NCBI GenBank assembly: GCA_947303855.1
Contig: CAMYZO010000003.1
Span: forward strand, 1 to 64,000
Reading direction: 5' to 3'
DNA from: an uncultured Prevotellaceae bacterium
GTDB lineage: Bacteria > Bacteroidota > Bacteroidia > Bacteroidales > Bacteroidaceae
DNA length: 64,000 bases
Shown here: positions 1 through 64,000 of the stretch, piece by piece
How the letters are laid out: each line of letters opens with the position of its first letter
How positions within the stretch are numbered: position 1 is the stretch's first letter
Notes under the pieces: model-generated
Databases searched by the model: none
Told to the model about the DNA's origin: nothing
The model's input: only the letters and a program-made list of their open reading frames with translations
Translations under genes and position numbers: made by a program

Positions 1-55
1 AAATCGTAAATCGAAAATCCGTAAATCGTAAATCGAAAATCCGTAAATCGTAAAT
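1..55. repeat. 22-bp tandem repeat (aaatcgtaaatcgaaaatccgt), about 2.5 copies, may continue left of the window
   Basis: Direct reading: aaatcgtaaatcgaaaatccgt x2 followed by aaatcgtaaat, immediately before the ATG at 57. Confidence 0.9.
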
Positions 56-56
56 A

Positions 57-662
57 ATGGAACTCATTTCAAAAGCCCTGTTTGGGATAGCCAACTCGCT
101 GCTCATTCCCGACGTCATCCTGCTCATCTTCTTCTTCGTCCGTGCCCTCATCATGCTTGGCGGCACGTACAGCCAGTTCATGATTCGCCGCAAGAACAGC
201 CAGCTGCTCGACGACACCATCAAGGAACTGCGGCCGGAGGGTATCGGCCACCTGCGCAGTCTGCTGCCGGAAAAGCCTAATGCGCTGTTTACCAAGTACC
301 TGACTGACCTGCTCAGCCACCCCGCCACCGAGGAGTATGCCGACTTCATCATCAGCCACTATGAGACGGAGGCTGCCAAGGACGTGAACCTCTCGCGCCT
401 GCTCACCAAGCTGGGCCCCGTGCTTGGACTGATAGGCACGCTGATTTCCATGTCGCCAGCCCTCGTAGGACTGTCTACAGGCGACATCTCGGGCATGGCC
501 TACAACATGCAGGTGGTGTTCTCGGCCACCGTCGTCGGTCTGGTCATCTCAGCCGTCGGACTGTTCACCCAGCAGCTCAAGTCGCGTTGGTATGCCAAGG
601 ACGTGAACCGCCTGGACTATGTTTCACGTATTTATCAGCAGAGCCATGAGACGGAGGCGTAA
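57..662 (+). CDS. MotA/TolQ/ExbB-like proton channel family protein
   Basis: Membrane helices and a TolQ/MotA-like core (LSRLLTKLGPVLGLIGTLISMSPALVGLSTGDISGMAYNMQVVFSATVVGLVISAVGLF). Confidence 0.75.
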   Translation: MELISKALFGIANSLLIPDVILLIFFFVRALIMLGGTYSQFMIRRKNSQLLDDTIKELRPEGIGHLRSLLPEKPNALFTKYLTDLLSHPATEEYADFIISHYETEAAKDVNLSRLLTKLGPVLGLIGTLISMSPALVGLSTGDISGMAYNMQVVFSATVVGLVISAVGLFTQQLKSRWYAKDVNRLDYVSRIYQQSHETEA

Positions 663-981
663 CAGCAATATCCTGCAGGAGGACGATGGCGACCCCCTGA
701 GCGTGGTGGTCAATCTGTTCGACGTGGCCATGGTCTTTGCCGTGTCGCTGATGGTGGCCATGGTGATGCACATGAACATGACCGAGGTCTTCGGACAAGA
801 GGACTTTACCATTGTGAAGAACCCGGGCAAGGAGAACATGGAGATTATCACCAAGGAGGGTAAGGAGATAAACACCTACAAGGCCAGTGGGCAGACGACG
901 GAAGGCGGCATGCAGGGCCGTCGGCTGGGCACCGCCTACCAGCTGGACAACGGACAGATTATCTACGTGCCCGACGAGTAA
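646..981 (+). CDS. DUF2149-like small membrane protein, overlaps the upstream gene
   Basis: MRRRRNSNILQEDDGDPLSVVVNLFDVAMVFAVSLMVAMVMH; ATG at 646 overlaps the end of the upstream ORF; paired with a MotA/ExbB-like gene. Confidence 0.7.
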   Translation: MRRRRNSNILQEDDGDPLSVVVNLFDVAMVFAVSLMVAMVMHMNMTEVFGQEDFTIVKNPGKENMEIITKEGKEINTYKASGQTTEGGMQGRRLGTAYQLDNGQIIYVPDE

Positions 982-1058
982 TCGCCGGCAGGCTGTTTAT
1001 TTTACGGTCATTCAGCGATAATCTTCGGAAAAAACTCGTTTGTTACATTGTTTTTTCG

Positions 1059-1066
1059 TACCTTTG
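1059..1066 (+). promoter_or_regulatory. Bacteroidetes-type -7 box (TACCTTTG) upstream of argS
   Basis: TAnnTTTG match 20 bp before the ATG at 1086; a TTTG lies upstream at 1039-1042 with a short spacer. Confidence 0.5.
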
Positions 1067-1085
1067 CAGCCAAAAATTGAAGAAT

Positions 1086-2885
1086 ATGAATATCGAAGCA
1101 CTGATAAGCAAGGCTGCCGGCGAGGCCGTGAAGGCACTCTACGGCATGGAGCCGACGGATAAGATGTTGCAGCTGCAGAAGACGCGCAGCGAGTTTGAAG
1201 GAAACCTGACGCTGGTGGTTTTCCCCTTTGTCAAGGCCGCCAGGAAAAGTCCTGAGCAGACGGCACAGGAGATAGGCCAGTATCTGCAGGAGCACTGTGA
1301 AGCCATCAGCGGTTTCAACGTGGTGAAGGGATTCCTCAACCTGAGCATCGGCGACGGAGCATGGCTCAGTCTGCTGCAGGCTATCGACGAGGATGCCCAC
1401 TTCGGTACGAAGCAGGCCGGCGAGAACTCGCCCCTGGTGATGATAGAATACAGCAGCCCCAATACCAACAAGCCCCTGCACCTGGGCCATGTGCGTAACA
1501 ACCTGCTGGGCTGGTCGCTGGCACAGATTATGGAGGCCAACGGCAACCGCGTGGTGAAGACCAACATTGTGAACGACCGCGGCATACACATCTGCAAGTC
1601 GATGCTGGCCTGGCTGAAGTACGGCAATGGCGAGACGCCGGAGTCGTCGGGCAAGAAGGGCGACCACCTCATCGGCGACTACTACGTCAGCTTTGACAAG
1701 CACTACCGCGAGGAGGTGAAGCAGCTGGTGGCCGAGGGCATGGACGAGGAGAAGGCTAAGCAGGAGGCGCCGCTCATCAAGGAGGCCCACGCCATGCTGG
1801 TGAAATGGGAGCAGGGCGACCCTGAGGTGCGTGCCCTGTGGGAGAAGATGAACGCGTGGGTCTACGCCGGCTTCGATGAGACCTATAAGAAGATGGGTGT
1901 GTCGTTCGACAAGATTTACTACGAGAGCCAGACCTACCTCAAGGGCAAGGCCAAGGTGGAGGAGGGACTCAGCAAGGGGCTCTTCGAGCGCCATGACGAC
2001 GGCAGCGTGTGGGCTGACCTGACTGACGAGGGCCTGGACCAGAAACTGCTGCTGCGCTCCGACGGCACCAGCGTCTACATGACGCAGGACATCGGCACCG
2101 CCGAGATGCGGTTCCAGGACTACCCGATAGACAAGATGATCTACGTTGTGGGCAACGAGCAGAACTACCACTTCCAGGTGCTCTCGATACTGCTCGACCG
2201 CTTAGGCTTCAAGTGGGGTAGGGAGCTGACCCACTTCAGCTACGGCATGGTGGAGCTGCCCAACGGCAAGATGAAGAGCCGCGAGGGCACCGTCGTCGAT
2301 GCCGACGACCTGATGGCGCTGATGGTGGAGGATGCCTACCAGACATCGATGGAACTGGGTAAGTTTGACGATATGACCGAGGAGGAGCGTCGCGAGATTG
2401 CCCGTATCGTGGGTATGGGTGCGCTGAAGTACTTCATCCTGAAGGTCGATGCCCGTAAGAACATGCTCTTTAACCCCGAGGAAAGCATTGATTTCAACGG
2501 CAATACCGGCCCGTTCATCCAGTACACCTACGCCCGTATCCGCAGTATCCTGCGCAAGAGTGGAGAATGTGGAACGGCGGTAGCAAACTCTACACTCTAC
2601 ACTCTACACTCTACACTCTCCGACAAGGAGATAGAGCTGATTCAGAAGATGAACGAGTTTGGCGCTGCCGTGGAGCAGGCCGGCAAGGACTATTCGCCCT
2701 CAGGCATTGCCAACTACACGTATGAGCTGACGAAGATCTTCAACCAGTTCTACCACGACTACTCCATCCTGAACGAGCCTGACGAGCAGAAGAAGACCGT
2801 CCGTCTGGTGCTGGCCCGCAATGTGGCCAAGATTATCAAGACCGCCATGGGCCTGCTGGGCATCGAGGTGCCTGAGCGCATGTAA
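1086..2885 (+). CDS. argS: Arginyl-tRNA synthetase
   Basis: Class I signature EYSSPNTNKPLHLGHVRNNLLG; KMKSREGTVVDADDL; typical C-terminal domain ending GLLGIEVPERM. Confidence 0.97.
   Translation: MNIEALISKAAGEAVKALYGMEPTDKMLQLQKTRSEFEGNLTLVVFPFVKAARKSPEQTAQEIGQYLQEHCEAISGFNVVKGFLNLSIGDGAWLSLLQAIDEDAHFGTKQAGENSPLVMIEYSSPNTNKPLHLGHVRNNLLGWSLAQIMEANGNRVVKTNIVNDRGIHICKSMLAWLKYGNGETPESSGKKGDHLIGDYYVSFDKHYREEVKQLVAEGMDEEKAKQEAPLIKEAHAMLVKWEQGDPEVRALWEKMNAWVYAGFDETYKKMGVSFDKIYYESQTYLKGKAKVEEGLSKGLFERHDDGSVWADLTDEGLDQKLLLRSDGTSVYMTQDIGTAEMRFQDYPIDKMIYVVGNEQNYHFQVLSILLDRLGFKWGRELTHFSYGMVELPNGKMKSREGTVVDADDLMALMVEDAYQTSMELGKFDDMTEEERREIARIVGMGALKYFILKVDARKNMLFNPEESIDFNGNTGPFIQYTYARIRSILRKSGECGTAVANSTLYTLHSTLSDKEIELIQKMNEFGAAVEQAGKDYSPSGIANYTYELTKIFNQFYHDYSILNEPDEQKKTVRLVLARNVAKIIKTAMGLLGIEVPERM
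2589..2616 (+). repeat. 7-bp tandem repeat (TCTACAC)x4 inside argS
   Basis: tctacactctacactctacactctacac read directly; encodes STLYTLHST. Confidence 0.9.
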
Positions 2886-2906
2886 ACTAACGACAACTGA
2901 GACAAC

Positions 2907-3371
2907 TTGGACAACTTCAATCCGCCAGACTACAGACACGACACGGTGCTGCCGCTACCCATGGAGGTGACGGCAGACGCCTGGGCCGTGGATGCCGCCT
3001 GTTCAGGCAATCCGGGACCGATGGAGTATCAGGCCATCGACCTGCAGACCGGCGCCCGTGTGTTCCACTACGGCCCGGTACACGGCACCAACAACATTGG
3101 CGAGTTCCTGGCCATTGTCCATGCCCTGGCGCTCTGCTGGCAGCACGGTCTGTACACGAAGACCATCTACAGCGACTCCGTCAACGCCATGCTGTGGGTC
3201 AGGAAACGGCAGTGCAAGACCAAGCTTGAACGCACGCCGCAGACAGAGCCGCTCTATCAAATCATTGCGCGGGCCGAAAACTGGCTGCGCACCCACGATT
3301 TCCGCAATCCAATTCTGAAGTGGGAGACCCAGAAATGGGGTGAAGTGCCCGCCGACTTTGGCCGTAAATAG
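2907..3371 (+). CDS. Ribonuclease H-like protein (start may be TTG 2907 or ATG 2961)
   Basis: WAVDAACSGNPGPMEYQAID...NNIGEFLAIVHAL...YSDSVNAMLWV, RNase HI-like D-E-D pattern. Confidence 0.85.
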   Translation: MDNFNPPDYRHDTVLPLPMEVTADAWAVDAACSGNPGPMEYQAIDLQTGARVFHYGPVHGTNNIGEFLAIVHALALCWQHGLYTKTIYSDSVNAMLWVRKRQCKTKLERTPQTEPLYQIIARAENWLRTHDFRNPILKWETQKWGEVPADFGRK

Positions 3372-3479
3372 CCGAAATCATTCCGCTTTAATTCTTTTTA
3401 ACCATAGCAAGGCGCATTCCCGCAGATTTTTTTCATAAATTTGCAGGCAATTAACTGTTATGACGTGTGCTAAGAAAGA

Positions 3480-6365
3480 ATGACTGATATAATCTTATCT
3501 AGTTTTCTTAGCTTGTTCGCCTTGTTTGGCAAGGAGGAGCAAGTAGATGAGACATGGGCTAAAACCATGTTGGCAAACTACCTGCGCCACCATTTCGGCA
3601 TACGTAACATCGACACCTATCTTGACCTGTACAGCGACCTGCGCGGGGCCTACGAGATGACCGGCGAGCTGAATGTGGAACAGACCGTCAAGACCATCTG
3701 CGCCAACCTCCACGGTAAGATTTCCGTGCGCGAAGAGTCGCTGCTGCTGCTCCGACTCATGGAGTTCTGTGGCTACAGGGCCGAGGGACGGTCGGCAGTC
3801 ATGTTCCGGGCCATGGCTGACGAATTTCACATACCAGCTACCGAGTTTGCCGAGTTCAGCGACTATGTGGAGGGCCGTGAGACCAGTCACGTCATGATAC
3901 ACCGTCTGCCAGATACCGACGGGCAGCTGAAGACGCTGCTCCATCCCGTAACCAGGCAGCTGCTCTTTACCTATACCGGCAACGACACCGTCATGCTGAA
4001 CGATGTGCCCGTGCTGTCGGGCACCTATCAGCGCTGGATGCGCAGCAGTGTGCTCAAAGGCAAGGGTGGGCGCCCTACGTACTACTCCACCATCATCGAC
4101 GCCTACCGGCGTAGGAATGGCGAGGTGGTCAGCCGCATGCAGCGGGTGGATTTCTGTGGCCGCGACATCAACTTCCGCTTCCCGGGAAGCGAGAATGGCA
4201 TGCATAACCTGAGCTTCAACCTGCATAGCGGCGAACTGCTGGCCATCATGGGCGGCTCGGGCACGGGTAAGACCACCCTCCTGTCGCTGCTCAACGGCAC
4301 GCTGAGGCCGCAGGAGGGTACCATCACCATCAACGGGCACGACATCAGCGAGCCGGCAGCCAAGGCACTCATAGGCTTCGTACCGCAAGACGACCTGCTG
4401 ATAGAGGAGCTGACGGTCTACCAGAACCTGTGGTTCACGGCCCGCCTGTGCTTTGAGGGCATGGCCGACGAAGATCTGGACCGCCGCGTCATGAAGACGC
4501 TGAAGGACCTGGGACTGGAGGCCGCCCGCGACCTGAAGGTAGGGTCGGCTATCAACAAATTTATCAGCGGCGGACAGCGCAAGCGCCTGAACATCGCCCT
4601 GGAACTGATACGCGAACCGGCAGTACTGTTCCTTGACGAGCCTACGTCGGGCCTGTCGTCGGCCGATACCGAGCGGGTGGTCAACCTGCTGAAGGAGCAG
4701 ACGCTGAAAGGCAAGCTCATCATCGTCAACATCCACCAGCCGTCGAGCGACGTCTATAAGCTCTTCGACCGTCTGTGGCTGCTCGACCGTGGCGGCTACC
4801 CCGTGTTCGACGGCAACCCCATTGACGCCATTACCTATTTCAAGGAGGCTGCCTGCTATGCCGACGCGGCCACCAGTGCCTGTCCCACCTGCGGCAATGT
4901 CAACCCTGAGGTGGTGCTGAACATCATCGACGAGAAGGCCATCAGCAACAGCGGCGAACTGTCGGATGAGCGGAAGATGACGCCGCAGGCCTGGCACGAG
5001 CTCTACCTCTCGCGCCGTCCGCAGCTGGCGGCACCGCAGGTGAGCGATGTACCGCCGTCTGACCAGCGCCAGCCTAACCGCTTGAAGCAGCTGCTCATCT
5101 TCCTGCAGCGCAACTACCAGACGAAGAAGACCAACCTGCAATACCTGCTCATCACCCTGCTCGAAGCACCGGCACTGGCCGTCATCTGTGCCCTGCTGAC
5201 GCGCTTTGCACCGCCGGAGGGCTATTCCGTCATGCAGAACAAGAACCTGGTGAGCTACTTCTTCATGGCCGTCATCGTGGCCACCTTCATTGGCATGAGC
5301 GGGTCGGCAGAGGAAATCATACGTGACCGCGCCCTGCTGAAGCGTGAGAAGTTCCTGCACCTGTCGTACGGCAGTTACATCTGGTCGAAAATACTCTTTA
5401 CCGCCGGCGTGTCGCTCCTGCAGACGATGCTCTTCATTGCCGTGGGCAATGCTATCATGGGACTGCACGGGCTCTTTGGCACATGGTGGCTCATACTCTT
5501 CGTGACAGCCTTCCTGGCCAATCTCACGGGGCTGCTGCTGTCGCAGTGTCTCAGTTCGGTGGTGGCCATCTATATCAGCATACCCCTGCTGCTCATACCA
5601 CAGATTCTGCTCTGCGGACTGGTGGTGAGCTTCCAGGACCTGACACCGCGCAGCACCACAGGCAACGTGCCCGTCGTAGGCGACCTCATACCGTCGCGCT
5701 GGGCCTACGAAGCCCTGGCCGTGACATCGTTCACCGACAATCCCTACGAGAGGCTCTTCTTCGATACCGACCGCGAGAAGTACCAGACAGTGTTCTACAC
5801 TGCCGGTGTGCTCTATGAGCTGCAGTCGCAACTGGAAACCATGAACGATGAAAAGCAGCGCGGACGTGAGGTGAAGCCCGCACATCTGCAGACCATCAAG
5901 GACAACCTGCCCCGGCTGACGGCCTATACCGGGCAGCAGCCGTACAGCGGCGACTACAGCTATGCGTCGCTGTACCAATATATGAAGGATGCCGAGCGCG
6001 TGCTGAACAAGCGCGGCAACGAGGCCACCCTGCTGGGCGACCGCAAGATGAGCGAACTGATACGGCTGCAGGGCAGGGACAACCTGCTGCAGCTGAAGCG
6101 CGACAACTATAACCTGAAACTGGAGGAGATGGTGACAGGGGCCGACCAGGGCCGCCTGCTCGACGTCATCGACAACCAGATAGTGCCCCGTGCCGGACTG
6201 GTTTTCCTGACACCTGCCAGCCACGTAGGGCGTGCCCCTTTCTACAGCAGCGAGAAAATCATCGGGCCATGGCATGTCAAGACGCTGTGGTTCAACTTGG
6301 CTGTGATGCTGCTCATGAGTGTGATAGTCATTGTATTATTAATAACTAAACTTTTAGCAAAATGA
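3480..6365 (+). CDS. Fused ABC transporter (ATPase plus ABC-2/ABCG-like permease) with an N-terminal TerB-like region
   Basis: Walker A GGSGTGKTTLL, signature ISGGQRKRLNIALELIREPAVLFLDEPTSGLSSAD, then multiple TM helices. Confidence 0.88.
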   Translation: MTDIILSSFLSLFALFGKEEQVDETWAKTMLANYLRHHFGIRNIDTYLDLYSDLRGAYEMTGELNVEQTVKTICANLHGKISVREESLLLLRLMEFCGYRAEGRSAVMFRAMADEFHIPATEFAEFSDYVEGRETSHVMIHRLPDTDGQLKTLLHPVTRQLLFTYTGNDTVMLNDVPVLSGTYQRWMRSSVLKGKGGRPTYYSTIIDAYRRRNGEVVSRMQRVDFCGRDINFRFPGSENGMHNLSFNLHSGELLAIMGGSGTGKTTLLSLLNGTLRPQEGTITINGHDISEPAAKALIGFVPQDDLLIEELTVYQNLWFTARLCFEGMADEDLDRRVMKTLKDLGLEAARDLKVGSAINKFISGGQRKRLNIALELIREPAVLFLDEPTSGLSSADTERVVNLLKEQTLKGKLIIVNIHQPSSDVYKLFDRLWLLDRGGYPVFDGNPIDAITYFKEAACYADAATSACPTCGNVNPEVVLNIIDEKAISNSGELSDERKMTPQAWHELYLSRRPQLAAPQVSDVPPSDQRQPNRLKQLLIFLQRNYQTKKTNLQYLLITLLEAPALAVICALLTRFAPPEGYSVMQNKNLVSYFFMAVIVATFIGMSGSAEEIIRDRALLKREKFLHLSYGSYIWSKILFTAGVSLLQTMLFIAVGNAIMGLHGLFGTWWLILFVTAFLANLTGLLLSQCLSSVVAIYISIPLLLIPQILLCGLVVSFQDLTPRSTTGNVPVVGDLIPSRWAYEALAVTSFTDNPYERLFFDTDREKYQTVFYTAGVLYELQSQLETMNDEKQRGREVKPAHLQTIKDNLPRLTAYTGQQPYSGDYSYASLYQYMKDAERVLNKRGNEATLLGDRKMSELIRLQGRDNLLQLKRDNYNLKLEEMVTGADQGRLLDVIDNQIVPRAGLVFLTPASHVGRAPFYSSEKIIGPWHVKTLWFNLAVMLLMSVIVIVLLITKLLAK

Positions 6366-7171
6366 AGAAATTATCTATTCTCGCCGTGGCTTTCGCAGCC
6401 ATGACATTTGCCGCCTGCGGTGGCAACAAGAGCGCTCAGACAGCTGAGCAGGAAGACACCCTGAAGACCTTCGAACAGGCCCAGATTGAAGCCAGCATCA
6501 AGATGCACTTCGACAGCCTGGCCAATGAACTGGGTAAGCTCCAGCAACTGCCCATCGTCGCTAAGGACGGCAAGATCAGCCTGACCGACCAGGAGAAGCA
6601 GGTGAAGCCCGACTATCTGCTTGACCTGGCTGCTGCCGACAACGCCATGACACTGTCTGAGAAATACCGCGTACTGAGTGCTATCGAGGTTGACAAGGAA
6701 CTGGCCAAGCTCTACGACATGCCTGTTGACGGCTATGACCAGGCTATTGCCAAGCTGGCTGCCGAGATTAACGACCCGTCGTTCAAGGCTGCTGAGGATG
6801 CCGCTGGTGTCTACGAGGCCACACAGGCTCTCTATGACGCCATGAACGAGAACGGTCGCATCAACTACTTCTGGCAGATTGTGGCTACCTCGCTGGTAGA
6901 GCAGCTCTATATCACCTCTCAGAACACCGACAAGTTTATTGGTTCGTTCACCGACGAGAATGCTGCCAACGTCACCTTCCGTCTTATCCTCATTCAGGAT
7001 GCCCTGGACCGTCTGACAGAGTACGACCCCGAGTTGTCGCCCGTGGCTCAGGCCATCTCGCCGCTGGCTGTGCTGAACGCAACAACCGTCAGCGAGTTCA
7101 AGGCTCAGCTGGCTGAGGCCAAGGAGCAGATTGCCAAGTCGCGCAACGATCTGGTGAACCTGGCTAAGTAA
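6362..7171 (+). CDS. Putative lipoprotein of unknown function, overlaps the ABC transporter gene by 4 bp
   Basis: MKKLSILAVAFAAMTFAACGG lipobox; ATGA-type overlap. Confidence 0.75.
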   Translation: MKKLSILAVAFAAMTFAACGGNKSAQTAEQEDTLKTFEQAQIEASIKMHFDSLANELGKLQQLPIVAKDGKISLTDQEKQVKPDYLLDLAAADNAMTLSEKYRVLSAIEVDKELAKLYDMPVDGYDQAIAKLAAEINDPSFKAAEDAAGVYEATQALYDAMNENGRINYFWQIVATSLVEQLYITSQNTDKFIGSFTDENAANVTFRLILIQDALDRLTEYDPELSPVAQAISPLAVLNATTVSEFKAQLAEAKEQIAKSRNDLVNLAK

Positions 7172-7190
7172 GTCGGAGAGGATTTTTCAC

Positions 7191-8123
7191 CTATTCCATA
7201 CGGCAGTAGCTTACAATCAAGTTACTGCCGTATGTTTTTTGCCCGATGACGGCAGCGGAGGCAGGCAGCTGGGGAGCCCGCGTGCCATCGGCAACGGTCA
7301 GCGACAGGTTGGTCTCAACGCGTATCTCGTCCCACAGCCCCTTTTCCAGAAACGACAGCAGCGTCTGTGCCCCGCCCTCAACGATGAGCGACTGTACGCC
7401 GTGGGCATGAAGGCTCTCCAGGTTCAGGGGGTGCTGGTGGTCGATGACCAGACGGCGGGGGGAGGGACCGTGCCAGTGGCGGACGGTCAGCTGCGGGTGC
7501 TCGCGCTCGTTGGTGATGCGCCCCACGAGGATGGCATCCTCCTCAGCCCTGAGCTTGTGTGCCAGCATCTGGGTGAAGGCTGAGGATATCTGCAGGGGCT
7601 GGCCGTGGTCGTCGATGAAGCCGTTGGCCGTCTGTGCCCATTTTAATATGATGTACGGGCGATGCGCGCGATGGAACGTCAGGAAACGGCGGTTCAGCCA
7701 GCGACACTCTGCTTCCAGAACGCCGACGGTGACATCGATGCCGGCATCGCGCAACTTCTGGATGCCGCGGCCCTGCACCTCGGCAAAATCATCCTGACAG
7801 CCTACCACCACACGCCGCACGCCTTTGCTGATAATCAGGTCGGCACAGGGCGGCGTCTTTCCGTAGTGTGAGCAGGGCTCCAGACTGACGTATATCGTTG
7901 CCTCGCCCAGCAGTGCCTCGTCCTCGGGCCTGACCGATGCGAAGGCGTTCACCTCGGCATGGCCCTCGCCACACCGCACGTGATAGCCCTCGCCGATAAT
8001 CCTGCCGTCGGCACTTACAATGACGGCTCCCACCATGGGGTTGGGCTTAGCATTCTGCTGTCCGTTCTGTGCCAGCTGGATGCAGCGGCGCATCCATCTC
8101 TTGTCTTCTCTCGTTGCTGCCAT
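7191..8123 (-). CDS. ribD: Bifunctional riboflavin deaminase/reductase
   Basis: CGEGHAEVNAFA ... VSLEPCSHYGKTPPCADLI zinc deaminase motifs plus reductase half (LIVEGGAQTLLSF). Confidence 0.95.
   Translation of the reverse strand: MAATREDKRWMRRCIQLAQNGQQNAKPNPMVGAVIVSADGRIIGEGYHVRCGEGHAEVNAFASVRPEDEALLGEATIYVSLEPCSHYGKTPPCADLIISKGVRRVVVGCQDDFAEVQGRGIQKLRDAGIDVTVGVLEAECRWLNRRFLTFHRAHRPYIILKWAQTANGFIDDHGQPLQISSAFTQMLAHKLRAEEDAILVGRITNEREHPQLTVRHWHGPSPRRLVIDHQHPLNLESLHAHGVQSLIVEGGAQTLLSFLEKGLWDEIRVETNLSLTVADGTRAPQLPASAAVIGQKTYGSNLIVSYCRME
7197..7240. terminator. Hairpin plus T-run between the convergent lipoprotein gene and ribD; lies inside ribD 3' codons
   Basis: catacggcagtagctt / aagttactgccgtatg followed by tttttt. 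Confidence 0.75.
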
Positions 8124-8243
8124 GATTCTTTTGCTCGCTTGTTTCTGCCTGCAAATATAACCATTTTATTTCATTCCGCCATCACTTGTCCCATTTTTTA
8201 TGTATTTCCGCCATTCTTGCTCCTGTTTTCAAAAAATAATTCT

Positions 8244-8251
8244 TACCTTTG
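8244..8251 (+). promoter_or_regulatory. -7 box (TACCTTTG) upstream of manA
   Basis: TAnnTTTG match 29 bp before the ATG at 8280. Confidence 0.5.
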
Positions 8252-8279
8252 CAGCATTCAAGCAAAACTGTGTTAAGAT

Positions 8280-9257
8280 ATGAAACCATACAAGTTTGAG
8301 CCTTATCTGAAGACAACTCTCTGGGGGGGCTATCAGATAGCACCCTTCAAGGGCATTTTTACGGCTCAGCCCAACATCGGCGAGAGCTGGGAGATTAGTG
8401 GCGTACCCGGACATGAGAGCGTGGCTATAGAACGCGGCCTCATTGACGACGTCGACGTGGGCCTGACGCTGACTGAACTGATTGACAAGTACAAGGGACT
8501 GCTGGTGGGCCAGAAGGTCTACAAGAAGTACGGTAACAAGTTCCCGCTGCTGGTGAAGTTCATCGACTCGCGCCAGGACCTCTCCGTACAGGTACACCCC
8601 GACGACAAGCTGGCCATGGAGCGTCACGGCTGCGCCGGCAAAACCGAGATGTGGTATGTCATCAAGAGTGATGTCGGCTCGAAAATCTACGCCGGTCTGA
8701 AGAAGAACATCACCCCCGACGACTACGAGCAGCTGGCCACGGCTGAGCCCGTGAACGGCCACTCGCCCATGCAGGACGTCATTGCCACCCACGAGGCCCA
8801 CGACGGCGACCTGTACTTCCTGCCTGCCGGCCGTCTGCATGCCATCGGTGCCGGCAACTTCCTGGCGGAGATTCAGGAAACGTCAGACATTACCTACCGC
8901 GTCTACGACTTCGGGCGCAAGGATGCCCATGGCAATCCCCGCGAACTGCATATTGAACAGGCCAAAGACGCCATCGACTACCGTGTGTGGCCGGAGTACC
9001 GCACGTCATACGACTCGACGAAGCCCATCTCGCAACTCATCAACTGCCCCCACTTCGTTGTCCACCGCGTCGTCGTGCAGGTGGCGTCGCAGGTGGATTT
9101 CCACTGCGACTCCTTCGTGGTGGTGATGTGCCTGTGGGGCGAGGCCAATATCAACGGCATCAGCATCCGCCAGGGCGAGACCATCCTGGTGCCGGCCAGC
9201 GAGAACGTGCTTTACATCTTCGGTAACGCCTCGTTCCTGACGGCCACTATCGGCTGA
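8280..9257 (+). CDS. manA: Mannose-6-phosphate isomerase, class I type
   Basis: FIDSRQDLSVQVHPDD, GKTEMWYVI, LPAGRLHAIGAGNFLAEIQETSDITYRVYDF. Confidence 0.92.
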   Translation: MKPYKFEPYLKTTLWGGYQIAPFKGIFTAQPNIGESWEISGVPGHESVAIERGLIDDVDVGLTLTELIDKYKGLLVGQKVYKKYGNKFPLLVKFIDSRQDLSVQVHPDDKLAMERHGCAGKTEMWYVIKSDVGSKIYAGLKKNITPDDYEQLATAEPVNGHSPMQDVIATHEAHDGDLYFLPAGRLHAIGAGNFLAEIQETSDITYRVYDFGRKDAHGNPRELHIEQAKDAIDYRVWPEYRTSYDSTKPISQLINCPHFVVHRVVVQVASQVDFHCDSFVVVMCLWGEANINGISIRQGETILVPASENVLYIFGNASFLTATIG

Positions 9258-9262
9258 CGGTT

Positions 9263-10102
9263 ATGGTGACGGCGTATCGGGAACTGTGGCGCCGACTGGC
9301 GGGACTGTATGACGAGGGCGAGGCAAAGGCCGTCGTCAGACTGCTGTTAGAGACGGCCTTTGGCATGACGTGGACGGATATAGCCTGCGGCGACTTCGAC
9401 CGTCTGACAGCAGAACAGCTGGCGGAACTGGAGCAGATGATGCTGAGGCTGCAGGCGGGCGAACCCGTCCAGTATGTCCTGGGCGTGGCCGAGTTCTGCG
9501 GCCGTCTGTTCCATGTGGCGCCGGGCGTGCTGATACCCAGGCCAGAGACCGAGGAGCTGTGCCGGTGGGTGATAGAGAGTAGGGGAGAGGGCCGCGGATG
9601 CCGTGTGCTCGACATTGGGACGGGCAGCGGCTGCATCGCCTGTACGCTGGCTGCCGCATGGCCTGAGGCCCGGGTGACGGCGTGGGATATCTCTGCCGAA
9701 GCACTCAGCATAGCCTGTACGAACGCCAAACGTACCGGTGTTAACGTGTCGTTTGAGCAGGTCGATGCGCTGTACGCCCCCCTCGGCTCACAATATGACA
9801 TCATCGTCAGCAACCCGCCCTATATCTGCGAACAGGAGAAGGCCGACATGGAAAGTCGCGTCACCGACCATGAGCCGGCGCTGGCCTTGTTTGTCCCCGA
9901 CGACGACCCGCTGCTGTTCTATAGGGCCATTGCCGACTACGCCCGCCGGGCCCTGCGGCCGGGCGGTGGTCTCTATTTCGAGATTAACCCCCTTTACTGT
10001 GAACCACTGGAACAGCTGCTTGCCGAACGAGGCTTCACGGCGGTAGAGAGCCGGTCCGACCAGTTTGGAAAGATACGTTTCACAAAAGCCATACAGCCAT
10101 GA
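9263..10102 (+). CDS. prmC: Peptide chain release factor N5-glutamine methyltransferase
   Basis: PGVLIPRPETEELCRWV, DIGTGSGCIA, SNPPYI motif. Confidence 0.95.
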   Translation: MVTAYRELWRRLAGLYDEGEAKAVVRLLLETAFGMTWTDIACGDFDRLTAEQLAELEQMMLRLQAGEPVQYVLGVAEFCGRLFHVAPGVLIPRPETEELCRWVIESRGEGRGCRVLDIGTGSGCIACTLAAAWPEARVTAWDISAEALSIACTNAKRTGVNVSFEQVDALYAPLGSQYDIIVSNPPYICEQEKADMESRVTDHEPALALFVPDDDPLLFYRAIADYARRALRPGGGLYFEINPLYCEPLEQLLAERGFTAVESRSDQFGKIRFTKAIQP

Positions 10103-10581
10103 AGGAAGTAACCGAACAGGACGCTTATCTGCAACTGGCCCAGCTCTGCGCCCGTAGCGAGCACTGTCAGCATGATTTGCTGGAGAAGATGCGGAAATGG
10201 GAGATGACCGACGAGGCGCAGGCCCGCGTCATGGAGCGTCTTGTCAACGAGCGCTATGTGGATGATGAGCGCTATGCCCGCGCCTTTGTCCTCGACAAGG
10301 TGCAGTACAATAAATGGGGTCGCCGCAAGGTGGAGCAGGCACTTTGGATGAAACATATCGATGATGACATACGCCAGCGGGCCCTTGACGCGGTGGACGT
10401 CAGTACCTATATTAATATACTGAAGCCCCTGCTGAAGCAGAAACGGCGCAGCACGAAGGCCGCCAGCGAATATGAACTGAACCAGAAGCTGGTGAGGTTT
10501 GCCCTCGGCCGTGGCTTTACGTTCGACATTATCCGCCAGTGTATAGACGGCGACGTTGACGAGATGGATGAGAAAGATTAG
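10099..10581 (+). CDS. recX: RecX-family regulatory protein
   Basis: LVNERYVDDERYARAFVLDKVQYNKWGRRKVEQALW; 4-bp overlap with prmC. Confidence 0.85.
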   Translation: MKEVTEQDAYLQLAQLCARSEHCQHDLLEKMRKWEMTDEAQARVMERLVNERYVDDERYARAFVLDKVQYNKWGRRKVEQALWMKHIDDDIRQRALDAVDVSTYINILKPLLKQKRRSTKAASEYELNQKLVRFALGRGFTFDIIRQCIDGDVDEMDEKD

Positions 10582-11266
10582 TTCCTGGCTGCGGTTGCTC
10601 GACCTGCTGGCACCGCGCCTCTGCGTCGCGTGTGGCCGGCGGCTGTCGCCCACGGAAGAGGTCGTCTGTGCGCCATGCAACCTGCACCTGCCGCGAACGG
10701 GCTTCCAGTATTGTGCCAGCGACAATGTGATGGCCCGCCTCTTCTGGGGCGTCATACCCGTGGAGCGGGCTGCCGCCTTCTTCTATTATGAGGCAGGGTC
10801 CAATACCAGCGACATACTCTACGACCTGAAGTACCACGACCACCCGGAGATTGGGGTGGAGATGGGACGTCTCATGGCACACGAGTTTGCCGGGACGGGC
10901 TTTTTCGACGGCATCGACCTGATGGTGCCAGTGCCGCTGGCACGTAAACGGCAGCGGCAGCGTGGCTATAATCAAAGCCGTTGCCTGGCTGAGGGTGTCA
11001 GTCAGGCAACGGGTATTACGGTCAACAGTCATGTTGTACGCCGCACAAGTTTTGTGAAGAGTCAGACGCAGATGCGGCGCCGGGAGCGTCAGGAGAATGT
11101 TGAGGGGGTCTTCGAACTGAAGGATCCCGCCAGCGTGAGTGGCAGGCACATCCTGCTGGTTGACGATGTCGTTACTACAGGTGCTACGATGACGGCCTGT
11201 GCGCTTGAACTGCTGAAGGCCGGAGGCGTCAGGCTGAGCCTGCTCGCACTGGGTTTTGCCAAATAG
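10568..11266 (+). CDS. ComF-family phosphoribosyltransferase-like protein
   Basis: CVACGRRLSP...C..C zinc motif, VPVPLARKRQRQRGYNQS, ILLVDDVVTTGATM PRTase motif. Confidence 0.9.
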   Translation: MRKISSWLRLLDLLAPRLCVACGRRLSPTEEVVCAPCNLHLPRTGFQYCASDNVMARLFWGVIPVERAAAFFYYEAGSNTSDILYDLKYHDHPEIGVEMGRLMAHEFAGTGFFDGIDLMVPVPLARKRQRQRGYNQSRCLAEGVSQATGITVNSHVVRRTSFVKSQTQMRRRERQENVEGVFELKDPASVSGRHILLVDDVVTTGATMTACALELLKAGGVRLSLLALGFAK

Positions 11267-11271
11267 CAGCC

Positions 11272-11997
11272 TTAGAAGCTGATGCGACGGCTAAGCATGA
11301 TGTAGCCTACACGGCGCTTCTGTACATCGCTGTTGAGCATGTTGTGCAGGGGCATTGAGAACTGCAGGGTTGTAGACGAATGGTCGCCTTTGTCGAAGAA
11401 GTTGAAGGCGAAGTCAAGACCCAGGCCTTCTTTCAGCTGCTTCTTGTCGGCACTCTTGCCGTTGTAGCGGCAGCCCGTCACGATATCATAGAACACGCCG
11501 GCCTCCAGCGAGCGTTGCTTGCTGCCCAGGACGATGCCGGCACGGGGCTGGAAGTAGAAACCGCGCAGGTTGTCGTCGGTAGCCTTGTAGACAATCTCCT
11601 GACTCTTGAAATAGGCACCGGCATAGAAACCTATGGGCGAGGGCTGCCATGAGGCGTCAATACCGATGGCGTAATCGCCCAGGTACTTGAAGGGGTTGCT
11701 GAAGGCGCGGTGGTAGGGACCATAGATGTTCAAGGGGTCGTCGAAGCCGCTTTTCTGCATACCGATGGGGAACACGATGTCGGCCATGGGCAAAATGCGA
11801 TCCATGGTCAGCGAATCATCGCTGTCTTCAAAGAGCATGTCGGTGATAACCACGTTGGCAACATCAACCAGGAGAGCTGAGAAATAGTTGGTAGTACGGA
11901 AGCGGGTGTTCAGCGACCAGTTGCTACGCTCGTCTTGAGCCGACACGTTGAGTGTCAGGGTGGTGGCCAGGAGGGCCAGTGCAATAAGTTTTTTCAT
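11272..11997 (-). CDS. Putative outer membrane / secreted protein of unknown function
   Basis: N-terminal signal peptide MKKLIALALLATTLTLNVSAQ and beta-rich sequence. Confidence 0.6.
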   Translation of the reverse strand: MKKLIALALLATTLTLNVSAQDERSNWSLNTRFRTTNYFSALLVDVANVVITDMLFEDSDDSLTMDRILPMADIVFPIGMQKSGFDDPLNIYGPYHRAFSNPFKYLGDYAIGIDASWQPSPIGFYAGAYFKSQEIVYKATDDNLRGFYFQPRAGIVLGSKQRSLEAGVFYDIVTGCRYNGKSADKKQLKEGLGLDFAFNFFDKGDHSSTTLQFSMPLHNMLNSDVQKRRVGYIMLSRRISF

Positions 11998-12119
11998 TTC
12001 TTCCTTTTCGTAAGTTCACAAATTTTGTGCAAAGTTAAGCATAAATATTGTAATGGTGGGTTCTTTTTACGAAAATTAACACGGCGGGCGCCTTTTGCCG
12101 ACGATTTGTGGGCTATTTT

Positions 12120-12150
12120 TTTGCCGTTCGCCCAATTATTCGTAAATTTG
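12120..12150 (+). promoter_or_regulatory. pyrE promoter: TTTG - 19 bp - TAAATTTG
   Basis: TTTG 12120-12123 and TAAATTTG 12143-12150 match the Bacteroidetes -33/-7 pattern. Confidence 0.65.
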
Positions 12151-12170
12151 CAGCGCAAAGCAAGTTTATT

Positions 12171-12806
12171 ATGGAAAGTATCAAGCATCAATTCGCCCGC
12201 AAGCTGATGGACATCAAGGCCATCAAGCTGCAACCCAGCGAACCCTTTACATGGGCCAGCGGCTGGAAGTCACCTATTTATACTGATAACCGCAAGACAC
12301 TGGCATTCCCCAGTGTACGCTCGTTTGTAAAGCTGGCCCTGTGCCACACCATCCTCGAGCAGTTCCCCGAGGCTGAGGCGGTGGCAGGTGTTGCCACGGG
12401 AGCCATTGCCCAGGGCGCACTGGTGGCCGACGAGCTGGGACTACCCTACTGCTACGTCCGTCCGAAGCCGAAGGACCACGGCATGGGCAATCAGGTGGAA
12501 GGCGAGATAGCCAAGGGCGCAAAGGTGGTGGTGGTCGAAGACCTTATCTCTACCGGCGGCTCCAGCCTGAAGGCTGTCGAGGCACTCCGCCAGTACGGTG
12601 TTGAGGTGATAGGCATGGTAGCCTCGTTCACCTACGGTTTCCCCGTGGCTGAGGAGGCCTTCAAGGCAGCCGGCGTTAGGCTGGTGACGCTGAGCAACTA
12701 CGACGCCGTCATCGAGGAGGCTGCCAAGACGGGTTATATCAAGGAGGACGAAAAGGCCGTGCTGGCCGAGTGGCGCAAGTCACCCTCAACATGGAAACAA
12801 GAATAA
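12171..12806 (+). CDS. pyrE: Orotate phosphoribosyltransferase
   Basis: FTWASGWKSPIYTDNRKTLAFP, VVVVEDLISTGGSSLKAVEAL. Confidence 0.95.
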   Translation: MESIKHQFARKLMDIKAIKLQPSEPFTWASGWKSPIYTDNRKTLAFPSVRSFVKLALCHTILEQFPEAEAVAGVATGAIAQGALVADELGLPYCYVRPKPKDHGMGNQVEGEIAKGAKVVVVEDLISTGGSSLKAVEALRQYGVEVIGMVASFTYGFPVAEEAFKAAGVRLVTLSNYDAVIEEAAKTGYIKEDEKAVLAEWRKSPSTWKQE

Positions 12807-12821
12807 GTGGGGGGCGCGAAT

Positions 12822-13253
12822 ATGGGACTATTTGACAATACAACAAAGTTTGAGAGTAGCGTGAAGCAGATTCCCTACTCGCAGGAGGCCGTCTATCGTA
12901 ACATCTGCGACCTGCGCAACCTGGAGAAGGTGCGCGACCGCGTGCCTGCCGACAAGGTGCAGGACTTTGCCTTCGACGAGGACACCGTGAGCCTGAACGT
13001 ACAGCCCGTGGGCGAACTCAAGTTGCGCATCATTGAGCGAGAGGAACCGAAGTGCGTGAAGTTTGAGACGGCACAGTCGCCAGTACCCTTCAACGTATGG
13101 ATACAGGTGTTGCCTGTCACCGAGACGACAAGCAAGATGAAGGTCACCGTCAAGGCCGAGCTGAACCCCTTCATCAAGGGCATGGTCAGCGGCCCGCTAC
13201 AGGATGGTGTGGAGAAGATTGCCGATGCACTGGCACAGATACCGTATGAATAA
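12822..13253 (+). CDS. SRPBCC-like (polyketide cyclase/START-type) protein
   Basis: Short protein with pattern YSQEAVYRNICDLRNLEKVRDRVP...VSLNVQPVGELKLRIIEREEPKCVKFE. Confidence 0.6.
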   Translation: MGLFDNTTKFESSVKQIPYSQEAVYRNICDLRNLEKVRDRVPADKVQDFAFDEDTVSLNVQPVGELKLRIIEREEPKCVKFETAQSPVPFNVWIQVLPVTETTSKMKVTVKAELNPFIKGMVSGPLQDGVEKIADALAQIPYE

Positions 13254-13269
13254 GCAGGGGATTTAGACT

Positions 13270-14610
13270 ATGAAACTTTGGGAGAAGAATTTTGAAATCA
13301 ATAAAGAGATAGAACGGTTCACCGTGGGCCGTGACCGTGAGATGGACCTCTACCTGGCCAAGTACGACGTGCTGGGCTCCATGGCCCACATCACCATGCT
13401 GGAGTCGATAGGACTGATTGGCAAGGATGAACTGCCCGTGCTGCTCCGCGAGCTGAAGAGCATCTACGAACTGGCCGAGCGTGGCGAGTTCCAGATAGAG
13501 GACGACGTGGAGGATGTACACTCGCAGGTAGAGATGCTGCTCACCCGCCGTCTGGGCGACATGGGCAAGAAGATTCATTCTGGCCGCTCGCGCAACGACC
13601 AGGTGCTGGTAGACCTGAAGCTGTTTACCCGCCGACAGCTGATGGATGTAGCCGCCGAGGTGAAGAACCTGTTCGACGAGTTGCTGCAGAAGTCGGAGCA
13701 ATACAAAGGCGTGCTCATGCCGGGCTACACCCATCTGCAGGTGGCCATGCCCTCAAGCTTCGGACTGTGGTTCGGTGCCTACGCCGAGAGCCTCTGCGAC
13801 GACATGCTCTTCCTGCAGGCCGCCTACCGCATGACCAACCGCAACCCGCTGGGCTCGGCTGCCGGCTATGGCAGCTCGTTCCCCCTGAACCGCCAGATGA
13901 CTACCGACCTGCTGGGCTTCGACACCATGGACTACAACGTCGTCTATGCCCAGATGGGACGTGGCAAGATGGAGCGTAACGTGGCCTTCGCCCTGGCCTC
14001 CATCGCCGGCACGCTGGCCAAGCTGGCCTTCGACGCCTGTCTGTTCAACTCCCAGAACTTCGCCTTCGTGAAGCTGCCCAAGGAGTGTACCACGGGCAGC
14101 AGCATCATGCCGCACAAGAAGAACCCTGACGTCTTTGAACTGATACGTGCCAAGTGCAACAAGCTGCAGGCGCTGCCCCAGCAGGTGACGCTCATCATGA
14201 ACAACCTGCCCGTGGGCTACTTCCGCGACCTGCAGATTATCAAGGAGGTGTTCCTGCCGGCCTTCGACGAGCTGAAGGACTGTCTGCAGATGGCCGCCTA
14301 CATTATTAATAAGATAGAGGTGAACGACCACATCCTGGACAACCCGATGTACGACCCGATGTTCTCTGTCGAGGAGGTGAACCGCCTGGCCGCTGAGGGC
14401 ATGCCCTTCCGCGATGCCTACAAGAAGGTGGGCCTGGATATCGAGGCCGGACAGTTCAAGCCCAACAAGGACATCCACCACACCCACGAGGGCTCCATTG
14501 GCAACCTGTGCAACGACCGCATCGGTGCGCTCATGAAGCAGGTGATGGACGGTTTCCACTTTGAGCGCGTGAACGAGGCAGAACAGAAACTGCTGGAACA
14601 GGCATTATAA
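13270..14610 (+). CDS. argH: Argininosuccinate lyase
   Basis: HSGRSRNDQVLVDLKLF, PGYTHLQVAMPSSFG, GSSIMPHKKNPDVFEL signature. Confidence 0.96.
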   Translation: MKLWEKNFEINKEIERFTVGRDREMDLYLAKYDVLGSMAHITMLESIGLIGKDELPVLLRELKSIYELAERGEFQIEDDVEDVHSQVEMLLTRRLGDMGKKIHSGRSRNDQVLVDLKLFTRRQLMDVAAEVKNLFDELLQKSEQYKGVLMPGYTHLQVAMPSSFGLWFGAYAESLCDDMLFLQAAYRMTNRNPLGSAAGYGSSFPLNRQMTTDLLGFDTMDYNVVYAQMGRGKMERNVAFALASIAGTLAKLAFDACLFNSQNFAFVKLPKECTTGSSIMPHKKNPDVFELIRAKCNKLQALPQQVTLIMNNLPVGYFRDLQIIKEVFLPAFDELKDCLQMAAYIINKIEVNDHILDNPMYDPMFSVEEVNRLAAEGMPFRDAYKKVGLDIEAGQFKPNKDIHHTHEGSIGNLCNDRIGALMKQVMDGFHFERVNEAEQKLLEQAL

Positions 14611-14621
14611 AGCATGTTCGT

Positions 14622-15188
14622 ATGTCTTTACGTAAAGTATGTTCGTATGTCGTGATTTCGGTGATGCTGTTGCTGTGTCAGGCCTGCAACGAGGAGAACA
14701 GCGTCTACCGCGACTATAAGTGCTACTTCGTCTTCGATATGTCCCTGCACCCCGCCCCCTGCCACCTGACATCGGCCATGGGCAATACCGGCCATTTCCT
14801 GATTGTCAAGGCCAAGCTGGCATCGGGCATCCGTCATATCGTCACCACCCGCAACTACGACCACGCCGAGGAGACCGTCAAGCTGTCGGCGGTGATAGAG
14901 AACCAGACCAGGTGCCTGTTGGGTGCCAATAACGCCATCATCATTGGACGGAGCAGCTATACCGGCCTGATCATGGCCTATGAGGGGCAGTGCGCTAACT
15001 GTTTGTCTGACTACGGCGGCACCAGCTACCCCCTGACATGGAGTGACAACGGTCAGCAACTGTATTGCAGCCACTGCAAGCGCAGCTACGATGTGAACAA
15101 CGGTACCGTGGCCTCGGGAGACCCCGGACGCCAGCTCTACACCTATAACGCCGCCTTCGACGGCACCCTTTTAAGGGCCTGGAACTAA
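14622..15188 (+). CDS. Putative lipoprotein with paired Cys motifs (Rieske-like fold suspected)
   Basis: Lipobox LLLCQAC; C-terminal QCANCLSDYGGTSYPL...LYCSHCKRSYDVNNG. Confidence 0.55.
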   Translation: MSLRKVCSYVVISVMLLLCQACNEENSVYRDYKCYFVFDMSLHPAPCHLTSAMGNTGHFLIVKAKLASGIRHIVTTRNYDHAEETVKLSAVIENQTRCLLGANNAIIIGRSSYTGLIMAYEGQCANCLSDYGGTSYPLTWSDNGQQLYCSHCKRSYDVNNGTVASGDPGRQLYTYNAAFDGTLLRAWN

Positions 15189-15214
15189 TTCAGTATCTTA
15201 AATTGTGTAAAAGT

Positions 15215-15246
15215 TTTGGCAGTTACATAAATAAACACTACCTTTG
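15215..15246 (+). promoter_or_regulatory. tRNA-Leu promoter: TTTG - 20 bp - TACCTTTG
   Basis: TTTG 15215-15218 and TACCTTTG 15239-15246, consensus spacing, directly upstream of the tRNA. Confidence 0.7.
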
Positions 15247-15271
15247 CAACGCTTTTTATAAAAGCTGGCAA

Positions 15272-15357
15272 GCCGCAATGGTGGAATTGGTAGACACGAG
15301 GGACTTAAAATCCCTTGGCCAGTGATGGCTGTGCGGGTTCGAGTCCCGCTCGCGGCA
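15272..15357 (+). tRNA. tRNA-Leu (anticodon TAA); CCA not encoded
   Basis: gccgcaatggtggaattggtagacacgagggacttaaaatccc...gcgggttcgagtcccgctcgcggca; anticodon stem aggga/tccct, loop cttaaaa, long variable arm, T-arm ggttcgagtcc. Confidence 0.95.
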
Positions 15358-15390
15358 CGAGAGAATTATTCTATAAAACGTTTTATAAAG

Positions 15391-17070
15391 ATGCCAAAAA
15401 ATTATTTTGTTCTTTTGTCGGGTGCAGCTCTTCTGCTTCTGACATCTTGTGGCGGCAAGTTAGGTCCTCTTTCTGCCGACAATTTTACCGTAACCCCCAA
15501 TCCCTTAGAGACACAGGTTGGTAAGGTGCCTGCAACCATTAACGGCACATTCCCTGAGAAGTACATGAAGAAGAAGGCAGTGGTGACCGTTACGCCAGAG
15601 TTGCGCTACGCCGACGGTCAGGTGGCCAAAGGACAGAGCACTACGTTCCAGGGCGAGAAGGTCTACGGTAACAACCAGACCATCCTCTACCGTACAGGTG
15701 GGCGCTATACCATGAAGACCTCGTTCGACTATCTGGACTGCAACAAGGCTGACATGTACCTGAAGTTCGTAGCCCGCGTAGGCACCAAGCCCATGTATGT
15801 GCCTGCCGTGAAGGTGGCTACAGGTGTGCTGGCCACTGGCGAGCTCTATAAGAAGACCCTCAAGTCGGCTCAGAGTGCCATTGCTCCCGATGCCTTCCAG
15901 CGTATCACCGCCCAGAAGCAGCAGGCCAGCGTCAACTTCCTCATCCAGCAGGCTACCCTGCGCCAGAGCGAGCTGAAGAACAACTCCGTGCAGGAGTTCG
16001 TCCGTCTGCTGGAGCAGATTAACAACGACCGTGAGGGTCTGAACCTGAAGGACGTCGAGGTGTCAGCCTATGCATCACCTGACGGTGGCTTCGACCTTAA
16101 CGACCGCCTGGCAGCACAACGCCAGCAGAACACACAGAAGTATGTGCAGCAGGAGCTGAAGAAGGCCAAGCTGGCCAACGCCGCCATTGATGCCAAATAT
16201 ACGGCTGAAGACTGGGATGGATTCCAGGAGCTGGTCAAGGCTTCCAATATCCAGGACAAGGACGTCATCCTGCGCGTACTCTCTATGTATAAGGATCCCC
16301 AGGAGCGTGAGCAGCAGATTAAGAATATCTCCAGTGCTTTCCGTGAACTGGCCGACGGCATCCTGCCCCAGCTGCGCCGTTCGCGCATGATCATCAACTA
16401 CGAGACCGTTGGTCGCAGCGACGAGCAGATTCTGCAGCAGCTGAAGGCCGACCCCGCTAAGCTGAGCGTCGAGGAACTGCTGTATGCCGCCACGCTGACT
16501 GACGATGTCGCCGCCAAGGAGGACATCTACAAGACCACTGCCCAGATTTATCCTAACGACGCACGTGCCCTGAACAACATCGCCGTTATGGAGTATGCCA
16601 AGGGTAACATGGACGCCGCCAAGAACTATATTGACCAGGCACAGAAGGTGAACAGCTCACTGCCTGAGGCTGCTGCCAACCTGGGTATGCTGGCACTGAC
16701 CAAGGGCGACATCCAGACTGCCGAGACCTATATCAGCAAGGCTACAGGTGCCAACGGACTGAACGAGGTGCTGGGTAACCTGAACCTGGCCAAGGGCAAC
16801 TATGCCCAGGCCGAGCAGGACTTCAACGACATCTACTCTAACAGCGCTGCCCTGGCTCAGATTCTGAACAAGAACTACGCATCGGCTGCCGTCACCCTTA
16901 AGTACGTGAAGAATCCTGATGCTACCACCGACTATCTGAAGGCTATCCTGTCGGCCCGCATGGGTAACAACACCGATGCCGCCGAAGCCCTGCGCTCAGC
17001 TATCCAGAAGGATGCTACCTACGCCAAGTACGCTGCCGGCGACCTGGAACTGCAGAAGGTGGCCAAGTAA
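15391..17070 (+). CDS. TPR-containing lipoprotein with an OmpA-like segment
   Basis: ATG at 15391 (MPKNYFVLLSGAALLLLTSCGG lipobox); VSAYASPDGGFDLNDRLAAQRQQNTQKYV; TPR-type C-terminus. Confidence 0.75.
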   Translation: MPKNYFVLLSGAALLLLTSCGGKLGPLSADNFTVTPNPLETQVGKVPATINGTFPEKYMKKKAVVTVTPELRYADGQVAKGQSTTFQGEKVYGNNQTILYRTGGRYTMKTSFDYLDCNKADMYLKFVARVGTKPMYVPAVKVATGVLATGELYKKTLKSAQSAIAPDAFQRITAQKQQASVNFLIQQATLRQSELKNNSVQEFVRLLEQINNDREGLNLKDVEVSAYASPDGGFDLNDRLAAQRQQNTQKYVQQELKKAKLANAAIDAKYTAEDWDGFQELVKASNIQDKDVILRVLSMYKDPQEREQQIKNISSAFRELADGILPQLRRSRMIINYETVGRSDEQILQQLKADPAKLSVEELLYAATLTDDVAAKEDIYKTTAQIYPNDARALNNIAVMEYAKGNMDAAKNYIDQAQKVNSSLPEAAANLGMLALTKGDIQTAETYISKATGANGLNEVLGNLNLAKGNYAQAEQDFNDIYSNSAALAQILNKNYASAAVTLKYVKNPDATTDYLKAILSARMGNNTDAAEALRSAIQKDATYAKYAAGDLELQKVAK

Positions 17071-17076
17071 TACTTG

Positions 17077-18078
17077 ATGAAGAAAGCATTTGCATTTGCA
17101 CTGACGCTCACCCTGATTGTAGCGGCTTGTTCACCCTCGGGCGGTACCTTCCGCCTGAAGGGAAGGTTCAAGAACTTCAATCAGGGTGAACTCTATGTCT
17201 ACACGCTGACGGGCAAGGCCAAGATTGACACCGTCAAGCTGATGGAGGGGCGCTTCACCTACGAGGTGCCCATCGAAGACACCATCGTCATGTCAATGGT
17301 GTTCCCCAATTACTCAGAGATACCTTTTGTGGCCATACCGGGCGCAACGGTCAAGATGGAGGGCGACGCATCACATCTGCGTGAGGTGAGCGTGAAAGGT
17401 ACTCCCGAGAACGATGAACTGACGCAGTTCCGTCTGCAGGTAAGCGACAAGACGCCCCCGGAGGCCACGAAGGATGCCGAGCAGTTTATCAAAGACCACC
17501 CCGCATCGCCGGCCTGTCTGTTTGTCCTGAACAAGTATTTCCTGTTGAGGGCCGATGCCGACTACAAGCACGTTGCCGGCTTGCTGAAAAGAATGCAGCA
17601 GGCAGCACCCGCCAACCGCAAACTGGCAGCGCTGTATAAGCAGGTGACCACCATGCGCAACACGCGTAAGGACGAACGTTTGCCACAATTTAAAACTGCC
17701 ACCATCAATGGCCAGACAGCCACCAACGCCAGCCTGAAAGGCGAACTGAACATTGTCAGCCTGTGGGCCGTCTGGAACTTTGAGTCGCAGACCATGCAGC
17801 GCCAGTTGCGCCGCATGAAAACCAAGTACGGCAAGCGCCTCCAACTGATGAGTGTCAGCATCGATGGTAACGTGGAGGAGTGCCGGCGTCAGGCTGAGCG
17901 CGACTCGCTGACATGGCCCGTCGTCTGCGACGGCAAGATGTGGTCAACACCCCTTGTCAACCAGCTCGGCCTCTTCACCATTCCGTCCGTCATCATGACC
18001 GATGCCAATGGCCGTATCATTGCCCGCCAGCTGACATCCAAGGAGCTGAAGGACGAGATAGAGAAGCGTCTGAAATAA
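17077..18078 (+). CDS. TlpA/thioredoxin-like lipoprotein with DUF4369-like N-terminus
   Basis: MKKAFAFALTLTLIVAACSPSGG; FRLKGRFKNFNQGELYVYT; C-terminal thioredoxin-like region LNIVSLWAVWNFESQTMQRQL...IPSVIMTDANGRI lacking the CxxC. Confidence 0.75.
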   Translation: MKKAFAFALTLTLIVAACSPSGGTFRLKGRFKNFNQGELYVYTLTGKAKIDTVKLMEGRFTYEVPIEDTIVMSMVFPNYSEIPFVAIPGATVKMEGDASHLREVSVKGTPENDELTQFRLQVSDKTPPEATKDAEQFIKDHPASPACLFVLNKYFLLRADADYKHVAGLLKRMQQAAPANRKLAALYKQVTTMRNTRKDERLPQFKTATINGQTATNASLKGELNIVSLWAVWNFESQTMQRQLRRMKTKYGKRLQLMSVSIDGNVEECRRQAERDSLTWPVVCDGKMWSTPLVNQLGLFTIPSVIMTDANGRIIARQLTSKELKDEIEKRLK

Positions 18079-18094
18079 TGCTGCTACACCCCAT

Positions 18095-18135
18095 AAAAGC
18101 ATCCAGCCGCTACAGTGGTGGCTGGATGCTTTTTT
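18095..18135. terminator. Strong stem-loop terminator downstream of the TlpA-like gene
   Basis: aaaagcatccagcc / ggctggatgcttttt. Confidence 0.85.
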
Positions 18136-18182
18136 GTTATAGAGATGTCGCGACGGAGACAGCAGAGCATACAGAAACACTT

Positions 18183-18626
18183 GTATAGGATTTTTCGTGA
18201 AAAAGGGTGACAGGGTGACAAAACGCCGATGTACAGGGCGTTTGCACCCTTTTCGGAGGGTGACAAGGGTGACAGAAGGGTGACAGGGACGACCTCCCCT
18301 AGCCCCTCCTGTAGGAGGGGGATGGCTGCCTCTCGGGAAAGACGTTGCCTATATGGCTACTCCGAAAGGTGCTATAACCTGCAAATTCTCGAGAGAATCT
18401 GCAGGCATAAAGCCACTTCGTACCGCTCCGGAGGCTTCTGACGGTCAAATTCTCTCGAGAATTTAGAAGCGTGGGAGACCCCCTCTATCTCCCCCTTAAG
18501 GGGGAGGACTGATATTACACTCCTGTCACCCTTCTGTCACCCTTGCCACCCTCCGAAAAGGGTGCAAACCCTTTGTAGCAGGCGGTTTTGTCACCCTGTC
18601 ACCCTTTTTTATGAAAAATCCTATAC
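18183..18626. repeat. About 444-bp element with about 105-bp imperfect inverted-repeat arms (MITE-like or long-palindrome repeat)
   Basis: Left arm 18183-18289 gtataggatttttcgtgaaaaagggtgacagggtgacaaaac...tgacagggtgaca; right arm 18521-18626 is its near reverse complement; inner pair aaattctcgagagaat / attctctcgagaattt. Confidence 0.85.
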
Positions 18627-18691
18627 GGCGTTTCTGATTACCCGAGTGCCCGATACTCACTGACGCCAACAATGCTGGTAATTTCGCATCG

Positions 18692-21600
18692 CTACTCTGC
18701 GGCCGTTCCTATCCTCACATCAGTATCCTTCATCACCTCACCGGCATTACCACCACCGAACACGTCGCCGTGGATGATGGCACCATTCTTGATGTTCACC
18801 TGCGTCCAGATGGAAGTGCCGAAGCCGCTGCCCAGCGAGGCCTCGCCACGGCTGCCGCCGAAGACGTGACCACCGTAGCCGGCTGCCACACCCTTAGCCT
18901 CGCCAATGGTGACCTTGACCACCTTGCCGTCGAACTTGCCGCCACCGATGTTCACCAGGTTCAGGCTCTGCTTACCCCAGTCGGCAGCGGTGGCCGTCTT
19001 GCGGACAGCATAGTCGGTCTGTGTGATCTTCGGAGGTCCTACCGAGGCGAACGAGCCGCCACCCAGCACATTGCGGTAGATGGTGCCACCCAGCACATCG
19101 ACCCTCGTGAAGTGAGCCACCGAACCGGCAGAGGTGCTGTGGGATTTCTCCAGATATCTGACATCATCAATTTCCACTTCTCCATTGATTTTGCCATCGC
19201 CGTTGTAGTCGAACTCATACTCACTGACGCCGGAGCCTGCACCGTAAACATTACCACGATGCAGCCACTGCGGATTCTCAATGTCAGCCGTTCCGAGTTT
19301 TTCCTGATTGGCAGAATTGTAGGCCAGACCAATTACGCCACTATTGACCGTTACCTTTGTTTCGCGGCGCACGTGTCCGTCCTGACCGCCACCGTAGACA
19401 GAGCCCACGATGAGCGGTGCCTTACCGGTCTGGCCTGCATCGTCGCTGCTTTGTCCAAGCGTACCGATGGTGACATCAGTCTGGTTGACATAGCCTGAGA
19501 AGAAGGCGGGACAGTATTTGTAACGTGGATTCATGGCCTTTGGCACATTTGGAGCAGCTTCACCGGCACTGCCGCCAAAGACATTACCGTAGGGCAGGTT
19601 GTTCTTCACCTTAGTAGTGATGATACCTACCTTGCCACCAAGCACCTTGACAGTAGTATTACCACTGTTCAGGAACTGCCATGCATTATCGCCATTGCTG
19701 GAACTGGTCCAAAGTTTACTCGTAATCAGTTCACCATAACCGGTTTCAGAATAGTCGTCCACAGTACTACCGGCATAGTTACCCTTACCCACAGAAGCCA
19801 TGTTTCCGCCACCATAGACATTACGTCCTACAATACCGCCATTCATCGTGACGGAGGTGTTGCCCATCACACGACCGGCAATGAGGCTATAGATATCAGC
19901 ATCATAGGTGCCTTCTCCGACTATTTTATTCAGTGTCACACGATAAGTTCCCTTACCCTTTCCGCCACCATAGAGCGAGTGTCCGATGAGACCATTGGTC
20001 AGCGTTACGTGGGTATCGCCATAGACGTAGCCGTCCTCACCGCTGCCATGAACGGAACCGGTGATACAAGGTATTGAGTTGTCTGTCTCAATATCCGCTA
20101 TAGCGGCTTCGGCCGTTGCCATGTCTTGAGCACTGTAATTGACATTCACTTCACTCTCCCCAACGTATGCCAGATGTGCCGTGAGATAGCGGTCGCCAGC
20201 CTCGCCACGGGCACTGCCGTAGACGTCGCCGCCGTCCTGCTGGTTGTTGCCAACATGGCCTCCGGTAATGTTCACCGTAGCCTTACCGGTGCCTTCAGCA
20301 AACTCGAACTTGTAAGGCCAGCTCAAGGCAAAGCTGTTGTCCACATTGGAATGCTTGGCTGCTGACAGGGTATCAGTGATATTCGTAATTGTACCAACAG
20401 AACCCATGGAACCGGCGCCATAGACGCTGTGTCCGATATGGCCGCCCTTGATGTTCACGTAGGTGTTGCCAGCCACCAAGCCCGACTTCGGGTTGTGAAA
20501 TTCGCTGCCGTTATCACCCGTGTAAGTATCCGTGCCGCAACCGGCACCATAGACATTGCCTCGGCTAACCAGGGTTTTCTGGTTGATGGCCTCACTGCCG
20601 AAGTCATACCACGGATCGGTGGTTTCCACTATACCAATGGTACCACGGTTCACGGTTACAGTAGCATCTTTTGCGTTATGACCATCCTCGCCGCCGCCAT
20701 AGACAGAGCCCTTGATGCTGGGACCAGTGCTGGTGCCCGATGACTCGCCGATAGTGACCAGCGTGTTGTTCACCCAAGCCACCTTGTCATAGCGGTCAAC
20801 GGCAGGCGTTCCTGAAGGCTTTTCAAGGTCGCCGCGAGATGAGCCGAATACCATACCGTTGTCGCGTCCGCTGATACCAATAGTACCACCGTTGATGGTG
20901 ACGGTAGCCGTTCCGGTACCCTCAGTCCAGCCGTATGGCACATCGGCAACAGGGATGTAGGCAGGCGACGTTCCTGTTGAGAGTCCGAACGTGCCTACCG
21001 ATGCCAGTGAGCCGCCGCCATAGACATTATGGGCAATGAACGGCTCACCTGTTTTCGCGCCGGCATTGATGGTCACATTGGTGTTGCCCTTCACAAGACC
21101 TGCTTTCACGTAACTGATATCTCCACGGCCGGAGCCATAGACATTGCCCATCGTGCCGCCGCCGTACATCACGTAGCCGTCGGTCTTGCGCACTTTGTTC
21201 AGACCGATGATGCCGCCGCTGACGGTCACGTTGGCATTGCCGCCCGTCTGTGCCAGCTTGCCGCCGCCATAGACGCTCGACTTCACGGCGCCGGCTGTTA
21301 TGTTGACAGTGGTGGTGCCCGATACCAGACCGGCATAGTCTCTTGGTTCGTGAGTGGCACCCGCCGTCTTGTCGTCATCGGTTAGCACGTACAAGCTACC
21401 GTAGCCGCCACCATAGACGGTGCCGTAGGTGTACTGCGTCACGCCATCCTTCTGAATCTCGGTGCCTATGGTGCCGCCGTTGATGGTCACCGTGGTGTTG
21501 CCTTCCACCTGACCGAACTCTGCACCGCCAAACACGCTGCCCTTGATGCGTGTAGGCACTTCGGCGTTGGCCTGACTGATGGTAAGCACAGTGGTTCTGG

Positions 21601-24600
21601 CCTTACTCAGATTATGCCAGTTGGGAATGATGCTGCCGTTCAGCTTGGTCAGGCGACCCATGGCACCGGCAAAGACGTTACCGCCCTTGGGGTGGAACAG
21701 CTTCTTCACGCCGCACGACTTGTAGGTCTGGCCTTCTCCGTAGGCCTCTTCGGTAATCACCGTGCAGCTTCCTTCCGGTGCTCCCTCCAGAGGCTCATCG
21801 GCAATCTTCTCTGCGAAGTCTGAGAAGTCGTCATAGAACTCGGTCTTGGCGAGCTTGGCCCGGGCTTCCGTCTCGTTGCTTTCCACAGCGTCGTCGGCTG
21901 TCTTCACCTTTTTATAAATATAGACGTATTCGTGGTCGTTGCCGATGGTGCCGCCGGTGATGTTCATGGTGATGACACCGTGCTTTCTGCCTTCCGATGT
22001 CACATCGGCACCGCCAACCACCTGCTCCTTGCCATCAGGAATCAGCTGGCCGTATTTTGCGGTATTGGCAGATGGCACCAGGTAGGTGCCTACCGATGCC
22101 AAACGGCCGCCGCCATAGATGGAGCCCAGCATAGTGCCGCCGCTGATGTTCATGGTGACATTACCTGAGACGACACCGGCCGTCAGTGCCTCGCCCGAGA
22201 ATCCGCGACCGCCGCCGAAGACGTTACCATCGACGTAGGAAGAGCCCCAGGTGCCGATGGTGCCGCCGCTGACGGTCATGTTCACATCGCCCAGCACGTG
22301 GCCGTCCTCACCACCGCCGAAGACGGAGCCGTAGATGGTGCCACCAGAGACTTCCACCACAACATCCTTCACGTTGGTATTGGTGTTGAAGTGAACGTCC
22401 TGGTCACCCTTGCCGGCACCGAAGAGGTAGCAGGTGACGGGGTGGGCATCAATCTGTGCCAGGGTGCGTGGCACGCCGAGCGTGCCGCCCGACATACGGA
22501 CGGTACACTTACCCTTGCCAGCCGTCATGCCACTGCCCACATTGGTCATCTCGTTGCCGCCATAGATGTTAGTCAGGATATGGCCGCCCTTGATGTCAAC
22601 CACGGTGTTGCCTTCCACCCAACCGGCCTTCATGTTCCATTTGCCGGGAGCGTAGGGATAGTAGCCCGAACCGCCGCCGAAGACATTGCCATAGAACGTA
22701 TGACCGTCGGTGGCCGTTACCGCGCCTTCGGGAACATAGCCTCCACCTGCATTGGCAAACATGTCATGCGGCTGATAAGGCGATTTGTATTCCCAGTGAG
22801 CGCATTCGGGCAGATACTTCGTGGCATCTGCGGTTACGTCATAAGCCCATTCCTCAGCCGTATAGCGGCGGTTCACACCGTCGCCGTTGCCTATCTGGCA
22901 GTCGCCGTCGATGGTGACATGGGTGTCGCCGAGCACATGGCCGTTCTCGCTGCCGCCATAGACAGAACCCTTCACGAAGGCCGTGCCGTTGATGAGCACC
23001 TCGGTCTTGTTGGCGTAGGCCATGTTGTTCAGTTTGCCCTCTTCGGTGGCAATCTGCTCATCAGACAAGGCCGCTATCGCTTCAAGCTTTTGCGCTTCGG
23101 TCTTGTCGGTGTTGTAGTAGAAGTCCACAGTTCCCTGACCGGCACCGAAGACGTGACCGGCATCGTCGGGCCCCCCTTCTGCCGTCATCTTCATATTATC
23201 CGGGCCAATCTCGCCGTTGCTGATGGTCACTGTGCAGGTGCCAGTGCCGTCGGCACAGCTGGTGGGCTTGCCGTCGCTGAGGGTGAAGTCGCCCACGTGG
23301 CCCATCTTGCCACCGCCATAGACGGAGCCCGTGATGAAGGCAGCATTGCGGGCTGGGGTAGGCGTGCCCTCAATGGCCACATACTGGCCTCCCGTCAGAT
23401 GCTCCCATTTCTTCGACGTCGTGTTGTAGCGGTAGGTGATGCCGTCGGTGCCCTTCGTCTCAATCTCGCCACTCTGGTTGCGCCACTGTCCGGTACCTAT
23501 CTCCACTGTAGCGTTGCCGATGATGTCGGCCATGTTGCCGCCGCCATAGATATAGCCTATAGTACCAATGCCGAGCGTGGCGATGCCGTCATTGCTGATC
23601 ACCTCGTAGGTGTTGCCATTGGCATCGGTGTGAGTGCCTTTCGTGAAACCATCGCGACCTGCATAGTTCTCCGTGATGATACCGTTGGTCATGTTGACAT
23701 TGACCGTGGGGCTACCAATCACTTTAGCCTTGTAGCCACCACCGAAGATATTGCCTATCTTCGTAGCTGAGATAATGTTGACCTGCGGGTTGCGGTGAGG
23801 TGTCGTCAAGGCACCGGCATCGCTTTTCTTCAGTGCTGTGCGACTGGTGACGTTTCCACTGGTATCCTTTGTGATGTTGTAGCCATATACCGAGTAGTCG
23901 GCCTCGTTGCCGCCGCCATACAACTCGCCGATGATGATAGGCGTGCAGCCACGCTCCTCGATATTGATGGTGATGGCACCGTTGATGGTTCCGGAATGGT
24001 CGTTGCCGCCGAACACCTTTTCATAAGTACCATTGGTAATGTCGATGGTCACATTGTTGTTGATGTCTGAGTTGGCCGAACCGCCGTAATAGGTACCGCC
24101 CTTCTCCACACAGTCCAGCACGACACGTATCTCCGCGTCGATCTCAGCATTCTTACTGCCGCCGTAGGTCTTGTCGGTCACCAGTGGACAAGTACCAGAC
24201 TTCTGGTATTGCGAGAGTGCCACAGATCGGATGTTGCCCTTCTCGTTACTGCCGCCATAGACAAAGTTGATATGTCCGCCCGTAACCGTGGTCGTGGCGA
24301 TACCAGAACCATACATATAACCGTTGGAAGGAGTCTGGCGGGCCGCCTTTGTGGTGGCATCGGGGTCAGTGTTAACGAACGACTTATAGGCATTAGCTGC
24401 GTCAGCACCGGTGCCTTGCGTGCCGTCGGTCACGTGGTGCTCCAGCGGATAGTAACCTACGTTGGCACCCGGGTTCTCGTACCATTTGTCGTTCTTCTCG
24501 TATTTGTCCAGGCCGTTGCCGCCACCGAAGAGCTCGTTGATGATGTGGCACTCACGCACGCTGACGTTCGTGGCCGGCACACAGGCAGCATTGCCGCCGC

Positions 24601-27600
24601 CATAGACCTGCTGGATGCTGGTCACGGCGCACCCGTCGATGATGACCTCGGTATAGCCGTCGGCACCAACCGGTTCATACTGTGCCAGGTCGCCGCCGCC
24701 ATAGACGGCTGTAACGTCGTAATCCACACTGGGACTATCGACCTTGGTCGAGATGTTCGCCGTGCGACTGTTCTGCGTGGCATAGACGTGTACCTTCACG
24801 TGACCCTTGGGCGTGCCGTTCAGGTCGTTGCAGCCGAACACCTTGTCGACGATGCAGCCCTTCTTGTCTGTATCCACACCTTTGTTCAGTTCCACCAGGA
24901 TATCGCCAAAGACAGTCGGAGCCACCTCCGTTACCACGGGGTCGGTATTGGCAAAGCGTCCTAAGGCACCGCCGTAGGCATCGTGGGCAATGGTGCCGCC
25001 CTTGAGGTTCACCGTTGTCGTAGCACTGGCCGAGGTCTTGCCTTCAGCCCAGCCACTTGTAGTTGCTGTAACGTTCCAGTTGCTCGTGTTGGAGTCGGCA
25101 AGAGCGCCGCCGCCATAGACATTGTTGCCCACCGTGCCGCCGTTCATGTTGACCACGACACTGCCCTTGACAATACCGGCTTTACCGCCGCCATAGACGC
25201 TGGACTTCACCTGACCACCGCTGACGGTGACTTCGGTGTCGTTGACGTAAGCGTATTTATTGGTTACACCGACGGTGTTGGTGATACCCACCTCGCCCCG
25301 GGCGGCGCCAAAGACATTACCGTCTTCCGTGCCATTGTCGAGGTTATCTCCGATAACGGCACTGCCGCTGATGGTGACAGAGGTGTTGCCCTTTACAGAA
25401 CCCATGGCACCGCCACCATAGACGCAGTTGGCCACCCGTCCGCCATCGATGGTAACCTTGGTATCATGATTCACGATACCGGCAGTAGGTCTGTAGGCAT
25501 CCAAAGTGCCATCATTGTTGGAGTCATATTGGTCAGTACCGCAACCGGCGCCATAGACATTGCCTCGGTAGGCATAGAACTCGGCAGGATTACCGATGGT
25601 GCCGCTGTAGACCTTCACATCGGTGTTGTGCCACACGTGGCCGTTCTCGCCACTGCCATAGACAGAGCCCTTGATGGCAGGGCCTGTTGCAGCACTCTTG
25701 GTGCCGATAGTAATGTCAGTATCGTATGTAAACGCCATGAAATCGTCGCGCTGGCCAGGGTCTGTTACCTCACCGCGCGAAGAGCCGAACACCATGCCGT
25801 TTTCCTTGCCGTCGATACCGATGGTACCACCGGTGATCTTGACAGTGGCCTTACCTGTGCCAGGAGTTTTGATACCTTCAACGCCTGTTACCTTGTAGGA
25901 GTTGTGAATAGGGTCTAAGTCTTGCGTCCAGTTAATGTCGCCCACAGAGCCGTAGGCACCGCCACCATATATATTATGGTAGATGGTAGGCGTGCCACTG
26001 ATGTTGACCGTGGCATTGCCAAACACCTGTCCGCAGCGCACGATGGTACGGGTACCGCTACCGCCGCCATAGACGTTACCCATGGTGGCACCACCAAAGT
26101 AGATACTGTTTGTTTCGTCCTTAGGCAGACCGACATTGCCGCCGCTGACTGCCACAGAGGTGCTGCCTCTGACGCTGGCCACCTCGCCGCCGCCATAGAT
26201 GCTGGCCTTCACCGTGCCACCACTCATCGTGACGCTGGTGCTGCCGTTGGTGCGACCGGAAACGAACTTCGGGTTGTCGTTTTCTGTGGTAGCGTCATCC
26301 GTAGGATAAATATTCTCTATCGTGCTGCCATAGCCGCCGCCATAGACGCTGCCGAAGGTGTACTGCGTAACGCTCGAGCTGTTCTGCACCCCGGTGCCGA
26401 TGATAGTACTGCTGCCACTGATGGAAACAGTTGAGGCCACATCGGTGATGTTGATCTTTGCCGTCTGGTCGGCGTTGAACTGGTCGTCGTTGACGAAGCC
26501 CAGCTCACCGCCTCCATAGACATTACTCTTGATGGTACCGCCACTGATGGTCAGCGTGGTCTTCTTCGACTTGCCCAGTTCTCTCCATCCGGGAAGCGGT
26601 GTTGTGCCGTCCAAATGGTACAGACGACCCATGCCGCCTGCGAAGACATTGCCGCCCTTGGTGTGTTTGAGCATGTAATAGCCGCGTTCGCTGTTATACT
26701 CAAACTCGGTGTTGGGAACCTTATTGCTTGCTTTCCATGTTTTCAAAGCCTCATCGGTGGTGATGCCATCAGGAATCTTGTATTCATACGTGTTGCCAAT
26801 AGTACCGCCAGTGATGTTCACGGTGATGTGGCCATGCGTTGTTCCGGCCGAAGTTTTATCTTCACCGCCAAGAACCTGTTCCTTACCGTCAGGTATCAGG
26901 TAACCGTATCTGCTATCCGTTGGAGTCACAAGATAGGTGCCTACAGAAGCCAGACGGCCACCGCCGTAGACAGAGCCCAGCATGCTGCCGCCATGAATCT
27001 GCAGATCGACATTGCCTGACACGACACCAGCCGTCCGGGCATCGCCATTGAATCCGCGTCCGCCGCCGAAGATGTTGCCGTCGACGTATGACGTACCCCA
27101 TGTGCCAATAGTAGGTCCAGTGTGGGTGCTGCTCTCGCCAATAGTTACATTGACATTGCCCAGCACGTGACCATCCTCGCCGCCGCCGAAGACAGAGCCG
27201 AAGATGGTACCACCCGTGACGCTGACAGTCACGCTGCCCACGTTGGTCCACTGGTTGAAGTGGACACGCTGGTCGCCCTTGCCCGCACCGAAGAGGTAGC
27301 AGGTAACAGGGTGGTCGGCAATCTGGCTCAGCGTACGGGGTACGCCAATCGTACCGCCCGACATGGTCACGGTGCAAGAACCCGTCACATCGGTATATTC
27401 GTTGCCGCCATAGACGTTGGTCAGGATATGACCGCCGGTGATACGCACCTCAGTGTTTCCTTCAACCAAACCGGCAGAGCGGAGCCACTCATAGCCGGTG
27501 CCGTCGGCCTTCACGTAGGGGAAGTAGCCGGAACCGCCACCGAACACACAGCCGTAGTAGGTCTTACCGTCGCTGGGGTCTTTAGTACTGGCATCCGTGT

Positions 27601-30600
27601 AGTGGTTGGTGTATGTGTCATAATATGGGTCGTAAGGCACATACGGAGATTTGTATGGGTAATGCGAGCACTCAGGCATGGCATTCGCTGCCGACTCGAT
27701 GGCAGTAGCATTGCCAGAAGTAACGGCCGTGATGGCTGCCGTCCACTGGTTCTCAGTGTAGGATACAGGTTTTCCACCGTCTGCTTTCCCTTCACCGCAA
27801 CCAATCTGTCCACCCTCAATCTTCACCAGGGTATTGCCGCTCACACGACCGTTCTCACCGCCGCCATAGACGGAGGCCATGACGATGCCGCCGCTGATGG
27901 TCACGTCGGTCTCCTTAACGTATGTATGGTAGTCGGCATCGGGTTCATCGGCAGGGTCTTCCACATCGCCTCTGCCGGCACCGAACACGAAGCCTACGTC
28001 GACAGGGCCTCCTGTCTTTGTCATACCCTCTGTGGCTGCTTCCACAGGACCAACCTGTCCACCGCTGACAACGACCGTACACTTGCCGGTGCCGTCGGCG
28101 AAGTTGGGCTTGCCACCTACGCAGCCGCTATGTGAGGGATGTCCGTCCACGGCAGTCCTGCTGCTGACCGTTCCCACCGAGCCGTGCAGACCACCGCCAT
28201 AGACACCGTCGTAAACGTAGCCGCCAGCCATGGTCACATCAGTGTTCTTGAGTACGTCGGCTTCACTGCCGCCGCCATAGATGCTGCCTCCGATGGAGAA
28301 CTCTTCAAAGCCAGTGGTTCCTGCGTAGCTGACCGAAGAATAATCTTGAGTGCAGTATTTCACTACGGCATTACCAGTTACTTCGGCTCTTTCACCACCG
28401 CCAAACACGTCGCCGTCGATGTGGGCGCCTAAGACGGTTTCATCTGTGGTTGCAATGGTTACGCCCGGACGTATCTTTCCGTCACCGTCATAGATGGACT
28501 GGGCTGGTTCAGAGGTGTCCAGGATGTCTCCTGAGCTATTACGCTTCATAATCTTGACGGTGGATGCCGTACCAATATTGACAAGGGTGTTACCAACTAC
28601 CTGACCTTGCTGGCCTCCGCCATAGACGTTGCCAATGGTGCCGATGGATTTAGCAATTTTACCCTTCACACTCTTCTCGTAATATGTGGTGCCAAGAACT
28701 GCCAAACCCTCTGCAGGGATTGTGCCGCTGGCATCCATATAGTAACCGACAACGCTTGATTCGCCTGCTTTCAGGGGGCTATCTACAGCATCAGTACATG
28801 TGATAGCTGTATAAGTGGTGGTTACATTAGTGATGTTTGCAGGCAGATCATCTACGCTCCTGGTGCCATATTCTGAGGGAAGGAGTACAAATTCTTCCGT
28901 AGCCTTGTTTCCACGAACCATATTAATATTCACCTCGGTATCAGCTTTTGTCACAGCCATAAAGCTTCCACCATAGACGTTATCTATGCGTGTGGCAGAT
29001 TTAACATTGACGGTAATCCTGTGTGGATGATCGGCATCATGAGTAATTTCAGTAGTGCCATCAGCCAATGTACCTGGGTAGTTGGCCTGATTACCACCGC
29101 CCACCAGATTTTCAATAATGATAGGCTTTTCACATGGATCTGTCTCTTCAATGTTGACTGTGATGTTTCCTTTAATTCCTCCACGTTGGTCGTTGCCACC
29201 ATAGACGTTCTTAAAGAATCCGGCAGTGATGGTCAGGTTCACATTGCCGTCGATAAAGGCTTTGTAGGAACCGCCGCACACATATTCTATCTGTGAGTCG
29301 GCACCGGTACAAGCAGCAATAATCACGTTCACATCGCCAGTGACGTTGGCCTCGCTACCGGCACCATAGAGTTTGGTGATTCTCAGCGGACAGGTGCCCT
29401 CCTGTGCCAGCGTGGGGTTCGCACTGCGGCAGTCGCCCTTGTAGTCGCTACCGCCAAACACCTGACCAATCTTACCGCCGTGACAGGTGATTCTGGCCGG
29501 ACCGTTGACATCGGCACCGGCGTTGACAATCCAGTTGTCGCCATCTTTCACCGGCTGCCCACCGTTACCACCGCCAAAGGCGTACTCAATATCGTAGGTA
29601 CCCCAGATGGTGACATTGGTGGCTGGCACCGAAGCCGAATTGCCGCCACCATAGACTCTGGCAATACTGGTCTCTTCACATCCATAGATGTTGACTGCCG
29701 TTGACTTACCGCTGGCTGGCAGATAGTCGGCTCTGTTGCCGCCGCCATAGACAGCCTGCAGCTCGTAGTTCTTATGTCCGGCCACTACGTTGCCGTTGGC
29801 ATCAATCTGCCTGGTGGCATAGATCTCTACGAGCACATCGCCCAACGGTGTTCCCTTGATATTGTTACAACCAAACACGCGGCCAGTGAGGGGGACGGCG
29901 GTATAGGTCTTGCCGCCTACTGTAACGTCTTCGGTAATTTTCGTAAAGGCCGCACCTTTGTGGCCAGTAGCCATGTCGGATGGTCTGTTGACGTACAGCT
30001 TGATGTCGCCAAAGACATAGACAGGAGTCGTAGTATTGCCCAAGCCACCGCCGTAGACATTGCCGAAAAGACCGCCGGTAAGCTTCAGCGTCGTGGTGTT
30101 GCTGGTGGAATTCATTCCCTCAGCCCAGGTGCCTGGCAGTCCTCTCCGCTCATAATACGTAATACCCGACTCGGCTTTCGCATCGTTACTGGTAATCTCT
30201 GTGTAGTTACTGCCATCCTTGGTGTATAAACCTGTGACGGATGAACCAGGGATAAACTGATAATATTTTGTTTCAGCCACAGCTGGTCCTGTAGCAGCAG
30301 TATAGTTGCCGTTTTTCTCAGTGTATAGTCCGGTGACGGGGTCCCCAGTGGTCACTGCCTTTTCCACATAGGCCGGCAGCGTAAGGTCATTTACTTGGAT
30401 ATAGATGTAATTGGTTGTAGCCGAATATGCCCAGTTCGCCGTATTCGTGCTGGCCAGTGCACCGCCACCATAGACGTCGTTGACAACAGTACCGCCGCAG
30501 ATGGTGACTGCCACGCTGCCTGTGACATCGGCCAGACTGCCGCCGCCATAGACATCGTTTTTGACAGTGCCGCCTTCCATGATGACAGCGGAGCCACCTG

Positions 30601-33600
30601 TAACAGCCGTTGCACCGAGACCGCCGCCATATACATTATTATTTATCGTGCCGCCATATATCTTCACCGAAGGGCTGCTGGCGCTGGCTGCCATGTTACC
30701 ACCACCATAAACATTGCCGGAGATAGTGCCTGTGCCGCCATAGGTAAAGCTGGGTGATGTGCCCGTCTTAGAACCGATGACCACATCGACCGTGCTCTGA
30801 GGCGCACCGTTGACGTTGTTACAACCGAACACATTCGCTGCCGAACCCTTGAGAACGGTCACACTCACTGCACCGCCCACGTTGGCCGCCACATCGGCAT
30901 GACCTTCGCCCAAGGAGGCCAGGTCGCCAAGACCGCCGCCATAGACACTGTTCTTAACGGTTCCCCCGTTGAGAGTCACATCGACAGCCCCGGTCACACT
31001 ACCCTGGCTACCACCGCCATAGGCATCGCCCTTAACGGTTCCCCCGTTGAGGCTGACAGCCGTTGTGCCGTTCACTGTAGCCGTAGCACCGAGACCGCCG
31101 CCAAACACATCGTGCTCAACGATTCCCCCGTTGAGCGTCACACCAACGCCGCCAGTGCCAGTATAGGCGGCCTGGTTGCCACCGCCATAGACACATTGCC
31201 CAATGGTTCCCCCGTTAAGAGTCACCATGGCCGTGCTCTTCGGCGAACCCAGCACGTTGTTACAGCCAAAGACATTCGCGACGCTGCCGCCTTCCACATT
31301 CACGGCGACAGGGCCATAGACATCGGCTGCAGCTTCAGGCTTAGCAGGAACGTATCCCTCAGATCCTTCTGTGCCTACGGCTGCCGCTGCCTGTTGTCCC
31401 AGGCCGCCACCATAGACATTACCGGTGAGGGTGCCGCCATAGAAGTTGACCGTGGTCGACTTGCCATCGGTTTGAGAGAAGGCAGGGTCGCTGCCCTTTG
31501 TGGCATTCACCTTACCCTTGGCACTGCCGCCATACACATCGCCGCTGATGTTGGCATAGCCCTCGTAAGCGTAAACGGGATCGCCCTCCTCGGCTGTGTT
31601 GGTCCGCTTGCCGATGTTCACCACGACATTGCCCGTCACCGTGGTCTCCTCACCATAACCGCCACCGAAGACGCTGCCTCCGATGTTGACGCCGAGATTC
31701 TGGGCAACGGTTCCGATGGTCATCGTCACATCGCCTTCAACGTCGGCTTCATTGCCGCCGCCGTAGATGCCGGCGGCAGTAATAGAAATGTTGGAATCAG
31801 AAGTAGGACTGAGATAGTCTGTTCCGCTGGTAATGTTGACACCGATATCTTCCGTTGACGATTCCGTGCCTATCTCAACTGACACATTACCCTTCACCTT
31901 ACCCTTGTTTCCGCCACCGAACACCTGTCCGATCTTGCCGATATGGTCTTGCGGAACATCATTCACAGAGCCTTTCTGCATGTTAATCCAGACGCGGGTG
32001 TTGCCTACCACGTCGGCCGTGGCACCGTAGCCGCCGCCGAACACCTTGCCAATGGAGGTACACGACCAGATGTAGACCCCTATAGCGGGATGTTCGGCAT
32101 CCTGAACCACATTTGGATCGCCTTCCTCAGCATTGGGAGTCCAAGTATTGTCCTTGTCATCGTCATTACAGCCATAGATGGAGTAGGGGGCATTGAAGCC
32201 GCCGCCATAGAGTTCGCCGATAATCAGCGGCTGACAGCCGCCCTCGTAGGCGTTTACGGTGATGGAGCCCTTGATGCTGCCACCCTCGTTGTTGCCGCCG
32301 AACACGCGTCCGAACTTACCACTGCGCACCGTCAGGCTGACGTTACCGTTGATGGTGGCGTTCTTGGCACCGCCATATACCACATCGACAAAGTCCTTAG
32401 GCATACAGTCCAACTCAATCTTCACATCGCCATCCATGGGAGCCACCTGTCCGGCACCATAGATTTCGCCAACCTTCAGTTCGCACTCGTTGGATTCCTT
32501 TCTCTCCAGCTCAGTACCGCCGCGTACGTTACCCTTGGTGTTGCTGCCGCCATAGAGGACGTGTACCTGACCGCCCACAAGCTTGGTCTTGGCGATTCCC
32601 GTGCCGTAGTTCGTTGGCGTATCACCATTCTTGTAGATACCCACATCGGCACCAGGATTACCTTCGCCGGCACCGTTACCGCCACCGAACAACTGGTCGA
32701 TGATGTAGGCACTGTTGATGGTTACCTGGGTGGCAGGCACGGCAGCGGCATTACCACCGCCATAGACATACTGTATGCTCGTAGCACTACACCCCTCGAT
32801 AAGCACCTCGGCGAAGGCTTCTTTCTTGTCGTCATCGGAGCCTGTAGCCTTGGTGGGGTTGTAGTCGGCCTTGTTGCCGCCGCCATAAACGGCAGTGACG
32901 TCATAGGTCTTACGGTCAGCCAGAGCTGTCTCGCTGTTGTTCTTCAGGGCATTCTTGTCAGAATCAGTATTCACCGTCCGCTTCACCCAAACCTTCACAT
33001 GTCCCTTCGGCGTACCGTTGACATTGTTGCAGCCGAAGATCTGGCTCGGAATCTTGGCTCCGTCAAGAGTCACCGTCACATCGCCACCGACGAAGGCCGG
33101 CGTTTCGGCAGTACCCAGACCACCGCCGTAGGCATCGCCATTGATGGTACCGGCGAAGAGATTCACCGTCGTTGACTTGTCGGCATTGAAGGCCGAACGG
33201 CCAGACGCATTGGTATTGCCCATGGCACCGCCACCATATATGTTACCATTGATGGTGGCACCTGCCGATGTCTGTCCCTCAGTACCGATGTTCACCGTGA
33301 CAGAGCCTTCCACCAGTGTCGGTTCACCGAAGCCGCCGCCAAAGACGGCATTCGTGGCGGGGGTAGCTGCCGTACCGATGGTGCCGCCGGTGATGGTCAC
33401 CGCAGCGTCTTTGATAAGCTTGCCATTGACATTGCTACCACCATAGACAGCCGTCTTCACCAAACCGCCTTCCACAGTGACCGTGGTGATGCCCTGGTTC
33501 TCGGCAACGATAGCTTCTTTTGCAGGCTGAGCGGCTATATATCCTGGTTCGCCAGGAGTGCCCGATTCAGCAACGGCAGCTGCTCCCGCTTGTCCCAGAC

Positions 33601-36600
33601 CACCGCCGAAGACGCTGCCATTGACAGTGCCGGCATAGACGTTCACAAAGGTCTGCTTGCCATCGGTCATGTTCACTTTACCCAGGGCACTGCCGCCATA
33701 GACATCGCCCTCAACAAGACCATTGCCGCTCAGTTCAGCGCCCGTCTTCGCTCCAATGTTCACCGTTACGTCGCCACCAACTTCTGTGGTTTCACCTCGG
33801 CCACCGCCATAGATGTCGTGGCTGACAGTGCCGCCGGTCATGTTCACCTCAGTATCGCCAGTCACATTGGCAGTGTTTCCGCCGCCATAGACATTGCTGA
33901 TGGCATTCTGCATGGTTCCGGCATTTTGGATAGTCACCTTGGTATCGCCCTGAATGGTCTTGTCCGAATAATCCGGATTAGGTGTTACGGCCGACATGTC
34001 GCCACCACCAAAGACGCTACCTGCCACAGAGGTGTTGCCCTTGATGGTCAGGTCGGTGGCGCCCACCTTGCCCAGGTTGTCCAAGTCTACATCGGTACAG
34101 ATATAGGGATTATCACCTGTCAAAACGCTACCTGGATTATTGTTGGTCAGCGTCATTCCCACCTTGCTGGCGTTCTTCCATTCACACTCAGTTGTTGTCT
34201 CTGATATCTTACCAGGCTCAAACATGCCGGAGAATTTGTTGAAGTTCGGCACTTTGTCAAATAATCCCATTCTGACTTGAAGGGTAGGCAGGGTGGCTGA
34301 ATAGCCGCCACCAAAGACATTGCCCAGCACCGTACAGCCGTCAAGGACAGAAGTGGCCTTACCCTTAACCTCGCCGTAGCTGCCGCCACCATAGAAGTCT
34401 TGTTCAACAGTACAGCCTTTCAGGTTCGAATCTACATCATTGCAGGTGGCCAGAGAGAAGGAGGCAAAATTCACATAGAGGCGTCCGCCCGTACCACCAG
34501 AGGACCATACGAAGAACTCGTATTCGAAATCGGTGGCTACACCAATACCCTTCTTTCCGTATTGGGCAGAAACAGCATTGGTAGTCTTGCCATCGAAATA
34601 CTTACCACGGTCTGTCTTAAACTGTTCTGACCAATTACTCCAACTGGTTGTCTGACTGTCATAATACTTCTTTCTGGAATAGGATGTACCACCAAAGCCA
34701 CCACCGAAATACTTTCCGAAAACACAGCCCTCGGCATTACTGGTCACCTTCTTGCCCGGTTGCATGTCGCCGAACTTCGGACCTCCGCAGAAAAGGGTCA
34801 CATGGCTATTGTAGATGTCGGTAGTCACATGGCCAGTGACAGGTCTGGCTGCATTGATACCGCCTCCATAGAATGCATCGATATCGGCATTATAAATCTG
34901 CCAGTGTACGTCGCCGTCAATCTGTTCCTGACAGGCGCCTGCTGCCTCTTTGAAGTAACCGCCGCTGATGTAACACTCAGCATTGTCATTTTCTCTCACC
35001 TTCGCATCCTGATTGTAAGTGCCGGAGAGATAGAATCCGTCAAACGCACCACCCGTCACGGAAACAGGGATATGGGGGGTGGACTCCGAACCGTCGCCGT
35101 GAGTACCCAGTCCAAATGATTGTATATGGACATTGCCGCCCACGTGGATATAATTGGTATTACCTGGGACTGGTTTTGACTGAGTGGACACGAACTGCTC
35201 AAAGTCGCCACCAAGAAGAATAAGCGGAGAATTTGCTTTCTTAGTTACACCCTCCTGATTCTCGTACTCCACCTGATTGGAATACACCAGACAGGTGTTG
35301 GTGGTCTCAAACCAACCTTTGGTCTTGAAGATGGTGAAATTTCGGACATCGGCACCATCTTTCGGCTTCTGTGCCTGGGCAGTGCCTGGGATGTTGATAA
35401 AGTCAAAACGAATAGGAGAAATCGTAGTACGTTTGTAGTGATGATAAATCATGCTATAGTCAGGCTCATTGTCGTGATTCTCATCTACTGACATCACCGT
35501 GAAAGCCTTATCACCACCCGATGGCACATTGCCTTGGTGGAGGTTGCCTACCAGCACGATGGCATTGTCATAGACGGTAGAGCCACCGAGCGTTTTAAGG
35601 GCATCAGCAATATTGGTATATACCTTTTGGCCGTTAAATTTTGTATTATCATCTACCTGTGTACCAAACAGGCTTACATTTTGTGAGCCATAGCTGGTAT
35701 TATATACTACATCGTAATACTGGTCTGCTACGTATGCGGCATTACCCCAGTAGGGTTCAATGTAGATATCCGTCACGCCGTAGGGCACATCGAAGTAGGC
35801 TCCCTGGGAGAACACACGGCCACTGGTGCCATGGAGGTCCTTACTGGTGCATTTGCGATCGGCAAAGTTATAGCCGCCATAGCTGTCGGCTGCTGTATAG
35901 GTTCCTGCCGTGCCGCCTGTCATACTGGTAATCTTCCAGCCTGTAACCACCTTGCCACCTGTGTAGTTACCCGTACCGACATCATTGAAATAGGGCAACT
36001 GCACCTTGTCGTAGTTGTAGTTGAACCGGTCAAAGTCCTTATCCATACGCTGCAGCGTGAGCGATGTGGTGGTAATACCCGTACCACTGAGATGTACCGT
36101 CAGCGTCTTGCCCAGCTTACCACCGTTGTTGCGTCCTACGGAAGCGCTGTCAGGGGCATTCGTCACATCATAGTTGATGATAGAAGGATAATAGCCCTGA
36201 GCTTTCAACACAGGGTAGGGCTTGGGATTGTCTATCGACCTGTCGGCAGTCTCCAGTACCCATTTGGCCATCTGATTGGCGTTGGCTGCGTCATCGGTGG
36301 CATAGATGGCTGCCAGTTTCTTGTTACTGTTCAGCAACAACCGGTAGAACTCGAAGCGCGTCAGATTCTTGTTCTCAACAGCCAGCGCACAGTTGTACTT
36401 TCCATTGGTAACACCACTGGCAAGGTCATCGTAAGAGTAGTAGTTAAAGGTGTTCAGACCACCACTGTTCAGGTTGTCGATACTCTGACCGCCATAGACC
36501 GGCGATCTGTTGGTGCCTCCTGTAATATCTCCATAGAACATACAGTTCATCACCATGGTGCGGAGGTTGGCCTGGGTCGAGGCAAAGGCGTTGTAGCCAA

Positions 36601-39600
36601 CGATACCGCCTGCATCATCACCACCACTTACATTGGCATAGCTATAGCAGTTGATGACACGTGAATAGCCATCCAAATGACCCACGATACTGCCAGCAAT
36701 CTTACTTCCGCTGACAGTGCCGCCATTCACGCCGCAGTTGTAGATACGGGTGTTGCCTTTGGCTTGGTTGACAATGGCTCCTACGGTATCGCCGCTGACT
36801 GTCGCACTCTCAATGATGATATTCTTGATAACAGCATCCTCAGCAAACGCGATGAATGGTGCAGAGACGCTGAAACGCTTGTCTATCTGACCTTCGATGA
36901 TTCCCTTGAAAGGAGATTTTCTGGTGCCGATAGAGCCAGAGGCGGTGAACGGGGAGTCCAGTATATAGTAGCCACCCATGGCATTAATCTCAGAGGAACT
37001 GCTTACCACCTTAGGCACCATGGTCAGATACAGCGTCTGACTGCCTGATCCTTCATCTTTTGCTGATGCTGCCTCAGCCTGTGAAGTGAGCGTGGTGAAC
37101 GTCTGCATCACCTTCGTATGGTCGAAACGGGGCATCAGGCGCATGTTGCCGTTGCCGTCGTCAACAACCATAAACGTGGCATTGGTAATCTTCAGATTAG
37201 CCTGGTCGTGACCGACAACGCCAGACTGCTTTTCACCCATGTTCTGTAAGGATATACCGCTTGATGTTCCCGACCAGGCGCTGCTGACAGCAGAACCGGT
37301 GGTGTTGGCAGTGAAGTAACGTAAGGGACTCGATACGCTCTGAATCTGAACATTGTAGGGGTCGAAGCCGTTAGACCATGTGGAGACAGCCCCCAATCGT
37401 GTATGGTCAAAATAATCCAATTCTGTTTCTGCCTTGCTCTTGGCTTCATCCTCAGCGCCAGTCTCGCCAGCATAGAGATACCCCATCTCCTCATCGATGT
37501 CGAAGTTGGGTCTTAGATACCACTGCAAATGGGTAGGGGCATTCTTGATGGTTAATCCTTCCTCTTCGCTGCTGGTAGTAGACATGAGCGTGTTGCTTGA
37601 ATTCTTGGCATAGTGGCCACCCTGCTTCACCAGGAAGGGCGCAGCAGAAGTTGCATCTTCAGTAGCAGCACCTGCGTATGTGCTGGCATATTCGGGTTTT
37701 ACGTCGTAGGTGACATACCAGTCGCGCTCCTTGCCGGCCACTATAGCCTGCGTTGCATAGTTAGGAAGATTGGCCGGGGTTGATGGGTTGTTGATGTCAG
37801 CCCTACCTAACTCATCGGCTGTATATTCTGTAGGGTCTACATCGCTCACCGTGGCGTAGTCCGACACCTTGAACTTATGGTAGCCTGGTACCTTGGAACC
37901 CGTCTTCCAGAAATGGTAGCGGGCCACCATCGGGCTGCTATATTTGTGGAGCACGGCATATCGCTCGGCGCGGTCGGGGTCATCAGGACCACTGGGCAGC
38001 GGCAGGCGGACAATCTCCCAGCCGTGCTGGTCGAGCAGGATAAGCATAGGCTTGATTTCCGTAGGCACCAGCTGGAACGACTCACCCATCTCGATGGTCT
38101 GGAACACGTGTTCCTCCTCCAGAAACTTCTTTGAAGTGGTGGGAGTCTTGCCTGAACCGCCATCGTTGTTATGCACCCAAGGGGCGGAATTAGCCCATGC
38201 CTTATAAGAGTGCCAGCCTTTACCTGCGATTTCTGACTCCTGCGCTGAATTCAATTCTACATCACGCCCTACTGCGGTTACCTTAGTGGTCAGTTTACCC
38301 TGTACCGTTGGACTGTTCTTCCAGTACTGTTCAAAGGAATGAATAGTCTGACGGGTTCCGTAGGCTCCATTCGTAGCACCACCTTCTATCTCATGGAAAG
38401 TCACCAGTTTCAAGCTGCTGGTCGAGGTTCCCAAGAGCATATATTCGCTTCCTTTTGGCAGATCAGTAACAGCTTCATCATCTTTCTTACCGCCATGTGC
38501 CAAGGGGTTGTTATTGACGACACCGGTTACCACGGCATCGTATCCTTCAGGCTTATAGGTCCACAGATAGGAGTGGAAGTTGCGCGTGTTGTTGTCATCA
38601 ATCTTATAGCTCGTTTGGTTCTGATACGACGAGACTCTCACATGATAGGGGTCGAGCTTTCCTTTGGCTGGAGCTTTTGGAATAACAGGCTCCAGATACC
38701 ACAGCCAACGGGTACGTGTGCTGGCACCGCTGGCCAGCTGGTCCTCCCAGCGCTCATTACCATACACGTAAAGCGTACAGTCACCGTTGTTATAAGGATA
38801 GACCGCTTGTCGCTTTTCTTTCATCACACCGTCTTTACCGTCTTCCTGAAAGAATTTGTATGTATCGGTATTGGTTGTGTTAAACTGCAACATATAGGTG
38901 GTGCTAGTCTTCTTGGTCTTGTCATCCAGGAGGTTGCGACCGTCCAAGTCGATGCTGTTGTCTGCCTTCAGCGTGTAGGTAACGTAGATAACGTTGTTTG
39001 CAGTAACCTGCGTGGCACTGGAAATCTCGCTGGGAGCAGGCGAGACAAACACAAACGGCTCATCGGGTGTTCCTGCCGTAGTCTGCACAAAGGCATTTGC
39101 GTTCCAGTAGTGATAGTCCACTAAGGGGCTTTGCCAGGCTGCCGGTAAGCCAAAGCCGTCGTCATCATTATAAGGAAGATTCCTGACAATGACCTTATTA
39201 TCCATGTCTATTAACGTATAGGAACGTGGGAGCACCACGGTGTTGACTCCGAGGGTGACGGTCTCACTATTAGACCTTTTCTTCAAAGTGATGGACTTAT
39301 GTGACGCATCATTGCCATCACTCTGTCCTGTCAGGATGAATGACACGGCATCATCCGACCAGATTGGCGCAGAGCCGGATGTGGAGAGGTATTTAGTACT
39401 AATCTGGGCATTCCTGATTTTCAGATCGTAGGGGTCGTCGCCATAGAAATACCACAACTGATTGTTGCCGGTGACATAAGCCTCAGCATTGGTTGTGCTG
39501 TTTGTCTCTGCAGCGACTGCACTGCCATCGTTATGACTGCCATTGTCATAAAGATACTGGCTGCTGGAATTTTTAAGGTTAAAGGGGGCGGAGCCGCTGA

Positions 39601-40879
39601 GCTTCACAAACTTGCTCGTCAGTTTGTCTGTCGTATAGGTGATATAGATATGGGTACCCTCTGTCGGTGTCTTCTCAATCTTATGCTCGTCATCAAGATT
39701 GTTTTTGCTAAAGTCGCCCTCCATCGCGTAGAATGTTATCTCCTCATCCGAGATGTATGGGCTGCGGATGGGCTCGGGGATGTTGTCGTAACCGCTCGTC
39801 AGTGGGTAGCCGGCAGGGTGTTTCTCTGTTGCTGTGACGGCTATGTTTTTCGCCACATTCACGATATGGTAGTTATAGGTGATAACAGGCAAGGTGGCGA
39901 CAGCAGATTTCTGGCTGCCTATGGTGCGCACTGCAATGGCTTTAACTGATGAGGCTGCAAGAACATCTTCTGCCGATAGGGCAGACGAGTAAACGGCGCT
40001 TGCTTTTGTAGGGTCTGTTCCATCCAAGGTATAGTGTATGACGGCTCCTTCCTCAGAACAGGAGATCTCCACAGTACCATCGGCATTTACGGTAAAGGTA
40101 GGCGTCGGGATGGGAACATCTTCGAGATAGAAATATCTGTTATCATCTAGTCCTCCACTCCTATATATACCAATGATACCTGCCGTGTTTGCATATCCTG
40201 TAGGACCATTCCCCTTTCCATTTTGTCCGGTAAGAGCATTCTTGTTTCCTCCATTGACCGTAAGTCTGTCGGTTGCAATGGTTTTGGGTGCGATATAAAA
40301 ACCTGGATTATCATCAGATGCAATGGTGAATAATGCATTGTCGTTAGTTTCAGGTGAAGCTATCTCTTCAAGGTGCACGCGCATGCGGTCGACACCACAT
40401 CCGCTGATTTGACCGCTGAGTACCAAGTATTTACTAGTCGCGGTATGATAGAAGGTGTAATAGTCGCCATGCTTTGTAACGACCCACTTTGCATTGTTCA
40501 TGCCGCCTTGAGCATCATATGCACTCGTTCTGCATTTAAATGTTGTCAGGAATGGGCCGTCACTACTGGCTTTTTCTGCGGTCCAATTATTAGTTTTCTT
40601 ATAGTAAATCCACCCATCTGAGGGACAAAGGTAGTAGTTGTCTGTATTCGTCGGATCTGAGGGGTCATAGTAATATTTAGCCGGATCTGACGTATTCGGA
40701 TAATGGGCGTAGCTGGCAATATAGTAAGTTCCCGAATAGTCAGTCTGGCTCCACGCACTCGTGGCCCCAAAGCTCATCAGCACCAGTATGACGAGCAGGT
40801 TCCGCAGAACATGTGTGCCTTTTATGTCGTATTTAAAGATGTCAGTAAACTTACTGTAAACGTTCATATCTTGTGTCAT
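18692..40879 (-). CDS. Giant secreted V[YF]GGG-repeat surface protein, 7395 aa
   Basis: Uninterrupted 22-kb ORF; signal peptide (LRNLLVILVLMSFGATSAWSQ); trefoil-like and chitobiase-type N-terminal modules, GLUG-like motifs, then a very large number of VYGGG/VFGGG repeats. Confidence 0.93.
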   Translation of the reverse strand: MTQDMNVYSKFTDIFKYDIKGTHVLRNLLVILVLMSFGATSAWSQTDYSGTYYIASYAHYPNTSDPAKYYYDPSDPTNTDNYYLCPSDGWIYYKKTNNWTAEKASSDGPFLTTFKCRTSAYDAQGGMNNAKWVVTKHGDYYTFYHTATSKYLVLSGQISGCGVDRMRVHLEEIASPETNDNALFTIASDDNPGFYIAPKTIATDRLTVNGGNKNALTGQNGKGNGPTGYANTAGIIGIYRSGGLDDNRYFYLEDVPIPTPTFTVNADGTVEISCSEEGAVIHYTLDGTDPTKASAVYSSALSAEDVLAASSVKAIAVRTIGSQKSAVATLPVITYNYHIVNVAKNIAVTATEKHPAGYPLTSGYDNIPEPIRSPYISDEEITFYAMEGDFSKNNLDDEHKIEKTPTEGTHIYITYTTDKLTSKFVKLSGSAPFNLKNSSSQYLYDNGSHNDGSAVAAETNSTTNAEAYVTGNNQLWYFYGDDPYDLKIRNAQISTKYLSTSGSAPIWSDDAVSFILTGQSDGNDASHKSITLKKRSNSETVTLGVNTVVLPRSYTLIDMDNKVIVRNLPYNDDDGFGLPAAWQSPLVDYHYWNANAFVQTTAGTPDEPFVFVSPAPSEISSATQVTANNVIYVTYTLKADNSIDLDGRNLLDDKTKKTSTTYMLQFNTTNTDTYKFFQEDGKDGVMKEKRQAVYPYNNGDCTLYVYGNERWEDQLASGASTRTRWLWYLEPVIPKAPAKGKLDPYHVRVSSYQNQTSYKIDDNNTRNFHSYLWTYKPEGYDAVVTGVVNNNPLAHGGKKDDEAVTDLPKGSEYMLLGTSTSSLKLVTFHEIEGGATNGAYGTRQTIHSFEQYWKNSPTVQGKLTTKVTAVGRDVELNSAQESEIAGKGWHSYKAWANSAPWVHNNDGGSGKTPTTSKKFLEEEHVFQTIEMGESFQLVPTEIKPMLILLDQHGWEIVRLPLPSGPDDPDRAERYAVLHKYSSPMVARYHFWKTGSKVPGYHKFKVSDYATVSDVDPTEYTADELGRADINNPSTPANLPNYATQAIVAGKERDWYVTYDVKPEYASTYAGAATEDATSAAPFLVKQGGHYAKNSSNTLMSTTSSEEEGLTIKNAPTHLQWYLRPNFDIDEEMGYLYAGETGAEDEAKSKAETELDYFDHTRLGAVSTWSNGFDPYNVQIQSVSSPLRYFTANTTGSAVSSAWSGTSSGISLQNMGEKQSGVVGHDQANLKITNATFMVVDDGNGNMRLMPRFDHTKVMQTFTTLTSQAEAASAKDEGSGSQTLYLTMVPKVVSSSSEINAMGGYYILDSPFTASGSIGTRKSPFKGIIEGQIDKRFSVSAPFIAFAEDAVIKNIIIESATVSGDTVGAIVNQAKGNTRIYNCGVNGGTVSGSKIAGSIVGHLDGYSRVINCYSYANVSGGDDAGGIVGYNAFASTQANLRTMVMNCMFYGDITGGTNRSPVYGGQSIDNLNSGGLNTFNYYSYDDLASGVTNGKYNCALAVENKNLTRFEFYRLLLNSNKKLAAIYATDDAANANQMAKWVLETADRSIDNPKPYPVLKAQGYYPSIINYDVTNAPDSASVGRNNGGKLGKTLTVHLSGTGITTTSLTLQRMDKDFDRFNYNYDKVQLPYFNDVGTGNYTGGKVVTGWKITSMTGGTAGTYTAADSYGGYNFADRKCTSKDLHGTSGRVFSQGAYFDVPYGVTDIYIEPYWGNAAYVADQYYDVVYNTSYGSQNVSLFGTQVDDNTKFNGQKVYTNIADALKTLGGSTVYDNAIVLVGNLHQGNVPSGGDKAFTVMSVDENHDNEPDYSMIYHHYKRTTISPIRFDFINIPGTAQAQKPKDGADVRNFTIFKTKGWFETTNTCLVYSNQVEYENQEGVTKKANSPLILLGGDFEQFVSTQSKPVPGNTNYIHVGGNVHIQSFGLGTHGDGSESTPHIPVSVTGGAFDGFYLSGTYNQDAKVRENDNAECYISGGYFKEAAGACQEQIDGDVHWQIYNADIDAFYGGGINAARPVTGHVTTDIYNSHVTLFCGGPKFGDMQPGKKVTSNAEGCVFGKYFGGGFGGTSYSRKKYYDSQTTSWSNWSEQFKTDRGKYFDGKTTNAVSAQYGKKGIGVATDFEYEFFVWSSGGTGGRLYVNFASFSLATCNDVDSNLKGCTVEQDFYGGGSYGEVKGKATSVLDGCTVLGNVFGGGYSATLPTLQVRMGLFDKVPNFNKFSGMFEPGKISETTTECEWKNASKVGMTLTNNNPGSVLTGDNPYICTDVDLDNLGKVGATDLTIKGNTSVAGSVFGGGDMSAVTPNPDYSDKTIQGDTKVTIQNAGTMQNAISNVYGGGNTANVTGDTEVNMTGGTVSHDIYGGGRGETTEVGGDVTVNIGAKTGAELSGNGLVEGDVYGGSALGKVNMTDGKQTFVNVYAGTVNGSVFGGGLGQAGAAAVAESGTPGEPGYIAAQPAKEAIVAENQGITTVTVEGGLVKTAVYGGSNVNGKLIKDAAVTITGGTIGTAATPATNAVFGGGFGEPTLVEGSVTVNIGTEGQTSAGATINGNIYGGGAMGNTNASGRSAFNADKSTTVNLFAGTINGDAYGGGLGTAETPAFVGGDVTVTLDGAKIPSQIFGCNNVNGTPKGHVKVWVKRTVNTDSDKNALKNNSETALADRKTYDVTAVYGGGNKADYNPTKATGSDDDKKEAFAEVLIEGCSATSIQYVYGGGNAAAVPATQVTINSAYIIDQLFGGGNGAGEGNPGADVGIYKNGDTPTNYGTGIAKTKLVGGQVHVLYGGSNTKGNVRGGTELERKESNECELKVGEIYGAGQVAPMDGDVKIELDCMPKDFVDVVYGGAKNATINGNVSLTVRSGKFGRVFGGNNEGGSIKGSITVNAYEGGCQPLIIGELYGGGFNAPYSIYGCNDDDKDNTWTPNAEEGDPNVVQDAEHPAIGVYIWSCTSIGKVFGGGYGATADVVGNTRVWINMQKGSVNDVPQDHIGKIGQVFGGGNKGKVKGNVSVEIGTESSTEDIGVNITSGTDYLSPTSDSNISITAAGIYGGGNEADVEGDVTMTIGTVAQNLGVNIGGSVFGGGYGEETTVTGNVVVNIGKRTNTAEEGDPVYAYEGYANISGDVYGGSAKGKVNATKGSDPAFSQTDGKSTTVNFYGGTLTGNVYGGGLGQQAAAAVGTEGSEGYVPAKPEAAADVYGPVAVNVEGGSVANVFGCNNVLGSPKSTAMVTLNGGTIGQCVYGGGNQAAYTGTGGVGVTLNGGIVEHDVFGGGLGATATVNGTTAVSLNGGTVKGDAYGGGSQGSVTGAVDVTLNGGTVKNSVYGGGLGDLASLGEGHADVAANVGGAVSVTVLKGSAANVFGCNNVNGAPQSTVDVVIGSKTGTSPSFTYGGTGTISGNVYGGGNMAASASSPSVKIYGGTINNNVYGGGLGATAVTGGSAVIMEGGTVKNDVYGGGSLADVTGSVAVTICGGTVVNDVYGGGALASTNTANWAYSATTNYIYIQVNDLTLPAYVEKAVTTGDPVTGLYTEKNGNYTAATGPAVAETKYYQFIPGSSVTGLYTKDGSNYTEITSNDAKAESGITYYERRGLPGTWAEGMNSTSNTTTLKLTGGLFGNVYGGGLGNTTTPVYVFGDIKLYVNRPSDMATGHKGAAFTKITEDVTVGGKTYTAVPLTGRVFGCNNIKGTPLGDVLVEIYATRQIDANGNVVAGHKNYELQAVYGGGNRADYLPASGKSTAVNIYGCEETSIARVYGGGNSASVPATNVTIWGTYDIEYAFGGGNGGQPVKDGDNWIVNAGADVNGPARITCHGGKIGQVFGGSDYKGDCRSANPTLAQEGTCPLRITKLYGAGSEANVTGDVNVIIAACTGADSQIEYVCGGSYKAFIDGNVNLTITAGFFKNVYGGNDQRGGIKGNITVNIEETDPCEKPIIIENLVGGGNQANYPGTLADGTTEITHDADHPHRITVNVKSATRIDNVYGGSFMAVTKADTEVNINMVRGNKATEEFVLLPSEYGTRSVDDLPANITNVTTTYTAITCTDAVDSPLKAGESSVVGYYMDASGTIPAEGLAVLGTTYYEKSVKGKIAKSIGTIGNVYGGGQQGQVVGNTLVNIGTASTVKIMKRNSSGDILDTSEPAQSIYDGDGKIRPGVTIATTDETVLGAHIDGDVFGGGERAEVTGNAVVKYCTQDYSSVSYAGTTGFEEFSIGGSIYGGGSEADVLKNTDVTMAGGYVYDGVYGGGLHGSVGTVSSRTAVDGHPSHSGCVGGKPNFADGTGKCTVVVSGGQVGPVEAATEGMTKTGGPVDVGFVFGAGRGDVEDPADEPDADYHTYVKETDVTISGGIVMASVYGGGENGRVSGNTLVKIEGGQIGCGEGKADGGKPVSYTENQWTAAITAVTSGNATAIESAANAMPECSHYPYKSPYVPYDPYYDTYTNHYTDASTKDPSDGKTYYGCVFGGGSGYFPYVKADGTGYEWLRSAGLVEGNTEVRITGGHILTNVYGGNEYTDVTGSCTVTMSGGTIGVPRTLSQIADHPVTCYLFGAGKGDQRVHFNQWTNVGSVTVSVTGGTIFGSVFGGGEDGHVLGNVNVTIGESSTHTGPTIGTWGTSYVDGNIFGGGRGFNGDARTAGVVSGNVDLQIHGGSMLGSVYGGGRLASVGTYLVTPTDSRYGYLIPDGKEQVLGGEDKTSAGTTHGHITVNITGGTIGNTYEYKIPDGITTDEALKTWKASNKVPNTEFEYNSERGYYMLKHTKGGNVFAGGMGRLYHLDGTTPLPGWRELGKSKKTTLTISGGTIKSNVYGGGELGFVNDDQFNADQTAKINITDVASTVSISGSSTIIGTGVQNSSSVTQYTFGSVYGGGYGSTIENIYPTDDATTENDNPKFVSGRTNGSTSVTMSGGTVKASIYGGGEVASVRGSTSVAVSGGNVGLPKDETNSIYFGGATMGNVYGGGSGTRTIVRCGQVFGNATVNISGTPTIYHNIYGGGAYGSVGDINWTQDLDPIHNSYKVTGVEGIKTPGTGKATVKITGGTIGIDGKENGMVFGSSRGEVTDPGQRDDFMAFTYDTDITIGTKSAATGPAIKGSVYGSGENGHVWHNTDVKVYSGTIGNPAEFYAYRGNVYGAGCGTDQYDSNNDGTLDAYRPTAGIVNHDTKVTIDGGRVANCVYGGGAMGSVKGNTSVTISGSAVIGDNLDNGTEDGNVFGAARGEVGITNTVGVTNKYAYVNDTEVTVSGGQVKSSVYGGGKAGIVKGSVVVNMNGGTVGNNVYGGGALADSNTSNWNVTATTSGWAEGKTSASATTTVNLKGGTIAHDAYGGALGRFANTDPVVTEVAPTVFGDILVELNKGVDTDKKGCIVDKVFGCNDLNGTPKGHVKVHVYATQNSRTANISTKVDSPSVDYDVTAVYGGGDLAQYEPVGADGYTEVIIDGCAVTSIQQVYGGGNAACVPATNVSVRECHIINELFGGGNGLDKYEKNDKWYENPGANVGYYPLEHHVTDGTQGTGADAANAYKSFVNTDPDATTKAARQTPSNGYMYGSGIATTTVTGGHINFVYGGSNEKGNIRSVALSQYQKSGTCPLVTDKTYGGSKNAEIDAEIRVVLDCVEKGGTYYGGSANSDINNNVTIDITNGTYEKVFGGNDHSGTINGAITINIEERGCTPIIIGELYGGGNEADYSVYGYNITKDTSGNVTSRTALKKSDAGALTTPHRNPQVNIISATKIGNIFGGGYKAKVIGSPTVNVNMTNGIITENYAGRDGFTKGTHTDANGNTYEVISNDGIATLGIGTIGYIYGGGNMADIIGNATVEIGTGQWRNQSGEIETKGTDGITYRYNTTSKKWEHLTGGQYVAIEGTPTPARNAAFITGSVYGGGKMGHVGDFTLSDGKPTSCADGTGTCTVTISNGEIGPDNMKMTAEGGPDDAGHVFGAGQGTVDFYYNTDKTEAQKLEAIAALSDEQIATEEGKLNNMAYANKTEVLINGTAFVKGSVYGGSENGHVLGDTHVTIDGDCQIGNGDGVNRRYTAEEWAYDVTADATKYLPECAHWEYKSPYQPHDMFANAGGGYVPEGAVTATDGHTFYGNVFGGGSGYYPYAPGKWNMKAGWVEGNTVVDIKGGHILTNIYGGNEMTNVGSGMTAGKGKCTVRMSGGTLGVPRTLAQIDAHPVTCYLFGAGKGDQDVHFNTNTNVKDVVVEVSGGTIYGSVFGGGEDGHVLGDVNMTVSGGTIGTWGSSYVDGNVFGGGRGFSGEALTAGVVSGNVTMNISGGTMLGSIYGGGRLASVGTYLVPSANTAKYGQLIPDGKEQVVGGADVTSEGRKHGVITMNITGGTIGNDHEYVYIYKKVKTADDAVESNETEARAKLAKTEFYDDFSDFAEKIADEPLEGAPEGSCTVITEEAYGEGQTYKSCGVKKLFHPKGGNVFAGAMGRLTKLNGSIIPNWHNLSKARTTVLTISQANAEVPTRIKGSVFGGAEFGQVEGNTTVTINGGTIGTEIQKDGVTQYTYGTVYGGGYGSLYVLTDDDKTAGATHEPRDYAGLVSGTTTVNITAGAVKSSVYGGGKLAQTGGNANVTVSGGIIGLNKVRKTDGYVMYGGGTMGNVYGSGRGDISYVKAGLVKGNTNVTINAGAKTGEPFIAHNVYGGGSLASVGTFGLSTGTSPAYIPVADVPYGWTEGTGTATVTINGGTIGISGRDNGMVFGSSRGDLEKPSGTPAVDRYDKVAWVNNTLVTIGESSGTSTGPSIKGSVYGGGEDGHNAKDATVTVNRGTIGIVETTDPWYDFGSEAINQKTLVSRGNVYGAGCGTDTYTGDNGSEFHNPKSGLVAGNTYVNIKGGHIGHSVYGAGSMGSVGTITNITDTLSAAKHSNVDNSFALSWPYKFEFAEGTGKATVNITGGHVGNNQQDGGDVYGSARGEAGDRYLTAHLAYVGESEVNVNYSAQDMATAEAAIADIETDNSIPCITGSVHGSGEDGYVYGDTHVTLTNGLIGHSLYGGGKGKGTYRVTLNKIVGEGTYDADIYSLIAGRVMGNTSVTMNGGIVGRNVYGGGNMASVGKGNYAGSTVDDYSETGYGELITSKLWTSSSNGDNAWQFLNSGNTTVKVLGGKVGIITTKVKNNLPYGNVFGGSAGEAAPNVPKAMNPRYKYCPAFFSGYVNQTDVTIGTLGQSSDDAGQTGKAPLIVGSVYGGGQDGHVRRETKVTVNSGVIGLAYNSANQEKLGTADIENPQWLHRGNVYGAGSGVSEYEFDYNGDGKINGEVEIDDVRYLEKSHSTSAGSVAHFTRVDVLGGTIYRNVLGGGSFASVGPPKITQTDYAVRKTATAADWGKQSLNLVNIGGGKFDGKVVKVTIGEAKGVAAGYGGHVFGGSRGEASLGSGFGTSIWTQVNIKNGAIIHGDVFGGGNAGEVMKDTDVRIGTAAE
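19900..33050 (-). repeat. Kilobase-scale superrepeats inside the 7395-aa gene (VFGCN...ELYGGG block at 32150-33050, 29070-29885, 23875-24845)
   Basis: Three divergent copies of VFGCN[ND]xxGTPxG...AVYGGG...VPATxV...FGGGNG...GG[NS]D...IIIGELYGGGN in the same order; GSGYxPY...GVPRTL[SA]QI..HPVTCYLFGAGKGDQ block also present twice about 4.9 kb apart. Confidence 0.8.
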
Positions 40880-40899
40880 ATCTAATATCTTGAAATCGT

Positions 40900-43800
40900 T
40901 TATTTAACGAACAGCTTCTTTTGGTTTGCCATGTAAACGCCGGGGAGCCTGACAGGGGTTTCCACCGTCTGTCCTGACTCGAGCACGAAGTCGCGGAGCG
41001 TGATGCCGGCCACATTGACGATGCGGATGGTGACAGCATACTTCTTATGCGATATGGCCACGATGTTGCGACCACGGACATAAAACTCGATAGAGCCGTC
41101 GAGCACGCTCTCCGGACCTTGTTCCAGCTCTTCGCCGTTGGCCCCGCCGAAGATGATGCTTTGCGGTACCTGGCGACTTGAACTCGTCACAGAGGCTGTG
41201 AAGTAAGGACGGAAGGCACTCAGCGCGGGTGTCACCTTGTTTGTCGTGTTCTCAGCTGCATTGCTGCTCAGCTTGACGTAGGCATTGCCGGTGCTGTTCA
41301 TGACGTAGCTGCCCGTCTCCAGCTGTTCGTTCATGTAGCTGGGCTTGAAGGTGACGTTGTAGCTCTTGCCGCTTACGGGCTTCACCACGCCTGCCGTCTC
41401 ATCGTCGCTGATGCCAATGGCGATACCCTTATTTGATGCCAGGGTGATAATCTGCTTGCTTAGCTTGGCGATGCTGGCAGCCGTGTTCTTAGGCGTGAAC
41501 GAGCCGCTGAGGTCGAACTCGTAGTAGAGCTTACTGGGCAGACCGAGGATATACGGCGTGGCCTTTGCCAGCAGTGGGTAGGCTGCGTAGTGGCGCGGGT
41601 CTTTGTAGTACTGTCTGTACTGCAGGTAGGTGTCGGTGTTGGCATCCTGCTGGTTGTGTACAGGCTCGTTCTTGTAGTAGTAGTCCCAGAGGAAGTTGTT
41701 GGCGACCGTCTTGTCTTTGCCGTCTGCCTCCGGATAGGTGAAGGAGGCTTTTGCTACGCTGCCCTCATCTGGGACTTTGACAGCCGTGAGCTCACGCAGC
41801 CAGTATTCGTGACCCTTCTTGGTGCCGTTCTGGCTGTTGTCGCTACCCGAGTAGAAATGGGTTATCTCACCCTTCTGGTGTGTGGTCACCAGTTCGGCAG
41901 TGAACGGCACGCTGATGCCTTGCCACCCCTTCGTCTGGTCTACATACTCGCTGTTGGCAGGTGTGCGCTGGTACCACATCAGGTGGTCGGCATCGAAGGT
42001 GTAGCCTATCGGGGCGTTGAAGTCCTGCTTGTCGACGAGCAGGTGGTCGTTCGTGGCCGTCAGGCCGCTCTGCACAAGGTGGCCGTGAACGTCCGACGGA
42101 CTGGCCTCGGCAACGCGGCGGCAGACATCCGTTTCGTCGTAGTAGTCGTTATAGGCTGGCTCATCGAAGTAGCTGGCCAGCACGCCGAGGGTCTTGTCGT
42201 TGGCATCTGCCGAAGGTGCATAGACCAGCAGGTTCTGTGTCTCGTCGCAGTTCATGATGCCGGTCAGGCCGTCATCGTCGAGGAGGGGTGGGTAGAAGGC
42301 GCTCTTGCCAGCGGGTAAACCGCTGGTCACGGTGCCCAGGCCATAGGTCCCATAGGCCTTATAGGCCCCATTAGCTTCATCATAATGCCCCTTAAAGTCG
42401 ATGGCGGTCATCGGCTTTTCGCTCACTGTCTTGGTGCCATCGGCAGACTTGTAAGCCAGGTAGGCGTTCGGGTTGAAGTGTGCAACGCCCATCTCCTTCG
42501 AGCGGTAGTAGGCCGGAGCGCGATAGACGCGGTTGGCGTCGTCATCAGTGGACAGGCGACCGTCGCTGCGCACGATGGCCGACGGCAGACTCTGGTGGGT
42601 CTGTGCAGCCCAGCCGTAGGTGAGCTTCTGTCCGAAGAACAGGTAGTCGTCGGGCCAGATGGGGAAATAATAGGTCTTGTTGTTATCCTTGGTGTCAGTC
42701 CAGTGGCGCTCATCGGCTGATGTCGGAATCTCGCCTGCGGCGAAGATGAAGTCGCCGTCGGCGAAGCGATCCTCCACATATTTAATATGATTATAGCCTG
42801 ACGAGCATTCGGCGATGTTCGAGGCATACTTACCGGTCTGCGGCTCTGCTTCGCCCGGTTTCCAATACTTATAGGTCACATTGGCCCCATTAGTCCCATT
42901 AGCCCCGTCGTTGTAGCGCTTATACAGGTAGAAGTTGTTCAGGTCGTAGGCTACCTCACCGTTGTAGAAGGCGCGGTCGGGCATGGGCTTGGCCAGGCCG
43001 TGGCTGCCTGTGTCGGTGGTGCTGTAGGTCTTGCCCGTCTGGTAATAGCTGTTGACAATTTGCTTGTAACCGCTGTCGGCATTTGGAGTACCGAAGATAG
43101 CCCTTGCACTGCCATCTGGAGTGCCTGTGGTGTTGATCCAGCTGCTCTCCACATAGCCGCTGCCCTTGTTCACCACACCGGCGGTGCTGAACGAGCCGGT
43201 CACGCCGAGGTTATAGACCGAGCCGCAGAGGTTGTTGAACAGCGAGTTGTCCAGACCGCTGATGGTATGGCCGTCGCCGTGCAGCGTACCCTCGAAGCAC
43301 TGCTCATCAGTGCCTATAGGTGTCCAGCTGGATGTGTGGTCGATGTCCGTGCGCAGGAAGAACTCCAGGTTCTTTGCGCCCTTCACGCCTCTGACAAGCT
43401 TAGAGCCGTCAGACATCGTCACCTCTTCGGTGCTGTTGTTCAGCAGGGCATGGCCCTTCAGATCACCCGACTCAGCAACAGTAGTGCGCAGACTCAGGTC
43501 ATACAGATTCTTCAGCAGGTCGAGACCGTTCTCCGAGTCGGCGCTGTAGTCGTTGATGTATATCTTCGAGTCGCGCTTCAGTCGGGTGCGGTCGTAGTCT
43601 ACATGCAGGTGGTTGGCCTTGTCGTCCATCACCTTCTTCAGGTCGTGGTAGTTGGCCACGCTCACCGGCACGTGGTTCGAGTAGGTCTTGCCGAGATAGG
43701 TCTTGGCGTAGTAGGCCAGGTAGAAGCCGTCCTGATACCAGTAGAGCGGATCGGCCGAAGGTGTGTATTCCACACCGTTGGTATGGCTCTCGGCATCGCC

Positions 43801-46800
43801 CGGTGTCTCAAACAGTTCCCAGCCGCCACCGGTGACCTCGTAGGCACCCGGCGTCACTGAAGGTATGCGCATGGTGATGCCCGTACCCGGGAGCACGATG
43901 GTAGGCGGATTGATGTCGTCGACCAGAGGCACGCCACTCTTGAAGTTGATGTGGATGTTCACCACATGGCGCTCACTGACGGGTGTGATGTGGTTGCCTT
44001 CGGTATCGCTCTCCTCATAGTCGTACTTATAGATCACGGTAATGATCTTCTCGGTGGAGAGGTCGTTGATGTCGGCATTGCGGCTCACGTAGAGCGTGGT
44101 TGTCTCCATGGGCGACTCGCCGTGGATGGTGAAGTTCAGCTGCTTGTTGACCAGGCCGACGTAGTCTTCGTTAGAGATAACGATACCGGCAGGAACGTTG
44201 CCTGTTGTATAGGTTGTGCCACTGCTTACACCCTTGATGCTCTTCACCTTACCCTTGTTGGCATCATCCGCAGGGTAGTAGCCGGTGTTGATGGTGTAGC
44301 CCTCGCGGCAGTAGTACAGCGGGAGCGGATTGCCTTGAGCGTCCTTTTTGACCTCGTCAGCAGTAAACGTCAGCGTATCGATGTATTCTTTCTGCTCGTC
44401 TTCTGACAGGCGGTCGTAGGTGTCTTTGTCGATGGTAGAGCCTACAGCGTATGGGCGTTCACCGTGTACGAAGGTCTCCTTGACAATATAGTAGGTGCCG
44501 CCAGTGGCTTCCAGCTGGATAGGTGCATAATGGTGGCGCTCGTTCGGCAGGGCCTCATAGACGGTGCTAACCAGCTCGTCGTCCTTCTGAATCGATGTCT
44601 GACCTGTTTCTTCTTTGCCGCCGCGCTTCACCGTTATTCCTGTTGTCAGCGTCAACGGTGTGTCACCATTATACGTTGCCGTGTAGTTGATGGGCGTGGT
44701 GAGCGAGTACTGCGCTGCATTGGCAACGGCTCCATCATAGGTAGCAGCCTTCGAGTCGTACTGATACTTCTTGCCTGTCGTGCCGCTATACGTGGAATCG
44801 ACGAGCAGGTCGAGGGCATCGTAGTTGAAGGCGAATTTCTTGCGGTCGCTCTCCGACAAAGAGCTGTAAGCCTCCAGGGCGCGGTAGTTCTTCTTTGTCT
44901 CATAGTAGTTACCGCCATAGAGACCTGCCTTGGTACAGATGTAGGCAGGCACAATCTTATTGCTAATCTCTGCAGCAATAGCCTTGTCGGCATCAGTACC
45001 GTCTTTAAACCTATTGTAATAGGCCGTCTTCTGCTCCTCCGTCATGAGGTCGTTCACATAGATATATTCTGTCGGCGCGAGCTGGATGGTGGCGGTGCTG
45101 ACGTAGGCAGGGGCGGTGTGTCCGGTAATCGGTGCAGAAACCGGAGCACCGGGATAGTAGTGCTGACCACTTTCAGTACATTCCGTAGTCACCAGATAAG
45201 CGGAAGTAAAGGCGGCCTGATCATCAGGTGCGGGCTTGTGCGATCCCAGACTCTCATAGGCATTATACGCAGTTGCTGAGATAATCGCATTCTTGGAATA
45301 CTCCTGCTGGCCATAGAGACCGGTGGTAGTAGGATGATAGGTGGGACCGTCCTCATAGCCGCTGCCGCCAGTCTGATTCTTGGCGCGGCTCTCACTCTCC
45401 ACCTGGGTGAACCACTTGCCCCAGAGGTTGGGATTGGTCACGTTGTAGGTGAGCAGGAAGCCCTTGTCGTGGCTCATGTTGTTGCTGGAGCGGAACACTT
45501 CGTTGAAGGCCACCTTCTTCTGCATGCCAATGTGGTAAACGGAATCCGTCACTAAAGCGTTATATTGGCTCCTCAGCAGCACGCTGTCGGCAGGAAACAG
45601 CTTGTTGCCAATCTTACAGCTGTCTATGACGATGTAGGTGTCTTCTACGAACAGCTTTTTCTCGGCCGCCGGCAGCTTGTTCCAGTCCCAGTAGCTGATG
45701 GGGGTGTTGCGCTGGTAGGTCACATCGTTGATGACCAGCTTCCTGTCGCCATAGAGCGGCGTGTTGTTTGTCTCGCTCAGATAGCTGGAGTAGAAGGCAT
45801 AGAGGTTGGGCTGCACATCCATCAGCGTCATGGTGCCGTGCGAGGCGGCACTGATGGTGATGGGCAGTTCTACGGTCTTGCTGAAGGCATTGGGCGAGCC
45901 GGTGTAGGCAGAGATGTACTGGTCGTAGACATATACCGAACCGGCGATATACCAGTAGTGGGCCGGTACGCCGTCAGCTGTCTTATACCTGTTGCTGATG
46001 TTATAGCAGTCGTCGATGATGGTCTGCGTGCTGTGGATGAAGTTGCCCGACGTCTCCCACTGATAGCGCGAGCCGTCGGCGGTGGCATAGCTGTAGTCCC
46101 ATTGGGTGGCAGCACCGGTGTTCAGATCCGTCAGGGTGGTGGTCGTGATGCCCGATGTGCTTGGATGGCCGTGCTGGTTCTTGGCATAGACGAAGCCGCC
46201 GCCGATACCGGGCTGCACGTTGATGAGGTCGAGCTCTACGACACCTGTGATGGGACCCCACACCTTCTCGTTCAGACTGGTGCCGGTGCTCTCCTCTGTC
46301 GTCAGCTCCAGATAGACGCCTGAGGCCAGTGCCAGCTGGTTGTGGCAGGCGCCGTTGTTGCGGGTCTTGTCGTTGATGTGAGCCTGTTTCCAGTTATAAA
46401 AGGTGGCACCGGTTTCGCCATATTTGTAGGTCGATGTGCCAATGGTTATGTCCGACTGGTATTTCTTGGTGTCGGCATTGTTCGTCTTTCTGATATCGCT
46501 GAATTTCACGTCGCTGGTCAGCGCACCGAGGTAGTTCACCACGCTGTAGATGCCGAAGTAGTTGCCGTGTTCAGCATTATCACCCGTATCGCCGGCAACC
46601 GACGCTTTCTTGTTCAGCGACACCTCGCGCACGCGGTTGATGGTGTAGTTGGTGTAGTCGACGGCCTCTGGCACACGGTCCTGGGCTCCCTTCATCACCA
46701 TGCGGCTGCCGAACACACCGCAGAGGTCGGCACGCTGGATGGTGTTCATGATGCGGCCGGCATAAATGGATACCACGCCGTTCTGTACCCAATAGTTGGG

Positions 46801-49800
46801 GTTGGGCTCTTTCTTGCCTGCCACCGTAATCAGGATGCTGTCGCCGCTTTCCGACAGTACTGACTTTCCGTCGGGCTTAGTGAACAGTGCCAGCAGTTCG
46901 TCCATAGGCAGGTTGGCGGTGGTGGTATATTTAGTGCCGGGATAGTCGGTACACTCCTGTTGGCACTTGTACCTCACTTCATAATAAGCCTGTTCGCGCT
47001 CAGGCAGTTCCAGATAGGCATCGTAACTCAGCTCGCGGTTGCCATGATTGGTAATATAATAATAGTCGGTACCGTAGTTGGTGATGTTCAGCTCACGGTA
47101 GCCGTCGACGAAGGTCAGGTTGCCGTCGCCGTAGAGTCCGCCGGTATGACCGGTGCCGATGGTGATGAGGTCGCGGTTGTAGGCATCGTGGATAGAGGCG
47201 GTGGCGTTGCCAAAGACCGTCGTGGTGTTGGCATGGAACGAGCTACTGCCCGCAGCAATGTTTCCACCGGCGAAGACGGCGTTGTGGATGATGATGCCAT
47301 CAGGGTCGAGGTTGTCCCATACGGCTTTCGACTCCATCTTGTCCTTCAGCGAGTCAAGGTAGGCTGTGGTCACGTAGTCGCCTTTCTTATAACTGGTACC
47401 GGCTATATCCACGTAGGCCTGACAGTGGGGCTCAACCAGAACCTTGCAGTCCTCGGTGAAGATGCGGTCGGTGGTGCCTTGCTTGTTGAGGAACTTGCTG
47501 CCATCCCACTGGAAGTAATAGCCCTGGTAGTTATAATTCTCTTTATCGCTTGGAGCAATTCCCTTGTTGTAGCGTTTTCCAGCCTTCTTGCCGATGCGCA
47601 GATTGTTGCCGTCCATATAGGCACTATACACAAAGCCTTCATCGCCACCGCCGAACACGTTGCCGTAGCCGTAGGCCATGCCCTCGGCGGTGCCTATCTC
47701 GCCGCCATAGATGTTCACACAGGTCTGACCGAACACATAGCCTGTGCAGAACAGTTTTTTCGCTTTCAAGTCGTCCACTGTGGCCTGGTCCATGAACTTG
47801 GTACCGTCGCCGCCCCAGCTGTCCTTACCACGACCGCCGCCGAAGACGTTGCGCAGCACCTTGCCGTCGTACATGTTCACCTGCGTAGTACCGGCCCTGA
47901 AGATGGTGGCATCGCCATTCTCCATGCCGCTGCTGAGACCGGTGGCGTGGGCGCCGCGTCCTACAGGGCCTACCTCGCCGCCGCCGAAGAGGCTGCCGCG
48001 CACCTGACCGCCGTACATGTTGATGATGGTATTGTCTACGTAGCTGTTCACCACATAGCCGCCACCGAAGATGTTTCCCGAGAGGTCCAGGTCGCCGGGC
48101 TTCTGGTCGTCAAGCTCCTCCACGTAGGTCCCATTAGCCCCATTAGCCCCATTGGGCTTATACCTATAGCCTATATAGCCGTTGTTGAACGTAATCTTGG
48201 CGGTGCCGAAGACCGAACCGCCCTCACCGGCGCCATAGACGTTGCGGGTGATGGCCGGAGCGCCGCCCGTGAAGGTGTCGGTGCCCGACTTGCCGATGAC
48301 CACGTTGGCCGTGGCCGGGCGGTCGCCGGCATAGGTGTCCCAGATGTCGCCGGCATGGTGCCCCACATTGCCCAGATAACCGCCGCCATAGACGTTGCGA
48401 GCCGTGCCGCCCTGTACATAGGCGTTAGCGCTGGCAACGAAGTCGCCGCCCGAGAAGCTGTCGGCACCGAAGAGGTTGTCCAGGCCTCCGGCACGTCCGC
48501 CGGCATAGACATCCTTCTTCACCTCGCCACCCAGCACGGCCACGTAGGTGTTGCCGTACACGTCGCCGGAGAGGTGGACGGAGGCATTGCCCAGACCGCC
48601 GCCGTAGACGTAGCCGTCCACTACGGCCCCTTCGTTCACAATGACGTTGGTGTTGAATTTCTTCTCGTCCTTACCGTTCAGCTGGGCAGCGGTCTTGTCG
48701 TCGAGCTCGGCACGGTCGCTGAAGTGTTTCAGGTTGGTGGCGGTGTTCGTGGCATATTTGGTAAAGGGGGTTCCTGCTGTCTCTCCATTGGATGCGCCCG
48801 GCATATAGTAGCTGCCCAGCGCCCAGGCGTCTTTCCAGTCTTGATGCCAACGGTCCAGAGCAGCCGCCTTTGTAGCTTCGTTGGTCAGGTCGCCATGATG
48901 TGCCTTCCAGTAAGCATCCTGTGCGCTAATCTGCGGCGACGGCTGGTCTTTATACAGAGCCATGTAGGCCTGCACGCTGGCAGCGTTGAGCACATGGCCC
49001 ATCTCGCCGCCGCCATACACCTCATAGATGCGGGCACCCTTCAGCAGGTTCACCTCGGTGTGCTCTGACCAGGTGTCAATACCGCGTCCGGCACCGTAGA
49101 CGGTACCCGTATAGCCCTTCTCCTTGTTCTGCCATACCGGCGAGGAGATGTTCACCTGGGTGAAGAGCGACCGGCGCTCGTTGTTGTTACCGCCAAAGAT
49201 GGCCCCAAACACCTGGGCCTTCTCGCTGGTGTTCTTGTAGTTCACCTGAGTCTCATAGACATCGCAGGGCGGCAGGATATACTTGCCGTAGGCACCACCG
49301 TAGATGCTGTCTGCCTGGATGCTCGACTCCGCCGGCACGTTCACCACCGTGCGCCGCGTGATTCCCTCCTGGTAACTGCCGCCGTAGGCGTTGTGGATGC
49401 GTCCGTGGAGCAGGTCGATAATGGCTGAGGCTTCATCCAGGTTGATGGCCTTGCCCGTCTCGTCAACGGTCTTGCCGCTCTCGCTGTCGAAGCTGTAACG
49501 CATACCCAGACCATTGTAGCTACCGCCGCCGAAGACCTCCAGACCGCTGAACTTCGTCATGCCGTCGGGAATGTCTATCAGCACATAGCTGCGGTCCTGG
49601 GCACCGTCGTAGGCTCGGTTGCCGGGATAGCCGGTGCCGCCGCCAAACACGCCCTTCACCATGTTCTGCGCATGGTCCGACGGACGGAAGTTCACGAAGG
49701 CGCTGTGCTGCTCCGGCATTTTTGCCCCACTGCCATAGAGCGCCGTGTTGCTATAGTCATAGTAGCCGTAGCCGCCACCGAAGATGGTGTCTACACGCCC

Positions 49801-52800
49801 CTTCAGGTATTCCACATACGACGACGACTTCAGCACGTCGGGTATCTCGCCGGCTTTGTAGCCGTGCACCTGTGTCTTGTCGGTGTCATAGTTGCGCAGG
49901 CGGGCGGTGAAGTCATAGCCGTCTTCGTAGCCACCGTGGATGGTGCCGCCAAAGTCGTTGCCGCCATAGACAATGTCCATCACCCACGGGAAGCCGTCCT
50001 TGTAGCCGCCGCTGCCGTTGGGCTGACGACCGATATACACCTCGCTGTGGCCCAGGATGTCGGCATCGCTGGCACCGCCGAAGGCATCGTAGATGCGGCC
50101 GTTGCCTAAGTTCACAAGGGTATTGCCGCAGACGTCACCCTCGTTGCCGCCACCATACAGGTATTCTGCCTCGGCCAGGTTCTCCTCAGTGCCGCTACTC
50201 GAATAGATGGTGGCAGCTCCGTTCAGGTTCACGGTGGTGCTGTAGGCGGGGTTAAACTCATACTTCTTGGTAATGGCACCGCCCTCGCCCACCACGTCGA
50301 CGGCCTTGCCTATCACACCCTGTTCGCCGCCGCCAAAGGCCTGGAACACATAGCCGTTGTTATGGTTTATCGTGGTGCTGCCCCATATCTCTGTATTCTT
50401 ACCGTAGCCGCCGCCAAACACCGTCAGGGCAACAGCCATCAGGTCGGTGCGCTGTTCGTCGAGACTCACGCCAGAGGCCTTGCGATCGTAGATGCCCACG
50501 CCATTGCCGAACACCTCGTCGCGCTTCAGTACGTCTTCGTTGATGTTCACTACCACGTTGCCGTTCACATGACCGCTCTCATAGCAGCCGCCATAGACGT
50601 TGCCGCCCAGCAGACGGGTGTCCTTGTCTACCGCGCTGCTATCGATAGTAACGAAGTCTTCCTCATCGTTATCCCACTTGTTGGTGTTCCAGATCAGCCG
50701 TGTGTTGTCGTCATTCCAGCGCAGGGGCACGATGGTCAGGTTGTCCAGGTTGATTTCCAGACGGTCCTTGATTGCCCCGCCAGCATCGGTGTAGCTGTCG
50801 CGCTCGTCCTTTGTTCCGAGGATACCGCCTTTGTAGGCAGCATTGTAAGTGCCTGCAGCCACGTCGGCATTGTTGCAGCCGCCCACAAACTTATTGTAGA
50901 TGTTCAGACCTTCACTAATGGTGAATGTCTCCTTGCCCGGTATGGCCATACTACCCACGTTACCGCCACAGAAGAACGAGCCAACGTAGCTTGTGTAGGG
51001 CTCGTAGGTGGCACGGTCGCCGTTGTCCACATTGTCAAACACGATGCTGGGCTGCAGCGTCATCGTCACACCTTCCATATAGTTGGCAAACACGTCGGCA
51101 TCCGTCAGCGCCAAGGAACTGAACTCACGGTCGGCATAACGTTCCAGATAGTCGCTATAGACCATACCCTCACCGTTGTTGCCCAGGTAGATGTTGTCGG
51201 CCACCACGTGTGAGCCAATCTTCAGCTCTACCATCGGGTTCTTTTTCTTCGTGGCCAGCGAGGCACAGTTACCGCCCACGAAGATGGAGCCGTGAACAAT
51301 GGTGGGGTGCTTGTCGTCAGTACCGGCCAGGCGGATAGACACCTGCTCGGCATTGGGACGGAAGGCGTTGAGTGCATCGTATGATGTCTGTCCGTCTTTA
51401 ATCTTGTCACCATAGTAGAAGTCGCCATAGGTCTCATCGTCCTCCATCTCCTGGTTATCCGTGTAGGGGTAAGCGCCGTTGCCGCCACCGTAGACGTTGC
51501 CATACACATCTTTATGGATACCCACGGCATTGCCGCCATACACGATGCCCGTCACGTCGTTGCCGCCATAGACGTTGTTCACATGTCCGCCGTTCACGAG
51601 TGTTCGGGCCGACAGTTCGTTGGGGAAGTAATAGCCAGGCAGGTTCACACATGGCTTGTATTCGCCATTCACCGTTGGCTTCACATCGGCCATACGACAG
51701 CCGCCGTACAGGTTGTCCACAATCAGGGTGGAATAGTCCTTGATCTCCATCAGCAGCCCGTCGGGACTGGTCATGTTACCCTTGTTGCCGCCGCTATACA
51801 GGTTGCGTATCTTGCCCGCCAGCAGGTTCCACGTGGGGCGTATGCTCATCTCAGCCAGGTTGTTGCCGCCAAAGAAGCGGCCCACCTGGTAAGCACCGCT
51901 GCTGGGCATCGAGAAGGTGGTGTTGATGCCCATCTCCGCGAAGCGCTCGTCACTGAGCAGGTCCGTTCCATCTTCCAGCACATGGTTCACCACCGCGCTG
52001 GGGTTGTCTACATGGATAATGGCCTGCTTCTTCACCGTGGCGTTGTTGCCACCGCCGTAGGCATAGACGATGGAGCCGCCCGTCACTTCCAGATAGGTCT
52101 TGTCGAGCTCTGGGAAGTGGAAGCCTACGTCCGATGCGTCGGTCACCACCTCTGCCACTGGACTTTCGTGGTTCTTGTCGCTTCGGTTGTATATCTTGTG
52201 GGTCAGCTGCCCTGCCTTCGGTCCGTTTTCCTGCTCATAGTCGTAGTCGCCGTTGCTGCCGGCAAAGAGCTGGCCTATATACACCTTCTTGGCATCGGCA
52301 GCAGGCTTCACGTCCGCAGTGCTCTTGCCGTAGGCGGGGTTGTCGGGGTCAGATGCTGCAGCGGCTATTTCCTCAGCTGTATAGTGTGTGTCGGTGGCCT
52401 TGGTGCTCACGCGCACATAGCTGTTGAAGGTGTTGTCGACGGCATTTTTCTTCGGGTCTGTTTCGTCAGCGGTAGTGCGCTTGATGGCTGTCAGCTCTGA
52501 AGGAACGTCCTCGCCCACCGCCGCTGCCGTACCTATCTGACCGGCGATGTCGTTGCCGCCAAACACCTGGTTCACAACGATATAGTCGGGAGTAGTGGCG
52601 TTGTCTGCAGTAAAGTTCTTGCCATCAATGTGTACGAAGGTGTTGCCGCCCACATCCGCCATACGGGCGCCGCCGAACACCTTGCCTTTCTTGTTCTCAA
52701 GAGGGCGGGTGGCCTCAGGGTCAAGCACGGCACCGATGTCGCCGGCCAGCACCGTCACTTTCGTGCTGCCCTTCACCTGCCCTTGGTTGCCGCCGCCATA

Positions 52801-52941
52801 GACGTTGCCCCCAATCTTAATCTGAGCCTGAGCCGGCAAGCCCCAAAGCCCCATAAGCCCTATAAGGCCCATAAGGCCCATTAGCCCCATAGGCCCCATA
52901 AGCCCCATCGCTCTTCTTACTATGGTCTTTATCTTGCTCAA
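40900..52941 (-). CDS. Giant secreted V[YF]GGG-repeat surface protein, 4013 aa, with T9SS type A-like C-terminal tail
   Basis: Uninterrupted 12-kb ORF; unusual signal peptide (RRAMGLMGPMGLMGLMGLIGLMGLWGLPAQAQ); repeats; C-terminus VTIRIVNVAGITLRDFVLESGQTVETPVRLPGVYMANQKKLFVK. Confidence 0.93.
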   Translation of the reverse strand: MSKIKTIVRRAMGLMGPMGLMGLMGLIGLMGLWGLPAQAQIKIGGNVYGGGNQGQVKGSTKVTVLAGDIGAVLDPEATRPLENKKGKVFGGARMADVGGNTFVHIDGKNFTADNATTPDYIVVNQVFGGNDIAGQIGTAAAVGEDVPSELTAIKRTTADETDPKKNAVDNTFNSYVRVSTKATDTHYTAEEIAAAASDPDNPAYGKSTADVKPAADAKKVYIGQLFAGSNGDYDYEQENGPKAGQLTHKIYNRSDKNHESPVAEVVTDASDVGFHFPELDKTYLEVTGGSIVYAYGGGNNATVKKQAIIHVDNPSAVVNHVLEDGTDLLSDERFAEMGINTTFSMPSSGAYQVGRFFGGNNLAEMSIRPTWNLLAGKIRNLYSGGNKGNMTSPDGLLMEIKDYSTLIVDNLYGGCRMADVKPTVNGEYKPCVNLPGYYFPNELSARTLVNGGHVNNVYGGNDVTGIVYGGNAVGIHKDVYGNVYGGGNGAYPYTDNQEMEDDETYGDFYYGDKIKDGQTSYDALNAFRPNAEQVSIRLAGTDDKHPTIVHGSIFVGGNCASLATKKKNPMVELKIGSHVVADNIYLGNNGEGMVYSDYLERYADREFSSLALTDADVFANYMEGVTMTLQPSIVFDNVDNGDRATYEPYTSYVGSFFCGGNVGSMAIPGKETFTISEGLNIYNKFVGGCNNADVAAGTYNAAYKGGILGTKDERDSYTDAGGAIKDRLEINLDNLTIVPLRWNDDNTRLIWNTNKWDNDEEDFVTIDSSAVDKDTRLLGGNVYGGCYESGHVNGNVVVNINEDVLKRDEVFGNGVGIYDRKASGVSLDEQRTDLMAVALTVFGGGYGKNTEIWGSTTINHNNGYVFQAFGGGEQGVIGKAVDVVGEGGAITKKYEFNPAYSTTVNLNGAATIYSSSGTEENLAEAEYLYGGGNEGDVCGNTLVNLGNGRIYDAFGGASDADILGHSEVYIGRQPNGSGGYKDGFPWVMDIVYGGNDFGGTIHGGYEDGYDFTARLRNYDTDKTQVHGYKAGEIPDVLKSSSYVEYLKGRVDTIFGGGYGYYDYSNTALYGSGAKMPEQHSAFVNFRPSDHAQNMVKGVFGGGTGYPGNRAYDGAQDRSYVLIDIPDGMTKFSGLEVFGGGSYNGLGMRYSFDSESGKTVDETGKAINLDEASAIIDLLHGRIHNAYGGSYQEGITRRTVVNVPAESSIQADSIYGGAYGKYILPPCDVYETQVNYKNTSEKAQVFGAIFGGNNNERRSLFTQVNISSPVWQNKEKGYTGTVYGAGRGIDTWSEHTEVNLLKGARIYEVYGGGEMGHVLNAASVQAYMALYKDQPSPQISAQDAYWKAHHGDLTNEATKAAALDRWHQDWKDAWALGSYYMPGASNGETAGTPFTKYATNTATNLKHFSDRAELDDKTAAQLNGKDEKKFNTNVIVNEGAVVDGYVYGGGLGNASVHLSGDVYGNTYVAVLGGEVKKDVYAGGRAGGLDNLFGADSFSGGDFVASANAYVQGGTARNVYGGGYLGNVGHHAGDIWDTYAGDRPATANVVIGKSGTDTFTGGAPAITRNVYGAGEGGSVFGTAKITFNNGYIGYRYKPNGANGANGTYVEELDDQKPGDLDLSGNIFGGGYVVNSYVDNTIINMYGGQVRGSLFGGGEVGPVGRGAHATGLSSGMENGDATIFRAGTTQVNMYDGKVLRNVFGGGRGKDSWGGDGTKFMDQATVDDLKAKKLFCTGYVFGQTCVNIYGGEIGTAEGMAYGYGNVFGGGDEGFVYSAYMDGNNLRIGKKAGKRYNKGIAPSDKENYNYQGYYFQWDGSKFLNKQGTTDRIFTEDCKVLVEPHCQAYVDIAGTSYKKGDYVTTAYLDSLKDKMESKAVWDNLDPDGIIIHNAVFAGGNIAAGSSSFHANTTTVFGNATASIHDAYNRDLITIGTGHTGGLYGDGNLTFVDGYRELNITNYGTDYYYITNHGNRELSYDAYLELPEREQAYYEVRYKCQQECTDYPGTKYTTTANLPMDELLALFTKPDGKSVLSESGDSILITVAGKKEPNPNYWVQNGVVSIYAGRIMNTIQRADLCGVFGSRMVMKGAQDRVPEAVDYTNYTINRVREVSLNKKASVAGDTGDNAEHGNYFGIYSVVNYLGALTSDVKFSDIRKTNNADTKKYQSDITIGTSTYKYGETGATFYNWKQAHINDKTRNNGACHNQLALASGVYLELTTEESTGTSLNEKVWGPITGVVELDLINVQPGIGGGFVYAKNQHGHPSTSGITTTTLTDLNTGAATQWDYSYATADGSRYQWETSGNFIHSTQTIIDDCYNISNRYKTADGVPAHYWYIAGSVYVYDQYISAYTGSPNAFSKTVELPITISAASHGTMTLMDVQPNLYAFYSSYLSETNNTPLYGDRKLVINDVTYQRNTPISYWDWNKLPAAEKKLFVEDTYIVIDSCKIGNKLFPADSVLLRSQYNALVTDSVYHIGMQKKVAFNEVFRSSNNMSHDKGFLLTYNVTNPNLWGKWFTQVESESRAKNQTGGSGYEDGPTYHPTTTGLYGQQEYSKNAIISATAYNAYESLGSHKPAPDDQAAFTSAYLVTTECTESGQHYYPGAPVSAPITGHTAPAYVSTATIQLAPTEYIYVNDLMTEEQKTAYYNRFKDGTDADKAIAAEISNKIVPAYICTKAGLYGGNYYETKKNYRALEAYSSLSESDRKKFAFNYDALDLLVDSTYSGTTGKKYQYDSKAATYDGAVANAAQYSLTTPINYTATYNGDTPLTLTTGITVKRGGKEETGQTSIQKDDELVSTVYEALPNERHHYAPIQLEATGGTYYIVKETFVHGERPYAVGSTIDKDTYDRLSEDEQKEYIDTLTFTADEVKKDAQGNPLPLYYCREGYTINTGYYPADDANKGKVKSIKGVSSGTTYTTGNVPAGIVISNEDYVGLVNKQLNFTIHGESPMETTTLYVSRNADINDLSTEKIITVIYKYDYEESDTEGNHITPVSERHVVNIHINFKSGVPLVDDINPPTIVLPGTGITMRIPSVTPGAYEVTGGGWELFETPGDAESHTNGVEYTPSADPLYWYQDGFYLAYYAKTYLGKTYSNHVPVSVANYHDLKKVMDDKANHLHVDYDRTRLKRDSKIYINDYSADSENGLDLLKNLYDLSLRTTVAESGDLKGHALLNNSTEEVTMSDGSKLVRGVKGAKNLEFFLRTDIDHTSSWTPIGTDEQCFEGTLHGDGHTISGLDNSLFNNLCGSVYNLGVTGSFSTAGVVNKGSGYVESSWINTTGTPDGSARAIFGTPNADSGYKQIVNSYYQTGKTYSTTDTGSHGLAKPMPDRAFYNGEVAYDLNNFYLYKRYNDGANGTNGANVTYKYWKPGEAEPQTGKYASNIAECSSGYNHIKYVEDRFADGDFIFAAGEIPTSADERHWTDTKDNNKTYYFPIWPDDYLFFGQKLTYGWAAQTHQSLPSAIVRSDGRLSTDDDANRVYRAPAYYRSKEMGVAHFNPNAYLAYKSADGTKTVSEKPMTAIDFKGHYDEANGAYKAYGTYGLGTVTSGLPAGKSAFYPPLLDDDGLTGIMNCDETQNLLVYAPSADANDKTLGVLASYFDEPAYNDYYDETDVCRRVAEASPSDVHGHLVQSGLTATNDHLLVDKQDFNAPIGYTFDADHLMWYQRTPANSEYVDQTKGWQGISVPFTAELVTTHQKGEITHFYSGSDNSQNGTKKGHEYWLRELTAVKVPDEGSVAKASFTYPEADGKDKTVANNFLWDYYYKNEPVHNQQDANTDTYLQYRQYYKDPRHYAAYPLLAKATPYILGLPSKLYYEFDLSGSFTPKNTAASIAKLSKQIITLASNKGIAIGISDDETAGVVKPVSGKSYNVTFKPSYMNEQLETGSYVMNSTGNAYVKLSSNAAENTTNKVTPALSAFRPYFTASVTSSSRQVPQSIIFGGANGEELEQGPESVLDGSIEFYVRGRNIVAISHKKYAVTIRIVNVAGITLRDFVLESGQTVETPVRLPGVYMANQKKLFVK
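52841..52908 (-). repeat. 9-bp repeat tract encoding the signal-peptide hydrophobic core of the 4013-aa protein
   Basis: ccccaaagccccataagccctataaggcccataaggcccattagccccataggccccataagcccc on the plus strand. Confidence 0.9.
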
Positions 52942-52950
52942 TGCTCTCCT

Positions 52951-54081
52951 TTATTCAATAGTCACCGTCGGGTCGTTCAGGTCGGGCTCCGACAGCATAT
53001 ACAGATATGTTGGTCTGATAGTCATGTTTATCGTGTAGCGACAGCCTCGGCGGGTAGTCTTCTGACCCGTGAACAGTTCGCTTAGTTCCATCGTGTTGGT
53101 GGCCATGCAGCCCTGCCGTATCAGGTTCCCCTTCTTGTCATACACATCATAGACGCTGGTCAGTATGAGCGTGGTGATGTCCTGCGGCATGAAGTGGCCC
53201 ACGTAGTTGCTGAACTCCGTGGTCAGCGTCTCGCCGTTGCGCGATGACCAGAACTCCAGCGGCTCAGTGATGGCTCCGCCCCTTGGGGTGTAGGTGATGC
53301 TCTGGATAGGGCTCTCGCCTTCCGTTCCTTTCAGGTCAACGAGAATGTCTGCCTTCGTGGTGCTCGTCGTCTCGCCAGCCTGTGTCTTCATGCGCAGCGA
53401 CTTCAGCTTGATGGTGCGCAGGGCATCATAGTCGGCATGCACCTTCATCTTGATGCGCAGGGCGGCGTAGAGGTGGTCGAACAGCAGGAACACGTAGTTG
53501 CCGGCATCGCCGCTGCCGTATATAGCCTGGGCGCTGTAGCTGAAGTCACCGCTGCGCAGTCCTGTCACGGTCTCGGCGTCTGTGCCGTCTTTGGCGCCTA
53601 TCACTACACACAGGTCACCGCTCATCACTGCCGGCACGTTCTGTAGTGTCACTTTGGCTCCGCTGCTGTAGTTGGCATGGGCGTCGTTGCGGACGGCAAT
53701 GCTGAATTTTACGCCAGGGTTGTAGGGCACATAGCCATAGAGGTAGTAGGTGTCGGCAGTAATCTCCTCCAAGCTCGTGCGCCACTTACCGCTGCTCTTA
53801 AAAAAGGAACCCATCTTCGGTTCCTTTCCGTCTTGGGTAAAGGCAATGCCGATAGATTTGTCAGCCTCATCAAACAGCGAGTAGCCGCCTGGAGGGCTCC
53901 AAGCCCGAGTAGCCCCATGAGCCCCATTGGCCCCATAAGCCTCCTCAAACCCAGCTACAAACCCCCGAACCTCAATCGAAGCCAAAGCCGGTAGCCGCTC
54001 CTCCTCAGAGGAGCACCCCATAAGCCCCATAAGCCCCATGAGCCCCAAAAGCCTTCTTACTATGGTCTTTCTGTCTTTCAA
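52951..54081 (-). CDS. Fimbrillin-like lipoprotein
   Basis: Lipobox LMGLMGLMGCSS; TYYLYGYVPYNPGVKFSIAV...FDHLYAALRIKMKV typical of Bacteroidales fimbrillin-like proteins; 10-bp gap to the giant gene. Confidence 0.65.
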   Translation of the reverse strand: MKDRKTIVRRLLGLMGLMGLMGCSSEEERLPALASIEVRGFVAGFEEAYGANGAHGATRAWSPPGGYSLFDEADKSIGIAFTQDGKEPKMGSFFKSSGKWRTSLEEITADTYYLYGYVPYNPGVKFSIAVRNDAHANYSSGAKVTLQNVPAVMSGDLCVVIGAKDGTDAETVTGLRSGDFSYSAQAIYGSGDAGNYVFLLFDHLYAALRIKMKVHADYDALRTIKLKSLRMKTQAGETTSTTKADILVDLKGTEGESPIQSITYTPRGGAITEPLEFWSSRNGETLTTEFSNYVGHFMPQDITTLILTSVYDVYDKKGNLIRQGCMATNTMELSELFTGQKTTRRGCRYTINMTIRPTYLYMLSEPDLNDPTVTIE

Positions 54082-54093
54082 TTCTTTTTTCCT

Positions 54094-55269
54094 TTACCAG
54101 TTATACACCGTCCTGTCCACTTCCATCTCTGTCCAGGGGGTCACTGCCGACTCCACCCAGCCAATCTCCACACCGCCTTCGTCGGTAATCTTGAAGATAT
54201 AGGTGTAGCTGTAGCCTGGCAGCCACTGCATATACTCTGCCGGCACGGCAGCAGTCTTCTTTTCGCTATTTACTTTCACGGTCAGTGTATAGCTGCCCTG
54301 TGCCGGGTTGGTCAGCACCATATACCAGCCGTTGTCCGTCTCCGTATAGGTCTTACTGTTATCCTCCGGGTCGTAGTCCTCGGTGAAGGCCTCTAACTGC
54401 GCAGAGTCATCGGCCCCAGGGGTCATGGCATAGCTCTCTGTCGTGGCTGTGCCCGTAGTGGGATAGCTGACGGTTACCGTGCCCTTGAGGGTTATCGCCT
54501 TACTGCCGTCAGAAGGCTTGAAGCCGATAACCTCCAGCTTGATGCCCTCGCGCGGAAACACATACTTAAATAGGAATCGCACGCGCGCGAAGGGCTTCAG
54601 GAACTCCAGCGTCACGGGTTTCCCAAACTGCTTGTCGGGGTAAGCCACCGGGTCGCCCGTCGAGAACCAAAGCCGCGAGAAGTATGGTGCAGTAGCAGTG
54701 CTCTTGGCATCAGCCTCGAAGCTGTACTCATGAGTCTCATAAGCCCCATTAGTCCCATAAGCCCCAGTGGCTCCATAAGTCTTATAGGCCCCAGCCTCTC
54801 CCGTCACCGCAAAAAAGCGGTATGCCCTGGCGCTCCAGTCCCAGAACTTGATAGTCTGAGAAGGTTTGCTCGTCAGCAGATACTCCCAGCCGCTGCTGTT
54901 AGTAGTGGTAGTGGCGGCACTGTTGTCCTGCCACGCCACGGTATAGCCCTGGAAGACGGTCTGCGTGCCGTCGTAGGCCCCGGTCTCCCCAGAATAGCTC
55001 ATGTTCTTGAAGCCCCAGACGGTGAAGCTGGTAGCCGTCGCACTAAGCGGCACCGAAGCCCGGGTCCCCCGGCTTATTTCCTCCTCGGCGCTCTCCAGCG
55101 CCGAAAAGGCGATAGCAGTCCCAGTCTCCACAGGAGGCTCCTCCGGCTCAGCAGAGCCAGCCCCCCCACTGTCCCCAGAGCACCCCATAAGGTCCATTAG
55201 CCCCATTAGCCCCAGTGGCCCCATTAGCCTCATAGGCCTCATCAGCCCCATAAGCCCCAAAAGCCTCAT
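54094..55269 (-). CDS. Fimbrillin-family lipoprotein
   Basis: Lipobox LMDLMGCSG; SQTIKFWDWSARAYRFFAVTG and YSYTYIFKITDEGGVEIGWVESAVTPW, motifs shared with the 739-aa fimbrillin. Confidence 0.78.
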   Translation of the reverse strand: MRLLGLMGLMRPMRLMGPLGLMGLMDLMGCSGDSGGAGSAEPEEPPVETGTAIAFSALESAEEEISRGTRASVPLSATATSFTVWGFKNMSYSGETGAYDGTQTVFQGYTVAWQDNSAATTTTNSSGWEYLLTSKPSQTIKFWDWSARAYRFFAVTGEAGAYKTYGATGAYGTNGAYETHEYSFEADAKSTATAPYFSRLWFSTGDPVAYPDKQFGKPVTLEFLKPFARVRFLFKYVFPREGIKLEVIGFKPSDGSKAITLKGTVTVSYPTTGTATTESYAMTPGADDSAQLEAFTEDYDPEDNSKTYTETDNGWYMVLTNPAQGSYTLTVKVNSEKKTAAVPAEYMQWLPGYSYTYIFKITDEGGVEIGWVESAVTPWTEMEVDRTVYNW

Positions 55270-56189
55270 CCCAAGCCTCCTTTCCGGCTAATCTCAGCTT
55301 TTATCGCGGCGATGCGCGCTTTCAGCGCAGCATTCTCCGCTTTCAGCGCGGCGTTCTCCGCTCTCAGCGCAGCATTCTCCGCTCTCAGCGCGACGTTCTC
55401 AGCTTCCAGCTCCGCTATGCGGCCCTTCTGGTCGTTGCGGTAGCCCAGACGGGCGGCGGTCATCTGTTCGCGGATGCCTCCCTGTTCTACGAAGTCCATC
55501 TGCAGGCGGTCCAGCAGGCGGCCCATGAGGTTGTCGTACTGGTGAATCAGCGTGATGGCAATGTTGCAGAGAGCCTCTGGCGACCGCTTGTCGATGTCCT
55601 TGGTGTAGTCCTCCGGACGGTTGTGCTTCTTGCTGAACTCTTGTATCTGCTTGGTACGAGGGTCGTCCAAGGACCACTGCTGCAGACCGCGGGTACGCAG
55701 GTAGTCCTCATAGTCACCCAGCACCTCGTGCATGCTGGCGCGAGCCACGCCCAACAGCTTGATCTCCGTCTCAGAGGAGGTAGAGGCGGCAGAACACCCC
55801 TCAATGATGTTCTGCTTCCCAGAGCGCGCAGCCTGAACCACCTGGTCAATCGTACGGTCCTTACGCTCCACGAAGTAGTGGTGAGCAAAGTAGTAGGTAA
55901 CGTCATAAATACACTCCGACTTCTTGTACACCAGCAGATCCCGGTAATTACCCTTCTTAGGCAAGAAAGGCTTAGGCTCCAAAGGCGGCCGCCCCTGCCC
56001 AGAAGCCCCAGAAGGCTCATGGGTATCATTAGCCTTATTGGTCCCATTAGCCCCAGTGGCCTTATTAGTCCCATTAGTCCCATTAGCCCCAGAAGCCCCA
56101 TTGGTCCCATTAGCCCCATTGGTCCCATTGGTCCCATTAGCCCCATTAGCCTCATCAGCCCCATTACCATGATTACTCCAATTGCTCAT
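55266..56189 (-). CDS. Four-helix-bundle (S23-like) protein with NGTNGANG linker and heptad coiled-coil C-terminus
   Basis: VVQAARSGKQNIIEGCSAASTSSETEIKLLGVARASMHEVLGDYEDYLR; probable start at 56189 (MSNWSNHGNGADEANG); 4-bp overlap with the downstream gene. Confidence 0.78.
   Translation of the reverse strand: MSNWSNHGNGADEANGANGTNGTNGANGTNGASGANGTNGTNKATGANGTNKANDTHEPSGASGQGRPPLEPKPFLPKKGNYRDLLVYKKSECIYDVTYYFAHHYFVERKDRTIDQVVQAARSGKQNIIEGCSAASTSSETEIKLLGVARASMHEVLGDYEDYLRTRGLQQWSLDDPRTKQIQEFSKKHNRPEDYTKDIDKRSPEALCNIAITLIHQYDNLMGRLLDRLQMDFVEQGGIREQMTAARLGYRNDQKGRIAELEAENVALRAENAALRAENAALKAENAALKARIAAIKAEISRKGGLG
55305..55410 (-). repeat. 21-bp tandem repeat encoding AENAALR/K heptads
   Basis: AELEAENVALRAENAALRAENAALRAENAALKAENAALKARIAAIKAEI. 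Confidence 0.85.
56028..56169 (-). repeat. Longest 9-bp repeat tract, encoding (NGTNGANGTNGA)n linker
   Basis: Plus strand ...cccattagtcccattagccccagaagccccattggtcccattagccccattggtcccattggtcccattagccccattagcc. Confidence 0.9.
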
Positions 56190-56235
56190 ACTCTTCTCTT
56201 TTTCGGCACCGGCCTTTTGTTTTCGTTTTCTTTGC

Positions 56236-56266
56236 AGCCTACCGGGGAGTCGAACCCCGGTAGGCT
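56236..56266. terminator. Perfect 12-bp stem, 7-nt loop hairpin in the intergenic gap (terminator or attenuator candidate)
   Basis: agcctaccgggg agtcgaa ccccggtaggct followed on the plus strand by tttgttgt. Confidence 0.6.
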
Positions 56267-56410
56267 TTTGTTGTCGGGAGAACAGCGCTCGGGCTATGTC
56301 CGATAGGATGGTCCAAGAACCTTGAACCCTTAACCAGATATGCTTTCCCCGTCCAGCTCCCTCGCTACCCCCTTGCTTGCAAGAGGGCAAGAGGGCGAGG
56401 TGAGAGTGGA

Positions 56411-58630
56411 TTATGAGCCAATAATCTTAATAACCTTCACAGCATACTTACCCTTATTAGAGAAGTATCTATCGAAGTAGAAAGTATTAGCTGCTGCAGT
56501 ACCTGTTGCTGTAGTAAGACTGCTCTTCGAGTATTTAGCCAAACCAGCAGGAAGGGTAGATTTGCCAGCTACACTATAGTATGAATAATCATATGTTTCT
56601 CCTCCATTAGTTGTAGTCTTAGAGAAATAAATATAGTCGTAGAAATCTGCATCTGTACTCTTTTCTGTACCAGTTGTTAGGGCAGCAGAAGTAAGGCTAC
56701 TAGCTGCAATATGGTATTTACCTGATACATCCGTGTCATCAACTGTCACTGTTATTGGCTGATATTCTGTTATTTCTCCTGTTTTTCTTTCTGCAGTTGT
56801 ATAATCATATACATATGCATAATCTCCAGTAGTAATACTTGACATATTTATCATTGCAGCCTCACCTGCTTCAGATAAATTAATCACTTTATCGTTAACT
56901 CCATTTACTATCGTTGTAACATCGTTCTTAATGATTGATGGATTCGATTGCAAAGTCAGAGAAACGTCATTACGACCAGTTATAGAAGTTGCATCTTCAT
57001 CATATGCAGCCTTACGATTCTCAAGAGCATCCATAACCATTGCCTCTGTTGTATATGCTCCTAACTTGTAGAGAAGTGATTTAGCTCCTCCATCAGGAGT
57101 ATTTGTTTCCAAATCGTTCTTAAGAACCGAAGTCGTCCCACTATTATCCATTACCTGAACATACAGGTTTCTTACGACATTATCCTTACCCTTTGTATTT
57201 TTTGAATACTCATTTGTTGCATAAGTATGTCCCTGCTGATAAGTTGTGATAGTAGGAGTAGCAACAGTAGTAACAGTTGTCTGTTCGCCAGAAGCTTCAG
57301 TAGCTTGAGCCACAACAGCATCGAAGGTGATTGGGAACAAACCTGCGTCATCAGTATTTGCACCTGTCCAACCATTGGTATTGTCAGTAATCTTGAAGAT
57401 GTAGGTGTAAGCGTAGTTAGGCTGCCATACCGTATAAGTTGCAGGAACCACAGCTTTAGCACCCTTAACAGTAATTGTCTCAGTAGAACCATCAGTTGAA
57501 ACCAGAGTGTAATCTACACGGAGTGTAAGAGGATATCCTGTAGTAACAGGGAACACTGTAGTATAATAATCTTTACCTTTTGTACCAGCAAATGTTGCTT
57601 GTGGTAAAGTGCGTCCAAGATATTTCTGACCGTCTGCCTCAGATGTTTCTTTGTTTTGCATCTTTTCTGTAGCAAGAGTGCCAAATATCTTCTTGGTATC
57701 TCCACCTGATGTACCACTCACTGTTGCAGATGCCTTGTTATAATCTTGTTTATTAACATTTTCAGTACCAACAGTAGGGAAGAACACCTGCACTGTACCA
57801 GCGCCTGCAAAACTTGCTGCATTAGTACTAATCAAAGCCGCGTCAGTACTCTTGTCATCTGTAAATTTATGATCTCCATCATCATCTACTGTATAGAAGT
57901 TAATGGTCGTAGCATCAATAGAGTATCCAGGAACAGTCTCATAGAGTCCAACACGTACCTTAGAGCCGAGGTTCTTAAACTTCAACACAACGTCTTTGCC
58001 ATAGGCTTTGTCATCCCTCTTCACCTCTACGATGTCTGTGATAAAGGCATCTTCGAGAGCGGCTGTAGATGGGATATACAGCTTATAAGCATTTGTTTTA
58101 AGATTAGCAGAACTCATGCTAGTCACACCAATTTCAGTTTCTTCAGGAGAATCATCATCTTTCGCGGCCCTCTTTGTACCTGTAGAGAAAGCAAAGAAAT
58201 CATACTGCGGCTGACTGAAATCCCAAAACTTAATAGTCTGAGATGTAACAACTGCAGGAGACAGCTTATCGTGATTTGCATCAGCTGTCACACCCACGTA
58301 CTCCCAGTTAGCCGTGTTTGACTCAGTTTTACCAGCAGTGTTTGCCGTGAAGCGTACCAGATAGTTGTCAAAAACGACTGTACTAGTAGGAGCATCTGTA
58401 GCTTCTGTACCTTTAGTACCCATTACATAGAAATTGTTACCCAGTTTTGCTGCTGCATCAGCACCTGCAATGTCAGCACGCGTGATGTTTGGCACATCGA
58501 AGCCGAAGTTAATCACCCCATTGGCATTCTCCTGATTCGTCGGACTGTTGTCCCCGACGAACTGGTCGTCAGCGCAGCTGGCGAGCATGACCGTCGCCAA
58601 GGCTGCGAAGAAATAATACTTTGTTTTCAT
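56411..58630 (-). CDS. Fimbrillin-family protein (739 aa) with a long C-terminal extension
   Basis: Lipobox VMLASCADD; VPNITRADIAG possible Arg-cleavage site; SQTIKFWDFSQPQYDFFAFSTG; YAYTYIFKITD in the middle of the protein. Confidence 0.78.
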   Translation of the reverse strand: MKTKYYFFAALATVMLASCADDQFVGDNSPTNQENANGVINFGFDVPNITRADIAGADAAAKLGNNFYVMGTKGTEATDAPTSTVVFDNYLVRFTANTAGKTESNTANWEYVGVTADANHDKLSPAVVTSQTIKFWDFSQPQYDFFAFSTGTKRAAKDDDSPEETEIGVTSMSSANLKTNAYKLYIPSTAALEDAFITDIVEVKRDDKAYGKDVVLKFKNLGSKVRVGLYETVPGYSIDATTINFYTVDDDGDHKFTDDKSTDAALISTNAASFAGAGTVQVFFPTVGTENVNKQDYNKASATVSGTSGGDTKKIFGTLATEKMQNKETSEADGQKYLGRTLPQATFAGTKGKDYYTTVFPVTTGYPLTLRVDYTLVSTDGSTETITVKGAKAVVPATYTVWQPNYAYTYIFKITDNTNGWTGANTDDAGLFPITFDAVVAQATEASGEQTTVTTVATPTITTYQQGHTYATNEYSKNTKGKDNVVRNLYVQVMDNSGTTSVLKNDLETNTPDGGAKSLLYKLGAYTTEAMVMDALENRKAAYDEDATSITGRNDVSLTLQSNPSIIKNDVTTIVNGVNDKVINLSEAGEAAMINMSSITTGDYAYVYDYTTAERKTGEITEYQPITVTVDDTDVSGKYHIAASSLTSAALTTGTEKSTDADFYDYIYFSKTTTNGGETYDYSYYSVAGKSTLPAGLAKYSKSSLTTATGTAAANTFYFDRYFSNKGKYAVKVIKIIGS

Positions 58631-58732
58631 AATCGTAATTTTTTAAATGAATGAATAAATGTTTGTTTTGTTTCGTATTCACTACTTGCATAAAGCAAGA
58701 GGCAAGAGAGGTTATTATGTCATGATCATTGT

Positions 58733-59878
58733 TCACATTTCAAATTCGTGGGTGCCGCCGTCCTCGAAGTCCTTCACCACGGCATCGAAGCCGGAGCCGC
58801 CGGAGCGGGAGGGTATCGGGATGGTGTCCATGTCGAGCTCCACGGTGATGACGCCGCCCTTGTAGTGCCGGCGCACCTGGTCGGTGACGTTGAAGACAAA
58901 GGTGGAGTCCATGCCGTTGTTGAACTGCATGGTGACATCTATGTAGTGGCTGTGCTCGTCGCGCACGTCGCTGGCACGGCTCAGGGCGTTGGCCTCGTTG
59001 CCGCAGATGCCGAAGGTCATGAGCCGTCCGCCTATGATGTCCACCAGCTCGCCGTCCTTGTCGCAGTTCTTCTTCAGGTTGGCGTTGTAATACACGGTGA
59101 TGGCGTCGTTGCCGGCGCACCCCGTGTTCAGGTTCGTGCTGCGGGCCATGCCCGACAGGTCAGACGTGCCGTCGATGCTGGTGATGCGCCCGTTGTTATG
59201 ATGCAGTATCACCTGCACCAGGTAGATATAGGTGATGGGCTTGAGCACCATCCTCAGTGTGCGCACCCACACATTACGCTCCGCGTCGAACTCGAAGCCG
59301 GTGAGGTCGCGGTTAATCTCTATGGCCTGCTCGTAGGCCGCGAACAGCGGCTCGGGGGCGTAGAACGAGCGCGTATAGCGCGGTGCCTGGTAGCGGCTGA
59401 CGTGCATCGTCTGGTTGGTATAGGCTATCACCGAGTCGAGCGAGGTAGTCTCGTCAATAATCAGACTCTGCACGCCGTCGGCCGTCTTGATGTCGTTCCA
59501 CAGCAGCAGGTCCCAGTAGCCCCAGTCGTAGCGGTCCTGGAAGTGGGTACCTTCTATATAGGAGGCGATGACGCCGGTATGGGGGGCGTATGGTATTTCG
59601 CCAGTATAGTAGCGGCGCACCTGGAACGCCGTTGGCGTGGTGTAGCCTATCTCGCCAAACATCTGTATGTCGTGGGCGTCCCACCCGTAGTACCATTCTG
59701 CCCTCCAGTCGTACTCCACGCCGAAGTCCAGCTGATAGTCCCAGTACACCTCCAGGTCCAGGTCAATCAGCGGCAGACTCATCTCCGCCTCCTGGGCATC
59801 GTAGAGGTGCAGCTCGGGCTCGCGCATACAGCTGCCCACCAGCACCATCACAGGAAAAAACCATAGCAGCTTCCTCAT
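58733..59878 (-). CDS. DUF5119-like lipoprotein
   Basis: Lipobox VMVLVGSCMREPELHLYD; DLDLEVYWDYQLDFGVEYDWRAEWYYGWD pattern. Confidence 0.72.
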   Translation of the reverse strand: MRKLLWFFPVMVLVGSCMREPELHLYDAQEAEMSLPLIDLDLEVYWDYQLDFGVEYDWRAEWYYGWDAHDIQMFGEIGYTTPTAFQVRRYYTGEIPYAPHTGVIASYIEGTHFQDRYDWGYWDLLLWNDIKTADGVQSLIIDETTSLDSVIAYTNQTMHVSRYQAPRYTRSFYAPEPLFAAYEQAIEINRDLTGFEFDAERNVWVRTLRMVLKPITYIYLVQVILHHNNGRITSIDGTSDLSGMARSTNLNTGCAGNDAITVYYNANLKKNCDKDGELVDIIGGRLMTFGICGNEANALSRASDVRDEHSHYIDVTMQFNNGMDSTFVFNVTDQVRRHYKGGVITVELDMDTIPIPSRSGGSGFDAVVKDFEDGGTHEFEM

Positions 59879-61341
59879 GGCGCGGCCCTCCTTTCCCCAG
59901 AAGCCCCATTCCCCGCCCTCCGGTAGAGCAGGTCATAGCTCAGCGTGATGCCTACGCGTGTGGGCCCCAGCCAGTTAAAGCGGTACTGCAGCTCCTTGAA
60001 GTCCTTGGCGCGGCCCGTCCACTTATAGTAGTACAGATCGTCATGGTAGCTGGGGTTGACGGGGTTCTCATACTGGAAGGGGTCGTGCTTGGCAGTGAAC
60101 CATCCCACTTGCAGGCTGAAGTCCAGTCGCCAGTGGCCATTGCGGCTGACGGGCACCACATACCCGGCCCCCACGCCAGCGCCAAACCCATGTCCGCGCC
60201 AGCCCTTGTTTTCGTTAAAGCCAATCTCAAAGAGCCCCCCATGGCCATAGCCCATCAGGTAAAGTCCGCTGAAGGCGGGCTTCCCAGAAGCCCCATTGGC
60301 CCCAAGAACCCCATGAGCCCCAAAATAATACCGCCCCTCCACCTGATAATTCCTAATCTCAAAGAACTTATGCCGCCCATAGTCCACCCACCAGGGGAAG
60401 TCCACCGAAGCGCCAAAGGTAAAGTGCCCGCCCTTAGGGTAGTACTCCACCGCCACGTTGGGTATGGGGCACCAGCGGTTATAGCCCGGCATGTAGACCC
60501 CGTAGAACAGCAGGTTCGTCTTCAGCGACAGCAGTTCTCGTCGCGGTAGGCGCGATGGTGTCGCCGGCAGCTGCGGCAAAACGGTGAGGTATAGTGAGTC
60601 GGGCAGCGGCAGCGAGTCGGGCAGCCCATGCGACGGCCTTTCTATGGCAATAGGGTCGGCGCCAGGCATTCGCCTGAAATAGAGCAGCATGCGGGCAGCA
60701 CGCAACTGCGGGAAATAGTCGCGCAGCAACCGCTGCCAGAGCTGTCCGTCCTCCGCACGCATCAGCCTGTCTTTCAGTTCGCCGTAGCCGTCGCTGCGGT
60801 GGTAATTGTCATAGAGCTCCTGTACAATCGGGTAGGCCGGGTCGCCGGCCCGCTTCATCATGATACAGAGCGAGCGGTAGTCTTCCACCTCCACATGCCC
60901 CACAAACTGTCTCTCGCTGACAGGTGTCTCCAGGTACTCGTTGAAGAAGTCGTAGAGAGCCTTGGCGCGGTTCACGCCCAGCTTGCGATTGTTTTCAAAA
61001 GGACCTTCGGGCGAGGCAGCGCCGCGCAGCAGCACGCGGTAGAGCTGCAGGCGGTCTCTGTTGAGCTGCGGTATCAGCTCGTCGCGCCAGCGGCGGAGTA
61101 GGGCGCTGTTCTCGGGCAGGTCGTACCTGTTGACCGTAAAGATCACCTTCGCCGCATCGTCGAGAAACTCCTCGTCGCTGACGGCGATAGAATCATCAGT
61201 TTCAATGAACCGGATATAAGGGAATTGTGCATAATAGGCAGAGTCGCGCATAACAGCAACATCGGCCATTGCCTTGCCTGGCCATGCGAGAATCAGGAAA
61301 AGCAGCGACAAGAGTGTATGTGTTATCTGACGTGTGCCCAT
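59875..61341 (-). CDS. OmpA-like / DUF3575-like outer-membrane protein
   Basis: Signal peptide; LQLYRVLLRGAASPEGPFENNRKLGVNRAKALYDFF (OmpA-like), LLSLKTNLLFYGVYMPGYNRWCPIPNVAVEYYPKGGHFTFGASVDFPWW (DUF3575-like). Confidence 0.8.
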   Translation of the reverse strand: MGTRQITHTLLSLLFLILAWPGKAMADVAVMRDSAYYAQFPYIRFIETDDSIAVSDEEFLDDAAKVIFTVNRYDLPENSALLRRWRDELIPQLNRDRLQLYRVLLRGAASPEGPFENNRKLGVNRAKALYDFFNEYLETPVSERQFVGHVEVEDYRSLCIMMKRAGDPAYPIVQELYDNYHRSDGYGELKDRLMRAEDGQLWQRLLRDYFPQLRAARMLLYFRRMPGADPIAIERPSHGLPDSLPLPDSLYLTVLPQLPATPSRLPRRELLSLKTNLLFYGVYMPGYNRWCPIPNVAVEYYPKGGHFTFGASVDFPWWVDYGRHKFFEIRNYQVEGRYYFGAHGVLGANGASGKPAFSGLYLMGYGHGGLFEIGFNENKGWRGHGFGAGVGAGYVVPVSRNGHWRLDFSLQVGWFTAKHDPFQYENPVNPSYHDDLYYYKWTGRAKDFKELQYRFNWLGPTRVGITLSYDLLYRRAGNGASGERRAAP

Positions 61342-61381
61342 TTTTTATTGAAGTGTTTAATTTACTGCTTGTTTGAAAGAG

Positions 61382-61389
61382 CAAAGGTA
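61382..61389 (-). promoter_or_regulatory. Candidate -7 box (TACCTTTG on the minus strand) for the giant-protein operon
   Basis: caaaggta on the plus strand, 41 bp upstream of the start at 61341. Confidence 0.5.
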
Positions 61390-61499
61390 TAAAAAATTTC
61401 CATACGTGTGTACTTTATTAATATATATATCAATAAATTTAACGGGATTTAATGAAAATTATACAACCTGGCCTGTCCAGACAACTTATAACCCTCCCT

Positions 61500-61815
61500 T
61501 AATTCCTCAATTATCCGCTTATCCTACACCCGATACTGATTATCAGTGAGTTAGTCGGATATTATCCGCTTGCTATCCGCTTTTATCCTACACCAATTTG
61601 TCTTACCCACTCTGCCCCTTTCGGTTTTTCGTCCGCCGCTTTCGGACTTTTGTCCGAGCCTTTCGGACGGTGGCTTTCCGGCTGTTCTTTGGTTGTAGAC
61701 GACATGTATGTTCGGTGTTTGGTGTAGGATAAACAGCGGATAAGATGCGGATAATTTCCTGCTAACTGCCTGATAATCAGTATCGGGTGTAGGATAAGCG
61801 GATAATTGCGAATGA
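61500..61815. repeat. About 315-bp element with about 95-bp imperfect inverted-repeat arms
   Basis: Left arm aattatccgcttatcctacacccgatactgattatcag...; right arm ctgataatcagtatcgggtgtaggataagcggataatt. Confidence 0.85.
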
Positions 61816-61862
61816 ATGCGCAGCCCAAATAATGATAATTATGATAATTTCTGTCCATTCAA

Positions 61863-61967
61863 TTTAGCAGCGGACTACAGGACTTCAGGACTTTTTCTTG
61901 CTACGGCTTTATTGGCAATACCATGAGAGGATAAAAAAAGTCTTGAAGTCCTGTTGTCCGCTGCAAA
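61863..61967. repeat. Third inverted repeat, about 35-bp arms, upstream of metG
   Basis: tttagcagcggactacaggacttcaggacttttt / aaaaaaagtcttgaagtcctgttgtccgctgcaaa. Confidence 0.85.
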
Positions 61968-62118
61968 ATGAAATGAGGGAACATCATATTGAACAACTAT
62001 TACTAAATTATGCAAGTTTTTAATGTTTTTCGTTTGATTCCTGCCAAATGTCGCGGAAAAAGTGTATCTTTGCACCCTCAAACCAGATAAATAACGAAAA
62101 AGGCTAAAATAATAGAAG

Positions 62119-64000
62119 ATGGAACAGAAACAGTATAAGCGGACGACCGTAACGTCGGCCCTGCCCTATGCTAACGGCGGGGTGCATATCGGTCATCTGG
62201 CTGGCGTCTACGTGCCGGCCGATATCTATGTGCGCTATCTCAGGCTGAAGAAGCGCGAGGTGTTGTTCATTGGCGGCTCCGACGAGCACGGCGTGCCCAT
62301 CACGGTGCGTGCCCGCAAGGAGGGTATCACGCCGCAGGATGTGGTGGACCGCTACCACAAGATGATCAAGGACTCGTTTGAGGAGTTCGGCATCTCGTTC
62401 GACATCTACAGTCGTACCACCAGCGAGACCCACCATAAGTTTGCCGCCGAGTGGTTCCGCAAGCTCTACGACGAGGGCAAGCTGGTAGAGGAGACCACCG
62501 AGCAGCTGTACGACGAGGAGGCCAAGCAATTCCTGGCCGACCGCTACGTGATGGGCGAGTGCCCCCACTGCCACAACGAGAACGCCTATGGCGACCAGTG
62601 CGAGAAATGCGGTCGCGACCTGAGTCCCACGGAGCTCATCAACCCCCGCTCCACCATCAGCGGCTCGACACCCGTGCTGAAGAAGACCAAGAACTGGTAT
62701 CTGCCCCTGAACGAGTATCAGGACTGGCTGAAGCGGTGGATTCTGGAGGAGCACAAGGAGTGGCGCCCGAACGTCTACGGCCAGTGCAAGTCGTGGCTCG
62801 ACATGGATCTGCAGCCCCGTGCCATGACGCGCGACCTGGACTGGGGTATCCCCGTCCCCGTGGACGATGCCGAGGGCAAGGTGCTCTACGTATGGTTCGA
62901 CGCCCCCATCGGCTATGTCAGCAACACCGTTGAGCTGTGTGCCAGGGAGCCGGAAAAGTGGGGCAACTGGGAGAAATGGTGGCAGGACGAGGACACCCGC
63001 CTCGTTCACTTCATCGGCAAGGACAACATCGTGTTCCACTGCATCATCTTCCCCACGATGATGAAGGCACACGGCGGCTATATCATGCCCGACAACGTGC
63101 CGGCCAACGAGTTCCTGAACTTAGAGAACGACAAGATCTCGACGTCGCGCAACTGGGCCGTGTGGCTCCACGAGTATCTGGTAGACATGCCCGGCAAGCA
63201 GGACGTGCTGCGCTACGTGCTGACGGCCAATGCCCCTGAGACCAAAGACAATAACTTCACCTGGAAGGATTTTCAGGACCGCAACAACAACGAGCTGGTG
63301 GCCGTCTATGGCAACTTCGTGAACCGTGCCCTCCAGCTGACGAAGAAGTACTGGGGTGGGGTAGTGCCCGCCTGCGGAGAGTTGCTTGACGTTGACCGCC
63401 AGGCCCTGGCAGAGTTCAAGGACGTCAAGGAGAAGGTGGAGCGCCTGCTGGAGCAGTTCAAGTTCCGCGACGCCCAGTTCGAGGCCATGAACCTGGCCCG
63501 TATCGGCAACAAGTATATCACCGACTGCGAACCGTGGAAGGAATGGAAGGCCGCCCCCGACCCCTCCGAAGGAGGGGAGTGGCTGCACGGTCCGAAGCGT
63601 GTGGAAACCATTCTGAATATCTGCTTGCAGCTGACGGCCAACCTGGCCATCGCCTTCGAGCCGTTCCTGCCGTTCTCGTCGAAGAAGCTGCGCGACATGC
63701 TTAACATCGAGAGCTTTGAGTGGGAACAGCTGGGCCAGACCGACCTGCTGAAGCCCGGCCACCAGCTGGGCGAGCCCGCCCTGCTCTTCGAGAAGATTGA
63801 GGATGAGGTGATACAGAAGCAGCTTGACAAGCTGGAGAAGACAAAGAAAGATAATGAGGCCGCAGCCTATAAGGCTGCCCCCATAAAGGGTACCTGCTCG
63901 TTCGAGGACTTCGAGAAGCTTGACATCCGTGTGGGCCTTATCAAGGACTGCCAGAAGGTGAAGAAGTCGAAGAAGCTGCTGCAGTTTACCATCGACGACG
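62119..64000 (+). CDS. metG: Methionyl-tRNA synthetase, truncated at the window end
   Basis: [34 protein letters not shown]; zinc region [18 protein letters not shown]; start of the C-terminal tRNA-binding domain [32 protein letters not shown] stays open to 64000. Confidence 0.96.

Follow-up and report, generated by a model that had tools for sequence, protein, structure and literature searches.

The PGRS repeats of mycobacteria are dispersed G-rich repeats of the 9-bp type that encode Gly-rich tripeptides, and they are restricted to PE_PGRS genes, where they are read in essentially one frame. Among shorter repeats, the GGGNATC heptamers of Xanthomonas and Nostoc form genome-wide G-rich short tandem arrays with variable unit number (Rehm et al. 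2015, PMC4692102), located mostly between co-directional ORFs, with a C-rich sense strand <50 bp upstream of ORFs, and scarce in coding sequence (PMC4692102). Rickettsia palindromic elements (RPE) are repeat DNA present in frame in many unrelated protein genes (reviewed in PMC10969869), and the tolA gene of E. coli contains an in-frame repeat that changes an envelope protein according to how many units it has (PMC3477136).

The repeat described here is a degenerate nonamer, CYYATNRGN, that is C-[CT][CT]-A-T-n-[AG]-G-n in a 9-bp register, and it shares some properties with each of these systems. The GGGNATC heptamers are the nearest described family, being likewise genome-wide and placed between aligned ORFs with a C-rich sense strand near starts (46 cases versus 11 for the nonamer), but their unit is 7 bp rather than 9 bp, and the core of the nonamer is C..AT..G, not GGG. 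Moreover, whereas the heptamers are under-represented in coding DNA, 18 of the 24 nonamer sites in the genome under study (G000) are coding, in five frames that include signal peptides. The RPE are the nearest case of repeats joined in frame to many genes, although they are single palindromic elements of ~150 bp, whereas the nonamer forms tandem 9-mers that lack terminal inverted repeats. For an effect of unit number on an envelope protein, tolA is the closest precedent, but there the repeat belongs to one gene and lies outside the signal peptide, whereas the nonamer is a dispersed family. Use in five frames also separates the nonamer from the PGRS. We found no published description of the nonamer motif, nor did searches with the exact repeat strings and for dispersed 9-bp or nonanucleotide repeats return a paper on the family among the matches listed, in a body of literature that included few subscription journals.

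The window, the whole stretch of 64,000 nucleotides analyzed, includes a neighborhood that we take to be a Bacteroidales fimbrial operon, with DUF3575, DUF5119 and fimbrillin-like lipoprotein families identified by profile search. To our knowledge, signal peptides or loops built from repeats are not a described feature of such operons. The last gene encodes a giant protein whose N terminus is MSKIKTIVRRAMGLMGPMGLMGLMGLIGLMGLWGLPAQAQ, i.e. MSKIKTIVRRA-MGLMGPMGLMGLMGLIGLMGLWGL-PAQAQ, and its features are as follows.

40900..52941, minus strand: ORF of the giant surface protein, 4013 aa, last gene of the fimbria-like operon.
52822..52941, minus strand: segment coding for the signal peptide (MSKIKTIVRRA, the array and PAQAQ), with a TTG start and predicted cleavage AQA-Q.
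52841..52912, minus strand: eight nonamer units (reverse complement: ATGGGGCTT type) coding for the core MGLMGPMGLMGLMGLIGLMGLWGL, found by TRF and motif scan.
48130..48156, minus strand: three-unit GAN-frame array within the giant protein (PNGANGANGTYV), at aa ~1600, found by motif scan.
42877..42903, minus strand: three-unit GAN-frame array within the giant protein (DGANGTNGANVTYK), at aa ~3350, found by motif scan.
42340..42374, no strand assigned: degenerate four-unit array within the giant-protein gene, found by motif scans.

Run without knowledge of the motif, TRF placed the signal-peptide array at 52838-52908 with a period of 9, 8.0 copies, an 85% match and a score of 100; together with the translation, this confirms the proposal of an earlier sequence-only reading that the hydrophobic core is the 9-bp repeat itself. 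The array is imperfect, its eight units having diverged from each other. The same reading had described the giant protein as made of tandem MGL repeats, which is incorrect, as MGL is confined to the signal peptide and the protein beyond it contains VYGGGN-type motifs instead. The assignment of a signal peptide as such is supported by Sec-like parts recognizable in the sequence, namely an n-region with a net charge of +4 ahead of the core (given the TTG start), an h-region consisting of the 24-residue MGL core, and the putative cleavage motif AQA-Q that follows, which aligns with the ordinary cleavage region of the orthologs. The TTG is presumably the start codon of the giant protein; the first ATG falls within the array, and a start there would leave out the charged n-region. 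The best 12 residues of the core have a Kyte-Doolittle (KD) value of 1.98 versus 2.3-3.15 in repeat-free orthologs, lower than most of them although the MGL core is longer. Being longer but less hydrophobic, the MGL core may give a weaker signal than the repeat-free ones; the giant surface protein is probably still a Sec substrate by virtue of this signal peptide, in which the unit number would set the core length. A Pfam and NCBIfam profile search gave no family match for the giant protein and no match to a type IX sorting-domain model, and an Rfam search of window positions 40000-64000 gave no match.

Further arrays of the same kind are present in neighboring genes, and an 18-bp segment is common to the giant-protein gene and the next gene upstream.

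52913..52930, minus strand: 18-bp segment AAAGACCATAGTAAGAAG, coding for KTIVRR, ahead of the giant-protein array, with an exact match in the upstream gene.
54053..54070, minus strand: second copy of the 18-bp segment AAAGACCATAGTAAGAAG, an exact match, before the array of the 376-aa lipoprotein.
54017..54052, minus strand: four-unit array forming the core and lipobox of the 376-aa lipoprotein (KTIVRRLLGLMGLMGLMG followed by CSSEE), found by TRF and motif scan.
53905..53940, minus strand: four-unit GAN-frame array (EEAYGANGAHGATRAW) in the 376-aa lipoprotein, found by motif scan.
55184..55264, minus strand: nine-unit array forming the core and lipobox of the 391-aa lipoprotein (MRLLGLMGLMRPMRLMGPLGLMGLMDLMG followed by CSG), found by TRF and motif scan.
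54727..54780, minus strand: six GAN-frame units within one loop of the 391-aa lipoprotein, where G022 has a C-rich-strand array.
56043..56168, minus strand: 14-unit GAN-frame array near the N terminus of a four-helix-bundle protein (TIGR04258/TIGR02436), found by TRF and motif scan.
60283..60327, minus strand: five-unit array within a DUF3575-protein loop (RYYFGAHGVLGANGASGKPAF), a site at which relatives have C-rich-strand arrays.

In the arrays at 54017 and 55184, the last unit itself supplies the lipobox LMG-C, and the lipoboxes that follow arrays in relatives read LIG-C, LMS-C and LMG-C. The 18-bp segment AAAGACCATAGTAAGAAG has two exact matches where 0.01 would be expected, and it or a near-identical segment also precedes arrays in the relatives G022, G222 and G181. 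Its presence in both the giant protein and the adjacent lipoprotein suggests that a signal-peptide segment was copied locally between adjacent genes.

That the repeat is a DNA element dispersed throughout the genome, and read in five frames, escaped the sequence-only reading. The unit takes forms such as NCTNATGGG, or (CCCATAAGT)n when written as tandem DNA, and C-rich (CCCATAAG) and G-rich (CTTATGGG) units are mixed within a single 9-bp register. Across the whole of G000, a three-unit pattern gave 84 + 39 matches compared with 5 + 1 for a reversed-pattern control, and the genome holds at least 24 separate arrays on ~19 contigs, with ~10 of these in the window. In loci of four genomes that together span ~734 kb, the C..AT..G skeleton with 9-bp spacing was found as 77 arrays versus 0 in the reversed sequences; these loci were picked for having arrays, so their density does not stand for the genome as a whole. 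The arrays are bare tandem units in 3-26 copies, and in those examined we saw no common flank, terminal inverted repeats or target duplication of the sort that would place them with elements of the MITE or RPE type. In G121, three arrays (L403 11275-11410, L385 6080-6161 and L379 9224-9349) pass from G-rich to C-rich units with the 9-bp register kept, forming long imperfect inverted repeats. A unit selected as a hairpin is not supported, as covariation at positions 3/6 and 2/7 favors non-palindromic pairs.

The five coding frames of the array are MGL, GAN/GTN/GAY, AHE/HES/PHK, SDP/LAP and PIS. Between adjacent units of GAN-frame arrays, 51% of the amino-acid-changing positions N6/N9 differ compared with 17% of synonymous positions, and the corresponding values for PHK-frame arrays are 50% and 11% (95% confidence intervals of the difference, 0.20-0.52 for GAN and 0.29-0.51 for PHK); the synonymous-site conservation in these figures is inflated by the array finder, which needs five of seven consensus bases per unit, whereas N6 and N9 are unscreened, and motif-blind TRF recovers the same arrays. 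Taken singly, the synonymous positions of GAN-frame neighbors differ in 2% (position 1), 0% (position 4) and 50% (position 7), and those of PHK-frame neighbors in 11% each. Given that the residue-changing positions vary and most synonymous ones are kept, the conserved entity of the arrays is the DNA, not the peptide. The MGL core of the giant protein is very probably one insertion or expansion of this dispersed degenerate 9-bp DNA repeat, which has spread through a Prevotella-group genome and many of its relatives. Under such a scheme, arrays would originate and spread through gain and loss of units and copying between arrays, and selection would retain them where the frame fits. Signal peptides would keep the hydrophobic MGL and LAP frames, loops and linkers the hydrophilic GAN and AHE frames, and 5' gaps the C-rich sense strand, which is poor in AUG.

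The placement of the arrays follows the same lines. Signal peptides contain the MGL or LAP frames, and the GAN/GTN, AHE/HES, SDP/LAP and PIS frames are found inside proteins. In G000, five of the 18 coding sites are in signal peptides (the giant protein, the two window lipoproteins, and MKRFLSSLLAPLALLAPSTAHA and MNKASIKALLAPLAPLAPLVLLALLAPLALSAQ on other contigs), an excess with p ~6e-6 at an assumed base rate of 1.5% of coding DNA. The frame is hydrophobic in 5/5 of these signal-peptide arrays versus 2/13 internal ones (Fisher p=0.0025), in a frame-by-location table made by hand on the calls of a simple gene caller. Where arrays occupy gaps between co-directional genes, they mostly run from the upstream stop codon to near the next start, and their sense strand is C-rich in 46 cases versus G-rich in 11, seven of the latter being signal-peptide or coding arrays shortened by the gene caller. 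The G-rich strand would offer an AUG every 9 nt, a plausible reason for the C-rich sense strand in gaps. A first impression from G022, that the start codon is fixed to one array register, was discarded when a larger set showed phases 3 and 6 where the array contains ATG and other phases elsewhere. The gaps upstream of rimM, ftsW/rodA-like, ubiE-like and gldL/M-like genes have arrays in more than one species (G000 and relatives), the rimM gap, for example, in both G022 (L126) and G023 (L087), and the recurrence of arrays in orthologous gaps indicates that some array sites are old or have been hit repeatedly.

We compared unit number between species, using one genome per species. The giant protein was found in 53 of 200 congeners, and its closest orthologs, in G107 (79% identical) and in G162 and G074 (72-74%), are without the array. 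These three have an ordinary signal peptide, MRR(V/F/Y)ITILI..LLSTIVAQGQ (MRRVITILIVVLLSTIVAQGQ), and array-free orthologs align with the window protein from IKIGGNVYGGGN on. The orthologs in G222, G217, G172 and G128 contain 2-8 imperfect units, with the register differing among them, that in G022 has ~11 units followed by LLLLLAMPVRAQ, and that in G163 has six units, reversed, upstream of a normal signal peptide. A similar range is seen in the lipoproteins, with orthologs of the 391-aa protein extending from 0 units (MKYGHIIIMAMLMSTAC) up to nine units ending in LMG-C, and lipoprotein orthologs overall having 0-10 units (e.g. MKYGHIIIMAMLMSTAC versus MRGLKKLMGLIGPMRPIGLMGLIGPIGLIGLMGC); for the lipoprotein that precedes the giant gene, the count is ten in G022 and eight in G074. 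In some species the DUF3575-protein loop is short, and in others it holds G-rich- or C-rich-strand arrays; one loop of the 391-aa protein behaves alike. G179 and G090 have flanks that are ~95% identical around a C-terminal coding array, within which the two differ in length by 36 bp and 9 bp. Judged from these alignments, the variation in unit number between species is real.

Variation of this kind lies at the center of the strongest alternative, put forward in the sequence-only reading, by which the array is a contingency locus where 9-bp slippage alters the core length within a population and thereby tunes secretion of the giant protein. We regard this as possible but rather unlikely. In its favor, the core consists of the repeat, species differ in unit number both here and in the two adjacent lipoproteins, whole-unit indels separate close species in another array (G179/G090), and the E. 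coli tolA repeat demonstrates that intragenic unit number can alter envelope function (PMC3477136). However, most of the eight units have diverged, so slippage should be slower, and identical unit families also occur without a secretion role, in loops, in cytosolic proteins and between genes. A 9-bp unit keeps the frame whatever the copy number, which rules out on/off switching by frameshift and sets the array apart from contingency loci at which a change in unit number switches a frame or promoter.

The distribution of the arrays across genomes bears on a second alternative. Arrays were matched in 98 of 398 congeners, most having 0 and the maximum being 268 matches (G121), and sister genomes can differ sharply (17 matches in G222 versus 2 in G107; 29 in G122 versus 0 in G217). 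A methionyl-tRNA synthetase tree requires six changes of the array-rich label, at least five of them forced by well-supported branches, compared with a shuffled mean of 9.5, which indicates that array richness is clustered yet quick to turn over. Arrays built on the C..AT..G skeleton, mostly with a T spacer, are present in a single distant family within the phylum, and also on contigs named Muribaculum, Planctomicrobium, Schlesneria, Lentisphaeria, Akkermansiaceae and Chlorobaculum; single matches such as those in Copromonas and Streptomyces are probably unrelated coding repeats of the GPMGPM type or chance.

A mobile repeat, with arrays inserted or extended by a dedicated enzyme (RAYT-driven, RT-driven or similar) that recognizes the C..AT..G nonamer, would be in keeping with dispersal that is patchy among close species (at least five to six state changes), with similar arrays in other phyla, with C-rich and G-rich units in one register and with the same sites being hit on either strand. 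Even so, we consider it unlikely, as neither a flanking target duplication nor an associated gene was found. Y1 transposase and reverse transcriptase families gave no or marginal matches in the array-rich G000, G022 and G121 and good matches in the array-free G010 and G016, and we rejected both as array generators, their presence not tracking array richness. Equally doubtful is the broader proposition that a self-spreading nonamer (C-YY-AT-nR-G-n), inserted and extended by dedicated machinery, is a recurrent source of signal peptides, lipoboxes and surface loops according to frame, in similar form in Prevotella, Muribaculum, Chlorobaculum, Planctomycetes and Lentisphaeria.

A third alternative is that GGG runs every 9 nt are selected for G-quadruplex (G4) formation, as proposed for the GGGNATC heptamers. 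The GGG-N6 spacing fits a G4 pattern, and the intergenic placement and strand bias resemble those of the Xanthomonas and Nostoc heptamers (PMC4692102), but the three C/G positions of the unit are kept at 96, 86 and 73% versus 98 and 94% for A4 and T5, and CCT and CTT units, which break GGG, are common, which makes this reading highly improbable. We give least credence to selection on the peptide, by which MGL and GAN tripeptide repeats were born separately in each gene through slippage and kept as useful peptides, for although frames are hydrophobic in signal peptides and mostly hydrophilic in loops, and 9 bp keeps the frame, one DNA consensus is found in five frames and between genes, GAN and PHK synonymous positions are kept while residue-changing ones vary, and independent slippage would not give a single 9-mer.

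With the dispersed DNA repeat as the preferred reading, export signals have been rebuilt from a genome-wide repeat, repeatedly, in orthologous genes of close species, and the natural series of 0, 3, 4, 8, 9 and 10 units provides material on how core length relates to secretion or to the sorting of lipoproteins. Finding one strict DNA consensus in five frames also makes the source and spread of a 9-bp repeat a testable matter. Many stretches of Prevotella proteins such as 'MGLMGL', 'GANGTN', 'PISPIS' and 'HESHET' can be annotated as one DNA repeat rather than as separate motifs.

Other repeats were observed alongside the nonamer. In metG (plus strand, window ~63440-63490), a 12-residue insertion that replaces KTDP is missing from 28 relatives and has the look of another dispersed repeat, GC-rich and palindromic, inserted in frame; at nearly the same site, metG of G217 (locus L431) has a different insertion, GVKSEELRVKSEGRSA, apparently a third type of in-frame dispersed repeat. 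The four-helix-bundle protein ends in a 21-bp tandem repeat (LRAENAALRAENAALKAENAALKA, coiled coil; window 55292-55410), and window positions 1-55 form a 22-bp tandem repeat, AAATCGTAAATCGAAAATCCGT. In G022 (L116 5360-5410), a further short degenerate repeat, made up of a run of TTGAGAATTGAAAATTGATAATTGATAATTGA, lies directly upstream of an MGL-array lipoprotein gene.
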